Shown in pieces: positions 1 to 64,000 of a DNA stretch of 64,000 nucleotides (its first letter is position 1; every line of letters begins with the position of its first letter). This DNA is from Chitinophaga sancti (GTDB taxonomy: Bacteria; Bacteroidota; Bacteroidia; Chitinophagales; Chitinophagaceae). Position numbers and translations under genes: made by a program. Below the pieces are notes generated by a model. It was not told where the DNA came from and searched no databases. It saw only the letters and a program-made list of their open reading frames with translations. The stretch lies in the NCBI RefSeq assembly GCF_034424315.1, contig NZ_CP139972.1, positions 5,022,001-5,086,000 on the forward strand, written 5' to 3'.

Positions 1-86
1 CCGCAGCATTTAACGGGCTCCCAAAAACCTGCTATCCCATTAAACTGTACTGGAATTTAATTGGATATAAGCACAACAGCAAAAGA

Positions 87-890
87 ATGAGACCATTAAT
101 CATTTATTTTTCGCTAGCATATCTAATCAGTTGGACTATCTGGTTCCCCTTATATAGCCCTGCTTTGGGCATTTATGGTTTACCCGTCCTTCCTTTTCAT
201 CACGGCATTGGTGGGTTAGGTCCATTGATTGCGTCGCTTATTACCACTTATATCATTGAAAAGAAGAATGGTGTTAAAAAATTAAGCATCCTACTATTTA
301 AAGTAAAACCACTGGTTTACACCCTGGTAGCTTTGCTAAGCCCCTTTCTGCTGGCCGTTATGGCATCGCTGATTGATTTTATTGTCAATAAAACACCCAT
401 TAGTTTATCAGGTTTATTTGTGGCGAAAGAATTTCCGTCTTTCAGTTTCATACAATTCTTCCTTTACAACCTGCTTTTCTTCGGCTTTGGTGAAGAGGTA
501 GGTTGGCGCGGGTTTGCCTTGCCCCGCCTGCAAAGCAGGTTCAATGCACTGGCAGCAAGCCTTATCCTGACGGTGTTCTGGGCTTTGTGGCACTGGCCCT
601 TATTCCTGTATCGCCCCGGTTTTATGGATATGGGCATTAGCGGTACTTTTGGCTGGTTCTTTAGTCTCCTTACCGGCAGTATTTTACTCACCTGGTTATA
701 CAATTCATCCAAAGCAAGCATTTTGGTCTGTGCCATTTTTCATAGCACAGTAGATATTGCTTTCCTGGCTGATTTTACCAATAAAAATATCATTAACTAT
801 ATGGGTGTGCTGATCACCATTTGGGGGATTGCCACTATTTTTCTTTTCAAGCCACGCCATCTTGCCAGCACGGAAAGAATCAAAAAATAG
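87..890 (+). CDS. CPBP family intramembrane metalloprotease
   Basis: A 267-aa hydrophobic protein with about seven membrane segments. The CPBP (Abi/CAAX-protease-like) signature is visible: EEVGWRGF near residues 138-145, a second motif around WALWHWPLF, and a late FHSTVD motif; in this family these Glu, Arg and His residues form the intramembrane metal site. Members process prenylated or membrane peptides, or act in bacteriocin immunity; the substrate cannot be told here. The frame is open to the left edge of the window, but the start chosen gives the usual N-terminus, a short Met-Arg-Pro leader straight into the first membrane helix. The Crp-like gene follows 46 bp later on the same strand, so co-transcription is possible. 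Confidence 0.9.
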   Translation: MRPLIIYFSLAYLISWTIWFPLYSPALGIYGLPVLPFHHGIGGLGPLIASLITTYIIEKKNGVKKLSILLFKVKPLVYTLVALLSPFLLAVMASLIDFIVNKTPISLSGLFVAKEFPSFSFIQFFLYNLLFFGFGEEVGWRGFALPRLQSRFNALAASLILTVFWALWHWPLFLYRPGFMDMGISGTFGWFFSLLTGSILLTWLYNSSKASILVCAIFHSTVDIAFLADFTNKNIINYMGVLITIWGIATIFLFKPRHLASTERIKK

Positions 891-936
891 ATGTCCTATA
901 TTAGTTAACCAGGCCTGTTTATTATTCTTTTTTAAT

Positions 937-1509
937 ATGATTGAAATTATCCAAAAAGCATTAAATGTCTATTCCCCTGTTTCTCTTCAAACCGCAGAAA
1001 CCCTGGCCGGAACAGCAGAAGTACGTGTCCTTAACTGTGAAGATTTCCTGGAACAGGAACAGCAAACTATAAAATCTGAATTTATTGTACTGGAGGGTAT
1101 TGTAAGAGGATATATATTAAACACCGAGGGAGAAGATGTTACGGTGAATTTTTATGTAACTGGCAATGCCGTTACGCCCGCTATCATGCGCGGTATCAAT
1201 AACAAGTCTGTGTATAACGTCCAGGTTATTTCAGACAAGGCTTCCGTTTTAGTATTCAATAATACAAGAATGGAGGAGTTAATGCCTTATAGTGCAGACC
1301 TGCAGCAATTTGGGAACATCGTACTGATGATGGACAGTATGCGCAGAATGGAAAAGGAAGTGCTGCTGCTGAAAGAAAACGCCAAAGGGAAACTAGACTG
1401 GTTCAGAAAAATATACCCCGGTCTTGAAAATGAGATACAACATTATTATATAGCATCCTACCTCGGTATCACCCCTACTTCATTGAGTAGAATACGGGCT
1501 AATTCGTAA
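937..1509 (+). CDS. Crp/Fnr family transcriptional regulator
   Basis: A 190-aa protein with the Bacteroidota Crp/Fnr layout: an N-terminal cyclic-nucleotide-binding-like beta barrel (about residues 15-120), a dimerisation helix, and a short C-terminal helix-turn-helix ending YLGITPTSLSRIR, the typical recognition-helix pattern of this group. The frame extends further upstream, but the ATG at 937 matches the normal family start (MIEIIQKAL) and lies outside the preceding CPBP gene, so the longer version is rejected. No cysteine set for an Fe-S cluster and no obvious cAMP-site arginine motif are seen; the ligand is unknown. The target may be neighbouring genes. Confidence 0.85.
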   Translation: MIEIIQKALNVYSPVSLQTAETLAGTAEVRVLNCEDFLEQEQQTIKSEFIVLEGIVRGYILNTEGEDVTVNFYVTGNAVTPAIMRGINNKSVYNVQVISDKASVLVFNNTRMEELMPYSADLQQFGNIVLMMDSMRRMEKEVLLLKENAKGKLDWFRKIYPGLENEIQHYYIASYLGITPTSLSRIRANS

Positions 1510-1765
1510 TTTCTAAAAAAATCTTGCCAAATGTAAATGGAGTTTGATTTGATTTTTTAAAATTTTGCACTGTTGTTTTGTCCTCGTTTACTTATGACGT
1601 TCGTCTTATAGTAACGAAGAACCGTGCCGTACATTGTAGTATTTAAACTGGCTGTTGTGATACCACTACACATCGCCCTGGCATTGCTTTGGGTATATGT
1701 TGGTATTATTACTGGCCGGTAGTTCTTTGTATATCCGATGAAAATTTTAAAATAAAAGTAAGTTC

Positions 1766-2072
1766 ATGAAAAAAGGATTTCTAATTGGTTTGTTTGCCTT
1801 CGCAGTTATTTCCCCAAATGCCAATGCCCGGCCGGGGAAATTAATGGATAAAGCGAAACCCGGCGCCAGCAAGACAAAAGATAAATGAACCCGGCATTAT
1901 AGCATACAAGCAGACTGCGCGTTACATCAGGGTATCCTATAAGGATAAGAAGAATGATAATTGCTATTATGACAATGTCATTTTTGAACACCCCTATGAA
2001 GGCAATGGTAAGTATGGAAGTCTGAAAGTACGCACGAATGGTGAGCGCATAGATTGTAGTAAAATCAAATAA
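1766..2072 (+). pseudogene. Frameshifted small secreted-protein gene
   Basis: The first part (1766-1888) encodes a 40-aa start with a clear signal peptide (MKKGFLIGLFAFAVISPNA) and stops at TGA. A second frame, open from 1845 to the TAA at 2070-2072, continues with about 60 codons of protein-like sequence (for example YKQTARYIRVSYKDKKND and NGERIDCSKIK). Removing one base from the A-runs around 1875-1885 joins the two into one secreted protein of roughly 100 aa. The alpha/beta hydrolase gene starts 1 bp after the second stop, as in an operon. It may be a real frameshift or a homopolymer sequencing error. The family is not recognised. Confidence 0.55.
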
Positions 2073-2073
2073 T

Positions 2074-2970
2074 ATGCATCAAACAATTCATTTTGACAGC
2101 AAGGGGCTGCGCTTAAGCGGCCACCTGTTTTACCCTAAAGAGTTTGTGCCCGACCAAAAATATCCGGCCATTGTTGTAGGGGGTTCCTGGACAACCGTAA
2201 AGGAACAGATGAGCGGCTTATATGCCCAACATTTATCTCAGCATGGATTTATTACCCTGGCCTTTGATCCCACCTATTTTGGAGAAAGTGAAGGGGAACC
2301 AAGATATTGGGAAAATCCTGAGGCTAAGATTATGGACTACAAAAATGCCATAACATTTTTGCAATCCGTTCCCGGCGTAGATAGTGAGCGCATTTTTCTT
2401 GTAGCCGTTTGTGCCAGCGCCGGTTATATGGCCACTGTTGCGGCAGGTGATGAACGGGTAAAAGGCCTGGCGACTGTGGCCGCCTGGCTTCACAATGCAG
2501 CAACTGTGAAACAGATATATGGGGGAGAAGAAGGGGTCAGCGAAAAAATAAAACAATCGCAAATCGCGCAGCAACGTTTTACCGAAACAGGCGAGGTGAC
2601 CTATATTCCGGCTATCAGCACTTCCGACTCCAGTGCGGCTATGTTTGGCCCTTATGATTATTATTTAAACAGCACGAGAGGAGGTATTCCACAATGGAAT
2701 GCCGATAAATTTGCCGTGATGAGCTGGGAAGGATGGCTCACGTTCGATCCGCTGCCATTAGCGACCTCTATCAGGCAGCCGGTATTGATGATACATGCTG
2801 ATGAAGCTGTATTGGCTGAAAATGTAAAGCGTTTTTTTAAAGACATTCCACATACACATAAAACGATGTATTGGACAACGGGAACGCAATTTGATTTTTA
2901 CGATAACCCTGTAAATGTATCAGAAGCAGTTGCTGCTATCTCTGTTTTTTTTGACTTAAATAAGCTGTAA
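2074..2970 (+). CDS. Alpha/beta hydrolase (dienelactone-hydrolase-like)
   Basis: A 298-aa cytoplasmic alpha/beta hydrolase. The nucleophile elbow is VCASAGY with Ser115 (CxSxG instead of GxSxG). The probable acid is Asp243 in HADEAV. The position where the family often has the catalytic His is Gln272 in GTQFDFYD, so either the His is elsewhere or the enzyme is unusual. The oxyanion region VVGGSW and the GFITLAFDPTYFGES segment are typical of the DLH/X-Pro-like branch. It starts 1 bp after the broken secreted-protein gene, and the NTF2-like gene follows 12 bp after its stop, which suggests one operon. Substrate unknown. Confidence 0.85.
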   Translation: MHQTIHFDSKGLRLSGHLFYPKEFVPDQKYPAIVVGGSWTTVKEQMSGLYAQHLSQHGFITLAFDPTYFGESEGEPRYWENPEAKIMDYKNAITFLQSVPGVDSERIFLVAVCASAGYMATVAAGDERVKGLATVAAWLHNAATVKQIYGGEEGVSEKIKQSQIAQQRFTETGEVTYIPAISTSDSSAAMFGPYDYYLNSTRGGIPQWNADKFAVMSWEGWLTFDPLPLATSIRQPVLMIHADEAVLAENVKRFFKDIPHTHKTMYWTTGTQFDFYDNPVNVSEAVAAISVFFDLNKL

Positions 2971-2982
2971 TAAATATTTCAA

Positions 2983-3420
2983 ATGGAACAAGCAATTATC
3001 CAGGCTATTACTACTCTTTTTGCAGGGGCCGACGAGCGGAACTGGCGAAAAGTAAAAGAAGTAATGGGTGAAACCGTGTTACTTGATTATTCATCCATGA
3101 ACGGAAATGCGGCATCATCACTTACTCCACTGCAAATTGCCGGATCCTGGGCGGCTTTCCTGCCGGGTTTCGACAAAACACATCACCAGTTATCTGATTT
3201 TAAAGTTGCAAAAAATGATACTGTAGCAACAGTTAATTTCAGTGGTAAGGCCACACACTGGATTGGAAATGATAGTTGGGTAGTGGAGGGCACATATGAT
3301 GTCAAGCTGTTATTGCAAAACGATCAATGGTTGATTGCAGTAATGAAATTCAATTTCGAAAAGCAAAGCGGACATACCGGATTACCGGCATTAGCAACGG
3401 AACGTGCGAAAATGCGGTAA
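2983..3420 (+). CDS. Nuclear transport factor 2 (SnoaL-like) family protein
   Basis: A 145-aa protein with the cone-shaped NTF2-like pattern: an N-terminal helix (IIQAITTLFAGADERNW), the VLLDYSS strand, and a long C-terminal sheet (VVEGTYDVKLLLQNDQWLIAVMKF). Proteins of this fold are small-molecule binding or isomerase-like enzymes with diverse substrates. It follows the alpha/beta hydrolase with a 12-bp gap, so the two are probably co-transcribed and may act on the same compound. No catalytic residues can be assigned with confidence. Confidence 0.8.
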   Translation: MEQAIIQAITTLFAGADERNWRKVKEVMGETVLLDYSSMNGNAASSLTPLQIAGSWAAFLPGFDKTHHQLSDFKVAKNDTVATVNFSGKATHWIGNDSWVVEGTYDVKLLLQNDQWLIAVMKFNFEKQSGHTGLPALATERAKMR

Positions 3421-3529
3421 GCATTTCTTGTGAAATAATTGCTAACTTGTTTTTATTGAACAATTTCTACTTTAGTTGTCCCCGGTCATGATGTTCAATC
3501 GTTATAAATACGAACATAAAATTTAAACC

Positions 3530-3886
3530 ATGAACGAATTCGTTTTCATCTTCAGAAACAGTGTAACTGAAGGTTCCAAACCTTCGCCCGAACAAATGCA
3601 ACAATTACTGACCGACTGGATGAACTGGATGGGCAGTATTGCGGCGCAGGATAAACTGGCAGACAAAGGTAACCGCCTTTCAATGAGCGAAGGGAAAACC
3701 GTAAAGCCCGGCAATGTATTGACCGACGGGCCTTACACCGAAGTAAAGGAATTTATTAACGGTTACATTGTTGTAAAAGCTGCTACTATTGACGAAGCAG
3801 TTGTACTGGCCCAGGAATGCCCCATTCTTAAAATTGGTGGTTTTGTAGAAGTGCGGAAAATAGTAACTCCAGAGGATAACAGTTAA
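3530..3886 (+). CDS. YciI family (DGPF-domain) protein
   Basis: A 118-aa protein with the YCII/DGPF signature TDGPYTEVKEFINGY followed by the helix ATIDEAVVLAQECP, a ferredoxin-like dimeric alpha/beta fold. Such proteins are commonly encoded next to ECF sigma factors of the ECF42 group, and here the next gene on the same strand is such a sigma factor, so the pairing is the expected one. Its biochemical role is not established. A strong hairpin lies between this gene and the sigma gene, so the two may not share full transcripts. Confidence 0.88.
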   Translation: MNEFVFIFRNSVTEGSKPSPEQMQQLLTDWMNWMGSIAAQDKLADKGNRLSMSEGKTVKPGNVLTDGPYTEVKEFINGYIVVKAATIDEAVVLAQECPILKIGGFVEVRKIVTPEDNS

Positions 3887-3901
3887 CACAGGCGAAGTAA
3901 A

Positions 3902-3947
3902 GAAATCCAGGATAGCGATGAAACTACCGCTATCCTGGATTTCCTTT
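3902..3947 (+). terminator. Rho-independent terminator between YciI and sigma genes
   Basis: A perfect 16-bp inverted repeat (3902-3917 and 3928-3943) with a 10-nt loop, followed by CTTTT. It would end transcripts of the yciI-like gene just before the sigma-factor gene, or attenuate read-through into it. Confidence 0.8.
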
Positions 3948-3985
3948 TAAATGATTTGGCAACCCATACAGGCGAAATTAATATA

Positions 3986-5230
3986 ATGGCTACTGATGAA
4001 CATGCAGTAAACAAGCTGATTCCACATTTGTTCCGGCAGGAATATGCGAAGATGACGGCTGTTTTGAGCCGTTACTTTGGTTGGCAGTATATAGATGTGG
4101 CAGAAGATATTGCCAGCGAGACGTTTCTAAAAGCAACCGAATACTGGCTACCGCATGGTATTCCGGCAAATCCTTCAGCATGGCTGTATGCCGTTGCCCG
4201 TAACAAGGCAAAAGATTATTTAAAACGCAACCAGCTTTTTGAGACGAAAATTAAGGATGCTATCAAACCTGCAGAAACTGCTACCGACATAGAATTTGAG
4301 TTTAACGATGCAATTATTGCCGACAGCCAGTTATCTATGATTTTCGTAGTATGCGATCCTATAAACCCGGCACCGGCACAGATTTGTCTTGCATTACAAA
4401 TTTTATGTGGTTTTAGTGTGGAGGAGATTGCCAATGCATTTTTGAGCCAGGTAGAAACTATTAAAAAGCGGCTGTTAAGGGCCCGGGCTAATTTACGTAC
4501 GGAAGGTTTTCAACTTAGAACCTTAAGTCATACCGAAATCAGCACAAGGCTGGATGTTGTTTTAAAGACAATTTACCTGCTCTTTAACGAGGGCTATTTT
4601 TCCCAGGGTGAAAAAGAATTTATACGAAAAGATTTATGCTCTGAAGCAATACGCTTAACATTATTGTTAGCAGAAAATAACCTCACTAATATTCCCCGGG
4701 TCAATGCATTGCTGGCCTTAATGTGTTACCAGAGTTCGCGGTTAAATGCCCGTACGAACGATGCCGGGGAGGCTATATTATATGAAGACCAGGACAGGGA
4801 TTTATGGGATCCTTTCCTTATAGAGAAAGGGAATTACTATTTCTGGAAGGCATTTGTGAACCAGGAGGTTTCCACCTATCACCTTGAAGCTGCCATTGCT
4901 TATTGGCATACTACCCGTACAGGAGATAAATGGCCGCAAATTCTGCAATTATATAACCAGCTCCTTATAATGGAGTATTCACCGGTATCGGCGATCAACC
5001 GCACCTTTGCATTTGCGATGGTATATGGCAATGAACAGGCTATTAAAGAAGCAGAGAAATTAGATCTTAGAGAAAACAGCTATTACCACGGGTTAATGGG
5101 ATTTTTGTATAGCGGTATGGATTCCACCCTTGCCATTGCGCATTACCAACAGGCACTGGCGCTTACCCGTTCTCTTGTTGAAAAGCAGGTATTTACGCAG
5201 AAAATCGCGCAACTGGCCAATAGTTTTTAA
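3986..5230 (+). CDS. ECF42-type RNA polymerase sigma factor (DUF6596)
   Basis: A 414-aa sigma factor. Region 2 (LIPHLFRQEYAKMTAVLSRYFG through ASAWLYAVARNKAKDYLKR, about residues 9-85) and region 4 (about 130-185, with FSVEEIANAFLSQVETIKKRLLRAR) are clear. The long C-terminal extension begins with the LDVVLKTIYLLFNEGYF segment and ends in TPR-like helices, as in ECF42 sigma factors. There is no anti-sigma gene beside it; the known context for this group is a DGPF protein, present directly upstream. A TTG at 3956 would add ten residues and overlap the tail after the terminator hairpin; the ATG at 3986 gives the family's usual N-terminus. Confidence 0.9.
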   Translation: MATDEHAVNKLIPHLFRQEYAKMTAVLSRYFGWQYIDVAEDIASETFLKATEYWLPHGIPANPSAWLYAVARNKAKDYLKRNQLFETKIKDAIKPAETATDIEFEFNDAIIADSQLSMIFVVCDPINPAPAQICLALQILCGFSVEEIANAFLSQVETIKKRLLRARANLRTEGFQLRTLSHTEISTRLDVVLKTIYLLFNEGYFSQGEKEFIRKDLCSEAIRLTLLLAENNLTNIPRVNALLALMCYQSSRLNARTNDAGEAILYEDQDRDLWDPFLIEKGNYYFWKAFVNQEVSTYHLEAAIAYWHTTRTGDKWPQILQLYNQLLIMEYSPVSAINRTFAFAMVYGNEQAIKEAEKLDLRENSYYHGLMGFLYSGMDSTLAIAHYQQALALTRSLVEKQVFTQKIAQLANSF

Positions 5231-5242
5231 TTGAGAGTGGCC

Positions 5243-5785
5243 TTATTCGTTTTCCAGTTCTTTTCTAATGATCTGTCGCTCTCTTTTCCTGTCTGCCTTA
5301 TATGCTTCAGGGTTATAATGGTAAGGGCCACGTTGATCGCTTTCAAAATGCATATGGCATTGCGCTATCGGGGAGTCTCTTCTGATCATGAGTCCATTTA
5401 AGTGACAATTATCATAGCCACAAAGGTGTTTTGAGTACACACCAAAATTCCGATGTTTAATCCGCTTATTTGTCAGAATTCGCTGCTGGTATTTTTTAAT
5501 ATCCTCCCAAATTCTATCATTATCTCCCTTTGTTAATTCCTGTCCTAGAAATTCAACCTCAATAAATGTCCTGGGATCTTTCAGCTGCAAAAAGTCAAAT
5601 GACTTTTTAAAGAACCGATGAGCGTATTCTCTGACGGCTATCTTATCGGCAGGAGATAGTTTTTCATTTTCTACAATTGAACGGTAAAGGCCCAGGGTAT
5701 TAAAATCAGTGTACTTCTTGTGGTTATCAATGTAGTAGAAGTACTGCTGTAAGCTTAGGGTTTTAAATGGCTGTCCTATTTTCAT
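5243..5785 (-). CDS. Uncharacterised protein with Cys/His cluster
   Basis: A 180-aa protein of no family I recognise. The N-terminal two thirds is predicted helical (for example SPADKIAVREYAHRFFKKSFDFLQ). The C-terminal part carries CGYDNCHLNGLM followed by QCHMHFES, a Cys/His grouping that could bind zinc, and ends in a charged RKRERQIIRKELE helix. It converges on the sigma gene with a 12-bp gap and diverges from the vWA gene. The start ATG at 5785 is the only good one. Function unknown. Confidence 0.65.
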   Translation of the reverse strand: MKIGQPFKTLSLQQYFYYIDNHKKYTDFNTLGLYRSIVENEKLSPADKIAVREYAHRFFKKSFDFLQLKDPRTFIEVEFLGQELTKGDNDRIWEDIKKYQQRILTNKRIKHRNFGVYSKHLCGYDNCHLNGLMIRRDSPIAQCHMHFESDQRGPYHYNPEAYKADRKRERQIIRKELENE

Positions 5786-5916
5786 AAGTATATCAAATGT
5801 ATTTCATTTTTGCTTAGGTAGTTCTCCTGATTTGTTAACTATCTACAGGATATTAATTTTCCAGGGATTTATGGAAAATACTACCTAACTAGCATCATAT
5901 AGTAAATTTACACCAG

Positions 5917-7896
5917 ATGAAATTAATGAAATATCTTCTTTTGTTTGTGACTGCGTTCATGAGTCTTCAGCTGCAGGCGCAGTATACCATTAAGGGTATT
6001 ATAACAGATACGACAAATGAAGCACTGATAGGAGCTGCAGTTAAGGTTAAAGGGAAAGCCATTGGAGCGGCAACCGATGAATCTGGGGCATTTACTTTGA
6101 CGCTACCCAAAGGAGATTCAGTAATAATTGCTGAATATATGGGGTTTATTTCTCAGGAAATTATGATTGATGCTAAAACGAAATTTCTTAAGGTGAAATT
6201 GGTACCAGTTGATAAAGTGACCAATGAATTTGTTGTAACTGCGCAGGGTATTAAAAGAGAGGAGTTGTCACTGGGGTATTCATCTGCAGCTCTTTACGAG
6301 AGCAAAGCTGGCGATGCGAATATTGCGGGTGCACTAAATGGCAAGGCTGCCGGGGTTAAGATTAAGGCAACACCGCAGGGGGTAACCTCTAAATCAAAAG
6401 TAAAAACCAGGAAGACCGTTACGCAATTTACGCCGCCAGTAATTGTTCATGATCGAATGGTTGTCGATGAAGACGAGTCCTATGCTGCTATTAAAGAGAA
6501 CAATTATCAATTAGTGAAAGACCAGCCACTCAGCACTTTTTCAATTGATGTGGACAGGGCATCTTATTCCAATGTCCGCAGGTACCTGAATAACGGGAAC
6601 CTGCCTCCGGTGGATGCGGTGAGGATTGAAGAAATGATCAATTACTTTGATTATAAATACAAGAGTCCTGTCAATGACGATCCCGTGGCGATTTATACGG
6701 ACATGGCTACTTGTCCGTGGGAGCCTGCGCACCAATTGGTGAGAGTAGCACTGAAAGCCAAAGAATTGCCTTTGGATAAACTGCCGGCGGCGAATCTTGT
6801 TTTCCTGCTGGATGTATCTGGTTCCATGGATGATTACAATAAACTGCCTCTTGTAAAACAGGCACTGGCTGCCCTGGTACAACAATTAAGAAGTAAAGAT
6901 AAAGTAGCGATTGTTACCTACGCCGGTGCAGCCAATGTAGCATTACCTTCTACAGCAGGCAGTGAAAAGACCGCCATCCTCAATGTGATCAATCAATTGC
7001 AGGCAGGCGGATCTACAGCAGGTGGAGACGGTCTTAAAATGGCTTATGATATAGCGACTGAGCATTTCATGAAAAATGGGAATAACAGGATTATTATGGC
7101 TACCGATGGTGATTTCAATGTTGGGGAATCTTCTGAAGGCGACCTGGAAACATTAATAGAAAAGAAAAGAACGAGTGGGGTGTCTCTTTCTGTCATTGGT
7201 TTTGGAATGGGCAACGTGAAAGATGATAAGCTGGAGTTACTGGCGGATAAAGGCAATGGTAACTATGCGTATATTGATAATTTCGAAGAGGCACGCCGCA
7301 CCTTTGTGACGGAGTTTGGAAGTACACTTTTTACGGTTGCGAAGGATGTGAAGTTGCAACTGGAGTTTAATCCGCAATATGTGCAGTCTTACCGACTGGT
7401 AGGTTATGAGAACAGGATGCTGGAAAATAAGGACTTTAATGATGATAAGAAAGATGCGGGTGATATGGGTGTAGGCCATACCGTTACCGCGTTGTATGAG
7501 CTTATATCTACAGGAGCTATGAATGAGGATAGGCCACTGGTAGATTCATTGAAGTATCAACGTACAGTGGCGACTAGCAATTATTCAGGAGAAGTATTGA
7601 CGGTGAAACTGCGTTACAAACAACCTAAGGAGAATAAGAGCCAGTTGCTTTCCAGTGTGATGCCGTGGAAGGTGCAGGATATTAAAGATGCGCCTGAGGA
7701 TTTCAGAATGGCAGCGGCGGTAGCCGAATTTGGGTTATTGTTGAGAAATTCTGAGCATAAGGGTAAAGCTGGTTATAATGCTGTATTACTGCTGGCAAAA
7801 GGTGCGAAAGGAGACGATGAAGAGGGCTACAGGAGCGAGTTTATACAGTTGGTGAAGAAAGCGGGGATATTGAAAAATGAGGAGGTAGCTAATTAG
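5917..7896 (+). CDS. vWA domain protein with carboxypeptidase-regulatory-like domain (YfbK-like)
   Basis: A 659-aa secreted protein. A signal peptide (MKLMKYLLLFVTAFMSLQLQA) precedes a CarboxypepD_reg-like beta-sandwich (about 24-110, YTIKGIITDTTNEALIGAAV) that resembles the N-terminus of SusC-type receptors but without a barrel. Next come a vWA N-terminal helper domain (about 208-270, FSIDVDRASYSNVRRYL), a von Willebrand A domain with an intact MIDAS DVSGSM starting at Asp299, and a C-terminal DUF3520-like region ending near LLLRNSEHKG. Such proteins bind ligands through a metal ion at the cell surface or in the periplasm; the partner is unknown. It is transcribed alone, divergently from the gene at 5243-5785. 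Confidence 0.85.
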   Translation: MKLMKYLLLFVTAFMSLQLQAQYTIKGIITDTTNEALIGAAVKVKGKAIGAATDESGAFTLTLPKGDSVIIAEYMGFISQEIMIDAKTKFLKVKLVPVDKVTNEFVVTAQGIKREELSLGYSSAALYESKAGDANIAGALNGKAAGVKIKATPQGVTSKSKVKTRKTVTQFTPPVIVHDRMVVDEDESYAAIKENNYQLVKDQPLSTFSIDVDRASYSNVRRYLNNGNLPPVDAVRIEEMINYFDYKYKSPVNDDPVAIYTDMATCPWEPAHQLVRVALKAKELPLDKLPAANLVFLLDVSGSMDDYNKLPLVKQALAALVQQLRSKDKVAIVTYAGAANVALPSTAGSEKTAILNVINQLQAGGSTAGGDGLKMAYDIATEHFMKNGNNRIIMATDGDFNVGESSEGDLETLIEKKRTSGVSLSVIGFGMGNVKDDKLELLADKGNGNYAYIDNFEEARRTFVTEFGSTLFTVAKDVKLQLEFNPQYVQSYRLVGYENRMLENKDFNDDKKDAGDMGVGHTVTALYELISTGAMNEDRPLVDSLKYQRTVATSNYSGEVLTVKLRYKQPKENKSQLLSSVMPWKVQDIKDAPEDFRMAAAVAEFGLLLRNSEHKGKAGYNAVLLLAKGAKGDDEEGYRSEFIQLVKKAGILKNEEVAN

Positions 7897-7943
7897 ATGA
7901 TGAAGCTAAATCTATCAGGTGAGCGGATTATTTTAAAAACAAA

Positions 7944-7975
7944 TTTGGTAGTGTATAATCATTTGTGCATCTTTG
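7944..7975 (+). promoter_or_regulatory. Putative promoter of the initiator tRNA
   Basis: TTTG at 7944-7947 and CATCTTTG at 7968-7975 are separated by 20 bp, matching the Bacteroidota -33/-7 pattern (TTTG and TAnnTTTG) with one mismatch in the -7 box. The tRNA begins 9 bp after the -7 box. Not experimentally tested. Confidence 0.5.
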
Positions 7976-7984
7976 CATCCTCAT

Positions 7985-8056
<72 letters not shown>

Positions 8057-8061
8057 CAAAT

Positions 8062-8097
8062 AAACGCCTTCAAATCTAAGATTTGAAGGCGTTTTGC
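8062..8097 (+). terminator. Terminator after the initiator tRNA
   Basis: A perfect stem of 15 bp (8062-8076 with 8080-8094) closes a 3-nt loop, and TTTTG follows. It starts 6 bp after the tRNA and is the obvious transcript end. Confidence 0.85.
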
Positions 8098-8311
8098 TTT
8101 ATACCACTTTTTGGAGAAGCTTTTCGTCATCCTGTTGTTTGCTGTTGGCCGGGATTAATCTCGGATCAAGTTGAATTCTTGGGAGATTTAACCGCTCCGT
8201 AATTGTAGTATTAACGTGAACAAACGTACGCACCAGGAGCACTAAAGATAGAGCTGTAGCCCCCTTAATGTTATAAAAGCATCCATGGATTTTTCAGCTG
8301 CAATTGTCTAC

Positions 8312-9169
8312 TTAAAAATATGAGGCTGTTATATCTTCCAAAATCCCACGCTGTTTTGGCATCCAGCCCAGCATCTTCTTCGTCAGTTCCGCTGAAGGCA
8401 CCACACTCATTCCTGCAAAATGCATGAACCAACCGAAATGCGCTTCTGCATCTGCACCAGTCCTACTTACTGTAGGAAGCCCTAACCCATCACCAATCGT
8501 CTTTGCTATTTCTTTAAAAGGCACTCCAACTTCATCCACAGCATGAAACACTTTTTGTTCCGGTTGCTTTTCTAATATTAATCTATACAATACCGCTGCA
8601 TCCAATCGATGTACTGCTGCCCAGGTATTAGCACCATCGCCAATGTAAGCAGATTCACCTTTCGCTTTGGCAGTGTTGATGACAATAGGTACAAAACCAT
8701 GATCGCCTTCGCCATGCGTAGTTGGCGGGAGTCTAACTATATAAGCACCGACTTTCCTCGCAGCTTCTTCTGTGGCCGCTCTCGCTACCTTCTCTGATGG
8801 TGGAGGCGTATCATTCTCGTCTACCGGACGACCATAATTTAATACCCCAATGGCTGATGTAACGATGAGTGGACGTTGAGTAGCGCCTAATGCCAGAATT
8901 AAAGCATGATCTTCAATACTACTTTCTTTAAAACGGGAGAAATCATGATTAAAAGCCGTATGAATGATCGCATCACATTGTGTTGCGCCAGCAATTACAG
9001 TTTCATGATCAGTGATATCGCCACGATGTACGTCTGCTCCTGTTTGGGCGAGGGCTGCTGCGGTACTATCTGAACGCACCAATCCTAGTACCTGGTGTCC
9101 TGCCTGTAAGAGTTCCTTTACAATAGCGGAGCCTACGAATCCAGATGCTCCTGTAACAAATACCCGCAT
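8312..9169 (-). CDS. SDR family NAD(P)-dependent oxidoreductase/epimerase
   Basis: A 285-aa extended short-chain dehydrogenase/reductase. The Rossmann motif TGASGFVGSAI sits at residues 6-16 and there is a VTSAIGVLNYG segment near the active-site Ser region. The usual YxxxK motif is not clear (the aligned part is replaced by EEAARK), so the catalytic details are uncertain, and a reductase or NAD-binding role without epimerase chemistry is possible. The start at 9169 (MRVFVTGASG) is chosen over an upstream extension whose residues do not look like protein. It lies downstream of a Crp-like regulator gene on the same strand with a 109-bp gap that carries a palindrome. Confidence 0.85.
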   Translation of the reverse strand: MRVFVTGASGFVGSAIVKELLQAGHQVLGLVRSDSTAAALAQTGADVHRGDITDHETVIAGATQCDAIIHTAFNHDFSRFKESSIEDHALILALGATQRPLIVTSAIGVLNYGRPVDENDTPPPSEKVARAATEEAARKVGAYIVRLPPTTHGEGDHGFVPIVINTAKAKGESAYIGDGANTWAAVHRLDAAVLYRLILEKQPEQKVFHAVDEVGVPFKEIAKTIGDGLGLPTVSRTGADAEAHFGWFMHFAGMSVVPSAELTKKMLGWMPKQRGILEDITASYF

Positions 9170-9224
9170 AAATGAATGATTTAATTTGTTATTACAAAAG
9201 TCATTTAATGTGGTGGGGAAAATG

Positions 9225-9238
9225 TGGTCATTTGACCA
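9225..9238. promoter_or_regulatory. Palindromic operator candidate upstream of SDR gene
   Basis: TGGTCA-TT-TGACCA is a perfect 14-bp palindrome located 56 bp upstream of the SDR start, in the gap between it and the Crp-like gene. Crp/Fnr dimers bind two-fold symmetric sites, so this is a plausible target of the adjacent regulator. The minus-strand sequence downstream of it contains GACTTTTG, a one-mismatch -7 box. Confidence 0.4.
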
Positions 9239-9278
9239 TATTTTTAATGAGGGAACTAACTTCGGAACCTGACCTTTA

Positions 9279-9857
9279 TTAACGACGCAATTGTGCATGC
9301 CGGATGCGCGTCAATGTCTTTAATGACATGCCCAGATAAGCAGCTATCATATGCAGCGGCAGCCTTGATAGTAAGGCAGGGTTGTTACGGACAAAGTCTT
9401 CATACTTCTCTTCCGGCGTACTACTCAGGGTGGTAAACAAGCGCTGCCGGCTATTATAATTATTTCTTGAGGCCAACTGTTGAGAATATCTCTCCAGGGT
9501 CGGAATCTCTTTTAATAAACGATCAAAATCCTCTTTATTCCATTGTAATACATCAGCACGTTCTATGGCAGAGATATTAAAATTCGTTGCCGTATGAAGG
9601 TGATAACTTTCCGGATCCAATATCCAGTTATTCTCCGGTGAGAACTGTAATATATATTCAGCCCCATCCGCAGCAGTACCATAGCTGCGTAATAAACCTT
9701 TTATTATGAACGTTTTATGCCTGCATATCTGCCCCTGTTGTAACAGGTGCTCCCCCTTTTGCAAGGATCTCGGGATGGCGAATGTGCAGATCCGCTCCAC
9801 CTCCTCAACGTTGAGATCCGTCAATGTGCGGCAATATGTTTGAAATCCAGCGATCAT
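9279..9857 (-). CDS. Crp/Fnr family transcriptional regulator
   Basis: A 192-aa regulator: a cNMP-binding-like barrel (about residues 20-125, with LQKGEHLLQQGQICRHKTFIIKGLLRSY) and a C-terminal helix-turn-helix region (LPLHMIAAYLGMSLKTLTRIRH). This arrangement is typical of Bacteroidota Crp/Fnr proteins that sit next to one oxidoreductase and control it. The ATG at 9857 (MIAGFQTY) is preferred; an upstream in-frame start adds a poorly conserved hydrophobic lead. The SDR gene is directly downstream on the same strand. A sulfatase relic lies behind it on the opposite strand. Confidence 0.85.
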   Translation of the reverse strand: MIAGFQTYCRTLTDLNVEEVERICTFAIPRSLQKGEHLLQQGQICRHKTFIIKGLLRSYGTAADGAEYILQFSPENNWILDPESYHLHTATNFNISAIERADVLQWNKEDFDRLLKEIPTLERYSQQLASRNNYNSRQRLFTTLSSTPEEKYEDFVRNNPALLSRLPLHMIAAYLGMSLKTLTRIRHAQLRR

Positions 9858-9894
9858 AATCTTTCTAAAATTAACCACGAAAAAAAATTCCACC

Positions 9895-10178
9895 AAATAC
9901 TTTCATTCCGGGAATAGTAAGAATACGGTAATGATTGATGCTTCTGATCAGGGATTTTATTGGGAGAGCATGGGGAGAAGGATGTGTATTATTATGGGTA
10001 TCCGCAACCTCATCATGTGAGCCCGCATTTTGTGTTGGTGAGGTCTTATAGTGGAGTGGAGAGTTGGGAGTTGTTTGATTTGAGGAAAGATCCGGGGGAG
10101 AAGGGGAAGGTGGCTAAGGAGTTGATAGTGGAGAATAATGGTAAGAAGGCCTTTGAGCTGTTTAATCAGAAGATATAG
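9895..10178 (+). pseudogene. Relic of a sulfatase gene
   Basis: Two pieces of an arylsulfatase/N-sulfoglucosamine-sulfohydrolase type protein remain. Codons from 9895 read GNSKNTVMIDASDQGFYW, matching the family segment with the metal-binding Asp-Gln before GEHG. A missing T near 9960 shifts the frame, and the second frame reads GEHGEKDVYYYGYPQPHH then SWELFDLRKDP, the normal C-terminal end. The roughly 100 residues usually between GEHG and the YYY segment are gone, as is the entire N-terminal catalytic part with the formylglycine Cys motif. So this is a decayed fragment with both an internal deletion and a frameshift; it cannot encode an active enzyme. Confidence 0.7.
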
Positions 10179-10242
10179 AGAGTTTTTGGATATTATTTTG
10201 AGGAATAGGAAAGCCCTCTTGGCGGGGGCTATTTCCATTTTT

Positions 10243-10434
10243 TTAGGAGGATTGAAATTTTATGTTTTTGACAAAGGTTTCCGCCATTGCGCGTTTCTTC
10301 GGGAATAAAACCTTAACATCCTTCAAGCGGTAGGCAACCAATTGCAGTCTATCATATTGAGATGCAGTCGCGTATGCTGTTCTAAATTTTTCATTGTCTG
10401 AACATATAGTATTTAAATTGTCTCTAGTTCTCAT
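10243..10434 (-). CDS. Small uncharacterised protein downstream of DUF6934-like gene
   Basis: A 63-aa basic protein (RTRDNLNTICSDNEKF then RLQLVAYRLKDVKVLFPKK) whose start overlaps the end of the upstream gene by 11 bp, so translational coupling is likely. It has no signal peptide or membrane segment. No family is recognised. The coupled small-gene arrangement resembles two-gene stress or toxin-antitoxin cassettes, but no toxin motif is visible and this is only a hypothesis. Confidence 0.5.
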   Translation of the reverse strand: MRTRDNLNTICSDNEKFRTAYATASQYDRLQLVAYRLKDVKVLFPKKRAMAETFVKNIKFQSS

Positions 10435-11005
10435 AATAATTATTTTTTCTTTTTACTAATACGGAAATATATTCTTTACCTACTTCGTACGGTTCTGCAA
10501 TACCTTCCTTATACAAAGCTTCGCTTCCCTGGAAATCGTATTCATCATTCAAGTTATCGAAGTTTTTATTTACAAAATTCCGATAGATTCTAATTCTGCG
10601 GTGGGCTTTCCTGCAGTCCAGGTCTTTACATTCTCTGGTGCAATTGGCTTTGCAATTTTGAATAAATTCAGGCATGCTGTCACTGCCCTGAACTAATAGT
10701 GTTGCATCATTATGTGCGTCAAACAATCGGGGAACAGTATTAAGTATTGTATAAAAGACTTTATAGTGATCACCGTTACAGGAAATTTCTTCATCTAATA
10801 TATTGTCGGTTTTAAAATCGTAGTCACCAAAGCCCAGATTAAACAGCGGTGTATTTCCAATCTCTTCTATATAATCATAGTGGATAGCTTTATCAATTTC
10901 TTTCTTACCTATGCTGGTAAAATAAAATCTGTAATCGTTTCTTATTTCAGATACGAGGTCAAAATCCAATTCACTGATTGAATATGTGTCTTGAAAATTA
11001 TTCAT
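10424..11005 (-). CDS. DUF6934-like uncharacterised protein
   Basis: A 193-aa soluble protein. The central part matches what I recall of the Bacteroidota DUF6934 family: a YRFYFTSIGKKEIDKAIHYDY opening, FNLGFGDYD, a CNGDHYKVFYTILNTV helix, a LVQGSDS turn and RRIRIYRNFVNKNFD. An insert with four cysteines (CKANCTRECKDLDC) between the GSDS turn and the RIYR helix is not something I associate with the family and could bind a metal. It overlaps the 63-aa gene downstream. The role of the family is unknown. Confidence 0.65.
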   Translation of the reverse strand: MNNFQDTYSISELDFDLVSEIRNDYRFYFTSIGKKEIDKAIHYDYIEEIGNTPLFNLGFGDYDFKTDNILDEEISCNGDHYKVFYTILNTVPRLFDAHNDATLLVQGSDSMPEFIQNCKANCTRECKDLDCRKAHRRIRIYRNFVNKNFDNLNDEYDFQGSEALYKEGIAEPYEVGKEYISVLVKRKNNYYEN

Positions 11006-11164
11006 GCAGTTGGTCTTTTGCGGATAGAATGTTGCATACTAAAATTAGGTATCTCATCGCTGCCAACAAAGGAAAAACAAGTAATAATTTCTTGGTTATC
11101 AACACGATAACTCTATTATCAATTTAGACAAATGGGGATAAATTCACACCATAAAAGAGCTGAT

Positions 11165-11347
11165 TCAGCTGTATGGCCACTGCAGGATCTGCAAATTGTA
11201 TAGCGCCGGCATGAAGATATCAGCTATAAAGACCAGTTGCTCACCTTCGTTTTTTAATAAGAAAGCATTGTAAAAAGGGGGGTAACCTGCCAGGGCTAGC
11301 CTGGCATCGGGAGCATAAGTTTTTACACGGCCTGTCGTTAGGAGCTA
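11165..11347 (-). pseudogene. Relic of a metallo-beta-lactamase-fold hydrolase gene
   Basis: The minus strand holds about 60 open codons reading VKTYAPDARLALAGYPPFYNAFLL then EQLVFIADIFMPALYN and LQILQWPYS before a stop at 11165-11167. This resembles the C-terminal half of MBL-fold hydrolases, where a GHTPGH motif is followed by the strand holding the second metal-bridging Asp. Here the GHTPGH equivalent has become GYPPFYN, so metal-binding histidines are lost. No intact N-terminus is found upstream and stops interrupt that part. The rest of the 11006-11533 gap holds no supported gene. The assignment is by eye and moderate. Confidence 0.45.
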
Positions 11348-11451
11348 AGCCCATCCAAAGCAATAGCAAACTTGTAGAGACACAGTTGGTGATGCTAGTT
11401 TTCACGCACCAAAGGCAGTTGACTGTTCCTGGCAAGCAATTTCATATGTTA

Positions 11452-11480
11452 TAGATTTGAACACAACAACCTTAGATTTG
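11452..11480 (+). promoter_or_regulatory. Two TAGATTTG -7-box matches upstream of NmrA-like gene
   Basis: TAGATTTG occurs at 11452-11459 and again at 11473-11480; both fit TAnnTTTG exactly. The second is 54 bp upstream of the NmrA-like start. No convincing -33 TTTG lies at the right distance for either, so the promoter call is tentative. Confidence 0.3.
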
Positions 11481-11533
11481 GTTACGCCCACATTCCCGCT
11501 TATCATGAGTTTTGCATTACAAAATCAAACATC

Positions 11534-12430
11534 ATGAAAATCGTTTTAACAGGCTCCATAGGCCATATCGGACTCCCACTCTCGCAGTTATTGATCCAAC
11601 AAGGCCATGCATTAACCATCATCACCAGCAAGGAAGACAGAACAACTGCCATCAGGGCCCTCGGTGCTATCCCAGCCGTAGGATCTATTGAAGATGTGGA
11701 TTTCCTGACCAGCACATTTGCTGGCGCAGACCTGGTATATACTATGATTCCCCCTTTTGTGAGCTACTTTGATCCGAATGTTGACCTCTTCGCTGAATGC
11801 CAGAAAGTGGCGGAAAATCTTACTCAGGCAATTAAAAAATCTGGTGTAAAAAGAGTGATTCACCTGAGCAGTATCGGGGCTCACCTGGAACACGGTTCAG
11901 GCCTAATCAAACTACATTACAATGTAGAGCAGGCATTGGAAACATTGGCTGATGTGGATATTACCTTCATGCGCCCGGTAGGTTTTTACTATAACCTGTA
12001 TGCATATATTGGTTTGATCAAACAACAAGGGGTGATTGCAGCTAATACCGGTGGAGATGATATCGCTACTTTAGTGGCACCATCAGATATTGCCGCGGCT
12101 ATTGCGGATGAAGTATCTATGCCAGCTGTACACAGAAAAGTAAGATATGTAGTGAGTGATGAGATGACCTGCAATGAAGTAGCAGGAATCTTAGGAGAGG
12201 CGATTGGTAAACCGGATTTGCAATGGGTGACATTGACTAATGAGCAATACCTGCAAGGACTAATAGGGGCAGGTATGCAGCCTGCTATTGCGGAAGGAAT
12301 GGTGGAAATGTATGCCAGTGTGCATGAAGGTATGCTGACTGCTGACTATTTTAAAAACAGACCTGCTAAATTCGGGAAGGTGAAAGTGACCGATTTTGCA
12401 AAAGATTTTGCGGCGGCATTTAAGGCCTAA
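11534..12430 (+). CDS. NmrA-like NAD(P)-binding SDR protein
   Basis: A 298-aa atypical short-chain dehydrogenase of the NmrA/HSCARG-like type. The nucleotide-binding loop is TGSIGHIGLPLSQLL at residues 6-20, followed by the TIITSKEDR second-strand region typical of NADP binding. KRVIHLSSIGAHLEHGSG lies at the active-site strand, and GFYYNL follows. The family includes redox sensors and quinone reductases (YtfG-like); no substrate can be assigned. An AraC-type regulator and a Crp-like regulator are encoded next on the same strand and may control it. The start at 11534 gives MKIVLTGS, the standard beginning. Confidence 0.85.
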   Translation: MKIVLTGSIGHIGLPLSQLLIQQGHALTIITSKEDRTTAIRALGAIPAVGSIEDVDFLTSTFAGADLVYTMIPPFVSYFDPNVDLFAECQKVAENLTQAIKKSGVKRVIHLSSIGAHLEHGSGLIKLHYNVEQALETLADVDITFMRPVGFYYNLYAYIGLIKQQGVIAANTGGDDIATLVAPSDIAAAIADEVSMPAVHRKVRYVVSDEMTCNEVAGILGEAIGKPDLQWVTLTNEQYLQGLIGAGMQPAIAEGMVEMYASVHEGMLTADYFKNRPAKFGKVKVTDFAKDFAAAFKA

Positions 12431-12479
12431 TAAAATTTCAAAGGGAAATCAATCGCTGTCCTTGCCGCAAAAATGAGAT

Positions 12480-12550
12480 TAGAACTCATTTCATAAACAG
12501 GTATTTATAATTGATAATCAATACTTAAATAGTAATTATGAAATGAGTTC
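12480..12550. repeat. Short inverted-repeat element, complete copy
   Basis: Perfect 15-bp terminal inverted repeats (12482-12496 and 12536-12550) enclose 39 bp. The left 58 bp match a second copy at 15937-15994. The left arm's CTCATTT can also pair with AAATGAG at 12471-12477, so alternative hairpins are possible after the NmrA-like gene. It looks like a miniature, non-coding repeat; no transposase is nearby. Confidence 0.6.
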
Positions 12551-12612
12551 CAGCGGTTCTGAATGTAAAAGCCGGGATCTCTCCCTTTGCCACAAAATAA
12601 TTACCTTGTATC

Positions 12613-13530
12613 ATGGCCGGAAAACGCATCTTCACCTTTAACACGATATCTGAATTTCATGCTTTCAGGGGCTTCCCTAAACCGGAGCATCCACTGATCA
12701 GTGTCATTGATGTCGCTCCCATCAAAGACATCACTATCGACGAACCAGTCAACATTGTTTTCAATTTTTACCTGGTCTCCATGAAAAAAGGATACAATGT
12801 AAAAATGAAATACGGACAGCAGGAATACGATTTCAATGAAGGTGTGATGAGCTTCATGGCTCCCGGACAGGTATTCAGCATCGAACCACTGGCAAAAGAA
12901 ATCAATCAATCAGGATGGGTACTACTAATCCATCCTGATTTTTTGTGGAATACCCCGCTGGCAAAGAAAATCCGGCAATACCAGTATTTTGATTATTCTG
13001 TAAATGAAGCCTTGTTCCTTTCTGAAAAAGAAGAACTGACTGTTTCTGCAATCACCGAAAACATAAAAAGGGAATACCATACTAATATTGATCAGTTTAG
13101 CCAGGAGATCATTATTGCTCAGCTGGAATCTTTGCTGGCTTATGCTGAGCGGTTTTACCAGCGGCAGTTTATAACCAGGAAAATCAGTAATCACCGGGTA
13201 TTGGAAAAACTGGAAGTGCTGCTCACTGACTATTTTAGCAGCGATGAACTGGTGCGAAAAGGCCTGCCCAGTGTGAAATATATTTCAACTGAACTAAATG
13301 TATCCGCCAATTATCTGAGTAACTTATTGAAAGTACTTACGGGTAAGAGTACGCAGCAACATATCCAGGAAAAAGTTATTGAGAAGGCCAAACAACAATT
13401 ATCTGGCACCAATCTATCCGTGAGTGAAATTGCCTATAGTTTAGGATTTGATTATCCACAATCATTTAGCAAATTATTCAAGGCAAAGACACATTTATCG
13501 CCACTCGAATTCCGACAATCATTCAATTAG
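12613..13530 (+). CDS. AraC family transcriptional regulator
   Basis: A 305-aa regulator. The N-terminal about 170 residues form a cupin-like sensing domain (FNFYLVSMKKGYNVKMKYGQ and FMAPGQVFSIEP). The C-terminal about 100 residues carry the two AraC helix-turn-helix motifs: VKYISTELNVSANYLSNLL and the family-defining LSVSEIAYSLGFDYPQSFSKLFKAKTHLSPLEFR. The Crp-like gene starts 1 bp after its stop, so the two regulators are co-transcribed. The NmrA-like oxidoreductase upstream is the most likely target by position. Confidence 0.92.
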   Translation: MAGKRIFTFNTISEFHAFRGFPKPEHPLISVIDVAPIKDITIDEPVNIVFNFYLVSMKKGYNVKMKYGQQEYDFNEGVMSFMAPGQVFSIEPLAKEINQSGWVLLIHPDFLWNTPLAKKIRQYQYFDYSVNEALFLSEKEELTVSAITENIKREYHTNIDQFSQEIIIAQLESLLAYAERFYQRQFITRKISNHRVLEKLEVLLTDYFSSDELVRKGLPSVKYISTELNVSANYLSNLLKVLTGKSTQQHIQEKVIEKAKQQLSGTNLSVSEIAYSLGFDYPQSFSKLFKAKTHLSPLEFRQSFN

Positions 13531-13531
13531 C

Positions 13532-14095
13532 ATGGCAGATTTTTTCCAGTTTTGTAAGCAGTTTTCCCCATTGGAGGATACCGTTTTGTGGGAATTATCC
13601 CAACACACTATCACTAAGACCTACCCAAAAGGTACATTCCTGTTGCATAGCGGGGATACCTGCCGCTATCTTTACTTTGTGAATGAAGGATTGATTAAGT
13701 CTTTTTCAGAAAAAGGCGATAAGGAGTTTATTATGCGCTTCTTTTCTGAAAATTTACTCTTTTCTGTGTTTGACAGCTATATCAACCAAACACCTTCGAA
13801 GTTTAACCTGGTAGCGCTGGAAGAGACGACCGTCACACTCATTCGCCACGAAACGATGGAGGCATTGTGCAGGCAACATCATGCGATGGAGACCTTCTTC
13901 CGCAAACTGGTAAGTATAGCAGCGACTAAAATGATGAAAAGAATTAGTGAGATGCTGGAAGAGAATGCAACGGATCGGTATTGGTTATTTGTGGAGGAGA
14001 ACAATGCCATTCATCAGCGGATCAGCCTGGGGGATATAGCGAAATACCTGGGCATTACCCAACAATCACTGAGCAGGATCAGGACGACCCAATAA
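13532..14095 (+). CDS. Crp/Fnr family transcriptional regulator
   Basis: A 187-aa regulator with a cNMP-binding-like barrel (about residues 20-120; YPKGTFLLHSGDTCRYLYFVNEG) and a C-terminal helix-turn-helix (ISLGDIAKYLGITQQSLSRIR). The start at 13532 is chosen because it follows the AraC stop by 1 bp and gives the normal length; the frame continues upstream inside the AraC gene but that part is a shadow. A palindrome and a -7 box follow its stop, upstream of the yceI-like gene, suggesting that YceI is a target. Confidence 0.88.
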   Translation: MADFFQFCKQFSPLEDTVLWELSQHTITKTYPKGTFLLHSGDTCRYLYFVNEGLIKSFSEKGDKEFIMRFFSENLLFSVFDSYINQTPSKFNLVALEETTVTLIRHETMEALCRQHHAMETFFRKLVSIAATKMMKRISEMLEENATDRYWLFVEENNAIHQRISLGDIAKYLGITQQSLSRIRTTQ

Positions 14096-14098
14096 TTA

Positions 14099-14114
14099 TT
14101 TACCCTATGGTAAA
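14099..14114. promoter_or_regulatory. Palindromic operator candidate upstream of YceI gene
   Basis: TTTACC-CTAT-GGTAAA is a perfect two-fold symmetric 16-bp site, 4 bp after the Crp-like stop. It overlaps the expected -33 region of the promoter whose -7 box is at 14136-14143, the place where a regulator dimer would act. Confidence 0.4.
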
Positions 14115-14135
14115 ATATTAATTTTCCCGCCTGTT

Positions 14136-14143
14136 TAGCTTTG
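14136..14143 (+). promoter_or_regulatory. -7 box of the YceI gene
   Basis: TAGCTTTG fits the Bacteroidota -7 consensus TAnnTTTG exactly and is 17 bp before the YceI start. No clear TTTG is present at -33, which is where the palindrome lies, consistent with an activator-dependent promoter. Confidence 0.45.
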
Positions 14144-14160
14144 TTAAAAAATTCAAAGCT

Positions 14161-14667
14161 ATGACACAATGGAACATTGATGCAGGACATTCCCAGATAG
14201 GGTTCAAAGTAAAACACCTGGGCATTGCCAACGTATCGGGATATTTCAGAAAATTCAGTGGAACGGTACAAACCGGTAATGATGATTTCGAAAACGCAGG
14301 TGTAACTTTTACGCTGGAGGTGGCCAGCATAGATACTAATAATACAGAACGCGATGCGCACCTTAGCTCTTCTCTCTTCTTTGATGCGGCCCGGTTTCCA
14401 ACTATTCATTTTACCGGGCTATTAGCTGATGATACTTTAAAAGGAGAATTGACCATTCTCAATAATACCCGGCCGGTAAGCCTGCAGGTAGAACATACCG
14501 GCAGCGGGATAGGACGGTTTAATGATCACCGGGCAGGGTTTGAATTAAGCGGGAAAATAAACCGGAAAGATTTCGGCTTGAATTTTCACCTGTTAAATGA
14601 GGCGGGAAACCTGATTGTAGGGGATGAAGTAAAGTTATCTGGTGAAATAGAACTGATCCGCCTTTAA
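14161..14667 (+). CDS. YceI family protein
   Basis: A 168-aa lipocalin-like YceI protein. The family pattern is clear: WNIDAGHSQIGFKVKHLGIANVSGYF at the N-terminus, IDTNNTERDAHLSSSLFFDAARFPTIHF in the middle, and GFELSGKINRKDFGL near the end. YceI proteins bind polyisoprenoid or other amphipathic molecules and are often stress-induced. This copy has no signal peptide, so it is probably cytoplasmic, unlike the periplasmic E. coli protein. It is preceded by a Crp-like gene and operator-like site. Confidence 0.93.
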   Translation: MTQWNIDAGHSQIGFKVKHLGIANVSGYFRKFSGTVQTGNDDFENAGVTFTLEVASIDTNNTERDAHLSSSLFFDAARFPTIHFTGLLADDTLKGELTILNNTRPVSLQVEHTGSGIGRFNDHRAGFELSGKINRKDFGLNFHLLNEAGNLIVGDEVKLSGEIELIRL

Positions 14668-14691
14668 CTTGATTTTTGTATCTTCATCATC

Positions 14692-15939
14692 ATGAAATAT
14701 ACAATCCGTCTCATTTGTTTGCTAATGACCATCAACTGTGTTGGTCAGACCAATAACCCGGGCTTCAATAAAATTTATTCCCTTATCATGCAGAAGGATT
14801 TTTTCCATGCGAAATCGTTGTATGATAGTAGTAAGTCCGGTCTTTCCAGCGCCCAACAAAATTATCTCACCGCCTTACTGGATAATGCATTCAATCAGGT
14901 CTCCCTCTCAGCACAGCGCATCGCCAGTCTGAAGGGAGATTTCTCTGACAGCCTGTGGCTGGAGCTTTACAGGATAAAAGAAGATAATGCCGCTAAAATG
15001 TATAACTATAAAGCAGCAAAGGCAACTGTGCAAACTATGCTGCAGCAATATAAATACCTGCTTTCTCCGGACGGACAGGATGATTTGAAAAACAGTCTGC
15101 ACATGTGGACAACGCTGGAGCACACTCCACCACAACGTGTAGTTATCAACGGTACCAACAAACTAAGGATCAAAAAAGATAAAGCTGGCCTGAATAACCT
15201 GGATGCTGTAGTTGGCAAAGACACTGCTGATTTCATCTTTGACACAGGTGCCAATATGTCTACCATTTCCCTGTCTACCGCCAAGCGCCTGCATATGCAG
15301 ATCCTTCCTGCTGATATAGTGGTAGGCGCTATTACAGGTGCATCAGTAAAAGCACAGCTAGGGGTTTGTAAGCAATTCAAACTGGGAAATATCGAAGTTA
15401 ATAATGCGGTATTCCTGGTATTAGCCGATTCAGCCCTGGCTTTTCCACAGATCAATTATAAGATTGAAGGGATCCTGGGCTATCCCGTAATCAGTGCCCT
15501 GAAAGAGGTGCAACTTACACAGGATGGCTACCTTATTGTACCGGAAAAAGAAACTGCGATACATAGTACGCCCAATATGGCAATTGATCGATTATCACCG
15601 CTGATCTTCATCGATGGAAAACATTACACATTCGATACCGGTGCTGATGAAACTTTTTTATACGCCAATTTTTTTGAAGCTAATAAAGCAGAGATTTCTG
15701 CAAATTATAAACCTGTAAATATCCGTTTTGGTGGTGCCGGAGGGAAAACTCAACAGGAAGCTTATAAGATCAGGCATCATTTCAACATCATGGAGAAGGA
15801 TATTGTCCTGGATAGTGTACCGGTGCTTAAAGACAAAATCAGCAATGAAATGGTGTATGGTAATATCGGGCAGGACATTATCAGGCAATTCAGCAGGATG
15901 ACCATCAATTTTGATAAAATGTTTATCAAATTCGACTAG
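14692..15939 (+). CDS. Secreted retropepsin-like aspartyl protease family protein
   Basis: A 415-aa protein with a short signal peptide (MKYTIRLICLLMTINCVGQ), a helical N-terminal region of about 125 residues, then two retropepsin-like lobes in one chain. Each lobe has a catalytic-type motif: FDTGANMS with Asp184 and FDTGADETF with Asp315. A GYPVISALKEVQL segment after the first lobe and GNIGQDIIRQFSRMTINFD at the end match the usual C-terminal flap of this family. Two active-site motifs in one chain would give a pseudo-dimeric protease, probably periplasmic. It starts 24 bp after the yceI stop; the partial repeat element begins at its stop codon. Confidence 0.87.
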   Translation: MKYTIRLICLLMTINCVGQTNNPGFNKIYSLIMQKDFFHAKSLYDSSKSGLSSAQQNYLTALLDNAFNQVSLSAQRIASLKGDFSDSLWLELYRIKEDNAAKMYNYKAAKATVQTMLQQYKYLLSPDGQDDLKNSLHMWTTLEHTPPQRVVINGTNKLRIKKDKAGLNNLDAVVGKDTADFIFDTGANMSTISLSTAKRLHMQILPADIVVGAITGASVKAQLGVCKQFKLGNIEVNNAVFLVLADSALAFPQINYKIEGILGYPVISALKEVQLTQDGYLIVPEKETAIHSTPNMAIDRLSPLIFIDGKHYTFDTGADETFLYANFFEANKAEISANYKPVNIRFGGAGGKTQQEAYKIRHHFNIMEKDIVLDSVPVLKDKISNEMVYGNIGQDIIRQFSRMTINFDKMFIKFD

Positions 15940-15994
15940 AACTCATTTCATAAACAGGCATTCCCAGCTGATAATCAATACATAAATAGTAATT
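15937..15994. repeat. Short inverted-repeat element, partial second copy
   Basis: Matches 12480-12537 over 58 bp, with the first 22 bp identical and later blocks (TGATAATCAATAC, AATAGTAATT) conserved. The right inverted arm is missing: the sequence changes after 15994 into the exonuclease relic. It starts within the stop codon of the aspartyl protease gene, so it supplied or preserved that stop. Confidence 0.6.
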
Positions 15995-15998
15995 TCCA

Positions 15999-16336
15999 GA
16001 AACCTGTTATATTCGGCTGGTAACCCGCACCCAACAGTATTCAATCCTGAATACGGATGATGTCTGTAACAACCCGGTAGATTATGCCCGGGCCGGCAAT
16101 CGTCAATACGATTTAAAGCAGGTGAAATCCAATGCGCTCAGCGGCAAGTTCAATCTCCGTTTTCGTATGTATATGTCAATGCCCAAAATCTCTTCTTCAA
16201 GAGAAAAAACCGGATCCGACCTATTGACATGAAAAATGCACTCCGCATACCTGGTATGTCACCGGATGGTAGCCATCACAGAGGTATGGATGACGCAAAG
16301 AACATCGCGAAAATTTTGTACTGGCGCCTGCAGTAA
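15999..16336 (+). pseudogene. Relic of a DEDDh 3'-5' exonuclease gene (ERI1/KapD-like)
   Basis: In one frame (15999 to about 16165) the translation reads YARAGNRQYDLKQVKSNALSG, resembling the middle of DnaQ-fold exonucleases of the ERI-1/KapD type (Gly-x-Tyr-Asp-Leu). The frame then shifts by two bases near 16166-16169 and continues as YVNAQNLFFKRK, DMKNALRIPGMSPDGSHHRG, then MDDAKNIAKIL to a stop at 16336. The last part is the family's final motif with the catalytic His and Asp. The N-terminal Asp-Ile-Glu motif is absent. A truncated and frameshifted relic directly beside the partial repeat and followed 13 bp later by the DUF4268 gene. Confidence 0.65.
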
Positions 16337-16349
16337 GTATTTTCGCAAC

Positions 16350-16799
16350 ATGTATTCCAAACAGGAAGTATCCAAACTGAAAGAGAATTTCTGGACCGCC
16401 TTCGGCAGGTATATGAAGCCTGTGCTATCTGCAGATGGCGAGCCCATTAGCTGGCTAAACTATAAAACAGGTATTCCCGGTGTATTCTTTAAAATGGATG
16501 CCGATAGCCGGCATGCCAGTATCTCTATCGTCATTACCCAATCCGATCCCCGGTTCTATAACCAGTTCGTACACAACAAAGCTTTCCTGGAAACTACTCT
16601 GGATGAGTCCTGGCAATGGACCGACAACACCACCGATGAATATGGCAAAACCATGAGCACTATCAGCACCCAACTGGAAGGGGTAAATGTGCTGAATAGC
16701 GGGGCCTGGCCTGAGATTATCTCCTTTTTCAAACCCCGTATCATCGCCCTCGACGAATTCTGGAGCATGGCGAAATACAGCTTCGAAGGCCTGTTATAA
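16350..16799 (+). CDS. DUF4268 domain-containing protein
   Basis: A 149-aa protein matching DUF4268: KLKENFWTAFGRYMKPVLS at the start, NYKTGIPGVFFKMDADSRHASISIVI, and FLETTLDESWQW. In larger proteins this domain occurs beside nuclease or defence modules, but here it is stand-alone. The ATG at 16350 gives the family start; the longer open frame upstream overlaps the exonuclease relic and is rejected. The ending YSFEGLL is typical. Function unknown. Confidence 0.85.
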   Translation: MYSKQEVSKLKENFWTAFGRYMKPVLSADGEPISWLNYKTGIPGVFFKMDADSRHASISIVITQSDPRFYNQFVHNKAFLETTLDESWQWTDNTTDEYGKTMSTISTQLEGVNVLNSGAWPEIISFFKPRIIALDEFWSMAKYSFEGLL

Positions 16800-16846
16800 A
16801 TTATTGTTAAAACCCGCTACATGCATGTATAACTAAAAAATTAGTT

Positions 16847-16854
16847 TATTTTTG
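16847..16854 (+). promoter_or_regulatory. -7 box upstream of the beta-barrel/GLPGLI operon
   Basis: TATTTTTG fits TAnnTTTG exactly and would give a leader of about 55 nt before the ATG at 16915. No good -33 TTTG is present. A candidate promoter only. Confidence 0.4.
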
Positions 16855-16914
16855 GTGCGATAACTTAGCGGGACAAGTGTCGACGGATTTAACCCATGCA
16901 TCAAAAATTTACTG

Positions 16915-19707
16915 ATGAAAGCAGGACCTATACTCCTCTTTTTTTGTTTGTGCTCATGTTACCTATATGCCCAGCAGCCGTATGCCGTAAAAGGAAGTTT
17001 GACTGATTCAGCTGCCGGAATAAAGATTACTGATGCCACGATTAGCGTACTCACAGCAAAGGATTCCACCCTTTGTAAGTTCATCTGGAATACTTCCAGT
17101 CACAATTTTTCTGTGCCACTTAAAGAAGGTGGCAACTATATTCTGCTCATATCCTACCCGGGATATGCCGACTACACCGCAGGATTCAGCCTGGACTCCA
17201 CCAAACCAGTCTACGATTTCCGGGGCATTAATATGCTCCTCAAATCGCGGCTATTAACGGAAGTACTGATCCAGGGCAAGAAAGCGGAAATGAAGATCAA
17301 AGGCGATACAACCGAGTATGACGCCACGGCATTTCATGTAGAACCCAATGCAAAGGTAGAAGACCTGCTCCGGCAGTTTCCCGGCATTGAAGTAGACAAA
17401 GACGGCAAGATCACTGCCCAGGGAAAAACCGTGAACAAGGTGCTCGTGGATGGTGAAGAATTCTTTGGTGACGACCCAACACTCGTCACTAAAAACATCC
17501 GTGCCGACATGGTAGACAAGGTACAGCTCTACGATCGTACCAGTGACCAGGCCAACTTTACAGGTATTGATGATGGGAAAAAAGAAAAGACACTCAACAT
17601 CAAACTCAAGGAAGACAAGAAAAACGGATACTTTGGCAAGGTCGAGGCCTCTGCTGGTACTGACAAGTTCTACACCGGCAAAATGATGTTCAATGCATTC
17701 AAAGGCAAAGAAAGGTTCTCAGCTTTCGGCATCCTTGACAATACCGGACACCTGGGCATGGACTGGGGAGACAACAGCAAGTACGGTATGAGTAATTTCA
17801 ACTTCAATTTTGGTGACGATGGCAGCATCCGCATTACCGGTTCCGGCAACGATGAACTGGAAAGCTACAACGGCGAATACTATGGCGAAGGCCTACCCAC
17901 CGCAAGAAACGGTGGTCTGCACTACGACAATAAGTTCAACAACGACAAAGCCACCGTCAACGTCAATTATAGAATAGGTACCCTGGCTGTAGATGGCAAC
18001 AAAAATGTACTGACACAGAACACGCTGCCTTCTTCCTATATTAATACCAACTCAAACCAGGCATTCCATAATTACCTCTTCCGCCAAAAAGGAAATGGCC
18101 GCTTTGAGTATAAACTGGATACAAGCAGCAGCCTCATTGTCAATGCCGCTGGTGGCATCAGGCATAGCTCTGTAGACAACGAGTATAGTACTACCAGCCT
18201 TCGCCAGGATAGTACCTTACTCAATACCAACAACAGAGCCATTCATTCTAAAACTGATGAAAATACTTTTGATGCCGGGCTCTTATTCAATAAAACATTG
18301 AAAAAGAAAGGCCGCAAATTCACCATGGGTATCAGTGAAAGTCATTCCAGCAGCACAGGTAATGAGCTATTGAAATCTGACATCAATTATTATAATACAA
18401 AAGGAGAACAGGATAGTAGTGTGATCAACGATCAGAACAGGGTACAACATAGTGACAACAATACCCTGACTGCCAATGCTACGTTCAACGAACCATTGTC
18501 AGAAAAAGCATCACTTTCGTTCTCTTACGACTTCGTCATGACGAATGCTAACAGCAATCTGAACACCTACAAAAAATCGGCGGATGAAAAGTATAATGTG
18601 TTGGATAGCCTGTACAGCAACGATTTTAAGATAGACAATTTCTCCAACCAGGCAGGCGTTATGTTCCTTTACAAGACGGCCAAATTCCGTTTCAATGGTG
18701 GCACTAAAGTGTCTAACGTATCATTTGAACAGCTAAACCATTACGACAATACGATCTTCAGGCGGAACTTTGTCAACTATAATCCACAGATCAACTTTAC
18801 CTACAATTTTAGCCAGTCAAGGTCCATGAGCCTCTATATGAACAGGAGAACGCAATTGCCTAATGTGACGCAATTACAACCTGTCAGGATTAACACGGAC
18901 CCGCTGAATGTACACCTGGGTAACCCTGATCTGAAACCTTCTTATAGTGAGGATATCTATTGGAATTACAATTCCTATAAGGCGATCACGGAGCAATACT
19001 TTTACCTGAATGCGAACTTCTCCCTAAGACACAATGCAATCGTTTCGAATGCAAGCACAGATTCTGTTGGTGCCAGCACCTATCAATATGCAAATATCAA
19101 CAAGGATGGCTACAATGGCGGTATCTGGGCAACGTACGATTTCAAATTGAAATGGTGGGGTCTGCACTTATCCACATCAATGAACGGAAATACAAATGTG
19201 TCTTACAACATGGTGAATAGCATCCTGAATAAGTCTACATCTTATTCTATTTCACCACAGTTCTCACTCAGAAAAAATGGGAAAAAGAAAGGATACGCTG
19301 AGTTAAACTTCGAGCCGACCTATGACATTCAAAAATCCTCACTGCTGCCAAACATGAATAGCAATGGTTTGGGCTACAATATTGGTGGTGAGACCCGGGT
19401 ATTCCTCCCCGCCGATTTCGAGTTCTATTCCAACGTAAGCTTCAGGTATACGCCAAAAACCAAATCGTTCAATACAGATCTGAAAAGAACACTCTGGAAT
19501 ATGGAAATAGGCAGGAAATTCCTGAAGGAGAAACAGCTGAGAGTTGCGATGACGGTGAATGACCTGCTGAACCAGAACACCGGGTTTAACAGGAATGTAT
19601 CTGGGAGCCTGATCACGCAGAATACCTATACCACCATCAAAAGATATTATACGCTCACCATCACCTGGGATTTCAACAAGATGGGTGGTGCAAAACCTAA
19701 ATCATGA
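16915..19707 (+). CDS. Outer membrane beta-barrel protein with carboxypeptidase-like N-domain
   Basis: A 930-aa outer-membrane protein. A signal peptide (ending CSCYLYAQQ) is followed by a CarboxypepD_reg-like domain (about 23-110), a plug-like region with EDLLRQFPGIEVDKDGKITA and VNKVLVDGEEFFGDDP, and a long barrel (about 215-930) ending in aromatic beta strands (RYYTLTITWDF). This is the TonB-receptor-like family (OMP_b-brl_3) whose genes are commonly coupled to GLPGLI genes, as here with a 4-bp ATGA overlap. Cargo unknown; a short peptide or metal complex is possible. It is not a SusC type: there is no SusD partner beside it. Confidence 0.9.
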   Translation: MKAGPILLFFCLCSCYLYAQQPYAVKGSLTDSAAGIKITDATISVLTAKDSTLCKFIWNTSSHNFSVPLKEGGNYILLISYPGYADYTAGFSLDSTKPVYDFRGINMLLKSRLLTEVLIQGKKAEMKIKGDTTEYDATAFHVEPNAKVEDLLRQFPGIEVDKDGKITAQGKTVNKVLVDGEEFFGDDPTLVTKNIRADMVDKVQLYDRTSDQANFTGIDDGKKEKTLNIKLKEDKKNGYFGKVEASAGTDKFYTGKMMFNAFKGKERFSAFGILDNTGHLGMDWGDNSKYGMSNFNFNFGDDGSIRITGSGNDELESYNGEYYGEGLPTARNGGLHYDNKFNNDKATVNVNYRIGTLAVDGNKNVLTQNTLPSSYINTNSNQAFHNYLFRQKGNGRFEYKLDTSSSLIVNAAGGIRHSSVDNEYSTTSLRQDSTLLNTNNRAIHSKTDENTFDAGLLFNKTLKKKGRKFTMGISESHSSSTGNELLKSDINYYNTKGEQDSSVINDQNRVQHSDNNTLTANATFNEPLSEKASLSFSYDFVMTNANSNLNTYKKSADEKYNVLDSLYSNDFKIDNFSNQAGVMFLYKTAKFRFNGGTKVSNVSFEQLNHYDNTIFRRNFVNYNPQINFTYNFSQSRSMSLYMNRRTQLPNVTQLQPVRINTDPLNVHLGNPDLKPSYSEDIYWNYNSYKAITEQYFYLNANFSLRHNAIVSNASTDSVGASTYQYANINKDGYNGGIWATYDFKLKWWGLHLSTSMNGNTNVSYNMVNSILNKSTSYSISPQFSLRKNGKKKGYAELNFEPTYDIQKSSLLPNMNSNGLGYNIGGETRVFLPADFEFYSNVSFRYTPKTKSFNTDLKRTLWNMEIGRKFLKEKQLRVAMTVNDLLNQNTGFNRNVSGSLITQNTYTTIKRYYTLTITWDFNKMGGAKPKS

Positions 19708-20465
19708 GAACGCTCTATATACTGATTGCTGTATGTCTGTTGGGCGTACATCCATTGATGGCGCAACAGCGCTTTCCATCCAGCGGTACGATCACGTTTG
19801 AAAAAACGCTGAATGTGCATGCATATATCAATAAGCGCCTGAAAGAAAGACCCAATGAAGGTTTTTCCAAACAATTATACGAGTCATACAAAAACGCCAA
19901 TCCCCAGTTCAAAAGGCTCTATTCCAAATTGCTCTTTTCCGGGAACCATACTTTGTTCACACCCTTGCCTGATGCCGGGGCACAGGATTTTATGTCAGGC
20001 TCCATCGGGATCTATCAGGCAAATACGATCTATACAGATCTGGGTACAGGTTTATCTACCTGTCAGAAAGAGGTGTATGGAGACAAACTGCTCATCAGGG
20101 ATACGGCACGGGTGATCCAATGGAAGATTACGAGTGAGACCAGGGAAATAGCCGGCTATCAGTGCCGGAGAGCAAATGCGATTATTATGGATTCTATATA
20201 TGTGGTTGCATTTTACACAGACCAGATCCATGTATCCGGAGGACCGGAATCCTTTACAGGATTGCCAGGAATGATCCTGGGTGTAGCGCTGCCTCATGAT
20301 AACGTCACCTGGTTTGCAACGAGTATAGATCTGACTTCAGTACCGGCAACGAGTATGGTAACGCCTAAGAAAGGGAAGGAGATGAAGACCTTGGAAATGA
20401 GAGAAAAGATCAAAACTGTGTGGGGGGATAATATAGGTGGCCTGATGTGGTGGCTTGAATTATAA
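19704..20465 (+). CDS. GLPGLI family protein
   Basis: A 253-aa periplasmic protein with a signal peptide (MRTLYILIAVCLLGVHPLMAQQ) and the defining motif FTGLPGMILGVALPHDNVTWFA at about residues 187-208. It overlaps the barrel gene by 4 bp (ATGA), so they are translationally coupled. The family is known as a Bacteroidota TIGR01200-type partner of TonB-receptor-like proteins; its biochemical role is not established. A strong terminator follows. Confidence 0.92.
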   Translation: MRTLYILIAVCLLGVHPLMAQQRFPSSGTITFEKTLNVHAYINKRLKERPNEGFSKQLYESYKNANPQFKRLYSKLLFSGNHTLFTPLPDAGAQDFMSGSIGIYQANTIYTDLGTGLSTCQKEVYGDKLLIRDTARVIQWKITSETREIAGYQCRRANAIIMDSIYVVAFYTDQIHVSGGPESFTGLPGMILGVALPHDNVTWFATSIDLTSVPATSMVTPKKGKEMKTLEMREKIKTVWGDNIGGLMWWLEL

Positions 20466-20492
20466 TTAAATTTAGTAAATAGATCAGATCAT

Positions 20493-20537
20493 AAACAGGA
20501 AGCAATTCCCCACCTGGGAGAATTGCTTCCTGTTTTA
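20493..20537 (+). terminator. Terminator after GLPGLI gene
   Basis: A perfect 15-bp inverted repeat (20493-20507 with 20521-20535) with a 13-nt loop ends in TTTTA. It lies 27 bp after the GLPGLI stop. Confidence 0.8.
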
Positions 20538-20706
20538 GGTTTAGGCAGTGCCACCCAACTTAAGCGCAAATGTCACCATTACCACCCGGCCATCTCCTAT
20601 CAGCCGCAGGATCCTGCTCTCCCGTATTTGCTTCCCGATTTTAACCCGGGTTAAAATTTTCCTTCCCTCTTCTTTCGAGATTTGTATCACTAAAACAACA
20701 AACAAT

Positions 20707-21198
20707 ATGATCTCTTTATCCGTACTCGGTACTATCCATACCATTATTGCGATTGTCGCTATCCTTTTTGCAATGGCAGCCTTTGTTCAATCCGGCAAAA
20801 TTCAACCCGGCACCACTACAGGGAATTATTATTCCATCCTCACGGTTCTTGCCTGTTTTACGGCTTTTGGCCTTTCCAAAGCAGGTGGTTTTAATCCGGG
20901 TCATGCCTTGGCGATCATGATCCTGGTTTTCTTAGGGATTGCCTATCTACTTACTCGCTCCGCAAAAGCATGGACGAAGTATGTACAGAATTTCCTTATG
21001 ACCACTACTTTATTGTTGTCGCTGATCCCTGCGGTGAACGAAACGCTGACCCGTCTGCCACTGGGGCATCCGCTGGCTACAGACATCAGTTCTCCGGCTA
21101 TTGCCAAAACGCTCATGGCCCTGCTCATTCTCTACGTGATTGCCCTGATCCTTCAATCTGTATTCATTCGTAAAATGCAGGGGGCTACCCGCAAATGA
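20707..21198 (+). CDS. Small integral membrane protein
   Basis: A 163-aa protein with four predicted membrane helices (about residues 4-24, 40-56, 66-84 and 100-160 in two hydrophobic blocks). It contains histidines near membrane faces (TIH, GHALAIM, GHPLA) but no motif I can name; heme-binding or DUF2306-like roles are possible and unproven. The ATG at 20707 is chosen since the upstream part of the open frame is hydrophilic and lies across a plausible promoter. Stand-alone gene. Confidence 0.7.
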   Translation: MISLSVLGTIHTIIAIVAILFAMAAFVQSGKIQPGTTTGNYYSILTVLACFTAFGLSKAGGFNPGHALAIMILVFLGIAYLLTRSAKAWTKYVQNFLMTTTLLLSLIPAVNETLTRLPLGHPLATDISSPAIAKTLMALLILYVIALILQSVFIRKMQGATRK

Positions 21199-21258
21199 GT
21201 CGTGTAATATTTTTAATTGAATTGATTCACAATGGATTAAGCTGATTTTGGGGAAATA

Positions 21259-21412
21259 GATCATCCCGGCTGGCACTTAAGGCTGGTGATGCCTCAAAAA
21301 TAGAGTTGAGCCCGGAATGATCCGTATATAAGCCGTAGATAACCCGCCTCTTTAAAGATGCGGGTTATCTACGGCTTATAGGCGGGTTATTGGCGGGTTA
21401 TCTGCGGGTTAT
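21259..21412. repeat. Large palindrome and GCGGGTTAT repeats
   Basis: A perfect 21-bp inverted repeat (21327-21347 with 21360-21380) encloses a 12-nt loop. Its right arm begins a run of the 9-mer GCGGGTTAT at 21360, 21382, 21393 and 21404, the last three spaced by 11 bp, one helix turn. An imperfect inverted repeat (21259-21271 with 21310-21322) precedes it. This occupies the gap between the small membrane gene and the 592-aa gene. It could be a terminator for the former, a protein-binding array controlling the latter, or a repeat element. The remaining 200 bp of the gap shows nothing I recognise. Confidence 0.6.
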
Positions 21413-21634
21413 CTCCCTTTTTGAACAGGCGAAGCCCGATGTTGGGCCGGCAAAAGGCCCCTGCCAGTAAGTGATAAGTACAACGAATCATTTGGGGAGG
21501 TGGTCAATAGTAAGAAAATCCAAGTTGCAACACCAAAAAAGCAAATTCAAATCAGTAAAAACATCTGAGCGACATCAGTCAGGGAACTGCTCACCGTCAG
21601 TTATCTGGCAAAAATATCTGGTGAACTTTACCTT

Positions 21635-23413
21635 ATGAACACTACGACGTTGCACCACTTCCATATCCCAGTTCTCGGCCTGGGGTATACCATCGACACA
21701 CCAGCCAAAGTGGCGAGATTCGGGATCTCGTCAGTCATATCGATCACCGACGATGTTGTGATAGAGAGTATGCGGGCACATTATTCTAAACTTTTAGACA
21801 AACCTTACGAACCTATCAGCGAGCGCGCAGAAGATCATAGAGCCAGAAGAATTACAGGTTACCTGGACCTGATCCACGAAATGGTGGAACGCCAGATGAC
21901 CACTTTACGCGAATTGCCTTTCTTTGAAGATAACGAACTGAGTAAATATTTCGAATTACTTCCCGACGATGTTCCTGTAAAACAACTCTACCTGAAAATG
22001 CTGGATGGGGAACCTGTAGACCAGGATTACCTGCGTAGCCAGCTGGTAGCAGGTGCTATTGATGTGAACATCATGTGTAAGGTGGATAATTTACGCTATG
22101 ATAAGAACGGCGACCTGCTGCCGGAGAAATACTCTGATGCCATTGCTGCATTGAGGGGTTTTGCGGATAGTAAACTGAGCAGTTCTGTTGTATTATCAGC
22201 TGGTTATAATCCACGCCTGTACAATTACGTAGAGCAGCTGCCTGATTTCCTGCCTGATGAAAATGGTAAACTGAAGAAAAAGATCATTCTGAAAGTGAGC
22301 GATTTCCGTTCTGCACTGATACAAGGTAAACTGTTTGCTAAAAAAGGAGTTTGGATCTCTGAATTCAGAATTGAGTCCGGTCTGAACTGTGGCGGACATG
22401 CTTTTGCTACAGAAGGTCTGCTGCTGGGTCCTATCCTGGAAGAATTCAGGAATAAGAGAGCAGATCTCGCTGCTGAGTTATTTGCTTTGTGCAGCGCTAC
22501 TAAACACTATCCGGTACAGCCACCTCAACTGATCACTGTACAGGGTGGTATCGGAACTGCGCATGAACAGGACTTCCTTTTAGAATATTATGCGATGGAT
22601 GCTACAGGTTGGGGAAGCCCATTCCTGCTGGTACCGGAAGCGACTAACGTAGACGATGAAACGCTTCAGCAACTGGCTACTGCCAAAAAGGAAGATTATT
22701 ATGTAAGTGATGCTTCTCCACTGGGTGTACCTTTCAATAATCTGCGCAATACTTCTTCTGAAAGACAGCGTGAAATGAGAATTGAGAAAAACAGACCGGG
22801 TAGCCCCTGCTATAAAAAATTCCTGGTAACAGATACGCAGTTTACCAAAGCACCTATCTGTACGGCATCCAGAGAATATCAAAACCTGAAGCTAAAAGAA
22901 CTGGAAGCAAAGAACCTGAGTGGTGAAGAATACAGGGAAGCATTTGAAAAGATAGTGGTAAAAGACTGTCTTTGCGAAGGGTTGACGACTTCTGTGCTGA
23001 TCAATAATGAATTGCCGTTAAACCACAACCTGTCAGCAGTAACTATCTGTCCGGGTCCAAACCTGGCTTATTTCTCAGGTACGTTCTCCCTGGCAGAAAT
23101 GGTGAATCATATTTACGGCAGGGTAAACATTCTGAATAAACTTTACCGTCCGAATATGTTCATCAATGAACTGCACCTGTACATGGATTATTTCAAAAAG
23201 AAATTAGCCACCAGCAGTTCACTGACAGCACAGCAGGCAAAATCTTTACAAACATTCAAGAAGAACCTGCTGAGTGGTATAGAATATTATAAACAACTGG
23301 CGGAGCAATTTAAGAAGGAAAGCAACGAATACATCGCCCAGATGCGGGCAGAACTGGATCACGCAGTGATGACGTTGAATTTGCCTACTTTTAATCCTTG
23401 CCCAACAGTTTAA
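21635..23413 (+). CDS. Uncharacterised 592-aa cysteine-containing protein
   Basis: A long soluble protein with no signal peptide; family not recognised with confidence. The N-terminus (IPVLGLGYTIDTPAKVARFGISSVISITDD) and the SGLNCGGHAFATEGLLLGP segment look like an alpha/beta-barrel enzyme of the flavin oxidoreductase kind, but this is only an impression. Cysteines occur in conserved-looking contexts: NCGGHAF, CSATKHYP, CYKKF, CTASREYQ, CLCEGL and ICPGPNLAYF, a set that could hold a metal or Fe-S centre. The C-terminal 100 residues are helical and coiled-coil-like (LKTFKKNLLSGIEYYKQLAEQF region). It is preceded by a palindrome and repeats and followed by a convergent lipoprotein gene. Confidence 0.75.
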   Translation: MNTTTLHHFHIPVLGLGYTIDTPAKVARFGISSVISITDDVVIESMRAHYSKLLDKPYEPISERAEDHRARRITGYLDLIHEMVERQMTTLRELPFFEDNELSKYFELLPDDVPVKQLYLKMLDGEPVDQDYLRSQLVAGAIDVNIMCKVDNLRYDKNGDLLPEKYSDAIAALRGFADSKLSSSVVLSAGYNPRLYNYVEQLPDFLPDENGKLKKKIILKVSDFRSALIQGKLFAKKGVWISEFRIESGLNCGGHAFATEGLLLGPILEEFRNKRADLAAELFALCSATKHYPVQPPQLITVQGGIGTAHEQDFLLEYYAMDATGWGSPFLLVPEATNVDDETLQQLATAKKEDYYVSDASPLGVPFNNLRNTSSERQREMRIEKNRPGSPCYKKFLVTDTQFTKAPICTASREYQNLKLKELEAKNLSGEEYREAFEKIVVKDCLCEGLTTSVLINNELPLNHNLSAVTICPGPNLAYFSGTFSLAEMVNHIYGRVNILNKLYRPNMFINELHLYMDYFKKKLATSSSLTAQQAKSLQTFKKNLLSGIEYYKQLAEQFKKESNEYIAQMRAELDHAVMTLNLPTFNPCPTV

Positions 23414-23464
23414 TATATCCGATAGGCTACTGCCAGTGAATTGGCACGTTGCCTATCAAAAACT

Positions 23465-23989
23465 TTAATCAATACGCATTGCCAGCAGGGCATTTCTGGA
23501 GCTTTCTATAAAGGAAGTATCGGCATCGGGGGAACGTTTTTCAAATAAGAGTGTAAGCGTACGTCCTTTTCTAAGCGTTGAGGCCTCCACCGTTTGCAGA
23601 TAGAAAGAGTCCTGCTGGAAATTGCTTCCATAAATATGGAATTGATTTCCATTGATATCCATAATGGTATCAATAAGTAGTTGTTCATGCCTGGAAAATA
23701 ACTGTTGAATAACTGCTGCAGTATCGTAAATCTTGTCGACAGATAAGTATACAGTAAGGCGGTCACTGTTGTTCAACGGTAATATTCTGGGCTGATAACG
23801 GTACATGAGATAGTCCTTACCCATCTCATACTGTACAAATGAGAATGCTGTATCATACTGCGATGGCAGCTGGATGGTAATGACACCTATACTATCTCCT
23901 AAAGGGATTTTTCTGCCTTCCGGCAAATAAGACGGCTGTTTGCAGGCAAAAGCCATACACACAGGCATTACGAACATGTAAGGTTTCAT
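23465..23989 (-). CDS. Predicted lipoprotein of unknown function
   Basis: A 174-aa protein whose N-terminus (MKPYMFVMPVCMAFAC then KQPSY) has a lipobox-like AFAC with the acylated Cys at about residue 16. The mature part has alternating beta-strand patterns (VITIQLPSQYDTAFSFVQYEM, RLTVYLSVDKIY) and no known motif. It converges on the 592-aa gene with a 51-bp gap. Function unknown. Confidence 0.6.
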   Translation of the reverse strand: MKPYMFVMPVCMAFACKQPSYLPEGRKIPLGDSIGVITIQLPSQYDTAFSFVQYEMGKDYLMYRYQPRILPLNNSDRLTVYLSVDKIYDTAAVIQQLFSRHEQLLIDTIMDINGNQFHIYGSNFQQDSFYLQTVEASTLRKGRTLTLLFEKRSPDADTSFIESSRNALLAMRID

Positions 23990-24457
23990 AGGTCAGGATA
24001 TAAATTATACCACTGTTCAAAAAATATTTTTCCCGGTGGTTACTTTAAAAATAACGTATTTTTTGGAGGTACTGATATGTTTTTGAGCCATCTCAAGGTC
24101 AAAAATCATATATTTTTTTATCCACTCCTCGCAATTTTCAGCCGGTATTTCCTAAAAACCTATTTCCCAATATTTTGCAATCCTCTACGATTTGTTAAAA
24201 CTTTTTGGAATTCAAAAAATAGTTATAATCTTTGTATGGTAATAATATTTACAATGTACAATAAGCCCGCAAATTGCACCTTTCGTAATCTGCACTACTT
24301 TATCAACACGATCTTCAATACTTCCCCACCAGTATTTTAATCCGGTTTTTTCAACAACAAATTACGACTGCGTACGCGCAAAAAATGTACAGGTATAGGG
24401 ACCTACCTGGCATGAATTCCTTTTTCTTATAAACAAATAAATAAACCAACAACTTTT
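23990..24457. other. A+T-rich intergenic region upstream of flotillin gene
   Basis: No gene is supported. One open frame of 87 codons exists on the plus strand, but its translation (rich in Phe, Asn and Lys with no initiation site) does not look like a protein. TAATCTTTG at about 24231 is close to a -7 box but has one base too many. Probably the control region for the flotillin and lipoprotein genes, which diverge here. Confidence 0.5.
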
Positions 24458-26374
24458 ATGCAAACAACTGATGTAATCAGGTGGCTGATGCTGCTTGGCA
24501 TCCCCGTACTATGCCTTATAATGTACCGTTTCATTCTCCGCGTATTCTTTGGCCTTGTGATTGTACCCGAAGATAAGATTGGTCTCGTCACCAAAAAGTA
24601 TGTACTGATGGGTAAACAGGAACTCCCCGCAGGCCGTATCCTGGCCACTGAAGGAGAAGCTGGTTTTCAGGCCCAAACCCTGGCCCCTGGTGTTTATTTC
24701 TGGATGTGGTTCTGGCAATACGATGTTAAGTTCCAGTCCTTTACTGTGATCCCTACCGGTAAAATCGGTCTGGTATTAGCACGGGATGGTGCTGAACTGC
24801 AACCCGGTGCTATCCTTGCACGCCGTGTAGATTGTGATGCATTCCAGAATGCCGAAGCATTCCTGAAAAATGGTGGTCAGAAAGGTCGTCAAACGGCGAT
24901 TATGACACCCGGTTCCTATCGTGTCAACACCTATATCTTTGAGATCGAAATCACCGACATGGTGAATGTACCTGACAATGCGGTGGGTATTGTCACTACG
25001 ATGGAAGGTAAGGCGATTGAAAACGGACAGATCGCAGGTAAGATCATCGAAGGTCACAGGAACTTCCAGGATGCCGATGCTTTCCTTGAAAAAGGCGGCT
25101 ACAAAGGTTTACAGGAACAGGTGATCCTCTCCGGTTCATACTTTATGAACCCGTGGTTTGCCAAAGTAGAGATGCGTACCATGACTGAAATTCCTATCAG
25201 CCATGTGGGTGTTGTAATCTCTTATGTTGGTAATGAAGGTGAAGACCTGAGTGGTACCGATTTCAAACATGGCAACATCGTAGGTAAAAACTACAAAGGT
25301 GTGTGGGCTGAACCCTTAGGCCCCGGTAAGTATCCTATCAATACTTACATTATGAAGGTGGAATACGTGCCTACTACCAACCTGGTGCTGAACTGGGCAA
25401 GTGCCCGCAGTGAAGCCCACCAGCTGGATAAAAACCTCTCTACTATTACCGTGCGCAGTAAGGATGGTTTTACTTTCAACCTCGACGTGGCGCAGATCAT
25501 TCACATTCCTGCTTCTGAAGCACCAAAGGTGATTGCACGCTTTGGTAACATGAGCAACCTCGTTACACAGGTACTGGAACCTACTATCGGTAACTACTTC
25601 CGTAACTCCGCGCAGGATGCTGAAGTGATCGACTTCCTGAAGAGCCGTAAGGAAAGACAGGAATCTGCAAAAATGCATATCGGTCGTGTACTGGAACAAT
25701 ACAACGTATTTGGTGTAGATACACTGATCGGTGATATCGTACCTCCTGAAAGCCTGATGAAAACACTGACTGATCGTAAGATCGCAGAAGAACAAAAGGT
25801 CACCTACGATACGCAGATGCGTGCGCAGGAAACCAGGCAGGCACTGGAAAAAGAAACGGCGATTGCAGAGATTCAGAAAGATATCGTGAAGGCAGACCAG
25901 GGTGTATTGATTGCGGAAAGAATTGCGGATGCATCTGTGAAGAAAGCGACTGGTGATGCAAACAGTGTACGCCTGCAAGCCAACGCAGAAGCGGATCGTA
26001 TGAAACTGCTGGCAAGTGGTGAAGCAGAAAAAGTAAGAGTACTGGCAAAAGCGGAAGCCGAAAGAACTGAATTAACAGCAAGAGCTGAAGCTGAAAAAAT
26101 ATCCTTAACAGGTAATGCGGAAGCGGAAAAGATTCTGGCAATTGGTAAATCAAGTGCTGAATCCTATAAGCTGGCGGTTGAAGCAATGGGTGGAAATAAC
26201 TTCACTCAATTGAAAGTGATGGAAGCGATCGGTGAACAGCATATCAAGATTATGCCTGACATCCTGATCGGTGGTGGTGGCGATGGCAGTAACGGTCCTA
26301 TTAGCGGACTGCTGGGTCTGAAGCTGCTGGAACAATTAGGTGAAAAAAATAATACACAAACACCTAAAGAATAA
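24458..26374 (+). CDS. Flotillin-like SPFH family membrane protein (enlarged N-terminal region)
   Basis: A 638-aa protein with one N-terminal membrane helix (about residues 7-30, LLGIPVLCLIMYRFILRVFF), a central SPFH/band-7 domain (about 300-430, NLVLNWASARSEAHQLDKNL to RKERQESAKMHIGRVLEQY), and a C-terminal coiled coil with EAEA-type repeats (about 455-580). Between helix and SPFH core lie three to four imperfect units of about 95 residues, each with an AFLKNGGQKGRQ-like segment and a PGSYRVNTY-like turn; this makes the protein longer than typical flotillins. Flotillins scaffold ordered membrane domains and often have an NfeD partner, not seen here. A terminator follows. Confidence 0.88.
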   Translation: MQTTDVIRWLMLLGIPVLCLIMYRFILRVFFGLVIVPEDKIGLVTKKYVLMGKQELPAGRILATEGEAGFQAQTLAPGVYFWMWFWQYDVKFQSFTVIPTGKIGLVLARDGAELQPGAILARRVDCDAFQNAEAFLKNGGQKGRQTAIMTPGSYRVNTYIFEIEITDMVNVPDNAVGIVTTMEGKAIENGQIAGKIIEGHRNFQDADAFLEKGGYKGLQEQVILSGSYFMNPWFAKVEMRTMTEIPISHVGVVISYVGNEGEDLSGTDFKHGNIVGKNYKGVWAEPLGPGKYPINTYIMKVEYVPTTNLVLNWASARSEAHQLDKNLSTITVRSKDGFTFNLDVAQIIHIPASEAPKVIARFGNMSNLVTQVLEPTIGNYFRNSAQDAEVIDFLKSRKERQESAKMHIGRVLEQYNVFGVDTLIGDIVPPESLMKTLTDRKIAEEQKVTYDTQMRAQETRQALEKETAIAEIQKDIVKADQGVLIAERIADASVKKATGDANSVRLQANAEADRMKLLASGEAEKVRVLAKAEAERTELTARAEAEKISLTGNAEAEKILAIGKSSAESYKLAVEAMGGNNFTQLKVMEAIGEQHIKIMPDILIGGGGDGSNGPISGLLGLKLLEQLGEKNNTQTPKE

Positions 26375-26414
26375 ACCGGCCTGCATCCTGTTTTATCCCT
26401 TTTCCTTTTACCCG

Positions 26415-26450
26415 GAGGCTGTCTCAATACAATGAGCAGCCTCTTTTTTT
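26415..26450 (+). terminator. Terminator after flotillin gene
   Basis: GAGGCTG (26415-26421) pairs with CAGCCTC (26437-26443), extended by CTCA/TGAG with a one-base bulge, and is followed by eight T residues. A standard rho-independent terminator 40 bp after the stop. Confidence 0.85.
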
Positions 26451-26485
26451 TATCCCATAATCAAATGGTTTAATCACATTTAAAA

Positions 26486-26514
26486 TTTGGTGCAACCGGG
26501 CTAGCCTAATATTG
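26486..26514 (+). promoter_or_regulatory. Promoter of the serine hydrolase gene
   Basis: TTTG at 26486-26489 and TAATATTG at 26507-26514 (one mismatch to TAnnTTTG) are 17 bp apart. The predicted transcript would begin near 26520, before the ATG at 26536 but after the alternative TTG start at 26512, which supports the ATG choice. Confidence 0.5.
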
Positions 26515-26535
26515 CCTTATCAAAATTGCACCGAC

Positions 26536-28011
26536 ATGAAATTCATCTTAATAACAGCTTTTCTATTTTCCTGCTTATCATTGTGTGCGCAGGATTTCCA
26601 GCTACTTAACGGTAATATACTGATGGCTAAAAACGGGAAAGTTGTGCATCGTCTTTCCTACGGCTATGCTGATTTCCCATCACGTACACCCAATAATATT
26701 GAGACACCATATAACCTGGCTTCTATCTCAAAAACATTTACAGCTACCGCCATTCTACAGCTGATGGAAAAAGGGAAGTTAAAGCTGGATGATCCTTTCC
26801 AGCAATACTTCCCTGAATTTCCTTTTCCTGACATTACCATCAAACACCTGCTCTCTCATACTTCCGGCTTACCTGATCTGGAATTGTTTGAACCACTAAT
26901 CAGGCAATATCCTGACACCATTGTATCCAGCCATATTCTGATCGGTCAGTTGATAGCATCACATTGTATCCCTGCTTTCAAACCCGGTGATGAATTTCGC
27001 TATTGCAATAATGGGTTTGTATTATTAAGTCTGCTGGTAGAAAAAATCAGCCAGCAATCATTTGAGGAATATTTGCAGGATCACATATTCAGACCAGCCC
27101 ATATGTATGCAAGCTTCCTTTATGATCCTACCGGTAACAAATTCCCCGCACAGGTGAGTAAGCATGTTTATGAAAGCTTTGCTATTGACACTTTATCACG
27201 TGTAAGAGATCTGAAAAGATACCGGTATACGGACTATAACAACGATGCGGCCACCGGCGCATCTAACATCATCACTACCGTACAGGACATGTTATTATTC
27301 GACAAGGCATTCTTTGGTTTCAAATTGCTTAAACCCGCTACTGTTCAACTTGCAATCACTCCTGTAAAGTTGAACAATGGCACTTATCATACAGAAAAAG
27401 TAATGGATACCATGGAGGGTGAAGGTGAAGGTTCTTATGGTTTGGGCTGGGAATTATTTGACCAACCTGCGTATGGAAAAGGTGTAGGGCATGGTGGTTT
27501 CAAATTTGGCCTGGCTACCTTCTACTATCATAATCTTGATAACAACCAAACCATCATTGCTTTTGACAATACTGCCGCTCCTTCATTTGGTGCTGTTGTC
27601 ACGAACGCACAGCGGATCATGAATGACCAGGAACCAATAACAAGAGATTATAAAAAATCACTGGCAAGGATATACGTTACGACCCTGATAAAAGAAGGTA
27701 CAGATGCTGCTGCTACACAATTAACGCTATTACAAACAGATACCGCGCATTACTACCTGAGTGAGCTGGAAATGAACAAGGCAGGGTATGAGCAGCTGTA
27801 CGATTATTACCGCATTGATGCCGCACTGGAAATTTTCAAACTCAATTGCCTGTTATTCCCGCGTAGCTTCAATACATATGATAGTTATGGTGAAGCGCTG
27901 AATAAAGCGGGTAAAAAAAAAGAGGCCATCGCCCTCTATGAACGTTCCATCCTGATCAACCCCGGTAATGAGGGAGGCATCAAAGAGCTCAGTAAGATCA
28001 AATCCCGTTAA
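26536..28011 (+). CDS. Secreted serine hydrolase (beta-lactamase class C-like)
   Basis: A 491-aa exported protein. A signal peptide (MKFILITAFLFSCLSLCAQ) precedes a class C beta-lactamase/PBP-like domain with SxxK at Ser63-Lys66 (ASISKTFTA), the Tyr-x-Asn motif in FRYCNNGFVLL, and HGGFKFG near residue 317 as the third motif. The C-terminal about 100 residues contain TPR-like helices (FNTYDSYGEALNKAGKKKEAIALYERSI). This architecture is common in Bacteroidota esterase/D-aminopeptidase-like proteins; the substrate is unknown. The upstream TTG start is rejected because it falls in the promoter. Confidence 0.9.
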   Translation: MKFILITAFLFSCLSLCAQDFQLLNGNILMAKNGKVVHRLSYGYADFPSRTPNNIETPYNLASISKTFTATAILQLMEKGKLKLDDPFQQYFPEFPFPDITIKHLLSHTSGLPDLELFEPLIRQYPDTIVSSHILIGQLIASHCIPAFKPGDEFRYCNNGFVLLSLLVEKISQQSFEEYLQDHIFRPAHMYASFLYDPTGNKFPAQVSKHVYESFAIDTLSRVRDLKRYRYTDYNNDAATGASNIITTVQDMLLFDKAFFGFKLLKPATVQLAITPVKLNNGTYHTEKVMDTMEGEGEGSYGLGWELFDQPAYGKGVGHGGFKFGLATFYYHNLDNNQTIIAFDNTAAPSFGAVVTNAQRIMNDQEPITRDYKKSLARIYVTTLIKEGTDAAATQLTLLQTDTAHYYLSELEMNKAGYEQLYDYYRIDAALEIFKLNCLLFPRSFNTYDSYGEALNKAGKKKEAIALYERSILINPGNEGGIKELSKIKSR

Positions 28012-28139
28012 TAATTTATCACTCTGGGAGAAGATAAAATCACTTTAAAAATTCTTTTAAAATTAAACCCTTTACTTGTTATTTTTAGGATTCATAGTTC
28101 AGCTAAATGAATGATTGTCAATAAATTTAACAGGTAACG

Positions 28140-30485
28140 ATGAAAATCAGACAACGAATTATCATGCTTGGGGTACTGCTGCTGGCCGTTGGTCAGGCTG
28201 GTGCACAGACCTACAAAAACGCCAAAGCGCCCGTTGAGGCCAGGGTGAAAGACCTGCTGCAACGAATGACGCTGGAAGAAAAAGTCGGGCAGCTGAATAC
28301 GCTGCTGGGCTGGCCGATGTACGAAAAGAATGGTGATACAGTTGGTATCAGCGCCACGTTTAAAGAAGAAATTTCCAAGCGGCATATCGGTAGTTTCTGG
28401 GCTACCCTCAGGGCCGATCCATGGACACAGAAAACCCTGGAAACTGGTCTGAACCCACGCCAGAGCGCGGAAGCCACCAATGCTATGCAGAAGTACATGA
28501 TGGAAAATACCCGCCTGGGTATTCCATTGATCCTGGCAGAAGAGTGTCCTCATGGACATATGGCTATTGGTACGACTGTTTTTTCTACCTCTATTGGTCA
28601 GGCAAGTACCTGGGACCCTGCACTGATCCAGGAAATGGCAACTGCCATTGCAGCCGAAGCCCGTGTACAGGGTGCACATATTGGTTATGGCCCTGTATTG
28701 GACCTGGTGCGAGAACCAAGATGGTCAAGACTGGAAGAAACCTATGGCGAAGACCCCTACCTGATCGGGCAAATGGGTATCGCGATGGTAAAAGGTTTCC
28801 AGGGTAATAGCCTGACCAGTGGAAAGAATATCATTTCTACCCTGAAACACTTTACGGCTTATGGTTCTCCTGAAGGAGGTCATAATGGAGGTATTGCGCT
28901 CACAGGTCAGCGTGATCTGTATATGTCTTACCTGCCGCCATTCAGGGATGCTATCAAAGCTGGTGCACTTTCTATCATGGCTTCATACAACTCTATTGAT
29001 GGTATTCCCTGCAGTGCGAACGCTTTCCTGCTGAAAGATGTGCTGGTAAAAGACTGGGGCTTTAAAGGTTATACAGTGTCTGATCTGCATGGCATTCCAA
29101 GTATGAACTCAAGGCACCGTGTAGCCGCTGATGTGGAGCAGGCTGCTGCCATGAGCATCAATGCAGGTCTGGACAATGACCTGGGTGGTGCTGCTTATGG
29201 CGATGCCCTGATCAAAGCGGTGAAAGATAAACTGGTTACAATGCAGACAATTGATTCTGCAGTAGCACATGTGCTGCGTATGAAATTTAAGATGGGGCTG
29301 TTTGAACATCCATATGTAGATCCTGCAGCGGTGGAAAAAGTAGTGGCTACGCCTGAACACATTGCCTTGTCTAAAAAAGTAGCACTGGAATCTATTGTTC
29401 TGTTAAAGAATGAAAAGAACCTGCTGCCACTGAGTAAGTCAATTAAGAATCTGGCTGTAATAGGGCCGAATGCGGACAATATTTACAACCAGTTGGGGGA
29501 TTATACTGCTCCGCAGCCGGAAGAGAAAATTGTGACCGTTTTAGAGGGGATTAAAGCGAAGTTAGGAACCGGTACGAATATCAATTATGTGAAAGGTTGT
29601 GCGATCCGTGATACTGCCAATGATAATATCGCTGCTGCGGTGACAGCTGCACAAAATGCGGATGCAGTAGTTTTGGTATTAGGTGGTTCCAGCGCGCGTG
29701 ATTTCAAAACGTCCTATCAGGCTACAGGTGCCGCGGAGGTAAAGTCCGCCGAAAACGCTGTGAGCGATATGGAGAGTGGTGAAGGTTATGACAGGGTGAG
29801 CCTGGACCTGATGGGTTTACAGAATAAACTGCTGAAAAGCCTCGCGGCTACGGGCAAGCCGATTGTATTGGTGCTGATTGAAGGCCGTCCGCTGAATATT
29901 ACCTGGGCAGCCGAGAATGTACCGGCAATTGTAAATGCATGGTATCCTGGCCAGGAAGGTGGGCATGCGATAGCAGATGTACTGTTTGGTGATTACAATC
30001 CTGCAGGTCGTTTGCCGGTGTCCATTCCTAAATCTGTAGGTCAGCTGCCGGTGTACTATAACTATAAGAATGCTTCAAGGCATGATTATGTAGAGATGAC
30101 TGCTAACCCACAATATAGTTTTGGCTATGGTTTGAGCTATACTACATTTGGCTATGAGAACCTGCAGGTGAGTGTGAATGGAAAGAAAGTAAGTGTGAAG
30201 TTCACGGTGAAGAATACGGGTAAGGTAGCAGGTGATGAGGTCGCACAGCTGTATGTAAGAGATGATTACAGTTCCGTGGTGACTGCGAATGAGCAGCTGA
30301 AACGTTTTCAGCGTGTGCATTTAAATGCAGGGGAGGCGAAGGAGATTAGTTTTGAACTGAATCCGGAGGATTTACATTTGCTGAATGCGCAGAATAAGTG
30401 GGTGGTAGAACCGGGAACCTTTAGTGTGATGGTGGGTGGAAATAGTGATGATGCGAAATTGACCGGCAGTTTTACAATTAAATAA
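28140..30485 (+). CDS. bglX: Glycoside hydrolase family 3 beta-glucosidase
   Basis: A 781-aa periplasmic enzyme of the BglX type. A signal peptide (ending VGQAGAQ) is followed by the GH3 N-terminal barrel (about 40-370) with the nucleophile Asp315 in YTVSDLHG, the HFTAYG region, the GH3 C-terminal domain (about 400-640, with the KNEKNLLPL start) and a fibronectin-III-like domain (about 690-775, VSVKFTVKNTGKVAGDEVAQLYVRD). It releases terminal beta-glucose or xylose from oligosaccharides; the exact specificity cannot be read. The symbol is by resemblance. It ends in a convergent double-hairpin terminator region. Confidence 0.92.
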   Translation: MKIRQRIIMLGVLLLAVGQAGAQTYKNAKAPVEARVKDLLQRMTLEEKVGQLNTLLGWPMYEKNGDTVGISATFKEEISKRHIGSFWATLRADPWTQKTLETGLNPRQSAEATNAMQKYMMENTRLGIPLILAEECPHGHMAIGTTVFSTSIGQASTWDPALIQEMATAIAAEARVQGAHIGYGPVLDLVREPRWSRLEETYGEDPYLIGQMGIAMVKGFQGNSLTSGKNIISTLKHFTAYGSPEGGHNGGIALTGQRDLYMSYLPPFRDAIKAGALSIMASYNSIDGIPCSANAFLLKDVLVKDWGFKGYTVSDLHGIPSMNSRHRVAADVEQAAAMSINAGLDNDLGGAAYGDALIKAVKDKLVTMQTIDSAVAHVLRMKFKMGLFEHPYVDPAAVEKVVATPEHIALSKKVALESIVLLKNEKNLLPLSKSIKNLAVIGPNADNIYNQLGDYTAPQPEEKIVTVLEGIKAKLGTGTNINYVKGCAIRDTANDNIAAAVTAAQNADAVVLVLGGSSARDFKTSYQATGAAEVKSAENAVSDMESGEGYDRVSLDLMGLQNKLLKSLAATGKPIVLVLIEGRPLNITWAAENVPAIVNAWYPGQEGGHAIADVLFGDYNPAGRLPVSIPKSVGQLPVYYNYKNASRHDYVEMTANPQYSFGYGLSYTTFGYENLQVSVNGKKVSVKFTVKNTGKVAGDEVAQLYVRDDYSSVVTANEQLKRFQRVHLNAGEAKEISFELNPEDLHLLNAQNKWVVEPGTFSVMVGGNSDDAKLTGSFTIK

Positions 30486-30489
30486 AATT

Positions 30490-30578
30490 GCAGCCGCTGA
30501 ACTTTTGCCTACGGCAAAAGTTCAGCGGCTGCGCGAGCGGGGCAATGATGCAGCAGCTTAGCGCAGTTGCATCATTGC
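30490..30578. terminator. Bidirectional terminator between GH3 and kinase genes
   Basis: A perfect 20-bp stem (30490-30509 with 30513-30532) with a 3-nt loop is followed by a second hairpin (30540-30551 with 30567-30578) that overlaps the end of the minus-strand kinase gene at 30558. The genes converge here. Confidence 0.75.
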
Positions 30579-31808
30579 CTCGCTTTGTTTTACAGGAATA
30601 CCGATTACGAAGGTGGCACCTTGCTCTAATTCGCCAGAGGCCGTGATAAACCCATTGTGCTGTTCCATAATTTTTTTACAAATAGAGAGCCCGATACCAG
30701 TACCCTCTATCTCGTGGTAACTATGCAGTCGTTTAAACACGATGAAAATATCCTCGGCATACTGGCTCTCAAAGCCAATCCCGTTATCAGTAATAAAGAT
30801 CTTGTACAAATGACTATTTGAATCCTGCGGCACTTCTTTCTGTGCATAAATATGCACTTCAGGTGCTACATCCTTCTTCCTGAACTTGAGTGCATTGCTG
30901 ATGAGGTTATAAAACAGCTGCCGCATCAGGGTAGGGATCACCTGTATAGAGGGCAACGGATCTATCTTTATAATCGCATTATTCTGCTGGATCTTTATCT
31001 CCAGCTCATTCAATGCGTCGCGTACGATCTCATTCAGATCAGCGTCTATAAAATCTCCTCCCTGTATAGAATGACGGGAGAAACGGAGTAAATCGCTCAC
31101 CAGCTGCTGCATGCGAATAGTGGCATTCGTGATCTTCATCACATACTTATTCACTTCATCGCTGCTGCTCTTTTTCTGAATAATCATATCGCTGAACACC
31201 CTGATCTTGCGGAGTGGCTCCTGCAAATCATGTGATGCGATATAAGCAAACCGGTCCAGTTCTGCATTCACCGCTTTCAGGTGAATATTGTTTTGCAACA
31301 ATTGTTTGTTCAGCTCCAATACTCTCAGTTCCGAGGCTTCTCTTTCTTCTATTTCCTTTTGTAATGAAGCGTTGGCATTTAGTAGTTTCTGTTCCTGTGC
31401 AATGAGTGATTGTGTTTTTCTGTACAGCTCTACAAACAGGCCTACTTTAATACGCAACAACTCCGGGTTAATTGGTTTATAGATGAAATCGACAGCACCT
31501 GCCTTATAGCCCTTGAAGATCACTTCTTCTTCATGGCTATGGGCTGTAATGAATATGATCGGAATATCTTTTAACTTTTCGCGCTGATATATGAAAGCGG
31601 CTGTTTCAAAACCATTCATGTCAGGCATCTGTACATCCATCAGGATCAGGGAAAAATCAAATTCCTTTAACAGGATCTTCAATGCAGCTCTTCCGGAGTT
31701 TGCTTTGACGATGATATAGCTTTCCCTTTCCAGTATGGATTCAATTGATAAGAGGTTATCCGGCCGGTCATCAACTACTAATATTTTTATGACATCGTGG
31801 TGCTGCAC
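30558..31808 (-). CDS. REC-domain histidine kinase
   Basis: A 416-aa cytoplasmic protein: receiver domain at residues 6-125 with phospho-acceptor Asp58 (LILMDVQMPDM) and Lys in YKPI; a coiled-coil linker (about 130-180); HisKA with His193 in YIASHDLQEPLRK; and a HATPase domain with the N box (NALKFR), DNGIGF and GTGIGLS boxes. It has no transmembrane segment, so it probably receives a phosphoryl signal at its own REC domain from another kinase. The kinase module is close to that of the five-PAS kinase at 42689-45493. It lies 61 bp downstream of the ten-HAMP kinase on the same strand and is probably co-transcribed with it. Confidence 0.92.
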   Translation of the reverse strand: MQHHDVIKILVVDDRPDNLLSIESILERESYIIVKANSGRAALKILLKEFDFSLILMDVQMPDMNGFETAAFIYQREKLKDIPIIFITAHSHEEEVIFKGYKAGAVDFIYKPINPELLRIKVGLFVELYRKTQSLIAQEQKLLNANASLQKEIEEREASELRVLELNKQLLQNNIHLKAVNAELDRFAYIASHDLQEPLRKIRVFSDMIIQKKSSSDEVNKYVMKITNATIRMQQLVSDLLRFSRHSIQGGDFIDADLNEIVRDALNELEIKIQQNNAIIKIDPLPSIQVIPTLMRQLFYNLISNALKFRKKDVAPEVHIYAQKEVPQDSNSHLYKIFITDNGIGFESQYAEDIFIVFKRLHSYHEIEGTGIGLSICKKIMEQHNGFITASGELEQGATFVIGIPVKQSEAMMQLR

Positions 31809-31869
31809 CTATTCAATTTTTTCAGAATGAATGTACTTTAATAATTTTTGCTATATAGAAGGTTTTATA

Positions 31870-34800
31870 TTAACGGTATAACCATACTCTCATCAATGAT
31901 AACAGCTGATCTATCTTCAATGGTTTTGTAATATAATCTGAAGCACCGGCTTCCAGGCATTTCTCTCTATCACCCTTCATCGCCTTCGCTGTCACTGCTA
32001 TGATCGGCAATGCACTGTTCTTATGTTCCCTGCGAATTTTCTGCATCGTTTCATATCCATCCATCTCCGGCATCATAATATCCATCAGCACTATATCGAT
32101 CTGGTTATTCTCGCTGAGAATACTCATCGCTTCCTTGCCACTCTCTGCCGTAATGGTATTGATATGGAAACGCTCAAAAGCTGTAGTCAGGGCAAACAGG
32201 TTACGCACATCATCATCTACTACCAGTACACTTTTATGGATCAACACATCTTTTTGAGAACGCAGATCTTCTATCAGTTTCCTTTTCTCCGGCATCAATG
32301 ACTGGTGGTTCAGGTGCAATTGCATGATCGTTTCTTCGAGCAGTAAGTCCAGTGAGTTAACGCCTTTCAGCAATATTTTATTGGCATACTGCTTCAGTTT
32401 AGATTTTTCATTGTTGCTAAAGTCACGCGCAGAATATACTATAACTGGTGTCGCATTATATCGGTTCACCGTATTCAATCCTGCCACAAAATCTGCACCA
32501 TCTATATCCGGCAGCATGTAATCTGCGATGATACAATCATAATTATTTTTATTGATCGCATCAATCGCTGATTTTCCATTATCTACAAATTCCATTTCTA
32601 TTAATTCCCCATTGTCCAGGATACGGGCGATCTGTGATGCATCCGGCTCATTGTCTTCCACCACCAATACTTTCTTGGTCCTGCGCTCATGCTGATCAAT
32701 GATATTGCTGAAAAGAACATTCAATGCCTCTGACTTCAATGGCTTCAGGTTAAAGCTACGTGCACCGCGATGCATAGCCAGCAACCTGTTCTCTTCACCA
32801 GAGATGAGGTGAATAGGGATATGCCGCAGGTTGATATCATTCTTGAAGAGATCCAATACGCGCCATCCGCTGGCATCCGGCAATTTCACATCCAGTGTCA
32901 CCGCAACCGGATTGAACTTATTCGTGAGGTCGAACACCTCGCCAAAGCTGGTAGCGACCACCACCTTCAATCCCATTTCATGGGCCTTTTCCTGCATGAT
33001 CTTCGCAAAGCGCACATCATCTTCCACAATCAATACCACCTTGTCAGTATCCATGATATGCGTTCTGTCATCACCTATCTCGTTGATAATCTCATTCAGT
33101 CCTTCCAGGTCTTTGGCTTCACTCGTTACCCGACTTGGTATCATTGGTGGCTCGTAGGGCTGCGGCATGGTATATTCACCTACAGTCAGGCTGCTTTGCT
33201 TTTCTTTCCTGATCACACCTGGATTGTAATCCAGTGGCAGGAAGAGGGTGAAAGTACTACCCTTGCCAGCTTCACTCATCAACTCAATAGAACCACCCAG
33301 GAGGTCTGCCAGGCCACGGCTGATACTCAATCCCAGGCCGGTACCACCATACTTACGGCTGGTAGACCCTTCTGCCTGCTGGAATGCTTCGAAGATGATG
33401 TTCTGTTTATCTTTAGAGATACCGATACCTGTATCCCTGATCTCAAATGCCACCACTTTAGAAGCACTATCCAGGCTGTCATTCTGTTGTTTCCAGTTAT
33501 GCCGGGCTTCGTAAATACGAAGTCTTACCTCACCTTTTTCTGTAAACTTGAATGCATTGGAGAGCAGGTTCTTCAGGATCTGGTTCAGGCGCTGCACGTC
33601 TGTTTCCAGTGTCTGCGGCAGCTGATCATCCATTTCAATCCTGAAGCGCAGGTTCTTGCTTTCAGAGATATGTTTGAAGGTAGTTTCCACAAATCCAATC
33701 ACTTCATTGAAGCGAACCTTGATAAAGTCAGTAGAAATATAACCAGATTCAATCTTAGACAGATCGAGGATATCGTTGATCAGCTGGATCAGGTCATCCC
33801 CACAACTATGAATGGTCTTCGCATATCGCACCTGTTTTTCATTCAGGTTACCATCATGGTTTTCGTATAATTGCTGTGCAAGGATGAGCAGTGAGTTCAG
33901 CGGTGTACGCAGCTCATGCGACATATTTGCCAGGAATTCTGATTTGTATTTGGATGTGAGCTGGAGCTGTTCTGCTTTTTCTTCCAGTGAACGACGGGCT
34001 TCTTCTACTTCTTTATTCTTGTCTTCCACCTCGTCTTTCTGTTTCACCAGCAGGTGGGCTTTATCCTGCAGCTCTTCATTTGTACGTCTCAGCTCATCTG
34101 CCAGTGACTGTGATTGTGCCAGCAGATCTTCTGTACGGGAGTTAGCTTCGATGGTATTTAATACGATACCAATTGATTCTGTGAGCTGACTCAGGAAGTC
34201 AAGGTGTGTTTCACCAAAGGCATCGAAGCTGGCCAGTTCTATCACCGCCTTGATCTCTGTTTCAAAGAGCACCGGCAGTACGATCAGGTTCATTGGTGGA
34301 GCTTCCCCTAAACCGGAACTGATCTTAATATAATTAGAAGGTACGTTTGTGAGTAAGATACGTTCTTTATCGAGGGCTACCTGTCCTACCAGACCTTGCC
34401 CCAGTGAGAATTCGCGGCTGATGCTTTCTTCTTCGCCATATGCATAGGAAGCAAAGAGTTTCAATTTAGGGTTCTCCAGGTTCTCTTCCTGTTCCAGTAT
34501 GTAGAACATCCCTTTCTGTGCCCGCACCACCCGCGCAAGTTCTGAAAGGATACGGCGGGTCACGGTATTCAGATCTTTCTGCCCCTGCAGCATTTGTGTG
34601 AACTGTGCAAGGTTCGATTTCAGCCAGTCCTGCTCCTGGTTACGGAGGGTAGTTTGCTTCAGGTTGGCGATCATCTGGTTGATGGTATCTTTCAGTTCTT
34701 CCACCTCACCTTTCGCTTCTACACGGATCATCTGGGTGAGGTCACCTTTCGTTACCGCAGAGGCCACGGCACTGATGGCACGTACCTGGGTAGTGAGGTT

Positions 34801-37800
34801 TTCTGCCAGCTGGTTCACGTTTTCCGTCAGGTTTTTCCAGATACCAGAAGCACCTGGTACACTTGCCTGTCCGCCCAAACGCCCTTCCACGCCCACTTCG
34901 CGGGCCACCGTAGTAACCTGGTCAGCAAAGAGTGCAAGGGTATCGATCATTTCATTGATCGTATCTGTCAACTGTGCAACTTCACCACGCGATACGATAG
35001 AGAGCTTTTGCTTCAGGTTACCGGTTGCTACGGCAGTTACTACTTTCGCAATACCTCGTACCTGGTTCGTGAGGTTAGAGGCCATCATGTTTACAGAGTC
35101 GGTAAGGTCCTTCCAGGTACCGCCCACACCCTGCACTTCGGCCTGACCACCGAGTTTACCTTCGGTACCTACTTCACGCGCAACACGCGTTACCTCTACG
35201 GAGAAAGAGTTCAGCTGGTCCACCATCGTGTTGATGGTATTTTTCAGATCAAGGATTTCTCCTTTTACGTCGATCGTTACTTTTTTGGTAAGGTCACCAC
35301 TCGCCACGGCCTTGGTTACTTCCGCGATGTTACGCACCTGGGAAGTCAGGTTACCTGTCATCTGGTTTACAGAGTCTGTCAGATCTTTCCAGGTACCAGC
35401 AACGCCTGGTACGAATGCCTGACCACCCAGTTTACCATCTGTACCTACTTCTCTCGCAACACGCGTTACCTCAGAGGCAAAGGCGCGCAGCTGATCCACC
35501 ATCGTATTGAGGGTTTCTTTCAGCTGTAAGATCTCCCCGCGTACATCCACCGTGATTTTGCGGCTCATGTCACCATTTGCTACAGCGATGGCCACATCAG
35601 CAATGTTACGTACCTGTGCTGTCAGGTTACCCGCCATCTGGTTTACAGAGTCAGTTAAATCTTTCCAGGTACCTCCCACACCCGGTACGTTTGCCTGGCC
35701 ACCCAGTTTACCTTCAGTACCTACTTCTCTCGCCACACGCGTTACCTCGGAGGCAAAGGCGCGCAGCTGTTCCACCATCGTATTGATGGTATTTTTCAGT
35801 TCAAGGATTTCCCCTTTTACATCTACTTCAATTTTACGGGAAAGGTCTCCATTCGCTACTGCGGTTGTTACTTCCGCGATGTTTCGTACCTGCGATGTCA
35901 GGTTGGAGGCCATGATATTTACAGAGTCAGTTAAGTCTTTCCACAAACCTTCTACACCAGGTACATCTGCCTGGCCACCCAGTTTACCTTCAGAACCTAC
36001 CTCTCGCGCTACCCTGAATACTTCACTACCAAAGGCGTTCAGCTGGTCCACCATCGTATTGATGGTATTTTTCAGTTCAAGGATTTCCCCTTTTACATCC
36101 ACTGTTATTTTGCGGGAGAGGTCACCTTTTGCCACCGCAGTGGTCACTTCCGCGATGTTTCGTACCTGTGCTGTCAGGTTAGAACCCATCTGGTTTACTG
36201 ATTCAGTGAGGTCCTTCCAGGTACCACCTACACCCTGTACTTTTGCCTGGCCACCCAGCTTACCTTCTGTACCTACCTCAAGGGCTACACGCGTTACCTC
36301 AGAAGCGAAGGAGTTCAGCTGATCCACCATTGTATTGATGGTCTTTTTCAGTTCAAGGATCTCTCCTGCCACATCCACGGTGATCTTTTTGGAGAGGTCA
36401 CCGTTTGCCACCGCAGTGGTTACTTCAGCGATATTACGTACCTGACCTGTCAGGTTACTGGCCATCTGGTTTACAGAGTCCGTCAGGTCTTTCCAGGTAC
36501 CTCCCACACCCTGCACTTTTGCCTGACCACCCAGTTTACCTTCCGTACCTACTTCAAGGGCTACACGCGTTACCTCGGAGGCGAAGGAGTTCAGCTGGTC
36601 CACCATCGTGTTGATGGTGTTTTTCAGTTCAAGGATCTCACCTTTTACATCCACGGTGATTTTGCGGGAAAGGTCACCTTTTGCTACCGCAGTGGTTACT
36701 TCCGCAATATTTCGTACCTGTGCTGTCAGGTTAGAACCCATTTGGTTTACAGATTCTGTGAGGTCTTTCCATACACCATCTACACCTTTTACGGTAGCCA
36801 GACCTCCCAGCTTACCTTCGGAACCTACTTCACGGGCTACGCGCGTTACCTCGGCAGAGAAGGAGTTCAGCTGGTCCACCATCGTGTTGATGGTGTTTTT
36901 CAGTTCAAGGATCTCTCCTTTTACGTCCACGGTAATTTTGCGGGAGAGGTCACCTCTCGCCACAGCAGTGGTCACTTCAGCGATGTTTCGTACCTGGCCT
37001 GTCAGGTTACTGGCCATCTGGTTTACAGAATCGGTCAGGTCTTTCCAGGTACCGGCTACCCCTTTTACTTCTGCCTGACCACCCAGTTTACCATCAGTAC
37101 CCACTTCTCTCGCAACACGCGTTACCTCGGAGGAGAAGGAGTTCAGCTGGTCCACCATGGTATTGATGGTATCTTTCAGTTCAAGGATTTCCCCTTGTAC
37201 ATCTACAGTAATTTTTTTAGAGAGGTCACCTTTTGCCACCGCAGTGGTTACTTCAGCGATATTTCGCACCTGGTCAGTAAGGTTACCTGCCATCTGGTTT
37301 ACAGAATCGGTCAGGTCTTTCCATACACCGGCTACATCTTTTACTTTGGCCTGTCCACCCAGTTTACCTTCAGAACCTACTTCGCGGGCTACGCGGGTTA
37401 CTTCGAGAGTAAAGAGATTCAATTGCTTCACCATGCCATTTACCTCAGTAGCAATACGGGCAAATTCTCCCTGCAGTACGTGATCCTCAATTTGTAAGGG
37501 CATTTCCTGGGAGAGATTACCTTTTGCCACGGAGCTGATTACATGGGCAATTTCGATGGTAGGATGAACCAGGTCAGAGATCAGGTTATTGATGGATACT
37601 TCTGCCATATTCCACGAGCCTCTGGCTGTGCGAGGCATTTGTACCCTGTGTTGGAGCTTCCCCATTTTCCCGATCGTATTCCGGGCCAGCATGAGTTCTT
37701 CCACCAATGTTTCGTTGAGAGCAATAATATCGTTGACGGTATCGCAGATCTTACCGTTTAACCCAATATTATCTGCCGGCATCCGGACAGTGAAATTACC

Positions 37801-37962
37801 ATTCTTTACTTCGGAAAGGACCTGTAATAACTGGCGCATATCCAGTTCATCGACGACACTATCGGCCGCACTGTTGGACATTTTTGGGGAAGGCTGTAGA
37901 GTATTTTCCACATCCGGTTCAGGCAAGGGTGTGGTGTCAGAATTTTTCTTCCGGGTGTTCAT
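31870..37962 (-). CDS. Soluble hybrid histidine kinase with ten tandem HAMP-type units
   Basis: A 2030-aa protein without membrane segments. Residues 1-187 hold degenerate HAMP-like helices, and residues 188-1107 hold ten units of 92 aa, each starting [13 protein letters not shown] and containing [19 protein letters not shown] and [23 protein letters not shown] domain follows (about 1125-1285), then a coiled coil, HisKA with His1349 ([11 protein letters not shown]), a HATPase domain, and three receiver domains ([35 protein letters not shown]). This is the Nik1-type group III layout with extra units; in fungi such HAMP arrays sense osmotic stress. The partner is probably the divergent single-REC protein at 38129 or the REC kinase downstream. 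Sensing signal unknown. Confidence 0.95.
34642..37401 (-). repeat. Ten 276-bp tandem repeats inside the HAMP kinase gene
   Basis: Ten in-frame units of 92 codons (276 bp) form the HAMP array. Units 3 and 5 (counted from the protein N-terminus) are almost identical after the [13 protein letters not shown] segment, and units 2 and 4 share the MASNLTGQ form, so a two-unit block of 552 bp appears to have been duplicated or converted. The tandem repeats also produce long open frames on the opposite strand, which are not genes. Confidence 0.9.
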
Positions 37963-38128
37963 GCTGAAGGTATTAGCGACTTTATACTTATATATGCTGG
38001 AAAAACTATCTTTAATGCGTGTCCTATCAATGAATTAAAAAGAAAACAAGGTTTGTTTTAGGTAATCATACATTGTATGCTTTGAAATGGTAATTTAGCG
38101 TTACAGAAACATAAAATATTACTAAAAG

Positions 38129-38545
38129 ATGCAATTTTCAGGCCATTCGAAGCGGCTTATCCTGTTAGCTGAAGATGATATTGATGATCAGGAATTACTC
38201 GAAAATGCATTTAGTGAAATAGATCCTACCTGGCAGCTGGTGTGTATCCCTAACGGCAGAAAATTCATTAAATATCTGGAAAGTATTGAGGACAAAGAAT
38301 TACCAGCCTTGATGATTCTCGACTATAATATCCCGGAACTGACAGGAGTAGAAATTGTAGAAGAACTCAACGACCAGTCGCGCTATCTCGGTATTCCTAA
38401 AATCATCTGGAGTACATCCAGTTCTCCGGTTTTTAAAGCTCGTAGTATTGAGCTGGGGGTGGTTGATTATATCACTAAACCCAGTGACCTGGCTTCTTTT
38501 TTAACCATTGCAAAATATATGTTGTCATTTGTGAAAGAGTCATAA
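38129..38545 (+). CDS. Single-domain response regulator
   Basis: A 138-aa receiver protein with Asp65 (LMILDYNIPELTG), the acidic pair at EDDIDD, and Lys in TKPSD. It has no output domain. It is transcribed divergently from the ten-HAMP kinase with a 166-bp shared upstream region, so it may relay phosphate from that kinase or from the REC kinase beyond it. This is the Bacteroidota CheY-like/Rcp1-like type often encoded beside PAS or HAMP kinases. Confidence 0.92.
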   Translation: MQFSGHSKRLILLAEDDIDDQELLENAFSEIDPTWQLVCIPNGRKFIKYLESIEDKELPALMILDYNIPELTGVEIVEELNDQSRYLGIPKIIWSTSSSPVFKARSIELGVVDYITKPSDLASFLTIAKYMLSFVKES

Positions 38546-38663
38546 GATAGCATCGTATTGTAACTCCCAAATTATATACTCCACTGGATAATAATGATCT
38601 GCCGGAACCGGAATTTTCAGACGGTTCCACCTGGATGGCAGACAGGAATACGTAGCCTTTTGC

Positions 38664-38671
38664 TACATTTG
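38664..38671 (+). promoter_or_regulatory. -7 box immediately before SNF2 gene
   Basis: TACATTTG fits TAnnTTTG exactly but ends only 5 bp before the ATG at 38677. If used, the mRNA would have almost no leader (leaderless start) or the true start is a later codon. No clear -33 box is found. Confidence 0.4.
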
Positions 38672-38676
38672 TACTA

Positions 38677-41600
38677 ATGGTTGACAGCGCGCATTATCTG
38701 GATATTTATCACTCACGGAACGAGGAAACACAACTGGTAATAGACATACTAGCCGTTTACATGTACCCGGTAGATAAATATATGCTCACGGATGCTGCGC
38801 AGGAAATCCTTGACATACCACAGGATGCAATTTCTGATATATTAGAAGAGCTCATAGCAGCGGGGGTTGTGGTCAAACATGTGACCGGCAACTATTCACT
38901 CGATCCGGCTATGAGCTTCTTTTTATTTCCTGAAAAAGTAAGGCAGCCCCAGTACCTGCAACTTATTCAGCAGGTAAGACAATATTCTTTCTACAGCAGC
39001 AATGCCAGGATACAGGAACTACAGCAATTACTGATCGCGTTTTTTACCGGGGAAAAGTCTTTGTTAAGAGCTCCTGTGATGCGCATCAGCGGAGAGGTGA
39101 ATGAATACTTACCGCACCTTTGCTATTTGTTGTATTTCCCGGAATATAAGCCCCTGCTACAGTTTTTTGATACTGATGTACTGCAGGTGATCTATCAGGC
39201 TGCTATCAACCTGCAATTGCAAAGCATGCTGCCTGTTACATTGCTGGAAACACCGGTTACCAGCTGGTCTATATTGGAAGGGTCGCTGAAAGCAAGTGAG
39301 GATCCATTTGCTCAGGCAGTGATGGCCCTTTATGATCAGCAAGCGGATGCTGCCTTTCTTTTATTTGAGCAAGGCATCAAACAGCAGCCTAAAACTGACC
39401 GCAAGCACCTGGTTCCACTCTCGCCAATTACATGCTTTATATATGCCTTTAACCTGACTTTGCTCCCTGATTCAAGGTCCTATCCCCTGATCACGAAAAT
39501 TCTCACTTTCTACGAGAAGAAACTGAAAGCAGATTTTACGCCTGCTATCAGTTTATTGCATTTCCACCAGGGCAGAAAGGAAAAAGCAGAGAACATGCTG
39601 CTGATCCTGCTCCAGGGCAATTATGGGAACCTGCTCAGTTACCTGGCATTGATCTGCTTACAGATTTATTTACCATCCGGTAAATTGCTGAAGACTTACA
39701 AGGACCTCAGCACACAGCTACTATATAAAGGCATTCAGCACCATTATCGTTTTCTCACTTACGAGTACCTTTATCTCTTCAAGGATGAAGGTTTTCGTAA
39801 AAAAGAGGATGCCTACCTGGAAGCAGCAGCTGTAATAGGGAAGAAGCCTTTGCTCTCCCAGCTGAAAAGAACAGCGGAATGGGAGAGGCTCTTAAAATTG
39901 CTCTCTGTACCGGAAGCAGCACAGCCTGAAAAACCGCAGCAAACGACCCGCATTGCTTACCTGGTAGCACCAACAACCAGGGAAATTCAAGTCATTCTGC
40001 AATCGTTTAATAATATTTCCGGCTGGAGCAGAGGCCGCCCTGTAGATATGAAGCGGTTCAGAGAAGGTGTGATTACCGGGATGACACCGCAGGATGTGCG
40101 GATAGGGGAGTGCCTGATCAAACAAAGTTTCTATACTTATGGTTCCGACGACTATGTGTTTGAGGATAGGGTATGGCCTGAAATGGCAGGGCATCCTTAC
40201 CTTTTTATGGCACATGACCAGGATATCTCCCTCGATATTGTGAAGGGAGAACCGGAACTACTTGTTAATAAAACCGGTAAGGGATTTACTTTCGACAGTA
40301 ATCTGCCTACGACTGACTTATCAAAAGAGATCATCTTTATAAGGGAATCTGAAACACGGCTGAAAGTGATCAGGCTTACGCCTAAGCAACGCAGCGTTTT
40401 ACAAACTGTTCAGCAGATTCCTGTTGTACCAGCTGATGGCAAGGAGCAATTGCTAAGCGCCCTGCAGCAAATAGGCGCACACATTACTGTGCATGCCAAC
40501 CTGGAAGGTACGTCACTTAATATTCAACAACGCAAAGGCGATACCCGTATTACGGTACAATTACAGCCTACTGCCGATGCACTGAAAGCTTCTTTCTTCG
40601 TAAAGCCCTTTGGCGCAGATCCTCCTTATTGTAAACCAGGTGAAGGAGCAGCCCATATCATTGGTATTATGAATGGGGAACGCTGCCAGGCAACCCGTGA
40701 CCTGGCGCTTGAAAAAGCAAATTATGCCCGTTTACTGGAGCTCATACAACAGGCTGTAGCACAGGAAATAGACGATGATCACATCATTTTCTCCGATCCC
40801 ATGGATTGCCTGCAATTACTTGAAGTGATCCACGAACATCCGGCAATCGCCATTTCGGAATGGCCGGAAGGCGAAAAACTGCGCATTAAAAAAGTAGTCA
40901 CTACCGGTAGAATGTCCCTGACAGTGAAGTCGAACCGGAAATGGCTGGAATGCCAGGGTGAGCTGAAAGTAGATGAGGATCTGGTGCTTTCGCTGAAAGA
41001 ACTGCTGGACAAAACGGTGCAACACCGAAGCCGCTTTATTCCCCTGAAGAATGGTAGCTACCTGGCACTCACGAAAAAGCTGTACCGGCAATTGAATGAA
41101 ATAAACAGCTTTGCCACGGCTGATCAGGAAGCTGTGAAAATACAATCTATGGCTGCCCATATGCTGGATGAAATGCTGGAAGAAGCGGGCAGCGTAGAAA
41201 CCGATGCCGCTTTCAAAGCACAAAAGCAGCGATGGAAAGACATCATTTCAGTGACACCGGCTATTCCGGCAGCATTACAGGCCACCCTGCGCCCTTACCA
41301 GGAAGATGGTTTCCGCTGGATGGTCAGGTTAGCAAACCTGGGTGCCGGTGCCTGTCTTGCAGATGATATGGGTTTGGGGAAAACCATTCAGGCCATTACC
41401 TTATTGCTCCACAGAGGGGCTGAAGGCCCTGCCCTGGTCGTTTGCCCGGCATCTGTATTACCAAACTGGATCAATGAGATCAATCGTTTCGCGCCATCAT
41501 TGAGGGTCGTAATGTTGCATGCGGGTGGAGACAGAAAAGAACTCCTGGCATCTGCAGGTGGTTACTCTATCGTAGTGACAACGTATGGACTGCTGCTGTC

Positions 41601-42657
41601 AGAAAGAGCATTACTCACAACGATTGAGTGGGATTCCGTGATCCTGGACGAAGCACATGCCATCAAAAACTACCAGACCAGAACTGCAAAAGCAGCGATG
41701 GCCCTACAGGCACATTTCAGGTTAATACTCACGGGCACCCCTATCCAGAATAACCTGAATGAGATCTGGAGCCTTTTCCATTTTATCAATCCGGGGCTCC
41801 TGGGTACGCTCAAACATTTTACCCGTCAATTCACCACACCTGTTGTATACAATCCTGATAGCACAGTAAAAAATCACCTGAAAAAACTGATTGCGCCCTA
41901 TATGCTGCGCAGAACAAAAGGTGCGGTACTGGATGAATTGCCGGAGAAAACGGAGATTGTCAAACTCATTCCTTTATCACACGATGAGCGGGCATTTTAT
42001 GAAGCGATCCGCCTTAAAGCAATTGAAAACATCCGTAAATACAGGGTAAGCGATACCAAGCAGCACCTGAATACCCTGACAGAAATAGGTAAGCTCCGGA
42101 TGGCCGCCTGTCATCCCCAGATGTTGCATACAGAAGTAAACATCCCATCTTCCAAGCTCTCCACTTTCCTGGAAATTGTAGAAGAACTGATCTCCAACAA
42201 ACACCGGGCATTGGTATTTAGCCAGTTTGTACGGCACCTGGACCTGGTAAAACGGGCACTGGATGACAAGGGGATGTCCTACCTTTATCTGGATGGAGCA
42301 ACGTCTATACCAGACAGGGAAGAACGTGTCAAACAATTTCAGGGAGGCACGGCAGACCTTTTTCTCATCAGCCTCAAAGCCGGTGGCCTCGGCCTCAACC
42401 TAACAGCAGCAGATTATGTCATTCACCTGGATCCCTGGTGGAATCCGGCTATAGAAGAGCAAGCCTCTGATCGTGCTTACAGAATGGGGCAGACGAAACC
42501 AGTGACCATTTACCGGCTGGTAATGCAGGATACTATTGAAGAAAAGATCATTTCCCTGCACCGGAACAAGCGGGATCTGGCAGATCAATTACTGGCTGGC
42601 AGCGATATTACAGGGAAGCTTTCCACAGAAGAACTGATTGCGCTGATCATGAAGTAA
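38677..42657 (+). CDS. SNF2-family DEAD/DEAH helicase-like ATPase
   Basis: A 1326-aa protein. The N-terminal part (1-about 840) contains a winged-helix-like start (DKYMLTDAAQEILDIPQDAISDIL), helical repeats and a domain of unknown type. The SNF2 ATPase core begins near residue 866 (TLRPYQEDGFRWMVRLANLG) with Walker A DDMGLGKT (Lys902), DEAH at 991-994, LTGTPIQNN, then the HelC part with LYLDGATSIPDREERV and DRAYRMGQ. Bacterial SNF2 proteins act on DNA or nucleoprotein complexes, for example RNA-polymerase recycling or mobile-element control; the target here is unknown. It lies between signalling genes and is followed by the five-PAS kinase 31 bp later. Confidence 0.93.
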   Translation: MVDSAHYLDIYHSRNEETQLVIDILAVYMYPVDKYMLTDAAQEILDIPQDAISDILEELIAAGVVVKHVTGNYSLDPAMSFFLFPEKVRQPQYLQLIQQVRQYSFYSSNARIQELQQLLIAFFTGEKSLLRAPVMRISGEVNEYLPHLCYLLYFPEYKPLLQFFDTDVLQVIYQAAINLQLQSMLPVTLLETPVTSWSILEGSLKASEDPFAQAVMALYDQQADAAFLLFEQGIKQQPKTDRKHLVPLSPITCFIYAFNLTLLPDSRSYPLITKILTFYEKKLKADFTPAISLLHFHQGRKEKAENMLLILLQGNYGNLLSYLALICLQIYLPSGKLLKTYKDLSTQLLYKGIQHHYRFLTYEYLYLFKDEGFRKKEDAYLEAAAVIGKKPLLSQLKRTAEWERLLKLLSVPEAAQPEKPQQTTRIAYLVAPTTREIQVILQSFNNISGWSRGRPVDMKRFREGVITGMTPQDVRIGECLIKQSFYTYGSDDYVFEDRVWPEMAGHPYLFMAHDQDISLDIVKGEPELLVNKTGKGFTFDSNLPTTDLSKEIIFIRESETRLKVIRLTPKQRSVLQTVQQIPVVPADGKEQLLSALQQIGAHITVHANLEGTSLNIQQRKGDTRITVQLQPTADALKASFFVKPFGADPPYCKPGEGAAHIIGIMNGERCQATRDLALEKANYARLLELIQQAVAQEIDDDHIIFSDPMDCLQLLEVIHEHPAIAISEWPEGEKLRIKKVVTTGRMSLTVKSNRKWLECQGELKVDEDLVLSLKELLDKTVQHRSRFIPLKNGSYLALTKKLYRQLNEINSFATADQEAVKIQSMAAHMLDEMLEEAGSVETDAAFKAQKQRWKDIISVTPAIPAALQATLRPYQEDGFRWMVRLANLGAGACLADDMGLGKTIQAITLLLHRGAEGPALVVCPASVLPNWINEINRFAPSLRVVMLHAGGDRKELLASAGGYSIVVTTYGLLLSERALLTTIEWDSVILDEAHAIKNYQTRTAKAAMALQAHFRLILTGTPIQNNLNEIWSLFHFINPGLLGTLKHFTRQFTTPVVYNPDSTVKNHLKKLIAPYMLRRTKGAVLDELPEKTEIVKLIPLSHDERAFYEAIRLKAIENIRKYRVSDTKQHLNTLTEIGKLRMAACHPQMLHTEVNIPSSKLSTFLEIVEELISNKHRALVFSQFVRHLDLVKRALDDKGMSYLYLDGATSIPDREERVKQFQGGTADLFLISLKAGGLGLNLTAADYVIHLDPWWNPAIEEQASDRAYRMGQTKPVTIYRLVMQDTIEEKIISLHRNKRDLADQLLAGSDITGKLSTEELIALIMK

Positions 42658-42688
42658 TTTCGCCTATATTGTATTCCAATAACAGATT

Positions 42689-45493
42689 ATGCATGAAAGT
42701 TCCCCATCTGATCAGACCGCTCAGGGTGATCAGGAGATACAACAGATCAAAACTGCCCTTCATGCCGTAGGCATTGGTATCTGGGATATAGATATTCTTC
42801 AGGGTAAAGTGACACTGGACACAACATGTAAGGAGCTATTCGGCTTACCGCCGGTAGCAAATATTACCTACGACATGTTGCTGGGAAGTTTGCACCCTGC
42901 TGACAGACAGCTGGTACGTGAGTCTGTAAGAAAACTCATGCAAAAGCAAAATGACAACAGCATCAATTTGCGATTCAGAACTGCTGATATTGACAACAGA
43001 AGCCTTCGCTGGCTACAGGTAAAGGGGCAGATCTACTTCACGCCCGATGGCCAGGTAAGCCGCCTTTCGGGCATAGCCATGGACATTACCAACGAAATAG
43101 CCGCCAATGAAAAAGCGGAAGCAGCAGAAAGACTTTCTGCTATCGCGATAGAAGGTTCAGGGGCAGGATCTTTCACCATCGATTTTGCCAGTGATACCAT
43201 TACTTACTCTCCTTCACTCGCACACATGATTACGGGCGAACGGACAGGTGGCAGTCACTTCAGAGATATATTCCTGCCCTATGTTCACCCCGAAGATCGC
43301 AAGATACGGGAACAGGCATACGAAGAAGCGATGGATACCGGGATACTGAATTACGAATGCCGTTTTATATGGAAAGATGGTTCTATTCACTGGGTCAAGA
43401 TCAAGGGTAAGTACTATTACGATCCTACGGGCAGACCCGAATCTTTTTCGGGTATCGGGCTGGATGTCACTGAGTCAAGAGAACGTACCCGCCTGCTGAA
43501 AGAAGTAGAACAACGATTCCTGCTTGCATTTAATAACTCCAGTATCAGCATGGCATTCCTCGATAAAAACGGGGTAATACAGGAGGTGAATAAAGCATTT
43601 GCAGGGTTCCTGGGTTATACACAGCAAGAGCTTTCCGGCATGCACTACAGAAGCATTGTGCAGGCAGATTATAGAAAAGAGAACGATAAATTGTTTTCCA
43701 GTCTTGCACACGGCGAACAGGAATTTTACAACCAGATCAAACAATATTACCACAAGGATGGCGGTGTACGCTGGGTACAAGTCAACATAGCCTCAGTAGC
43801 TATGGAAGAAGCCAATTCCACACACATCCTCGCCATTGCTTTTGATATAGGCAACGAGGTAGCCGTACGTAAGGAACAACAGCAACTCTTATCATTGGTA
43901 GAGAATAGCAATGACCTGATCATGGTAAGTAACCTTGATGGGAATGTTACCTATATCAACGAGGCTGGTGTTCACCTGTTAGGCCTGCCTAACAAGGCAG
44001 CGGCCGTTACTCACCCGATGAAAGACTTCTTTGAACCGGTATTTTATGAACAGGTAAAAGGCAGTATCATTCCGGAATTAATGAGGGAAGGTAAGTGGAC
44101 TGGCAGACAAACCTACCAACACCAGGAAACGGGCGAGGCCCTGCCATTCATGACGAATGCCTTCAGGCTGGATAGCCCCATGAGCGGGAAACCGATTGCT
44201 GTAGCGGGTGTAGCCAGAGATCTGCGTACAGAACTGGAAACACAAAAAGCACTCAAAGAAAGTGAAAACAGGTTCCGCTCACTGGTAGAAGAAGCTCCTG
44301 TACCCACTGCATTGTATGTAGGCAGAGAACTGATCATCGAGGTTGCGAACGACGCGATGCTTAGCCTCTGGGATAGAGGTAATATCATTATAGGCCAGCC
44401 ACTCACCCGCGCATTGCCAGAACTACATGGCCATCAGTTCCTCGATATCATGGATGAGATCTTCAATACCGGGGAAGTCTTCCATGGCCGTGAAATGCCT
44501 GTCGAGTTGATAAGTAATGGCAGCAGGGCGCTCATGTACCTGAATATTACCTTCAAACCATTACAGGACCCACAGGGAGAAGTATACGCTATTTTAAATA
44601 TGGCCATCGATGTGACACAGCAGGTAGTGGCTAAAAATAAGATCTTAGAAAACCAGAGCTTCCTGGAATCGGAAGTTTTAGAACGTACAGAGGAACTGGC
44701 TGCTTCCAATGAGGAACTGGCTGCCATGAACGAAGAATTGCAGGAAGCGAATATGCACCTGGTAAGATCTAACCAGGAGCTGGAACAATATGCTTATGTA
44801 GCCAGTCATGACCTGCAGGAACCCCTGCGCAAGATCAGGATCTATGCAGACCTGCTGGCTAAAAAAAATGATCTGAATATAGAGCATAAGCGACTGGTAG
44901 ATAAGATCAATCAGTCGTCTGAACGTATGTCGATGCTGATCAAAGACCTGCTGGAATTCTCCCGCCTGTTGGAAACGGGGAATATGCTGCGGGATGTAGA
45001 TCTGACAGAACTCCTGCTAATGGTGAGCAAGGATTTTGAACTGATCATTGAAGAAAAGAAAGCCCGTATTAATATTGGGAAATTACCTGTGATCCAGGGT
45101 GTGCCCCTGCAAATGAATCAGTTGTTTTATAACCTGATGAGCAATGCCTTGAAATTCACACAGGAAGGAATAACACCCGTAATAGAAATTCAGGCTCATG
45201 TAATCTCACTGGCAGAAGCAGCAAACTACCTGCGAATGCCGGAGCAGGGTAAGCAGTATTACGATATTTCATTTAGAGATAATGGGATTGGCTTTGATAA
45301 TAAATATGCAGAGCAGATCTTCGAGGTGTTTAAACGCCTTCATAACAGGAACCAATATCCCGGTTCTGGCATTGGATTATCATTGTGCAGGAGGATAGTG
45401 GGGAATCACGGCGGGCATATGTATGTATTGTCAGCGCCGGATGAAGGAACCATCTTCCATATTATTCTGCCGGGGAAACAGATAACAGGGTAG
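42689..45493 (+). CDS. PAS-domain sensor histidine kinase (five PAS domains)
   Basis: A 934-aa soluble kinase with five PAS/PAC units (about residues 21-135, 145-265, 267-395, 400-510 and 525-655, each ending in GI-like or DIT/DVT linkers such as SGIGLDVTESRERT). A coiled coil (EVLERTEELAASNEELAAM) leads into HisKA with His707 (YVASHDLQEPLRK) and a HATPase domain with NALKFT, DNGIGF and GSGIGLS. No membrane segment. It follows the SNF2 gene by 31 bp on the same strand, so these are probably co-transcribed. It has no receiver of its own; the single-domain response regulator upstream is a possible partner. Confidence 0.92.
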   Translation: MHESSPSDQTAQGDQEIQQIKTALHAVGIGIWDIDILQGKVTLDTTCKELFGLPPVANITYDMLLGSLHPADRQLVRESVRKLMQKQNDNSINLRFRTADIDNRSLRWLQVKGQIYFTPDGQVSRLSGIAMDITNEIAANEKAEAAERLSAIAIEGSGAGSFTIDFASDTITYSPSLAHMITGERTGGSHFRDIFLPYVHPEDRKIREQAYEEAMDTGILNYECRFIWKDGSIHWVKIKGKYYYDPTGRPESFSGIGLDVTESRERTRLLKEVEQRFLLAFNNSSISMAFLDKNGVIQEVNKAFAGFLGYTQQELSGMHYRSIVQADYRKENDKLFSSLAHGEQEFYNQIKQYYHKDGGVRWVQVNIASVAMEEANSTHILAIAFDIGNEVAVRKEQQQLLSLVENSNDLIMVSNLDGNVTYINEAGVHLLGLPNKAAAVTHPMKDFFEPVFYEQVKGSIIPELMREGKWTGRQTYQHQETGEALPFMTNAFRLDSPMSGKPIAVAGVARDLRTELETQKALKESENRFRSLVEEAPVPTALYVGRELIIEVANDAMLSLWDRGNIIIGQPLTRALPELHGHQFLDIMDEIFNTGEVFHGREMPVELISNGSRALMYLNITFKPLQDPQGEVYAILNMAIDVTQQVVAKNKILENQSFLESEVLERTEELAASNEELAAMNEELQEANMHLVRSNQELEQYAYVASHDLQEPLRKIRIYADLLAKKNDLNIEHKRLVDKINQSSERMSMLIKDLLEFSRLLETGNMLRDVDLTELLLMVSKDFELIIEEKKARINIGKLPVIQGVPLQMNQLFYNLMSNALKFTQEGITPVIEIQAHVISLAEAANYLRMPEQGKQYYDISFRDNGIGFDNKYAEQIFEVFKRLHNRNQYPGSGIGLSLCRRIVGNHGGHMYVLSAPDEGTIFHIILPGKQITG

Positions 45494-45575
45494 TGTTATT
45501 GTTAAGGGGCTTTTAAAAAATTCAAACTACAACGCAACCATAACAGGATAAGATCAAATTACATATTTTTACACC

Positions 45576-46322
45576 ATGAACATTTTTGGCCTCTGGAGTA
45601 ACTATTATTACTTAGTAGTTGGTTTACAGATCATTTGCATAATCCATTGTCTTAAAACAGGCAAAAGAGACTACCTGTATCTCCTGATCTTTTTACCCAT
45701 GATCGGTTGTATCATCTACTTTATCCGTGAAATATTACCGGAAATCAACAGCGGGGAGTTCTTCCCGAACCTGCAGCGGGTATTTTTTCCAAAAGCAGTA
45801 ATCGGGGAGTGGGAACGCCGTGTCAGGTTATCGGATACTGTTGCTAATAAAATGGGGCTGGCTGCTGCTTTAGCTGACCAGCAACAATATGGCAGAGCGA
45901 TTGCACTGGCGGAAGAATGTCGCCAAAGTTTTCCCAGAGACCTGGGCATTTTACAACAGCTCGGGCGCTTTTACTTCTATGATCAACGCTATGCAGAGAG
46001 TATTGCCTGCATGGAAAAAGCTTTTGCACAGTCGAATGCGCACCTGATCAAACAGGAAGATGAGCTGATGTATGCGCGTGCCCTGGAAGCCACCGGTATG
46101 CTACCTCCTGCTGAAGAAGTGTATAAGAAAGTAGTGCGTGTGCACCATTCGATAGCAGCCATGTATCACTATGGTGCATTCCTCAAAAAGCAGAACAGGA
46201 ACAAGGAAGCCCTGCAGCAGTTCCAAACGATTAAAGATGAATTTTACCTGCATCCAAGATATGTGCGCAGGATGAACGCACAGTGGTTACGCCTTGCGAA
46301 GAAAGAAATGGCAGGTCTATAA
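45576..46322 (+). CDS. Membrane-anchored TPR protein
   Basis: A 248-aa protein with two N-terminal membrane helices (about residues 8-26 and 32-50: YYLVVGLQIICIIHCLKTG and YLYLLIFLPMIGCIIYFI), resembling the PLDc_N anchor, followed by three to four TPR-like helix pairs (about 85-235, for example NKMGLAAALADQQQYGRAIALAEECRQ). A scaffold or assembly role is likely; partner unknown. It is transcribed alone, 82 bp after the kinase gene, and ends before a convergent hairpin. Confidence 0.75.
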   Translation: MNIFGLWSNYYYLVVGLQIICIIHCLKTGKRDYLYLLIFLPMIGCIIYFIREILPEINSGEFFPNLQRVFFPKAVIGEWERRVRLSDTVANKMGLAAALADQQQYGRAIALAEECRQSFPRDLGILQQLGRFYFYDQRYAESIACMEKAFAQSNAHLIKQEDELMYARALEATGMLPPAEEVYKKVVRVHHSIAAMYHYGAFLKKQNRNKEALQQFQTIKDEFYLHPRYVRRMNAQWLRLAKKEMAGL

Positions 46323-46594
46323 ACCAACAACTCCCGGCGCCACAGTAATGTGATACTGCTTTGCCAGGAGTGCCTGTGACTATACTATACTTATCGAACT
46401 GCTTGTCAATTGCTGATCCTGTGTACTACAAGATTGTAATAGTAGATGTACCCATCTGCTAAAGCTTTCCATTATTCTTCACTATCGCCACGGAATGTGT
46501 GTAAGGTCAATCCTTTGATTTAAAGAGGGAATAAATGGTTTTTCATTTCAGGAGGGATGTCGTGTGGGGAGGATTAAAGTACTATTCATATTAT
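46323..46594. other. Intergenic region between convergent genes
   Basis: About 270 bp between the TPR gene and the terminator; no gene or repeat can be supported here on either strand. Confidence 0.5.
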
Positions 46595-46634
46595 AAAAAA
46601 AATGCTTCTACTAGCAGGTAGAAGCATTTTTTTT
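46595..46634. terminator. Bidirectional terminator between TPR and metallopeptidase genes
   Basis: A perfect 17-bp inverted repeat (46595-46611 with 46618-46634) has a 6-nt loop and A/T runs on both sides, as expected for transcripts ending from both directions. Confidence 0.85.
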
Positions 46635-46663
46635 CAGCCTGTACCCAGGCACCTGGCTTATTT

Positions 46664-49252
46664 TTAATGCCTGGCATTATTAATTATTACTTTCTGTTTG
46701 CTTACTGCCCGCTGGCGCTCATCAGCTATTGTAAGAATGTATAGACCGGCCGGTAAATTGCTGGTATTTAAAGTGATGGTATTTCCCTGCGCGATGCGTG
46801 AAAGATGCTTCACTCCATTCAGACTATATAATGATACGATGTACTTTGCAGCCTTGCCCGGCAGTGATACATTTACATAACCTGAAGCAGGATTGGGCCA
46901 TACATGGCATGCCGTGGTCTTTACGGTGTCGATAACAGTAGTATCGGGCACCGCCAGTTCATCGGGATAAGTGAATGGAAAATCGATCTGTGCTTGTTTA
47001 AACTGCATCTCCAGTTCATCATCCCATTTAAATGCGGTATCGGCCTGCTTTTTCAGACTATACTTTACAGCTCCACTCCAGAAATGTACAAATTCACCGA
47101 GGTTCAGATCTCTTGTATATTCTCCATTGTGTTGCGGGAAATATTCAGACAATAAAGTAAAATACCTGTTCAATGCAGCACTGGTATCAGAACGGGAATA
47201 CAGCGGATAGAACCAGTCTCTGAACCAGTGCGTGCCTGGCTTAGGATAATTCTCCACACCACCAATTACATCATCATAAGTTCCCTGTGCATCTGCTGTC
47301 CAGCCCAGGCGTTTTTCCACATCATAAATGAAGATCTCCATCCATTTACTGTCATGCCAGATGGAAAATGCAGGTGAGTTCTTCACGCCTTTGCTGCCAC
47401 CTTCTACAATATGCCCTACCTCATGGATAGATGCTCCCAGGTTCCAGTCACTTCTTGTTGTCCAGTCACCACCCAGATCTGCTACATTGCGATAATCATG
47501 TGAGTCATCAAATACGGTTGCCGGGTGTCCGCCGGAGAAGCCTGCTACACTGTGATACACCATATTTAATTTTGGATCACTGAAGCTGCCGTAATTTGAT
47601 TTCACATAATCCCACACCTTCGTCATATCATCATTCATCCAGGTGACGGTTCTGGGAACTGCACTATCGTAGTACATATTGATACTGCTATTGCTGTACA
47701 CTAATGACAGCAATTCCCGGTGTTCAAACCAGTGCTCTTTCCAGGTAGCAGGTGGGGTGCTTGTAAGCGTAGTATCATGTGCATACACCCATTCAGAATT
47801 ACCATCATTGTTTTCAGCTCTTACGCGATAATAGTAAGTCGTAAGCGGGGATAATTCCAGCGAATAGAAATGCGTAGAATTTGGATGCAGCACTTTTGAG
47901 AAATCCCAGTTAGTACTATCTGCAGATCGTTCTAAGCGATAGCTGGTTTCAGTGGTTGCATTATCAGACCAATCCAGGATGATCTGGTTACCGGAAACGC
48001 TGGTAGTAACCAGGTCCGAAGGCGCTGCAGGGGCACCTGTAGGGAAGGAACCAGTACCCGTACCATAGATCTCCAGTTCGGAGAACTGGACCAATCCATC
48101 ACCGTTATTCGCAGTAATATTCAAACGGTAATAGGTATACGGTGTGGTGTTGGCAAACACGAAGGTTCTCTTCATTTGCCTGCCGGTAAATACCTGGTTC
48201 GATTGTGTATGCAGTGTTACCCAGGTGGTACTGTCATTGGAGCCTTGAAATACCCAGTTTTTCGGATCTCTGCCATCTGCGTCATTACCGGAGGTAATAG
48301 CATACCGGGTAGCAGTGCCAGGCTGCGCTAATTTGCAGACTACCCATGTAGTAGAATGATACGCCAGGTATTTTGTATAAATACTATTGTCGGTTGCTTT
48401 GGCAATACCTTCTGCTCCTGTTGTATTATACTGATCGGTTACGCGGCCATTTACATAGTCAGTCAGGTCGATGGCATATGGTGCCGGTGCGGTTCTTACA
48501 ACTGGTGATTTTGCAATTGCCGATACACCTGTTGCATTCAGTGCTCTTACGTGGTAGATGTAAGCCGTACCTACACTCAGACCACTATCTGCATAGTGAT
48601 GCACATTCGCAGCTACGGTATCGAGTGTATGAAAATTCACACCATCAATAGAGCTTGAAACAATAAAACCGGTTTCATTTGTTGCATTATCTGTCCAGTT
48701 CAGGTTCGCATTATAGCCTGAAATACTGGCTGTGAGCTGACCTGGCGCAGCAGGACCAGCCGCGGATCCTGTCAGTTTCCATTCGGAGAACTGGATAGCT
48801 CCTGCTCCATTGCTGGCCGTGATGTGCAGGCGAAAATACAGGTAAGCAGCGGCACCTGATACGATGTAGGTGTTGGTCTGAAACCGGGCTGCAAATGTCT
48901 GTGCAGTCTGCGTATCCAGTGTTACCCATGTACTGCCGTCATTAGAGCCTAAGAGCACCCAGTCTTTAGGATCACGGGTATTTGCATCGTTGGCAGAAGA
49001 GATGGAGTATTGGCTTAAAATGGATGAATAGGCCGACTGGTACTGCAGCCAGATGTCTGTATGTGCAGTATAGTACTTGGTGTTTACATCATTGTCTGTG
49101 ATGTTTTGATAGTTTTCCTTAGCGTTGTCATTGTTATACTGTACAGTGACGACGCCACCATTGGTGCTTAGCTCAGCCTGGGCCATGGCTCCGAGACTAC
49201 TGCACAGGCATACAGCGTACAAAGATAGCTTTGTAAAATTACGGGTCTTCAT
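46664..49252 (-). CDS. Secreted HExxH metallopeptidase-like protein with F5/8C and Fn3 modules, T9SS cargo
   Basis: An 862-aa exported protein. A signal peptide (MKTRNFTKLSLYAVCLCSSLGAMAQ) precedes a discoidin-like (F5/8 type C) domain, an Fn3 domain, a second discoidin-like domain and a second Fn3 domain (together about residues 26-500), then a peptidase-like domain with HEVGH starting at His610 and a later Glu-rich segment. The end (about 790-862) looks like a type IX secretion sorting domain (VWPNPASGYVNVSL, LPAGLYILTI). Discoidin domains usually bind glycans, so it probably acts on a glycan-associated surface. Nothing else is known; the peptidase family is unassigned. Confidence 0.8.
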   Translation of the reverse strand: MKTRNFTKLSLYAVCLCSSLGAMAQAELSTNGGVVTVQYNNDNAKENYQNITDNDVNTKYYTAHTDIWLQYQSAYSSILSQYSISSANDANTRDPKDWVLLGSNDGSTWVTLDTQTAQTFAARFQTNTYIVSGAAAYLYFRLHITASNGAGAIQFSEWKLTGSAAGPAAPGQLTASISGYNANLNWTDNATNETGFIVSSSIDGVNFHTLDTVAANVHHYADSGLSVGTAYIYHVRALNATGVSAIAKSPVVRTAPAPYAIDLTDYVNGRVTDQYNTTGAEGIAKATDNSIYTKYLAYHSTTWVVCKLAQPGTATRYAITSGNDADGRDPKNWVFQGSNDSTTWVTLHTQSNQVFTGRQMKRTFVFANTTPYTYYRLNITANNGDGLVQFSELEIYGTGTGSFPTGAPAAPSDLVTTSVSGNQIILDWSDNATTETSYRLERSADSTNWDFSKVLHPNSTHFYSLELSPLTTYYYRVRAENNDGNSEWVYAHDTTLTSTPPATWKEHWFEHRELLSLVYSNSSINMYYDSAVPRTVTWMNDDMTKVWDYVKSNYGSFSDPKLNMVYHSVAGFSGGHPATVFDDSHDYRNVADLGGDWTTRSDWNLGASIHEVGHIVEGGSKGVKNSPAFSIWHDSKWMEIFIYDVEKRLGWTADAQGTYDDVIGGVENYPKPGTHWFRDWFYPLYSRSDTSAALNRYFTLLSEYFPQHNGEYTRDLNLGEFVHFWSGAVKYSLKKQADTAFKWDDELEMQFKQAQIDFPFTYPDELAVPDTTVIDTVKTTACHVWPNPASGYVNVSLPGKAAKYIVSLYSLNGVKHLSRIAQGNTITLNTSNLPAGLYILTIADERQRAVSKQKVIINNARH

Positions 49253-49394
49253 AATGGGCGTTATGCGTTTGGTTAATAAAGTGCGCTCTTAATTGTGGAA
49301 ATCGATTTTGGTCTTCAGATTCAGGTCAACACGATTCTGTATAAAAATAAGCACAGGTTGCTTACCAACCTGTCAACAGATTTCAAATGGATTG

Positions 49395-50825
49395 TTAATG
49401 GATTTTAAAGATATCTTTGAGCGCTTTTTTTGCAGCATGGTGGCCGCACATACCGTGAACACCGCCACCAGGAGGGGTTGCAGAGGAACAAATATAGATC
49501 CCTTTTGCAGGTGTGCTGTAGGGAGATAAGCGGATGGCAGGTCGTGTATAGAGCTGGGTAATATCTAATATTCCACCGTTGATGTCGCCGCCTATATAGT
49601 TAGGATTATAGGCTTCCATTTCGCGGGTGTTCATTGTATGCCTGCCAATAATTAAGTCGCGGAAACCGGGGGCAAAGCGCTCCACCTGATTTTCGATATG
49701 CGCCGTCATATCGACGGTAGAGCCATGTGGCACGTGGCAATATGCCCAGGCAGTATGCTTGCCTTCGGGTGCACGGGAAGGGTCGAAGATGCTTTGTTGC
49801 GCCAGCAGTACGAATGGTTTTTCCGGATACAAGCCTTTTGAAGAGATCTGTTCACTGAGGGTAATTTCTTCCAGTGTATTGCCTAAATGTACGGTGCCTG
49901 CTTTACGGCAATTTTCATTGGTAAAGGGGATTGGCCCATCCAATGCCCAGTCAACTTTGAATACTCCCATACCGTAACGGTAGTGTTGTAACTGGTATTT
50001 ATAAAGGCCTTTTAATTTATCGCCGGCTATTTCCAGCAATTGTTTAGGCGTAAGGTCTAAGAGAATTGCGCGGGCTGATGGTAAATCATTTAATGAGCGG
50101 ATATACGTATTGGTTTGTATCTCGCCGCCTATTGATTCAAAATAAGCCGCCAGTGCATTAGCTATCGCCTGAGCGCCGCCCTGTGGTGCAGGCCATCCTT
50201 CCAGGTGTCCGTTAGCTAATAAGACCATGCCTATCGCTGCGGTAGTAAGGTTCGATAAGGGTTGTATGCAATGTGCAGCCATGCCCGCGAACAAGCCTCT
50301 CGCCGTTTTTCCCTGGAACCTTGCCGCCAGCATTTTGGCTGGCAGTAATGCTTTCAGACCAAAACGCGCCATGGCCAAAGGATGCTTTGGAATTGACAAG
50401 GGACCGAGTAATGCTGGTGCCAGTAGAGGCCAATCTCTCACTACCGGGTCCATAAGTTGATGGTATGCACGTTCGTCAATGCCCAAACCTTTGGCAGTTT
50501 CATCCAGGGAGCGGTGTAATACCGCAGCTGTGCCATCATCAAATGGATGTGCAGCAGCCAGTTCCGGTTGCAGAAATTTTAATCCATAATCAGCGAGTGG
50601 CAGGGTACGGAAGAAAGGTGATCCTGCAGCCAGGGGATGTATTGCAGAACAAACGTCGTGTACAAAACCAGGCAGGGTGAGTGCTTTGGAGCGAAGACCG
50701 CCGCCAATAGTATCTTTTCCTTCTAACAGCAATACCTGTATGCCCCGCTGTTGCAGGGTAATAGCAGCTGACAGACCATTAGGGCCTGCACCTACTACGA
50801 TTGCATCATACGCCTGTTTGTTCAT
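49395..50825 (-). CDS. Phytoene desaturase-like FAD-dependent oxidoreductase
   Basis: A 476-aa enzyme with the FAD-binding dinucleotide motif VVGAGPNGLSAAITL at residues 10-24, followed by LLLEGKDTIGGGLRS (the second FAD contact) and a C-terminal FAD segment YICSSATPPGGGVHGMCGHHAAKKAL. This pattern matches the PYROXD2/CrtI-like NAD(P)/FAD oxidoreductases. It is isolated on its strand with no carotenoid genes beside it, so its substrate is not clear; the classical carotenoid role is not supported by context. Confidence 0.87.
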   Translation of the reverse strand: MNKQAYDAIVVGAGPNGLSAAITLQQRGIQVLLLEGKDTIGGGLRSKALTLPGFVHDVCSAIHPLAAGSPFFRTLPLADYGLKFLQPELAAAHPFDDGTAAVLHRSLDETAKGLGIDERAYHQLMDPVVRDWPLLAPALLGPLSIPKHPLAMARFGLKALLPAKMLAARFQGKTARGLFAGMAAHCIQPLSNLTTAAIGMVLLANGHLEGWPAPQGGAQAIANALAAYFESIGGEIQTNTYIRSLNDLPSARAILLDLTPKQLLEIAGDKLKGLYKYQLQHYRYGMGVFKVDWALDGPIPFTNENCRKAGTVHLGNTLEEITLSEQISSKGLYPEKPFVLLAQQSIFDPSRAPEGKHTAWAYCHVPHGSTVDMTAHIENQVERFAPGFRDLIIGRHTMNTREMEAYNPNYIGGDINGGILDITQLYTRPAIRLSPYSTPAKGIYICSSATPPGGGVHGMCGHHAAKKALKDIFKIH

Positions 50826-50887
50826 ACTGCTATTAATATTGCACTGCTTCGATATTACTCTCAGACAATGTATACCTTTTATCTACC

Positions 50888-51048
50888 TTATCCAAAATTA
50901 CGTAAATGGGAGTCTTGTGGATAAATAGCCTCCCCATTTTGTGCATAAACAATCATAGCATCGCCGAAGCCTTTGCTCACCGGGATGCGAAGGGGCATCT
51001 TCGATGCATCGCCGCCCTCAGCCAGGAACTGACCGGCTATTGAATAAA
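50888..51048 (-). pseudogene. Relic of a SoxC-like sulfite oxidase (molybdopterin) gene
   Basis: About 50 codons on the minus strand read FYSIAGQFLAEGGDASKM, LRIPVSKGFGDAMIVYAQNG, EAIYPQDSHLR and end at a stop. This resembles a central part of SoxC-type sulfite dehydrogenases (GADAS-type loop, Ile-Pro-x-x-Lys, and AYxQNGE). The rest of the gene is missing. It abuts the 3' end of the group II intron, but it does not connect to a matching piece on the other side, so the intron probably did not split it; it is a nearby remnant. Confidence 0.55.
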
Positions 51049-51059
51049 ATCGAGTAGGA

Positions 51060-51126
51060 AGAAAGCCGGTCATGCCGGCTTTCTGTCCTCTCACACCACC
51101 GTACGTACCGACCGGTATACGGCGGT
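51060..51126 (-). ncRNA. Intron ribozyme domains V and VI
   Basis: Domain V pairs ACCGCCGTA with TACGGTGGT across a bulged upper stem TACC/GGTA (read on the minus strand); the CGC at the base of the lower stem is the catalytic triad form of class C introns. Domain VI is the 10-bp hairpin at 51060-51084. The ltrA stop is only 3 bp upstream of domain V. Confidence 0.8.
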
Positions 51127-51129
51127 TTG

Positions 51130-52407
51130 TCAGAATAACTTAGTTTGGTGAGTTGTTTTCCAGTAATAGTGATTGGCGAACCCTACATACCCTTGTTTAG
51201 TAAAGTAGTCGTTGTTCAAGGCTCGGTGCAGTATTGCACTGTTTGCAATGCGGCAGTAGCCTTTACGACTGTTGCTCCACTCATAAGCTTTACCCACATT
51301 AATTCCCAACATTTTCAGGTTTTTCCACCGTGTTGATGGCCTTTTCCATTGTTTCCATATTCCCATTCTTAGACGTGTTCTTACCAACCTGTCCAGTTCT
51401 TCCATTCTGCTTTTGGCCGTGGCTATCCGAAAGTAATTCACCCAACCTACTATTATGGCCTCCATCTTCTTTATCTTGTCTTTCACTTTGCCGGGGGCTT
51501 TACGCTGCGTTTGATCCTTCATCTTCTCTTTAATCTTTCTCAGCGATTTAGATGCAATGCGCACTGCCCACCCTTTCTCTCTTCGATAAAAAGAGAAACC
51601 CAGAAGCGTACTCTCTATCGGACGGCTCACTTTACTTTTTGTACGGTTTACTTTTAGCTTTAGCTTCTTTTCTATGAACTCGGTGATTGTTGACAGCACG
51701 CGCGTCGCTGACTTTTCACTTTTCACGTAGATGCTACAGTCATCGCAATACCGTACAAACCGGTGGCTTCTTGCCTCTAACTCTTTGTCCAGTTCGTTTA
51801 AAACAATGTTGCTCAGCAGGGGGGAGAGAGGGCTGCCTTGAGGAGTGCCTTCCTTACGTTCTATCACAACCCCATTTTCCATCATCCCGCAATTCAGGTA
51901 TGAGCGCAGTAGTTTCAGCGTCCTCTTGTCAGCTATCTTTTGGGCCAGAAGCGACATTAGCCGGTCATGGTTCACCCGATCGAAAAACTTGTCTAAGTCC
52001 AACTCCACTACCCATTCATAGCCGTCGTTCAGGTTTGTTTGTGCCTGATACAATGCCTGATGAGCGTTCCGGTTTTCTCTAAACCCATAGCTATAATTGG
52101 AAAACTCTCCTTCATACTGTGGGCTTAGCCATTGGGATATTGACTGGGTAATTAGCCTGTCGATTACAGTAGGTATTCCCAACATTCTTTTACCGCCGCC
52201 ATTTTCCTTGTCTATTTCTACTTTCTTAACTGCCTGGGGGCCGTACCTGCCTTCTAAAATACTGGTCCGCAACGTCTGCCAGTTCGTATTCAGGTAGTCA
52301 CGAAGTTCATCGGTCTGCATACCATCTATACCCCCCGCTCCTTTATTGGCAGTTACCTGCTTAAAGGCTTTTTGTACATTGCGGATATCTAATATTTCTT
52401 CCAGCAT
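51130..52407 (-). CDS. ltrA: Group II intron reverse transcriptase/maturase
   Basis: A 425-aa intron-encoded protein. Reverse transcriptase blocks are visible: NKGAGGIDGMQ, RMLGIPTVIDRLIT, SYGFRENRNAHQAL, ELDLDKFFDRVNHDRLM, GTPQGSPLSPLLSNIVL, the catalytic RYCDD at Tyr220-Asp223 (Cys in place of the more common Ala), and LLGFSFYR. A maturase X domain follows (about 330-395). No endonuclease domain is present, in line with class C introns that insert at exposed single-stranded sites. It sits in domain IV with its stop 3 bp before domain V. The protein helps splicing and inserts intron copies by reverse transcription. Confidence 0.93.
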   Translation of the reverse strand: MLEEILDIRNVQKAFKQVTANKGAGGIDGMQTDELRDYLNTNWQTLRTSILEGRYGPQAVKKVEIDKENGGGKRMLGIPTVIDRLITQSISQWLSPQYEGEFSNYSYGFRENRNAHQALYQAQTNLNDGYEWVVELDLDKFFDRVNHDRLMSLLAQKIADKRTLKLLRSYLNCGMMENGVVIERKEGTPQGSPLSPLLSNIVLNELDKELEARSHRFVRYCDDCSIYVKSEKSATRVLSTITEFIEKKLKLKVNRTKSKVSRPIESTLLGFSFYRREKGWAVRIASKSLRKIKEKMKDQTQRKAPGKVKDKIKKMEAIIVGWVNYFRIATAKSRMEELDRLVRTRLRMGIWKQWKRPSTRWKNLKMLGINVGKAYEWSNSRKGYCRIANSAILHRALNNDYFTKQGYVGFANHYYWKTTHQTKLF

Positions 52408-53038
52408 ACTATTACTTTGAAAAAAAAAATCATCCCGGCGTCACTCCCATTGATTGCATGATGAGGCTCAACTCCTCCTGTGTTTTACTTTCAGCTTCCG
52501 GCTTATCCTCGCACAGGTAGTTTTCCAGTGTTCTTCCGTTGTGATCGCCTCGCTCATAAACGGCTTGTTCATTTTCGCCATTCTAACATTCGGTCCTTCT
52601 TCCTTTTGTGAGACTTCTGCTTTTGCCTTCGTTTCGGGATGCAGCTCGTTGCCGGCTTACTATGACCTCGGCTGACTTCTGATGGCACCTTGAAGCCATT
52701 CTTTATGCTGACTTCTGTTTCCGCTTCGGTATTCTCTCATACCTCTGCCGGATTGCCAGCAGATCTCCCAGGGTAAGGTTATACGCTTTCCATTCATGTA
52801 GCCCCGGTATTTACACAACATGGTTCCGTGCAGTATAGGGCTTTTGTCTGTGATGCGACATCGCCCACCATGCCTTGCCTTGTATACCATTTCTGTTCGT
52901 GGGCTCGAATGTTTGCCGCCGGCTTCCTTCAGATTCGTGGTCACCCACGACACCCTTGCCTTTGGCTAATGATACGTACTGCAACGCTCATTCAGGACTT
53001 ACACCTTAGAGCTTATAACCATGCCTGGCGCACATCAG

Positions 53039-53070
53039 AAAGCCTGTATCTTTTTATCGATACAGGCTTT
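53039..53070 (-). terminator. Terminator hairpin used as intron insertion site
   Basis: A perfect 12-bp stem (53039-53050 with 53059-53070) and 8-nt loop, located downstream of the 83-aa gene on the minus strand. On the minus strand the intron starts 5 nt after the stem, where a T-run would normally follow. Confidence 0.75.
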
Positions 53071-53095
53071 TCCCAATCCATTATCTGGGGGTACA

Positions 53096-53347
53096 TCACC
53101 GTTCCATCATGTCAAGGATATCAGTCCAGATAATTCGCGCGATCTGCTCACTCTCCACCATTCTGACTCTTTCTTCCGGCATCACCATACTGTCTTCCTG
53201 CCAATCAATCATATCCGGTGAGAAATCTTTCAGAATATTACCACTCGTAATTACTTCATAGGTGGTTTCATGACGCACTTCATTCACACTGATAGCAATC
53301 TGATAGGACCGACCCTCTATATATACTGTAACTGTATGTTTTTCCAT
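53096..53347 (-). CDS. Small uncharacterised protein
   Basis: An 83-aa acidic protein (MEKHTVTVYIEGRSYQIAIS, then VRMVESEQIARIIWTDILDMMER). The first half looks like two beta strands, the second like a helix. The ATG at 53347 is chosen over a TTG 9 bp upstream. No family is recognised. The gene is followed by the terminator hairpin and the intron. Confidence 0.55.
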   Translation of the reverse strand: MEKHTVTVYIEGRSYQIAISVNEVRHETTYEVITSGNILKDFSPDMIDWQEDSMVMPEERVRMVESEQIARIIWTDILDMMER

Positions 53348-53429
53348 AACAAACAAAAATTAGTTGTGCTATTACGACAATACGTCGCAACAGTGGGGTA
53401 CAAATGCTGTAAGATCAGATATAAGAAAG

Positions 53430-53597
53430 CTAACCATGGTTGGCCATGCGATGTGCCGCTTTTTTCGCCACGCCGGTAGGATGGGGGCCCCTGTTTTTTT
53501 CTTTGTTGGTGGTCAGGCCAATGGCTTCAGCCTGACTGGGGTGCTTCACTTTCTTTCCACTTTCATGCTTTGTTCCTGTTTCCTGGTCTTTTGCCAT
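53430..53597 (-). CDS. Small basic Lys-rich protein (DUF6496-like)
   Basis: A 55-aa protein, MAKDQETGTKHESGKKVKHP then SQAEAIGLTTNKEKNRG and GVAKKAAHRMANHG. The GKKV-x-PSQAEAIGL pattern is close to that of the small Bacteroidota/plant-associated DUF6496-type proteins (GKKVTNPKQAVAIAL). A start four codons upstream (53609) is also possible. Too short for usual ORF cut-offs; function unknown, possibly nucleic-acid associated given its charge. Confidence 0.55.
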   Translation of the reverse strand: MAKDQETGTKHESGKKVKHPSQAEAIGLTTNKEKNRGPHPTGVAKKAAHRMANHG

Positions 53598-53751
53598 ATC
53601 AACTCGCATTTTAATGGGGTGAGTAATCGAAGAACACTTAAGCTAAATCAAAAGGTTTGCCAGCTTATGAGGGGGAAGGTTAAATAATGTTAACTAATTG
53701 AAAATCAAACATCTGATCAGAATCAAGGGCAATAAAAAGAGAAAGTGAGAG

Positions 53752-53833
53752 ATTGCATGCTGCATACCAGGGGGTTAATGAAGATGAAAAACCTGTTGAG
53801 ACCTGTTTTTCGGCCTGGCTTGCAGCATGCAAT
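53752..53833. repeat. 20-bp imperfect inverted repeat
   Basis: 53752-53771 and 53814-53833 are inverted copies matching at 18 of 20 positions, separated by 42 bp that contain a repeated CCTGTT. It lies in the 400-bp gap before the sensor kinase. It could be a small RNA, a mobile repeat end or an operator; the rest of the gap (53598-53751 and 53834-54011) shows nothing I recognise. Confidence 0.45.
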
Positions 53834-54011
53834 TTACAGTTCAGAGTACTTGTATCGTGGTAAGTTTTAGCACAAAGGAGAGGACTCCGCCTCTATCAAT
53901 AACGTTTAAACTATGCATACGCTATTGCTAAATTACCAATCCCATTCGTTAAAAGTTGTCAATGAATTTTAAACGAATTGTAAATGAAATTTAAATTCCC
54001 GATATTTAAAT

Positions 54012-55511
54012 ATGAACAGAAAAACGCGGATGGGGTTTAAACTGGCGATTGAAAGAATATATTTGTCTTTCAGGAATTATTTCATGAGGCATCCGGTTAA
54101 GGTTTATATCACTTCGTCTGTTATCTGTTTCATTGTATTGGCGATCGTCCAGATCATGTTAGTATACAATACCTATGATCTGCTGAACAGAAGATTCTAC
54201 TATGAAAAAAAAGGTCGTATCAATGAACGGTATACGAAAGCAATCATCAACGATCACATCTTTCCTGGTGGAAAGGATATTATAGAAAGCCTCTTATCAC
54301 CTCAATACCACGCGCTCGAAACACTATATAAAGCAGGAGATACCGTCCGTTTCAACCATGCGTCACAGTTATTACTCCGTAATATTTTCCAGACACTGAT
54401 CAACAAGCAGAATGCAGATGCCTTACTAAGGGATATTAAATTCAAAGAGGGCATCCGGGATTCGCTGAAATACCTGCTCGTTGTATCGCGTATCGACCTG
54501 CAATTTGCCGAACCTAAATATGTTAACATCTATGACAAGCGCAATAAATATCCGCTCATAGATGCAGATATTCAGACGAGCAAGGGTATCAGGATATTCG
54601 GTGATCTTAGCAACCCTGATGAGCAAAGCCAGATCATCGGTCTCTTTGTATCTGATCCAAAACCTTATACCTATGCCATCAGTTTTTCACTTTATGCAGA
54701 TCCTGCCAACCGCAGGCAGGTGGTGTTCAAACAAATGCAGGGCATTCTGGCCATGAGCCTGCTCTCTGTACTGGCAATCATCATCCTGTTCTTCATCACA
54801 TTGCGCAACTGGATCAAACAAAAGCATATTGCCGATGTAAAAACTGACTTTATCAACAACATCACCCACGAGTTCCATACGCCATTGTCTGCTATTATGG
54901 TAGCCAATAAGAACATTCAGAATGAAAGGGTACTCGAAAATAAAACAGCTATCCGTTCCCTTTCTGACATCATAGAGCGGCAGTCTCAAAGATTGAAGTT
55001 ATTGATCGGGCAGGTACTCGATATTGCTACCGTGGACCAGCTATATGTGCAGAAAAGCCCGGAAGACCTGAATGTATTGATCAGTGAGATCCTCACAGAC
55101 TTCAGTATCAAGTTCCCTTCAGACAATCTGCAATTATCTTTTGTACCTGCACCATCCACTATCATTGTCGATACAGACAGTTTCCACTTTACGACCCTAT
55201 TGCTCAACCTCCTGGATAATGCGGTTAAATACAACCTGCAGGAGGTAAAGCAGATTCAGGTAGCTGTGGTAGTAATAGACACCGATATACAGATCTCTAT
55301 CAGTGATAACGGAATTGGTATGGATAAAGAAACAATCCGTTATATCTTTGATAAATTCTACCGGAATCAAAAAGACCTGACGCAAAATGCAAAGGGTTTA
55401 GGATTGGGGCTGCATTATGTAAAACAATGCATAGATGCGCATCAATGGGCTGTAAGAGTGGAGAGCGAACCTGGCATGGGAAGTACATTTGTAATCATTA
55501 TACCTAAGTGA
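54012..55511 (+). CDS. Membrane sensor histidine kinase
   Basis: A 499-aa two-membrane-helix sensor kinase: helix 1 at about residues 30-53 (YITSSVICFIVLAIVQIMLVY), a periplasmic sensing domain (about 54-243), helix 2 at about 245-263 (AMSLLSVLAIIILFFITL), then HisKA with His286 (NITHEFHTPLS) and a HATPase domain with NLLDNAVKYN, DNGIGM and GLGLGL. It is followed 13 bp later by the OmpR-type regulator, so this is a complete two-component system. Signal unknown. Confidence 0.93.
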   Translation: MNRKTRMGFKLAIERIYLSFRNYFMRHPVKVYITSSVICFIVLAIVQIMLVYNTYDLLNRRFYYEKKGRINERYTKAIINDHIFPGGKDIIESLLSPQYHALETLYKAGDTVRFNHASQLLLRNIFQTLINKQNADALLRDIKFKEGIRDSLKYLLVVSRIDLQFAEPKYVNIYDKRNKYPLIDADIQTSKGIRIFGDLSNPDEQSQIIGLFVSDPKPYTYAISFSLYADPANRRQVVFKQMQGILAMSLLSVLAIIILFFITLRNWIKQKHIADVKTDFINNITHEFHTPLSAIMVANKNIQNERVLENKTAIRSLSDIIERQSQRLKLLIGQVLDIATVDQLYVQKSPEDLNVLISEILTDFSIKFPSDNLQLSFVPAPSTIIVDTDSFHFTTLLLNLLDNAVKYNLQEVKQIQVAVVVIDTDIQISISDNGIGMDKETIRYIFDKFYRNQKDLTQNAKGLGLGLHYVKQCIDAHQWAVRVESEPGMGSTFVIIIPK

Positions 55512-55524
55512 AAATTGTAAGGGG

Positions 55525-56226
55525 ATGAAACACAAAATTCTATTAGTAGAGGATGAAGCAGACCTCGGAAACGTTGTAAAACAATACCTGGAATTAATGG
55601 ATTTTGATGTGGACTGGCAGCAAAATGGCCGGACCGCCCTGGACGTATTTGAGAAATCGCCCAATGCCTATCATATTCTTCTTATAGATGTAAACCTGCC
55701 GGGACTGAATGGATTTGAACTGGCGGAGCATATCATCCAGCTGAACAGTGACGTGCCTTTCCTCTTCCTCACGGCGAGAGGAGATAAGAACGACAGGTTG
55801 AACGGCCTGAAAATAGGGGCAGATGATTATGTGGTAAAACCTTTTGATGTAGATGAACTGGTACTACGCATCCGCAATATCATCAAGCGGAAACAACCTG
55901 TAGTCAGTGCGGAGCCTGCCCAGCAAAAAGTGATCAATATAGGTACCACACAGCTCTTTGTAGATTCATTGAAGCTGGTAACAGAACAGGGTGAAGAGAT
56001 CATTCTTACCCCGAGGGAATGTGATTTGCTGGTGCTGTTCTTCAACAATGTGAACCGTGTATTGAAGCGGGAAGAAATTCTCACTAAAGTATGGGGTTCC
56101 AATGACTACTTTGTAGGCCGCAGCCTCGACGTTTTCATTTCACGTTTCAGAAAATATTTCCAACATAATATCAATATCAGTATCAAGAATGTATATGGTA
56201 TTGGGTTCGTATTTAATGTGAAATAA
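55525..56226 (+). CDS. OmpR-family response regulator
   Basis: A 233-aa regulator: receiver domain at residues 3-118 with Asp55 (LLIDVNLPGLNG) and Lys in VVKPF, followed by an OmpR-type winged helix (about 135-232, ILTPRECDLLVLFFNNVNRVLKREEILTKVWG and SLDVFISRFRKYF). It is cognate to the sensor kinase 13 bp upstream. Its 3' end overlaps the convergent small gene by 14 bp. Confidence 0.93.
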   Translation: MKHKILLVEDEADLGNVVKQYLELMDFDVDWQQNGRTALDVFEKSPNAYHILLIDVNLPGLNGFELAEHIIQLNSDVPFLFLTARGDKNDRLNGLKIGADDYVVKPFDVDELVLRIRNIIKRKQPVVSAEPAQQKVINIGTTQLFVDSLKLVTEQGEEIILTPRECDLLVLFFNNVNRVLKREEILTKVWGSNDYFVGRSLDVFISRFRKYFQHNINISIKNVYGIGFVFNVK

Positions 56227-56452
56227 CAATTGCCTTGTTTGCCCCCTTATAAGCCGCGCCCTGGTAAGATAAAGTTCCCATCCCTGATGAGGTATCGGCG
56301 TTGGCAACGGCTACGCTCATGTCAGGTGCATCCTGCTGGTTATTTAACTGATGTTGTTCTACACTCACCGATATGGTAAATGTGGTGATCACCGCGATGA
56401 CACCCAGGGAGGCAAATGAAGCCGCATACTGTCTATATAAGTTCAGTTTCAT
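56213..56452 (-). CDS. Small membrane-anchored protein
   Basis: A 79-aa protein with a single N-terminal membrane segment (YAASFASLGVIAVITTFTIS) and a polar tail. It converges with the response regulator gene and overlaps its last 14 bp. The start at 56452 (MKLNLYRQY) is preferred over a longer frame. No family is recognised. Confidence 0.45.
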   Translation of the reverse strand: MKLNLYRQYAASFASLGVIAVITTFTISVSVEQHQLNNQQDAPDMSVAVANADTSSGMGTLSYQGAAYKGANKAIVISH

Positions 56453-56810
56453 GATCTTTCTTTTTAAAAGGACTGCAAGGCTGCTGATACAGCCCCACAG
56501 ACCTAACAACAGAGAACAGAAGGTTGATTTTTGGACCCATCCCCGGCCAGTATCTGCATAGCAATACCCACTCCGTTGAAGGATCAGTTATTTTTTGCCG
56601 GTGAATAATAAAGCTGAATTTGTTTGAACAGTGGTGGACTGTATCAGGTGGTGGTGATAACAAATTTAATGGGAGAGATCGTATTTTCCAAAAAATAGTC
56701 CATAATTATTATAGACTAAACGAAAGGGAATGATTCTCAATACGGTACAAGGAGGTATGATTGCGAAAATCCCCTTTCGCAGTAATTTTCTGATCTTTAA
56801 ATGTGGGTTA

Positions 56811-56963
56811 TCAATGCGTCGCTTTTCTGCTGCTGTAGTGATAAACTGTTGTCCGATGTCTTTCTTTGCTCACTTTGCCTTTATGGCCATAGATTTTGTT
56901 TACAATAACAAATACAACTGTAATGCTCGCAATGATAACATAATGCAATACGATTGAAGGCAT
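56811..56963 (-). CDS. Candidate small membrane protein
   Basis: A 50-aa frame beginning MPSIVLHYVIIASITVVFVI with one hydrophobic segment and a basic tail (GHKGKVSKERHRTTVYHYSS). Length and composition fit a small membrane protein, but there is no neighbour support. The remainder of the 56453-57168 gap shows no gene I can defend. Confidence 0.3.
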   Translation of the reverse strand: MPSIVLHYVIIASITVVFVIVNKIYGHKGKVSKERHRTTVYHYSSRKATH

Positions 56964-57168
56964 AATGTTGGTGGAATAAAGTTGTTGATAGTGGTGTTTA
57001 GTGCTGTCTGGTGCTGTTTTTAGTGCGCCCTTAAACTTAACCGATTTCGTAGCAAAAGATACTGCACTATCGCGAATTTAACATCACACTTTCCTGTTAT
57101 TAACAAACATTAACATAGCCCCATGAGCCTGCATTATGTATCATTGCGAAACATATTAAAATAATTAT

Positions 57169-58191
57169 TTACGGCATACGTAATGGTGTCTTTACTGACA
57201 CTGGTTTGCCCAAAACAGGCATCCCATTCTTATCCCAGCTAAAGGGCTGCATACGGGGAGAACGCTTGTTTCCACAGCCATCACCCGGATTATCGTTGGC
57301 ATGATACAGTATCCAGTTTTGTTTACCATCGGGTGTTGTAAAGAAGGAGTTATGCCCTGGCGCAAACACTCCTGTTTCAGGTGATTGCAGGAACATTGGC
57401 TTCGTGCTCTTCTTCCAGCTGGCGCTATCCAGCAGGTTACTATTACCGTCGGCTACCAGCATACCCAATGCATAAAAGTCTGTCCAGCAGGCAGATGCAC
57501 TGTAGAACAGGAACAGCTTATTGCCATGTTTCAGGATCTCCGGGCCCTCGTTCACGTTAACGTGTGGCAGCTTAGGATCGTTCAGATCGCCATGTGTTTC
57601 CCAGTCAAACGTAGGACGGGAAATCCTGACCCGTTTGCCCGTAATAGTGAAAGGATCCTTCATTTCCGCGATGTAGATGTCCTGTTCCCCGTTCTTATCT
57701 CCTTCCCAGCCGGACCAGATCATATACAACTTTTGTTTGTGTTCAAATACGGAGGCATCGATGGCCCACTTGTCAGCAGGATCGCTTACCTTTCCTTTCA
57801 TTTCCCAGGTACCTTCCATTGGGTCAGCAGCACTGTTTTCCAGTACATAGATACGGTGGTTCTGATTATCGCCCTCGTCAGCACAGAAGTATACATACCA
57901 TTTACCCCGCAGAAAGTGGATTTCCGGAGCCCAGATATCTTTGGAGAAAGGACCCGTAGCAGGAGGTGTCCAGATATTCTTGTGAGGGGCTTCTCCCAGT
58001 TTAGCCATATTAGCTGTTTTCCAGAGTTCCAGGTGATTGCCTACGGTATGCATGTAGTAATAATACCCATCCTTATACGTTACCCAGGGATCAGGGCCGG
58101 ATGTGAGGAGGGGGTTGAGAAAGGAGCCTTTCTGTTGTGCATTGCAGGCAAAGGCACAAAGCAATACACAAAGGCGGAAGATAGATTTCAT
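57169..58191 (-). CDS. Glycoside hydrolase family 43 protein (arabinan/xylan-active type)
   Basis: A 340-aa periplasmic enzyme. A signal peptide (MKSIFRLCVLLCAFACNAQ) precedes a five-bladed beta-propeller. Visible GH43 motifs are SGPDPWVTYKDGYYYYMHT (base Asp), WAIDASVFEHKQKLYMIWSG (pKa-setting Asp) and NEGPEILKHGNKLFLFYS (acid Glu). The family comprises arabinanases, arabinofuranosidases and xylosidases. The ATG at 58191 is preferred over the in-frame TTG 6 bp upstream. It is the last gene of the SusC/SusD operon, 67 bp after the DUF3823 gene, so it probably completes breakdown of the imported oligosaccharide. Confidence 0.9.
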   Translation of the reverse strand: MKSIFRLCVLLCAFACNAQQKGSFLNPLLTSGPDPWVTYKDGYYYYMHTVGNHLELWKTANMAKLGEAPHKNIWTPPATGPFSKDIWAPEIHFLRGKWYVYFCADEGDNQNHRIYVLENSAADPMEGTWEMKGKVSDPADKWAIDASVFEHKQKLYMIWSGWEGDKNGEQDIYIAEMKDPFTITGKRVRISRPTFDWETHGDLNDPKLPHVNVNEGPEILKHGNKLFLFYSASACWTDFYALGMLVADGNSNLLDSASWKKSTKPMFLQSPETGVFAPGHNSFFTTPDGKQNWILYHANDNPGDGCGNKRSPRMQPFSWDKNGMPVLGKPVSVKTPLRMP

Positions 58192-58258
58192 ATACAAGAA
58201 TTAAAAAACCGCTGAATGCAAATTCTCATTGCACTCAGCGGTCATGTGATGACAAATA

Positions 58259-58975
58259 TTAAAGGTTAATTTTAACCACTTCTGAATAGAGCAGATCTTC
58301 CACACCTGCGATCTTTACACCAATTCTTGCAAAGGCATAATTCTGATCGCCGGTAGTACCTACCTGAGACATAGAAGCAGGAATGTCGACAGACATTGCT
58401 ACGTTGTTCAGATCGGTAATATCGCTGCCAGATAACGCCGTCCTTACTTTATAATTGCTCTGGTCTACGATGGCAGTCTGGTTCAGATAAAGATACACGT
58501 TTTCTATGCTTCTTGCGTTAGCATCTGTGATGATCTGTTCCAGTTTGAAAGTAGCTGCCGCTTTAGTACCGCTTTTGGCGATCTGCTGGTTACGAATCAT
58601 GTAGTAAGGCATTACCTCAATGTTCATTTTCCTATTGCCAGACAGGTTCAGCAGAAGGGTATCGCTATTTGTAGCATTGTTAATTACAGATCTGAAGGGG
58701 CCCTGACCGGCAGGGATGATCAGCTTGTAATTACCGTTGAAGAGGAGGGAAGAGAAAGAACCATCTTCCTGTACCTCCACCGCAATTGAGCCGCTCTTAC
58801 CCCATCCCGGTTCCCACAGTTCGAAATATACAGCCCGTGAAGCTACATTGATGGCTTCACCCTGGTAAGTAATGCTACCCTGAAAAGAGGTCTTTGGTTC
58901 ATCATAATTATCCTTCTTGCATGCAAATGCAGTCATGGCAATCAATAGACCGGTGATATATTTTCTACGAAACAT
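58259..58975 (-). CDS. DUF3823 domain surface lipoprotein
   Basis: A 238-aa lipoprotein with the lipobox ending FAC (Cys19) and the DUF3823 pattern: SFQGSITYQGEAINVASRAVYFELWEPGWG at the start, DGSFSSLLFNGNYKLIIPAGQGPF and IEVMPYYMIRNQQI. DUF3823 proteins are typical third partners of SusC/SusD pairs, thought to bind glycan on the cell surface. It lies 10 bp downstream of SusD, in the same operon. Confidence 0.92.
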   Translation of the reverse strand: MFRRKYITGLLIAMTAFACKKDNYDEPKTSFQGSITYQGEAINVASRAVYFELWEPGWGKSGSIAVEVQEDGSFSSLLFNGNYKLIIPAGQGPFRSVINNATNSDTLLLNLSGNRKMNIEVMPYYMIRNQQIAKSGTKAAATFKLEQIITDANARSIENVYLYLNQTAIVDQSNYKVRTALSGSDITDLNNVAMSVDIPASMSQVGTTGDQNYAFARIGVKIAGVEDLLYSEVVKINL

Positions 58976-58985
58976 AATTTACATT

Positions 58986-60878
58986 TTACTGATTAGGATT
59001 CTTTACCAGCTTAGGGTTATTACTCAGGATATCTGCTGAGATAGAAGAGTAATAGTTACCCAGGTTGAAGCGGTGTGAAGCAGTTACGTTAGCAGATTTC
59101 ACCACTTTGAATACATACTTACCATTGTTTGCATTACCTGGATTGTAGATCTTGTAAGGCCACAGACCATAGATCTGGGTACTCAACTTATCAGCTTTGC
59201 CGATGTTGGAAACGACATCACTTGCGCTGATGCTTTCTCCATTCCATACTTTATGTGCCAGGCGCCAGCGTTTGTTGTCAAACAGTTCATGACCTTCAAA
59301 TGCCAGTTCTACCTTTCTTTCATGTACGATTCTGTCGAAAGTAATGTCAGTAGCAGCCAGTGGTGTAGTCAGACCAGCTCTTGCACGCACGGTGTTCATA
59401 TAACCAGCTGCAACAGCAGGCTGATTCAGTTCGAAAGCGGCTTCCGCTGCATTCAGCAGTACTTCTGCATAACGGTAACGTACCCACCAAACTTCACTTT
59501 GTGTACCCAGCTGACCGGAACCAATGGTTGGGTCCATGAACTTACGTACCAGGAAACCAGTTTGTGCAGAGTATTCTTTACCATCGATCGGGCCATCAGT
59601 ACCTACTACCTGTACGCCTGTAGGGCCACCGGGAATATTACCGATTTCACCATAAGTATCACCGCTGATCACGCTGAACGCGCCATTGTTCCAGTACATG
59701 ATACCTGCCCAGATATCCAGGTCTTTGCCTTTGAATTTAGAACCAGGCAGCATGATAGTACCACCTAATCTTGCATCTCTGCCAGCAAAGATATCACCTG
59801 GCTTATCGTAGTAGATGTAATCGCTGCCTGAGTTAGTGGCAAACGGAGCATATGTGTTGTCCAGTTTTTCATATTGTTCGGCGAGGTTAAGGGAAGGATT
59901 CACACGACCACCCTGTTGCTCTTCCGCAGAAGACCATGGCTGGTTAACGATTGTCCATCCCTGTACCTTACCGCTTTTCAACTTGAAATCCTGTGCGAAG
60001 ATGACTTCCGGGTTGTTAGACTTATCATAAAATGTTGCAGCGAAGTTGTCCTGCAGATCTTCTGCTTTTTTCTGATACAGTGCGTACTTACCACCGTTGA
60101 TCAGTTCCTGTGCTGCAGCCAGGGCTTTTGTATAGTAAGCATTTGCTTTATCAGCAGGGATACCTACTTCGCCGCCTGGGGTAGATACTGAAGGAGTACC
60201 TGCACCATATTTTGCGATAGAAGCTGCATACAAAGCTGCTCTCGCCTGCATAGCCAGCGCTACTCCTTTGGTAGCTCTTGCCTGTATGCCACGATCATCT
60301 GGCAGCATTGTTTTGATTGTATCCATTTCTGCAATAATGAAATCGTATACCTCAGATTCCTTTGCTCTTGCATGTTGCAGATAGGTAGGATCGCCACTGA
60401 AATTGTATGTCATAGGTTCAGTGATCAAAGGAACGCCACCCATACGTTTTACCATTTCAAAATACAGGGCAGCACGCAGGAAACGGGCTTCACCCAGGAA
60501 ACGGCTACGTGCATCTTCACTTAAAGCACTGGCAGCAGAGCACTTCTGAATAAAGAGGTTCAGGTCGCGCATCTGGCCATAATCCCACATAGACCACCAT
60601 CCGTAAGGATAGTCAATCTGCTGTACACGCCAGTATTCACTGGCCTGAGACGGAAATGCTTCATCGAAATTCGTAAACTCTACCCAGTTGGTGATAGTCT
60701 GCTGATCTACATAACGATTATAGAGGTCCGCCAGTACTGACAATACCAGACCTTCACTTTTCCACACGGCTTCATCTGTCAGAACGTTTGTAGGATCAGT
60801 TTGCAGGAAGTCAGCATCCTTTTTACAACCAAACACAAACACCAGGGCTGCTGATATGATTAACAGATATTTTCTCAT
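58986..60878 (-). CDS. RagB/SusD family nutrient-uptake lipoprotein
   Basis: A 630-aa SusD-type protein. A lipobox (Cys18 in FVFGCKKD) precedes the helical TPR-rich fold: FLQTDPTNVLTDEAVW, RFLGEARFLRAALYFEMVKRMGGVPLI, and the C-terminal RYAEVLLNAAEAAFE and IVHERKVELAFEGHELFDNKRW, all diagnostic of the family. It binds oligosaccharides at the outer surface and works as a lid for the SusC channel encoded 20 bp upstream. Confidence 0.95.
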   Translation of the reverse strand: MRKYLLIISAALVFVFGCKKDADFLQTDPTNVLTDEAVWKSEGLVLSVLADLYNRYVDQQTITNWVEFTNFDEAFPSQASEYWRVQQIDYPYGWWSMWDYGQMRDLNLFIQKCSAASALSEDARSRFLGEARFLRAALYFEMVKRMGGVPLITEPMTYNFSGDPTYLQHARAKESEVYDFIIAEMDTIKTMLPDDRGIQARATKGVALAMQARAALYAASIAKYGAGTPSVSTPGGEVGIPADKANAYYTKALAAAQELINGGKYALYQKKAEDLQDNFAATFYDKSNNPEVIFAQDFKLKSGKVQGWTIVNQPWSSAEEQQGGRVNPSLNLAEQYEKLDNTYAPFATNSGSDYIYYDKPGDIFAGRDARLGGTIMLPGSKFKGKDLDIWAGIMYWNNGAFSVISGDTYGEIGNIPGGPTGVQVVGTDGPIDGKEYSAQTGFLVRKFMDPTIGSGQLGTQSEVWWVRYRYAEVLLNAAEAAFELNQPAVAAGYMNTVRARAGLTTPLAATDITFDRIVHERKVELAFEGHELFDNKRWRLAHKVWNGESISASDVVSNIGKADKLSTQIYGLWPYKIYNPGNANNGKYVFKVVKSANVTASHRFNLGNYYSSISADILSNNPKLVKNPNQ

Positions 60879-60898
60879 CTAATTGCTGTATTAAAGGA

Positions 60899-63800
60899 TC
60901 AAAAGGAAAGGTCAAAACCTATATTCACATATTTACTTTGTGGATAAGTCAGACCGTTATCATCAGAAACTTCAGCGTCTATACCTGTCTTACGCATATT
61001 GTCGATAGAGAACAGGTTGTAGGCGTTGATGTATGCACGGAAACGTTCAATTTTTGCTTTCGCCAGGATGTGCTTAGGAAGGGTATAACCCAGTTCCAGG
61101 GTACGCGCCCTGATGTAACGAACGTTTGTCAACCAGAAGTCAGAGTCCACATTGTAGTTGCTGTGACCACCATTGTTGAAACGCAATGCAGGATACTTAC
61201 CTGCGATCCATTTACTGTTTACATCATAAGGATCTTCCCTGTGCCAGCGATCGTTGTAGAATTCAGCCAGCAGGTTACCCTGGTTGGTGTATGGAATACG
61301 CATTTCCCATTTACGGTTGAAAGAGTAACCGGTACCAGCAGAGAAATCAGCTCTGAAATCAAAATTGCTATATGCTACAGTAAAGTTGATACCGCCATTC
61401 ATGATTGGGTTCTTACCAGTACCCCAACCAATAGGACGTCTATCATAGTCATTAATCACACCATCACCATTCTGGTCCTTATAGATCAGGTCACCTGGTA
61501 ATAATGTTTTGTTTCCTGCCCCGTCAACGTTTACTTTATAGTTGTTGATTTCATCCTGTGACTGGAATTGTCCTACTACATTATATCCCCAGAAGGTATT
61601 GCTATATCTGTTTTCCTGTGAACCATAGTAGTGATCCATAGAGTTCAGGAATACCGGTTTGTAGCTATCCAGGTTCTTAGCACGTGCATAAGAGAAGTTA
61701 GCACCTATGGTGAAACGTACTTTCTTGTATTCTCCTCTGTAGTTCACGGAGAACTCAGCACCGGATACCAGGTCGCTCTTTACGTTTTCCAAAGGCAGGG
61801 TATAACCCAGTTCGCTTGGTATCAGGAGGTCATATTTAGTACCCAGCAGACCTGTTCTTTTTCTTTTAAAGTAATCTACCGCACCACTGATCCGGTTATC
61901 CCAGAATCCATAGTCAGCACCGATGTCCATTGTTTTACTCACATACCAGGAGATATTATTGATAGGAACACCTTTGTAGGAGGAACCGATTACAGGTTTA
62001 CCATCCAGGATTACAGTAGAAGAGTTGTAGTTATAACCAGAGAGATAGTCATATGCTGACAAAGGAATATCATCATCACCCAGTTTACCATAAGAAGCTC
62101 TCAGTTTCAGTTCGCTCAGCGTTTTCTTGCCACCTACGAGGTGCTGGAAGAATTGTTCTTCGCTGATACGCCAGCCAGCCTGCATAGCAGGGAAGGTACC
62201 CCAGCGTTTGTTAGGTGCGAACTTCCAGGAGGCATCTCTTCTGGCAGAAGCTTCCAGGTAGTAACGGCTATCGTAGTTATAAGTTAAGCGGCCAATGTAA
62301 CCCAGACGGGCAGTAGTAAAGTCGCCATCATTATAGGTATCCATTGTACTGAAGTAGATCAGTGGCAGATCGTTGGTGGTAGGCACAGCATGCAGCCAGT
62401 TATCGATTTCCCTTCTCTTGATTCTTTCTGCTACTACGGTACCGCCTACGTTATGCTTGCCAAAAGCGTGTGCATAGTTCAGTTGTAACTGAATAGTAGG
62501 AGACAGGTTAGTGTGGTTATCTCTTTCTCTCCATGGGTTAGAGCTACCACCAGATACATTGTATGCATTCGTATTAGGATCATAAGTATATACATTGTAA
62601 GTATACTCGTGACCGTTCATAATTCTGTTAGCATAGTAGTAAGAGAACAGGCCTCTTGCACTCAGACCATCGATGGGGAATTTGTATTCCGCAGTCAGGT
62701 TAGTCTGTAACACACGCCAGTCTTCATGCCAGTAACCGGACAGTTTCTTGTTCTGCAAGGCCCAGTTTTCTGTATTGTGACCGATGTTGTTTGGATAATT
62801 TGGGTTATCGTTTGCATAAGGGCGTTCGATAGGAGTGTTACGCAGGATAGCGAAACGAGCTTCCCAGTAGTCATCACCACCTGGTACACCTGGTTGGTCT
62901 CTGGTTTCTACACGACCGTTGATTTGTGCACCGATCTTGAAGTTGTCAGATACTTTCGCTTCGATGTTACTTTGAATGTTGGTACGTTCGAAAGTAAATT
63001 GTCTGCCAAGTACAGAATATTGTTTCAGGTGAGTAGCAGAAACGTAGTAGTTAATTCTGTCAGAACCACCACTGAAGTTCAGGTTCAGGTTAGTGAGGGG
63101 CGCATTGTCCTTCACAATGAACTTGTACCAGTCAAAGCTCTTGTAACCTGGTTCAGTACCTGCTTTCCATTTTTCCAGTTCTGCCTTTGTAATAGTGGTA
63201 GAACCATATTGGTTCATTTCAGCATCTGCTTTACCTGCCATCCATTCGTAAGCATTTACGCCTTTAGGGAAGCGGGTCCAGTTCTGCCAGCCGGTATATG
63301 CAGCAAGGTTGATAGTGTTACGGCTGTTCAGTTTACCTCTCTTGGTAGTAACCACCACAACACCATTTGCAGCACGCATACCATAGATAGCAGCGGAAGC
63401 ATCTTTCAGAATAGTGATGGTTTCGATATCGTTCGGTGCGATGTTGTTGAACTGACCGGCATCCTGCTGGATACCATCAATTACATACAATGGATCGCCC
63501 ATGTTACGGATTTGAATGCTGGCACTTGCACCCGGACGGGAGTCAGACATACGGAAGGTAACACCCGGCAGTTTACCTGCAAGTACGGTACTTACAGTAG
63601 AACCAGCATGTACATCGCCCATATCTTTTGCAGTAATAGCAGCGATTGCACCTGTGAGGGATTCTTTCTTTTGTGTACCATAACCTACAATCACCACATC
63701 ACTCAGTGAAGTAGCGGAAGGTTCTAGTGTAACGTTGATAACACTGTTTCCATTGAGCTCTACTTCTTTAGTAGTATACCCCACATAAGAGAAAACGAGT

Positions 63801-64000
63801 GTACCAGAAAGATCTGGTGCATTGAAAGCAAAATTACCACCAGCATCGGTGACAGCACCTGCGGTAGAATTTTTGAGTTTTACGTTTACGCCTGGCAGTG
63901 GAGTACCTTTTCCGTCTACTACCTTACCCTGAATACGAACAACTGCATTCATCGTGGAGGTAAATTCCTCCGGTTTGCGTAATCGATTGAGCACAATTTG
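60899..64000 (-). CDS. SusC/RagA family TonB-linked outer membrane protein (5' end outside window)
   Basis: More than 1030 residues of a SusC-type TonB-dependent transporter; the frame is open to the window edge, so the N-terminus with signal peptide lies beyond 64000. Visible parts: CarboxypepD_reg-like domain (IQGKVVDGKGTPLPGVNV), the SusC plug start LSDVVIVGYGTQKKESLTGAI, the plug motif with IQIRNMGDPLYVIDG and DIETITILKDASAAIYGMRA, and a long barrel ending TYPQSKYVNIGFDLSF. Internal ATG codons could be taken as starts but would omit the expected export signal. It is the first gene of the PUL operon (SusC, SusD, DUF3823, GH43) and imports the glycan fragments. Confidence 0.95.
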   Translation of the reverse strand, partial: QIVLNRLRKPEEFTSTMNAVVRIQGKVVDGKGTPLPGVNVKLKNSTAGAVTDAGGNFAFNAPDLSGTLVFSYVGYTTKEVELNGNSVINVTLEPSATSLSDVVIVGYGTQKKESLTGAIAAITAKDMGDVHAGSTVSTVLAGKLPGVTFRMSDSRPGASASIQIRNMGDPLYVIDGIQQDAGQFNNIAPNDIETITILKDASAAIYGMRAANGVVVVTTKRGKLNSRNTINLAAYTGWQNWTRFPKGVNAYEWMAGKADAEMNQYGSTTITKAELEKWKAGTEPGYKSFDWYKFIVKDNAPLTNLNLNFSGGSDRINYYVSATHLKQYSVLGRQFTFERTNIQSNIEAKVSDNFKIGAQINGRVETRDQPGVPGGDDYWEARFAILRNTPIERPYANDNPNYPNNIGHNTENWALQNKKLSGYWHEDWRVLQTNLTAEYKFPIDGLSARGLFSYYYANRIMNGHEYTYNVYTYDPNTNAYNVSGGSSNPWRERDNHTNLSPTIQLQLNYAHAFGKHNVGGTVVAERIKRREIDNWLHAVPTTNDLPLIYFSTMDTYNDGDFTTARLGYIGRLTYNYDSRYYLEASARRDASWKFAPNKRWGTFPAMQAGWRISEEQFFQHLVGGKKTLSELKLRASYGKLGDDDIPLSAYDYLSGYNYNSSTVILDGKPVIGSSYKGVPINNISWYVSKTMDIGADYGFWDNRISGAVDYFKRKRTGLLGTKYDLLIPSELGYTLPLENVKSDLVSGAEFSVNYRGEYKKVRFTIGANFSYARAKNLDSYKPVFLNSMDHYYGSQENRYSNTFWGYNVVGQFQSQDEINNYKVNVDGAGNKTLLPGDLIYKDQNGDGVINDYDRRPIGWGTGKNPIMNGGINFTVAYSNFDFRADFSAGTGYSFNRKWEMRIPYTNQGNLLAEFYNDRWHREDPYDVNSKWIAGKYPALRFNNGGHSNYNVDSDFWLTNVRYIRARTLELGYTLPKHILAKAKIERFRAYINAYNLFSIDNMRKTGIDAEVSDDNGLTYPQSKYVNIGFDLSF

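Follow-up and report, generated by a model that had tools for sequence, protein, structure and literature searches.

The described systems closest to the kinase gene analysed here, which lies in a 64,000-nucleotide stretch of the Chitinophaga sancti genome (the window), come from Myxococcus xanthus, Sorangium and Streptomyces coelicolor. In the available part of the report on M. xanthus AskA/AskB (with AskC) and Sorangium Amb07, these proteins are described as likewise soluble, with an extended poly-HAMP region, a kinase core and several receivers (PMC7643160). AskA and AskB, whose role is in the development of fruiting bodies together with MrpC and FruA, are likened to the present kinase by layout rather than by letter-for-letter alignment; AskB is reported to bind the mrpC promoter in vitro, and a two-hybrid test showed contact between the third receiver of AskA and the receiver of AskC (PMC7643160). 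For S. coelicolor, the portion of the source at hand describes the pair OsaA-OsaB (PMC9739842). Here, OsaA is a large hybrid kinase with more than ten HAMP domains, no membrane helix and an adjacent receiver protein, all of which it shares with the present kinase, whereas OsaB combines a receiver with a coiled coil in place of the HisKA-HATPase part of the partner found in the window (PMC9739842). A Streptomyces relative from our own comparison (L162, 1836 aa) also has an adjacent receiver gene, together with an array that does not end in the unit types 9 and 10 discussed below, and we infer from its size and layout that it is an OsaA.

Fungal group III (Nik1) kinases have one receiver and are not known to carry a GAF domain. 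In CaNik1 and DhNik1, 92-residue HAMP-pair repeats stand ahead of a hybrid kinase, as they do here, each repeat of CaNik1 being a concatenated pair of HAMP domains, and deletion of repeats alters or locks the output, which becomes constitutive after removal of four of the five repeats of DhNik1 or all those of CaNik1 (PMC3848655, as far as the available text goes). The fungal proteins have five to six such repeats, whereas the present one has ten and also carries a GAF domain and three receivers (PMC3848655). Because one 92-residue repeat equals a HAMP pair in Nik1 (PMC3848655), the ten units would equal about twenty HAMP domains, and this HAMP-pair reading is likely from the sequence and the papers combined. 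In Pseudomonas aeruginosa Aer2, divergent soluble HAMP domains are stacked end to end and alternate between conformers with opposite signals, for which a conformer relay has been proposed; Aer2 differs in its chemoreceptor output, its haem-PAS sensor and its five HAMP domains (PMC3570549, available in part), and matches the present protein only weakly in sequence (E 0.00042).

Judged by its sequence, the kinase appears to work like a fungal group III kinase, yet is not classed as one; the original prediction of a soluble poly-HAMP hybrid kinase akin to that group is supported. The features of the bacterial poly-HAMP kinases are present here, namely a long HAMP run, no transmembrane helix, a HisKA-HATPase core followed by receivers, and an adjacent receiver-bearing partner. 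The protein is therefore a bacterial poly-HAMP hybrid kinase of the AskA/AskB-OsaA kind, with fungal Nik1 as a distant parallel.

Architecture and neighbourhood of the kinase gene

The gene (31870..37962, minus strand) encodes a cytoplasmic poly-HAMP hybrid histidine kinase of 2030 residues, a known kind of protein. Pfam identified ten HAMP and eleven HAMP_2 stretches in this ORF, along with GAF_2, HisKA, HATPase_c and three Response_reg domains, and the domain order is ten units, then GAF, HisKA-HATPase and three receivers. The N-terminal region (aa 1-95, 37678..37962) is followed by an extra, weaker unit (aa 96-187, 37402..37677) with HAMP_2 and HAMP matches at aa 114-182; a profile built from the units detects one such weaker unit ahead of the ten in most relatives. 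The array itself (aa 188-1107, 34642..37401) comprises ten in-frame units of exactly 92 residues, at 276-nt steps, as had been read from the letters alone. Beyond it lie the GAF domain (PF13185, aa 1129-1268, 34159..34578), the kinase core (aa 1340-1578, 33229..33945), in which the H-box (SHELRTP from aa 1348), the N-box and the G1 and G2 boxes are present, and the receivers. Receivers 1 (32698..33042) and 2 (32308..32673) have approximate bounds set by eye from the sequence, and receiver 3 (aa 1912-2023, 31894..32229) is placed by its best PF00072 stretch. All of these parts are on the minus strand, and the predicted set of one GAF, one kinase and three receivers was confirmed by Pfam. The predicted absence of a membrane helix also held up: simple hydropathy with a 19-residue window gave no convincing candidate in the protein, its peak of 1.63 (aa 1226-1244) falling within the GAF domain on a segment with four charged residues.

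Two PDB entries named 'histidine kinase,Gcn4p' align in sequence with the start of the protein, 9trk with aa 24-321 (E 2.3e-109) and 9trj with aa 24-229 (E 1.8e-58), and represent a solved fragment of a close relative that covers only the N-terminal region and the first units. The window's genome consists of one 8.42-Mb contig. With 150 of 170 candidates scored, it gave 126 matches, of which none but the gene itself extends ahead of aa 1055, and so no second poly-HAMP protein was seen there.

Past the kinase stop, at a distance of 61 nt, is a gene on the same strand (30558..31808) for a 416-residue partner with a receiver, a HisKA and a HATPase domain, identified as an ORF and by Pfam. It is placed like AskC, a hybrid kinase with a receiver that is encoded immediately downstream of AskB in M. 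xanthus (PMC7643160), and both AskB-AskC and OsaA-OsaB, in the available accounts, have such a receiver-bearing partner beside the kinase. Each of the 15 genus relatives examined has this receiver-HisKA-HATPase partner beside its kinase. When downstream receivers were sought by translated search, 55 of the 76 named loci with enough sequence (among the matches listed) had a receiver starting at most 400 nt from the stop and 21 did not; 32 of those 55 receivers, again among the matches listed, are joined to a kinase portion that the window's partner detects. The 2.2 kb upstream, used as a control, gave a receiver match in 8 of 68 loci among the matches listed. Some of these upstream matches (L130, L149 and L154, at 46-52% identity) resemble the partner relocated upstream. 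In the window, a divergently transcribed single-receiver gene (38129..38545, plus strand, 138 aa, by Pfam) lies upstream of the kinase; 12 of 15 genus relatives have a match to it at 55-99%, a thirteenth has one at 28%, and the other two have none.

Probable exchange between units of the array

In protein comparisons, a unit's closest match was the unit with the same number in a different species in 287 of 290 cases across 29 Chitinophaga species (29 of 30 being retained after one near-identical array was taken out), in 198 of 198 cases in 18 of 22 genomes of a second genus, g41 (perhaps Flavobacterium), and in 99 of 99 cases in Bradyrhizobium. Within the window's array, units 1-8 are 76-90% identical to one another in protein and 74-86% in DNA. 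We measured silent excess as the agreement between different units within a genome minus that across genomes, after a codon-usage control in which agreement at non-homologous columns with the same amino acid was subtracted. For units 1-8 in 15 species this excess was +0.071 (0.064-0.078 when any one cluster was left out), rising to +0.089 with one species per cluster, and for all ten units in 29 Chitinophaga species it was +0.049; it came to +0.022 in g41 (18 genomes) and +0.015 in Bradyrhizobium (9 genomes). Unit pair 4/5 has the strongest excess in the genus (+0.136 in 15 species, +0.111 in 29), and the top pair in g41 is 7/11, which are not neighbours. Since silent sites within a genome agree beyond codon usage, recombination between units is likely from these comparisons, and the earlier suggestion that the units had been homogenised is borne out, including a short exchange at an offset of two units in the window's clade.

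This exchange bears on the original description of units 2/4 and 3/5 as near copies in alternation. At full length, 2/4 are 88.0% identical in protein and 84.8% in DNA, and 3/5 90.2% and 85.5%, close to the figures for 4/5 (90.2%, 84.4%), 1/2 (87.0%, 84.1%) and 2/8 (85.9%, 84.1%). As 4/5 are about equally alike, and rank first for likeness among single pairs in 24 of 30 genus species, 'near copies' was an overstatement and the alternation is no general rule. What stood was a short stretch: across unit columns 29-52 (about 72 nt) of the window's array, 2/4 and 3/5 both reach 92% identity in DNA, as against 81-82% for 2/3, 3/4 and 4/5. Moreover, an excess likeness of 2/4 and 3/5 was found at silent sites after the codon-usage control in the window's genome (G000), where these pairs rank second (+0.167) and third (+0.157) of 45, behind 5/6 (+0.181), with 4/5 ninth (+0.117).

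The amino acids in this stretch show the same pattern to be limited to the window's clade, joined for unit 3 by one further species (G032). Columns 32, 38, 39 and 50 of unit 3 read EGSE in five of 30 species (G000, G014, G031, G032 and G718, which is also L199); this is the type of unit 5 in 25 of 30 species, and unit 3 most often reads DAGD (15 of 30). Likewise, unit 4 reads AG at columns 38 and 43 only in G000, G014, G031 and G718 (four of 30 species), a type found in unit 2 in all 30, and reads GA in 20 of 30. The arrays of G014 and G718 are nearly identical (99.6%), so that these four genomes count as three lineages. If the majority reading across species is taken as original, the direction of exchange would be from unit 5 into unit 3 and from unit 2 into unit 4. 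Outside columns 29-52, units 3 and 4 retain their own types. Taken together, the clade-limited residues and the identity across columns 29-52 indicate that the alternation is real, clade-specific and about 72 nt long.

Exact runs of at least 50 nt between different units occurred in 26 of 1350 ordered within-genome comparisons and in none of 18900 between genomes for the 15 species, in 30 of 2610 and 30 of 73080, respectively, for the 29 species, and in 46 of 990 and 98 of 7920 for Bradyrhizobium; the smaller contrast at 29 species would follow if close species share old tracts. Lineage-specific changes match another unit of their own genome at 30.5%, compared with 21.0% for the same unit in other genomes, and runs of at least three derived sites matching the genome's own unit were seen in 20 of 1008 comparisons against 9.8 expected, the recent tracts being short.

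The silent likeness within genomes might instead reflect shared codon choice in a shared context, through codon-pair or mRNA constraint on the repeated peptide. This would fit the fact that the units have most peptide sequence in common, as well as the small excess in g41 and Bradyrhizobium, and the erosion of orthologous silent identity predicted for units 1-8 was not clearly seen (for units 1-8 the orthologous silent excess over codon usage was 0.094, and for units 9-10, the kinase core and receiver 1 it was 0.103, 0.126 and 0.097, respectively). However, pair 9/10 is barely affected although it lies in the same gene (+0.012), the excess declines with unit distance (Spearman -0.50, p 0.007, over 28 non-independent pairs), exact runs inside genomes reach 77 nt, and the clade-specific amino-acid changes copy another unit, which codon choice could not bring about. 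We consider this account unlikely as a whole, while genome codon-pair habits could account for some of the excess, chiefly in g41 and Bradyrhizobium. Recombination between units is the reading that we follow below. We found no literature tying HAMP arrays to concerted evolution among the matches listed.

Conservation of the array and a proposed rod relay

Beyond the first interval, which is 97 or 98 residues in 92 of 107 ORFs and 92 residues in 13, neighbouring units start 92 residues from each other in 987 of 989 intervals, a count in which a few genomes are represented twice. The kinase-side end of the array, formed in the window by units 9-10 (34642..35193, minus strand), is fixed in relatives as well: of 73 non-Chitinophaga loci in which the C-terminal end is intact, 70 close with a unit whose best match is type 10, and in 69 the unit ahead of it is closest to type 9, the exceptions to this ending being L122, L125, L136, L146 and L162. 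The inner units, by comparison, match several types and vary in number (28 chosen loci). The array is also the most conserved region of the protein. Across 14 orthologues, the seven-unit genome G024 being left out, mean identity to the window's protein reaches 97.5% in the array, as against 92.1% for the kinase core and 86.8% for the GAF domain. Among the receivers, receiver 3 is the most conserved (95.0%) and receiver 2 the least (78.0%), and aa 1-95 have the lowest value of any part measured (65.0%). The conservation of the array arises through selection on the protein, since silent codons agree no better in units 1-8 (0.561) than in the kinase core (0.550); a low mutation rate was rejected as its cause on the same figures.

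A cytoplasmic AskA/AskB-OsaA-type kinase with a helical-rod relay, exchange among inner units and purifying selection is, in our view, probably the explanation of the locus as a whole. The repeated HAMP pairs of two chains would come together in a single long, parallel helical rod with a 92-residue register, its kinase-side end fixed by units 9-10. From the N-terminal end, or from a point along the rod, a state once set may then be passed through alternating HAMP conformers and the GAF-side helix to the HisKA dimer, such that the rod would hold the kinase in a set state and relay a change made at one end or along its length, and phosphate would travel through the three receivers to the downstream receiver-kinase partner. 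Within the array, inner units may swap short stretches by recombination and would rarely be lost or gained, and then whole and in frame, with purifying selection preserving most of each unit's protein identity.

The array could also be a DNA-binding or scaffolding region and not a signal rod, as suggested for AskB in the available part of the M. xanthus report (PMC7643160). Pfam matches resembling SpoIIID and HTH_6, such as were reported for AskA/AskB, are indeed found here too, but they lie inside HAMP units and include no stretch that passes alone, which is what weak scores summed over repeats would give, and in another genus (L171) such an array is fused to a chemoreceptor signalling domain. 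This makes a DNA-binding or scaffolding role decidedly improbable, and we retain the rod relay as the function to be considered.

Unit number across relatives

The gene is present in 33 of 79 Chitinophaga species, with ten units in 30, seven in two (G024 and G723) and a broken array in one (G714), where it is split into three ORFs and is not countable; a first sample of 59 genomes had given the gene in 16 of 36 same-genus genomes including the window's, 15 with ten units and G024 with seven. In g41, 22 of 249 genomes match, 20 of them with 12 profile units and G630 with 13, the array of G607 being cut by a contig end, and counting by motif gives 11 units in all nine Bradyrhizobium or Bradyrhizobiaceae loci. 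Named relatives (the best 80 of the matches listed, from which 11 truncated loci were left out) provide 69 complete loci with 7-15 profile units, 12 being the commonest number (31 loci). Unit number thus changes rarely and in whole units; it is nearly constant within a genus and differs between genera. Since units 1-10 are matched one to one in Ginsengibacter (L083) and L156, and likewise, with a weaker unit 3, in G091, ten units are probably the ancestral state. The original expectation that unit count may change over time was therefore right as to whole-unit changes, seen once in the genus as a step from ten to seven, and holds only over long time scales, given that 30 of 32 countable arrays in the genus have ten; on the same expectation, such changes may tune the signal.

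The reason why some kinases stack so many HAMP domains is the question on which these observations bear, and whereas the kind of protein was already known, the evolutionary behaviour of its array is a moderately new element. It is possible, if doubtful, that the array is a length-quantised conductor, in which units would have selected roles, types 9-10 would act as a near-universal coupler and the inner units as an accordion and exchange zone, with a number set in each lineage by rare recombination; if so, orthologues that have seven and ten units in nature would be expected to show measurably different set-points or gains. The conserved rod, its 92-residue register, the near-universal last two units, the exchanging inner units and the change from ten to seven offer natural variants ready for testing why so many HAMP domains are stacked.

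The original prediction had further proposed that a 552-bp block of two units was duplicated, making units 4-5 (36022..36573, minus strand) a whole copy of units 2-3 (36574..37125, minus strand). In the window's genome these blocks are the first of 36 two-unit block pairs, and the middle stretches of units 2-3-4-5 alternate in the window's clade, but the whole blocks are only 85.1% identical in DNA, the next pair reaching 84.2%. Across 15 genus species the top block pair is 3-4 vs 4-5 in 11, 2-3 vs 4-5 in three and 1-2 vs 3-4 in one; among non-overlapping blocks it is 2-3 vs 4-5 in six, 1-2 vs 3-4 in six and 1-2 vs 4-5 in three. With units 3 and 4 keeping their own types outside columns 29-52, with 4/5 the commoner top pair in the genus, with ten units in identical order in the other 14 species compared, and with the one-to-one unit matches in Ginsengibacter and L156, duplication of the whole block was rejected as largely refuted and very improbable. 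Short exchange between units is the reading that we keep for the 2/4 and 3/5 likeness.

That the seven-unit form and the other differences in count are assembly errors in repeats is an equally remote prospect, for although the assemblies of G024 (about 20 contigs) and G723 (about 570) are drafts and the G714 array is broken, G024 and G723 are different species whose units lie 3-6% apart in bases and yet form an identical set of seven, the window's own genome is in one contig, and silent collapse of repeats is unlikely where, as in units 1-8 of the window, they differ by 14-26% in DNA. The seven units of G024 best match units 1, 3, 5, 6, 8, 9 and 10 of the ten-unit array, and the third of them is a mixture of units 4 and 5.

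Distribution and integrity of the poly-HAMP kinase gene

The gene for the poly-HAMP kinase was found in 33 of 79 species of the window's genus and in 22 of 249 genomes of a second genus (g41). Its occurrence is thus patchy genus-wide, yet its sequence is highly conserved in the species that carry it. In two genomes the array is broken, either by a stop codon within it (G448, locus L164) or by being spread across three open reading frames (G714, locus L215), which may represent genuine decay or else sequencing error.

Association with chemotaxis-type proteins

In another genus, L171:3541-7986 combines a poly-HAMP array of the window-kinase kind with a chemoreceptor signalling domain in place of the GAF-kinase part, and a CheW gene adjoins it. 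Loci L172 and L173 are close to L171 in length. In five loci of other phyla (L122:14768-15607, L094:13891-14745, L115:14555-15433, L101:10985-11803 and L146:14723-15592), a CheR methyltransferase gene follows the poly-HAMP kinase and is itself followed by a receiver match, a gene order suggesting that the kinase could possibly adapt by methylation.

DNA-binding-type matches and a further repeat

SpoIIID- and HTH_6-type matches have been reported in the Myxococcus xanthus poly-HAMP hybrid kinases AskA/AskB as possible DNA-binding parts. Weak SpoIIID and HTH_6 Pfam matches were also found in the window kinase (31870-37962; amino acids 397-423 and 265-291); no stretch passed singly for either family in the Pfam scan, and these matches probably reflect weak scores added up over repeats. 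Elsewhere, window 21359-21414 holds an 11-bp tandem repeat (5.1 copies, 80% matches).
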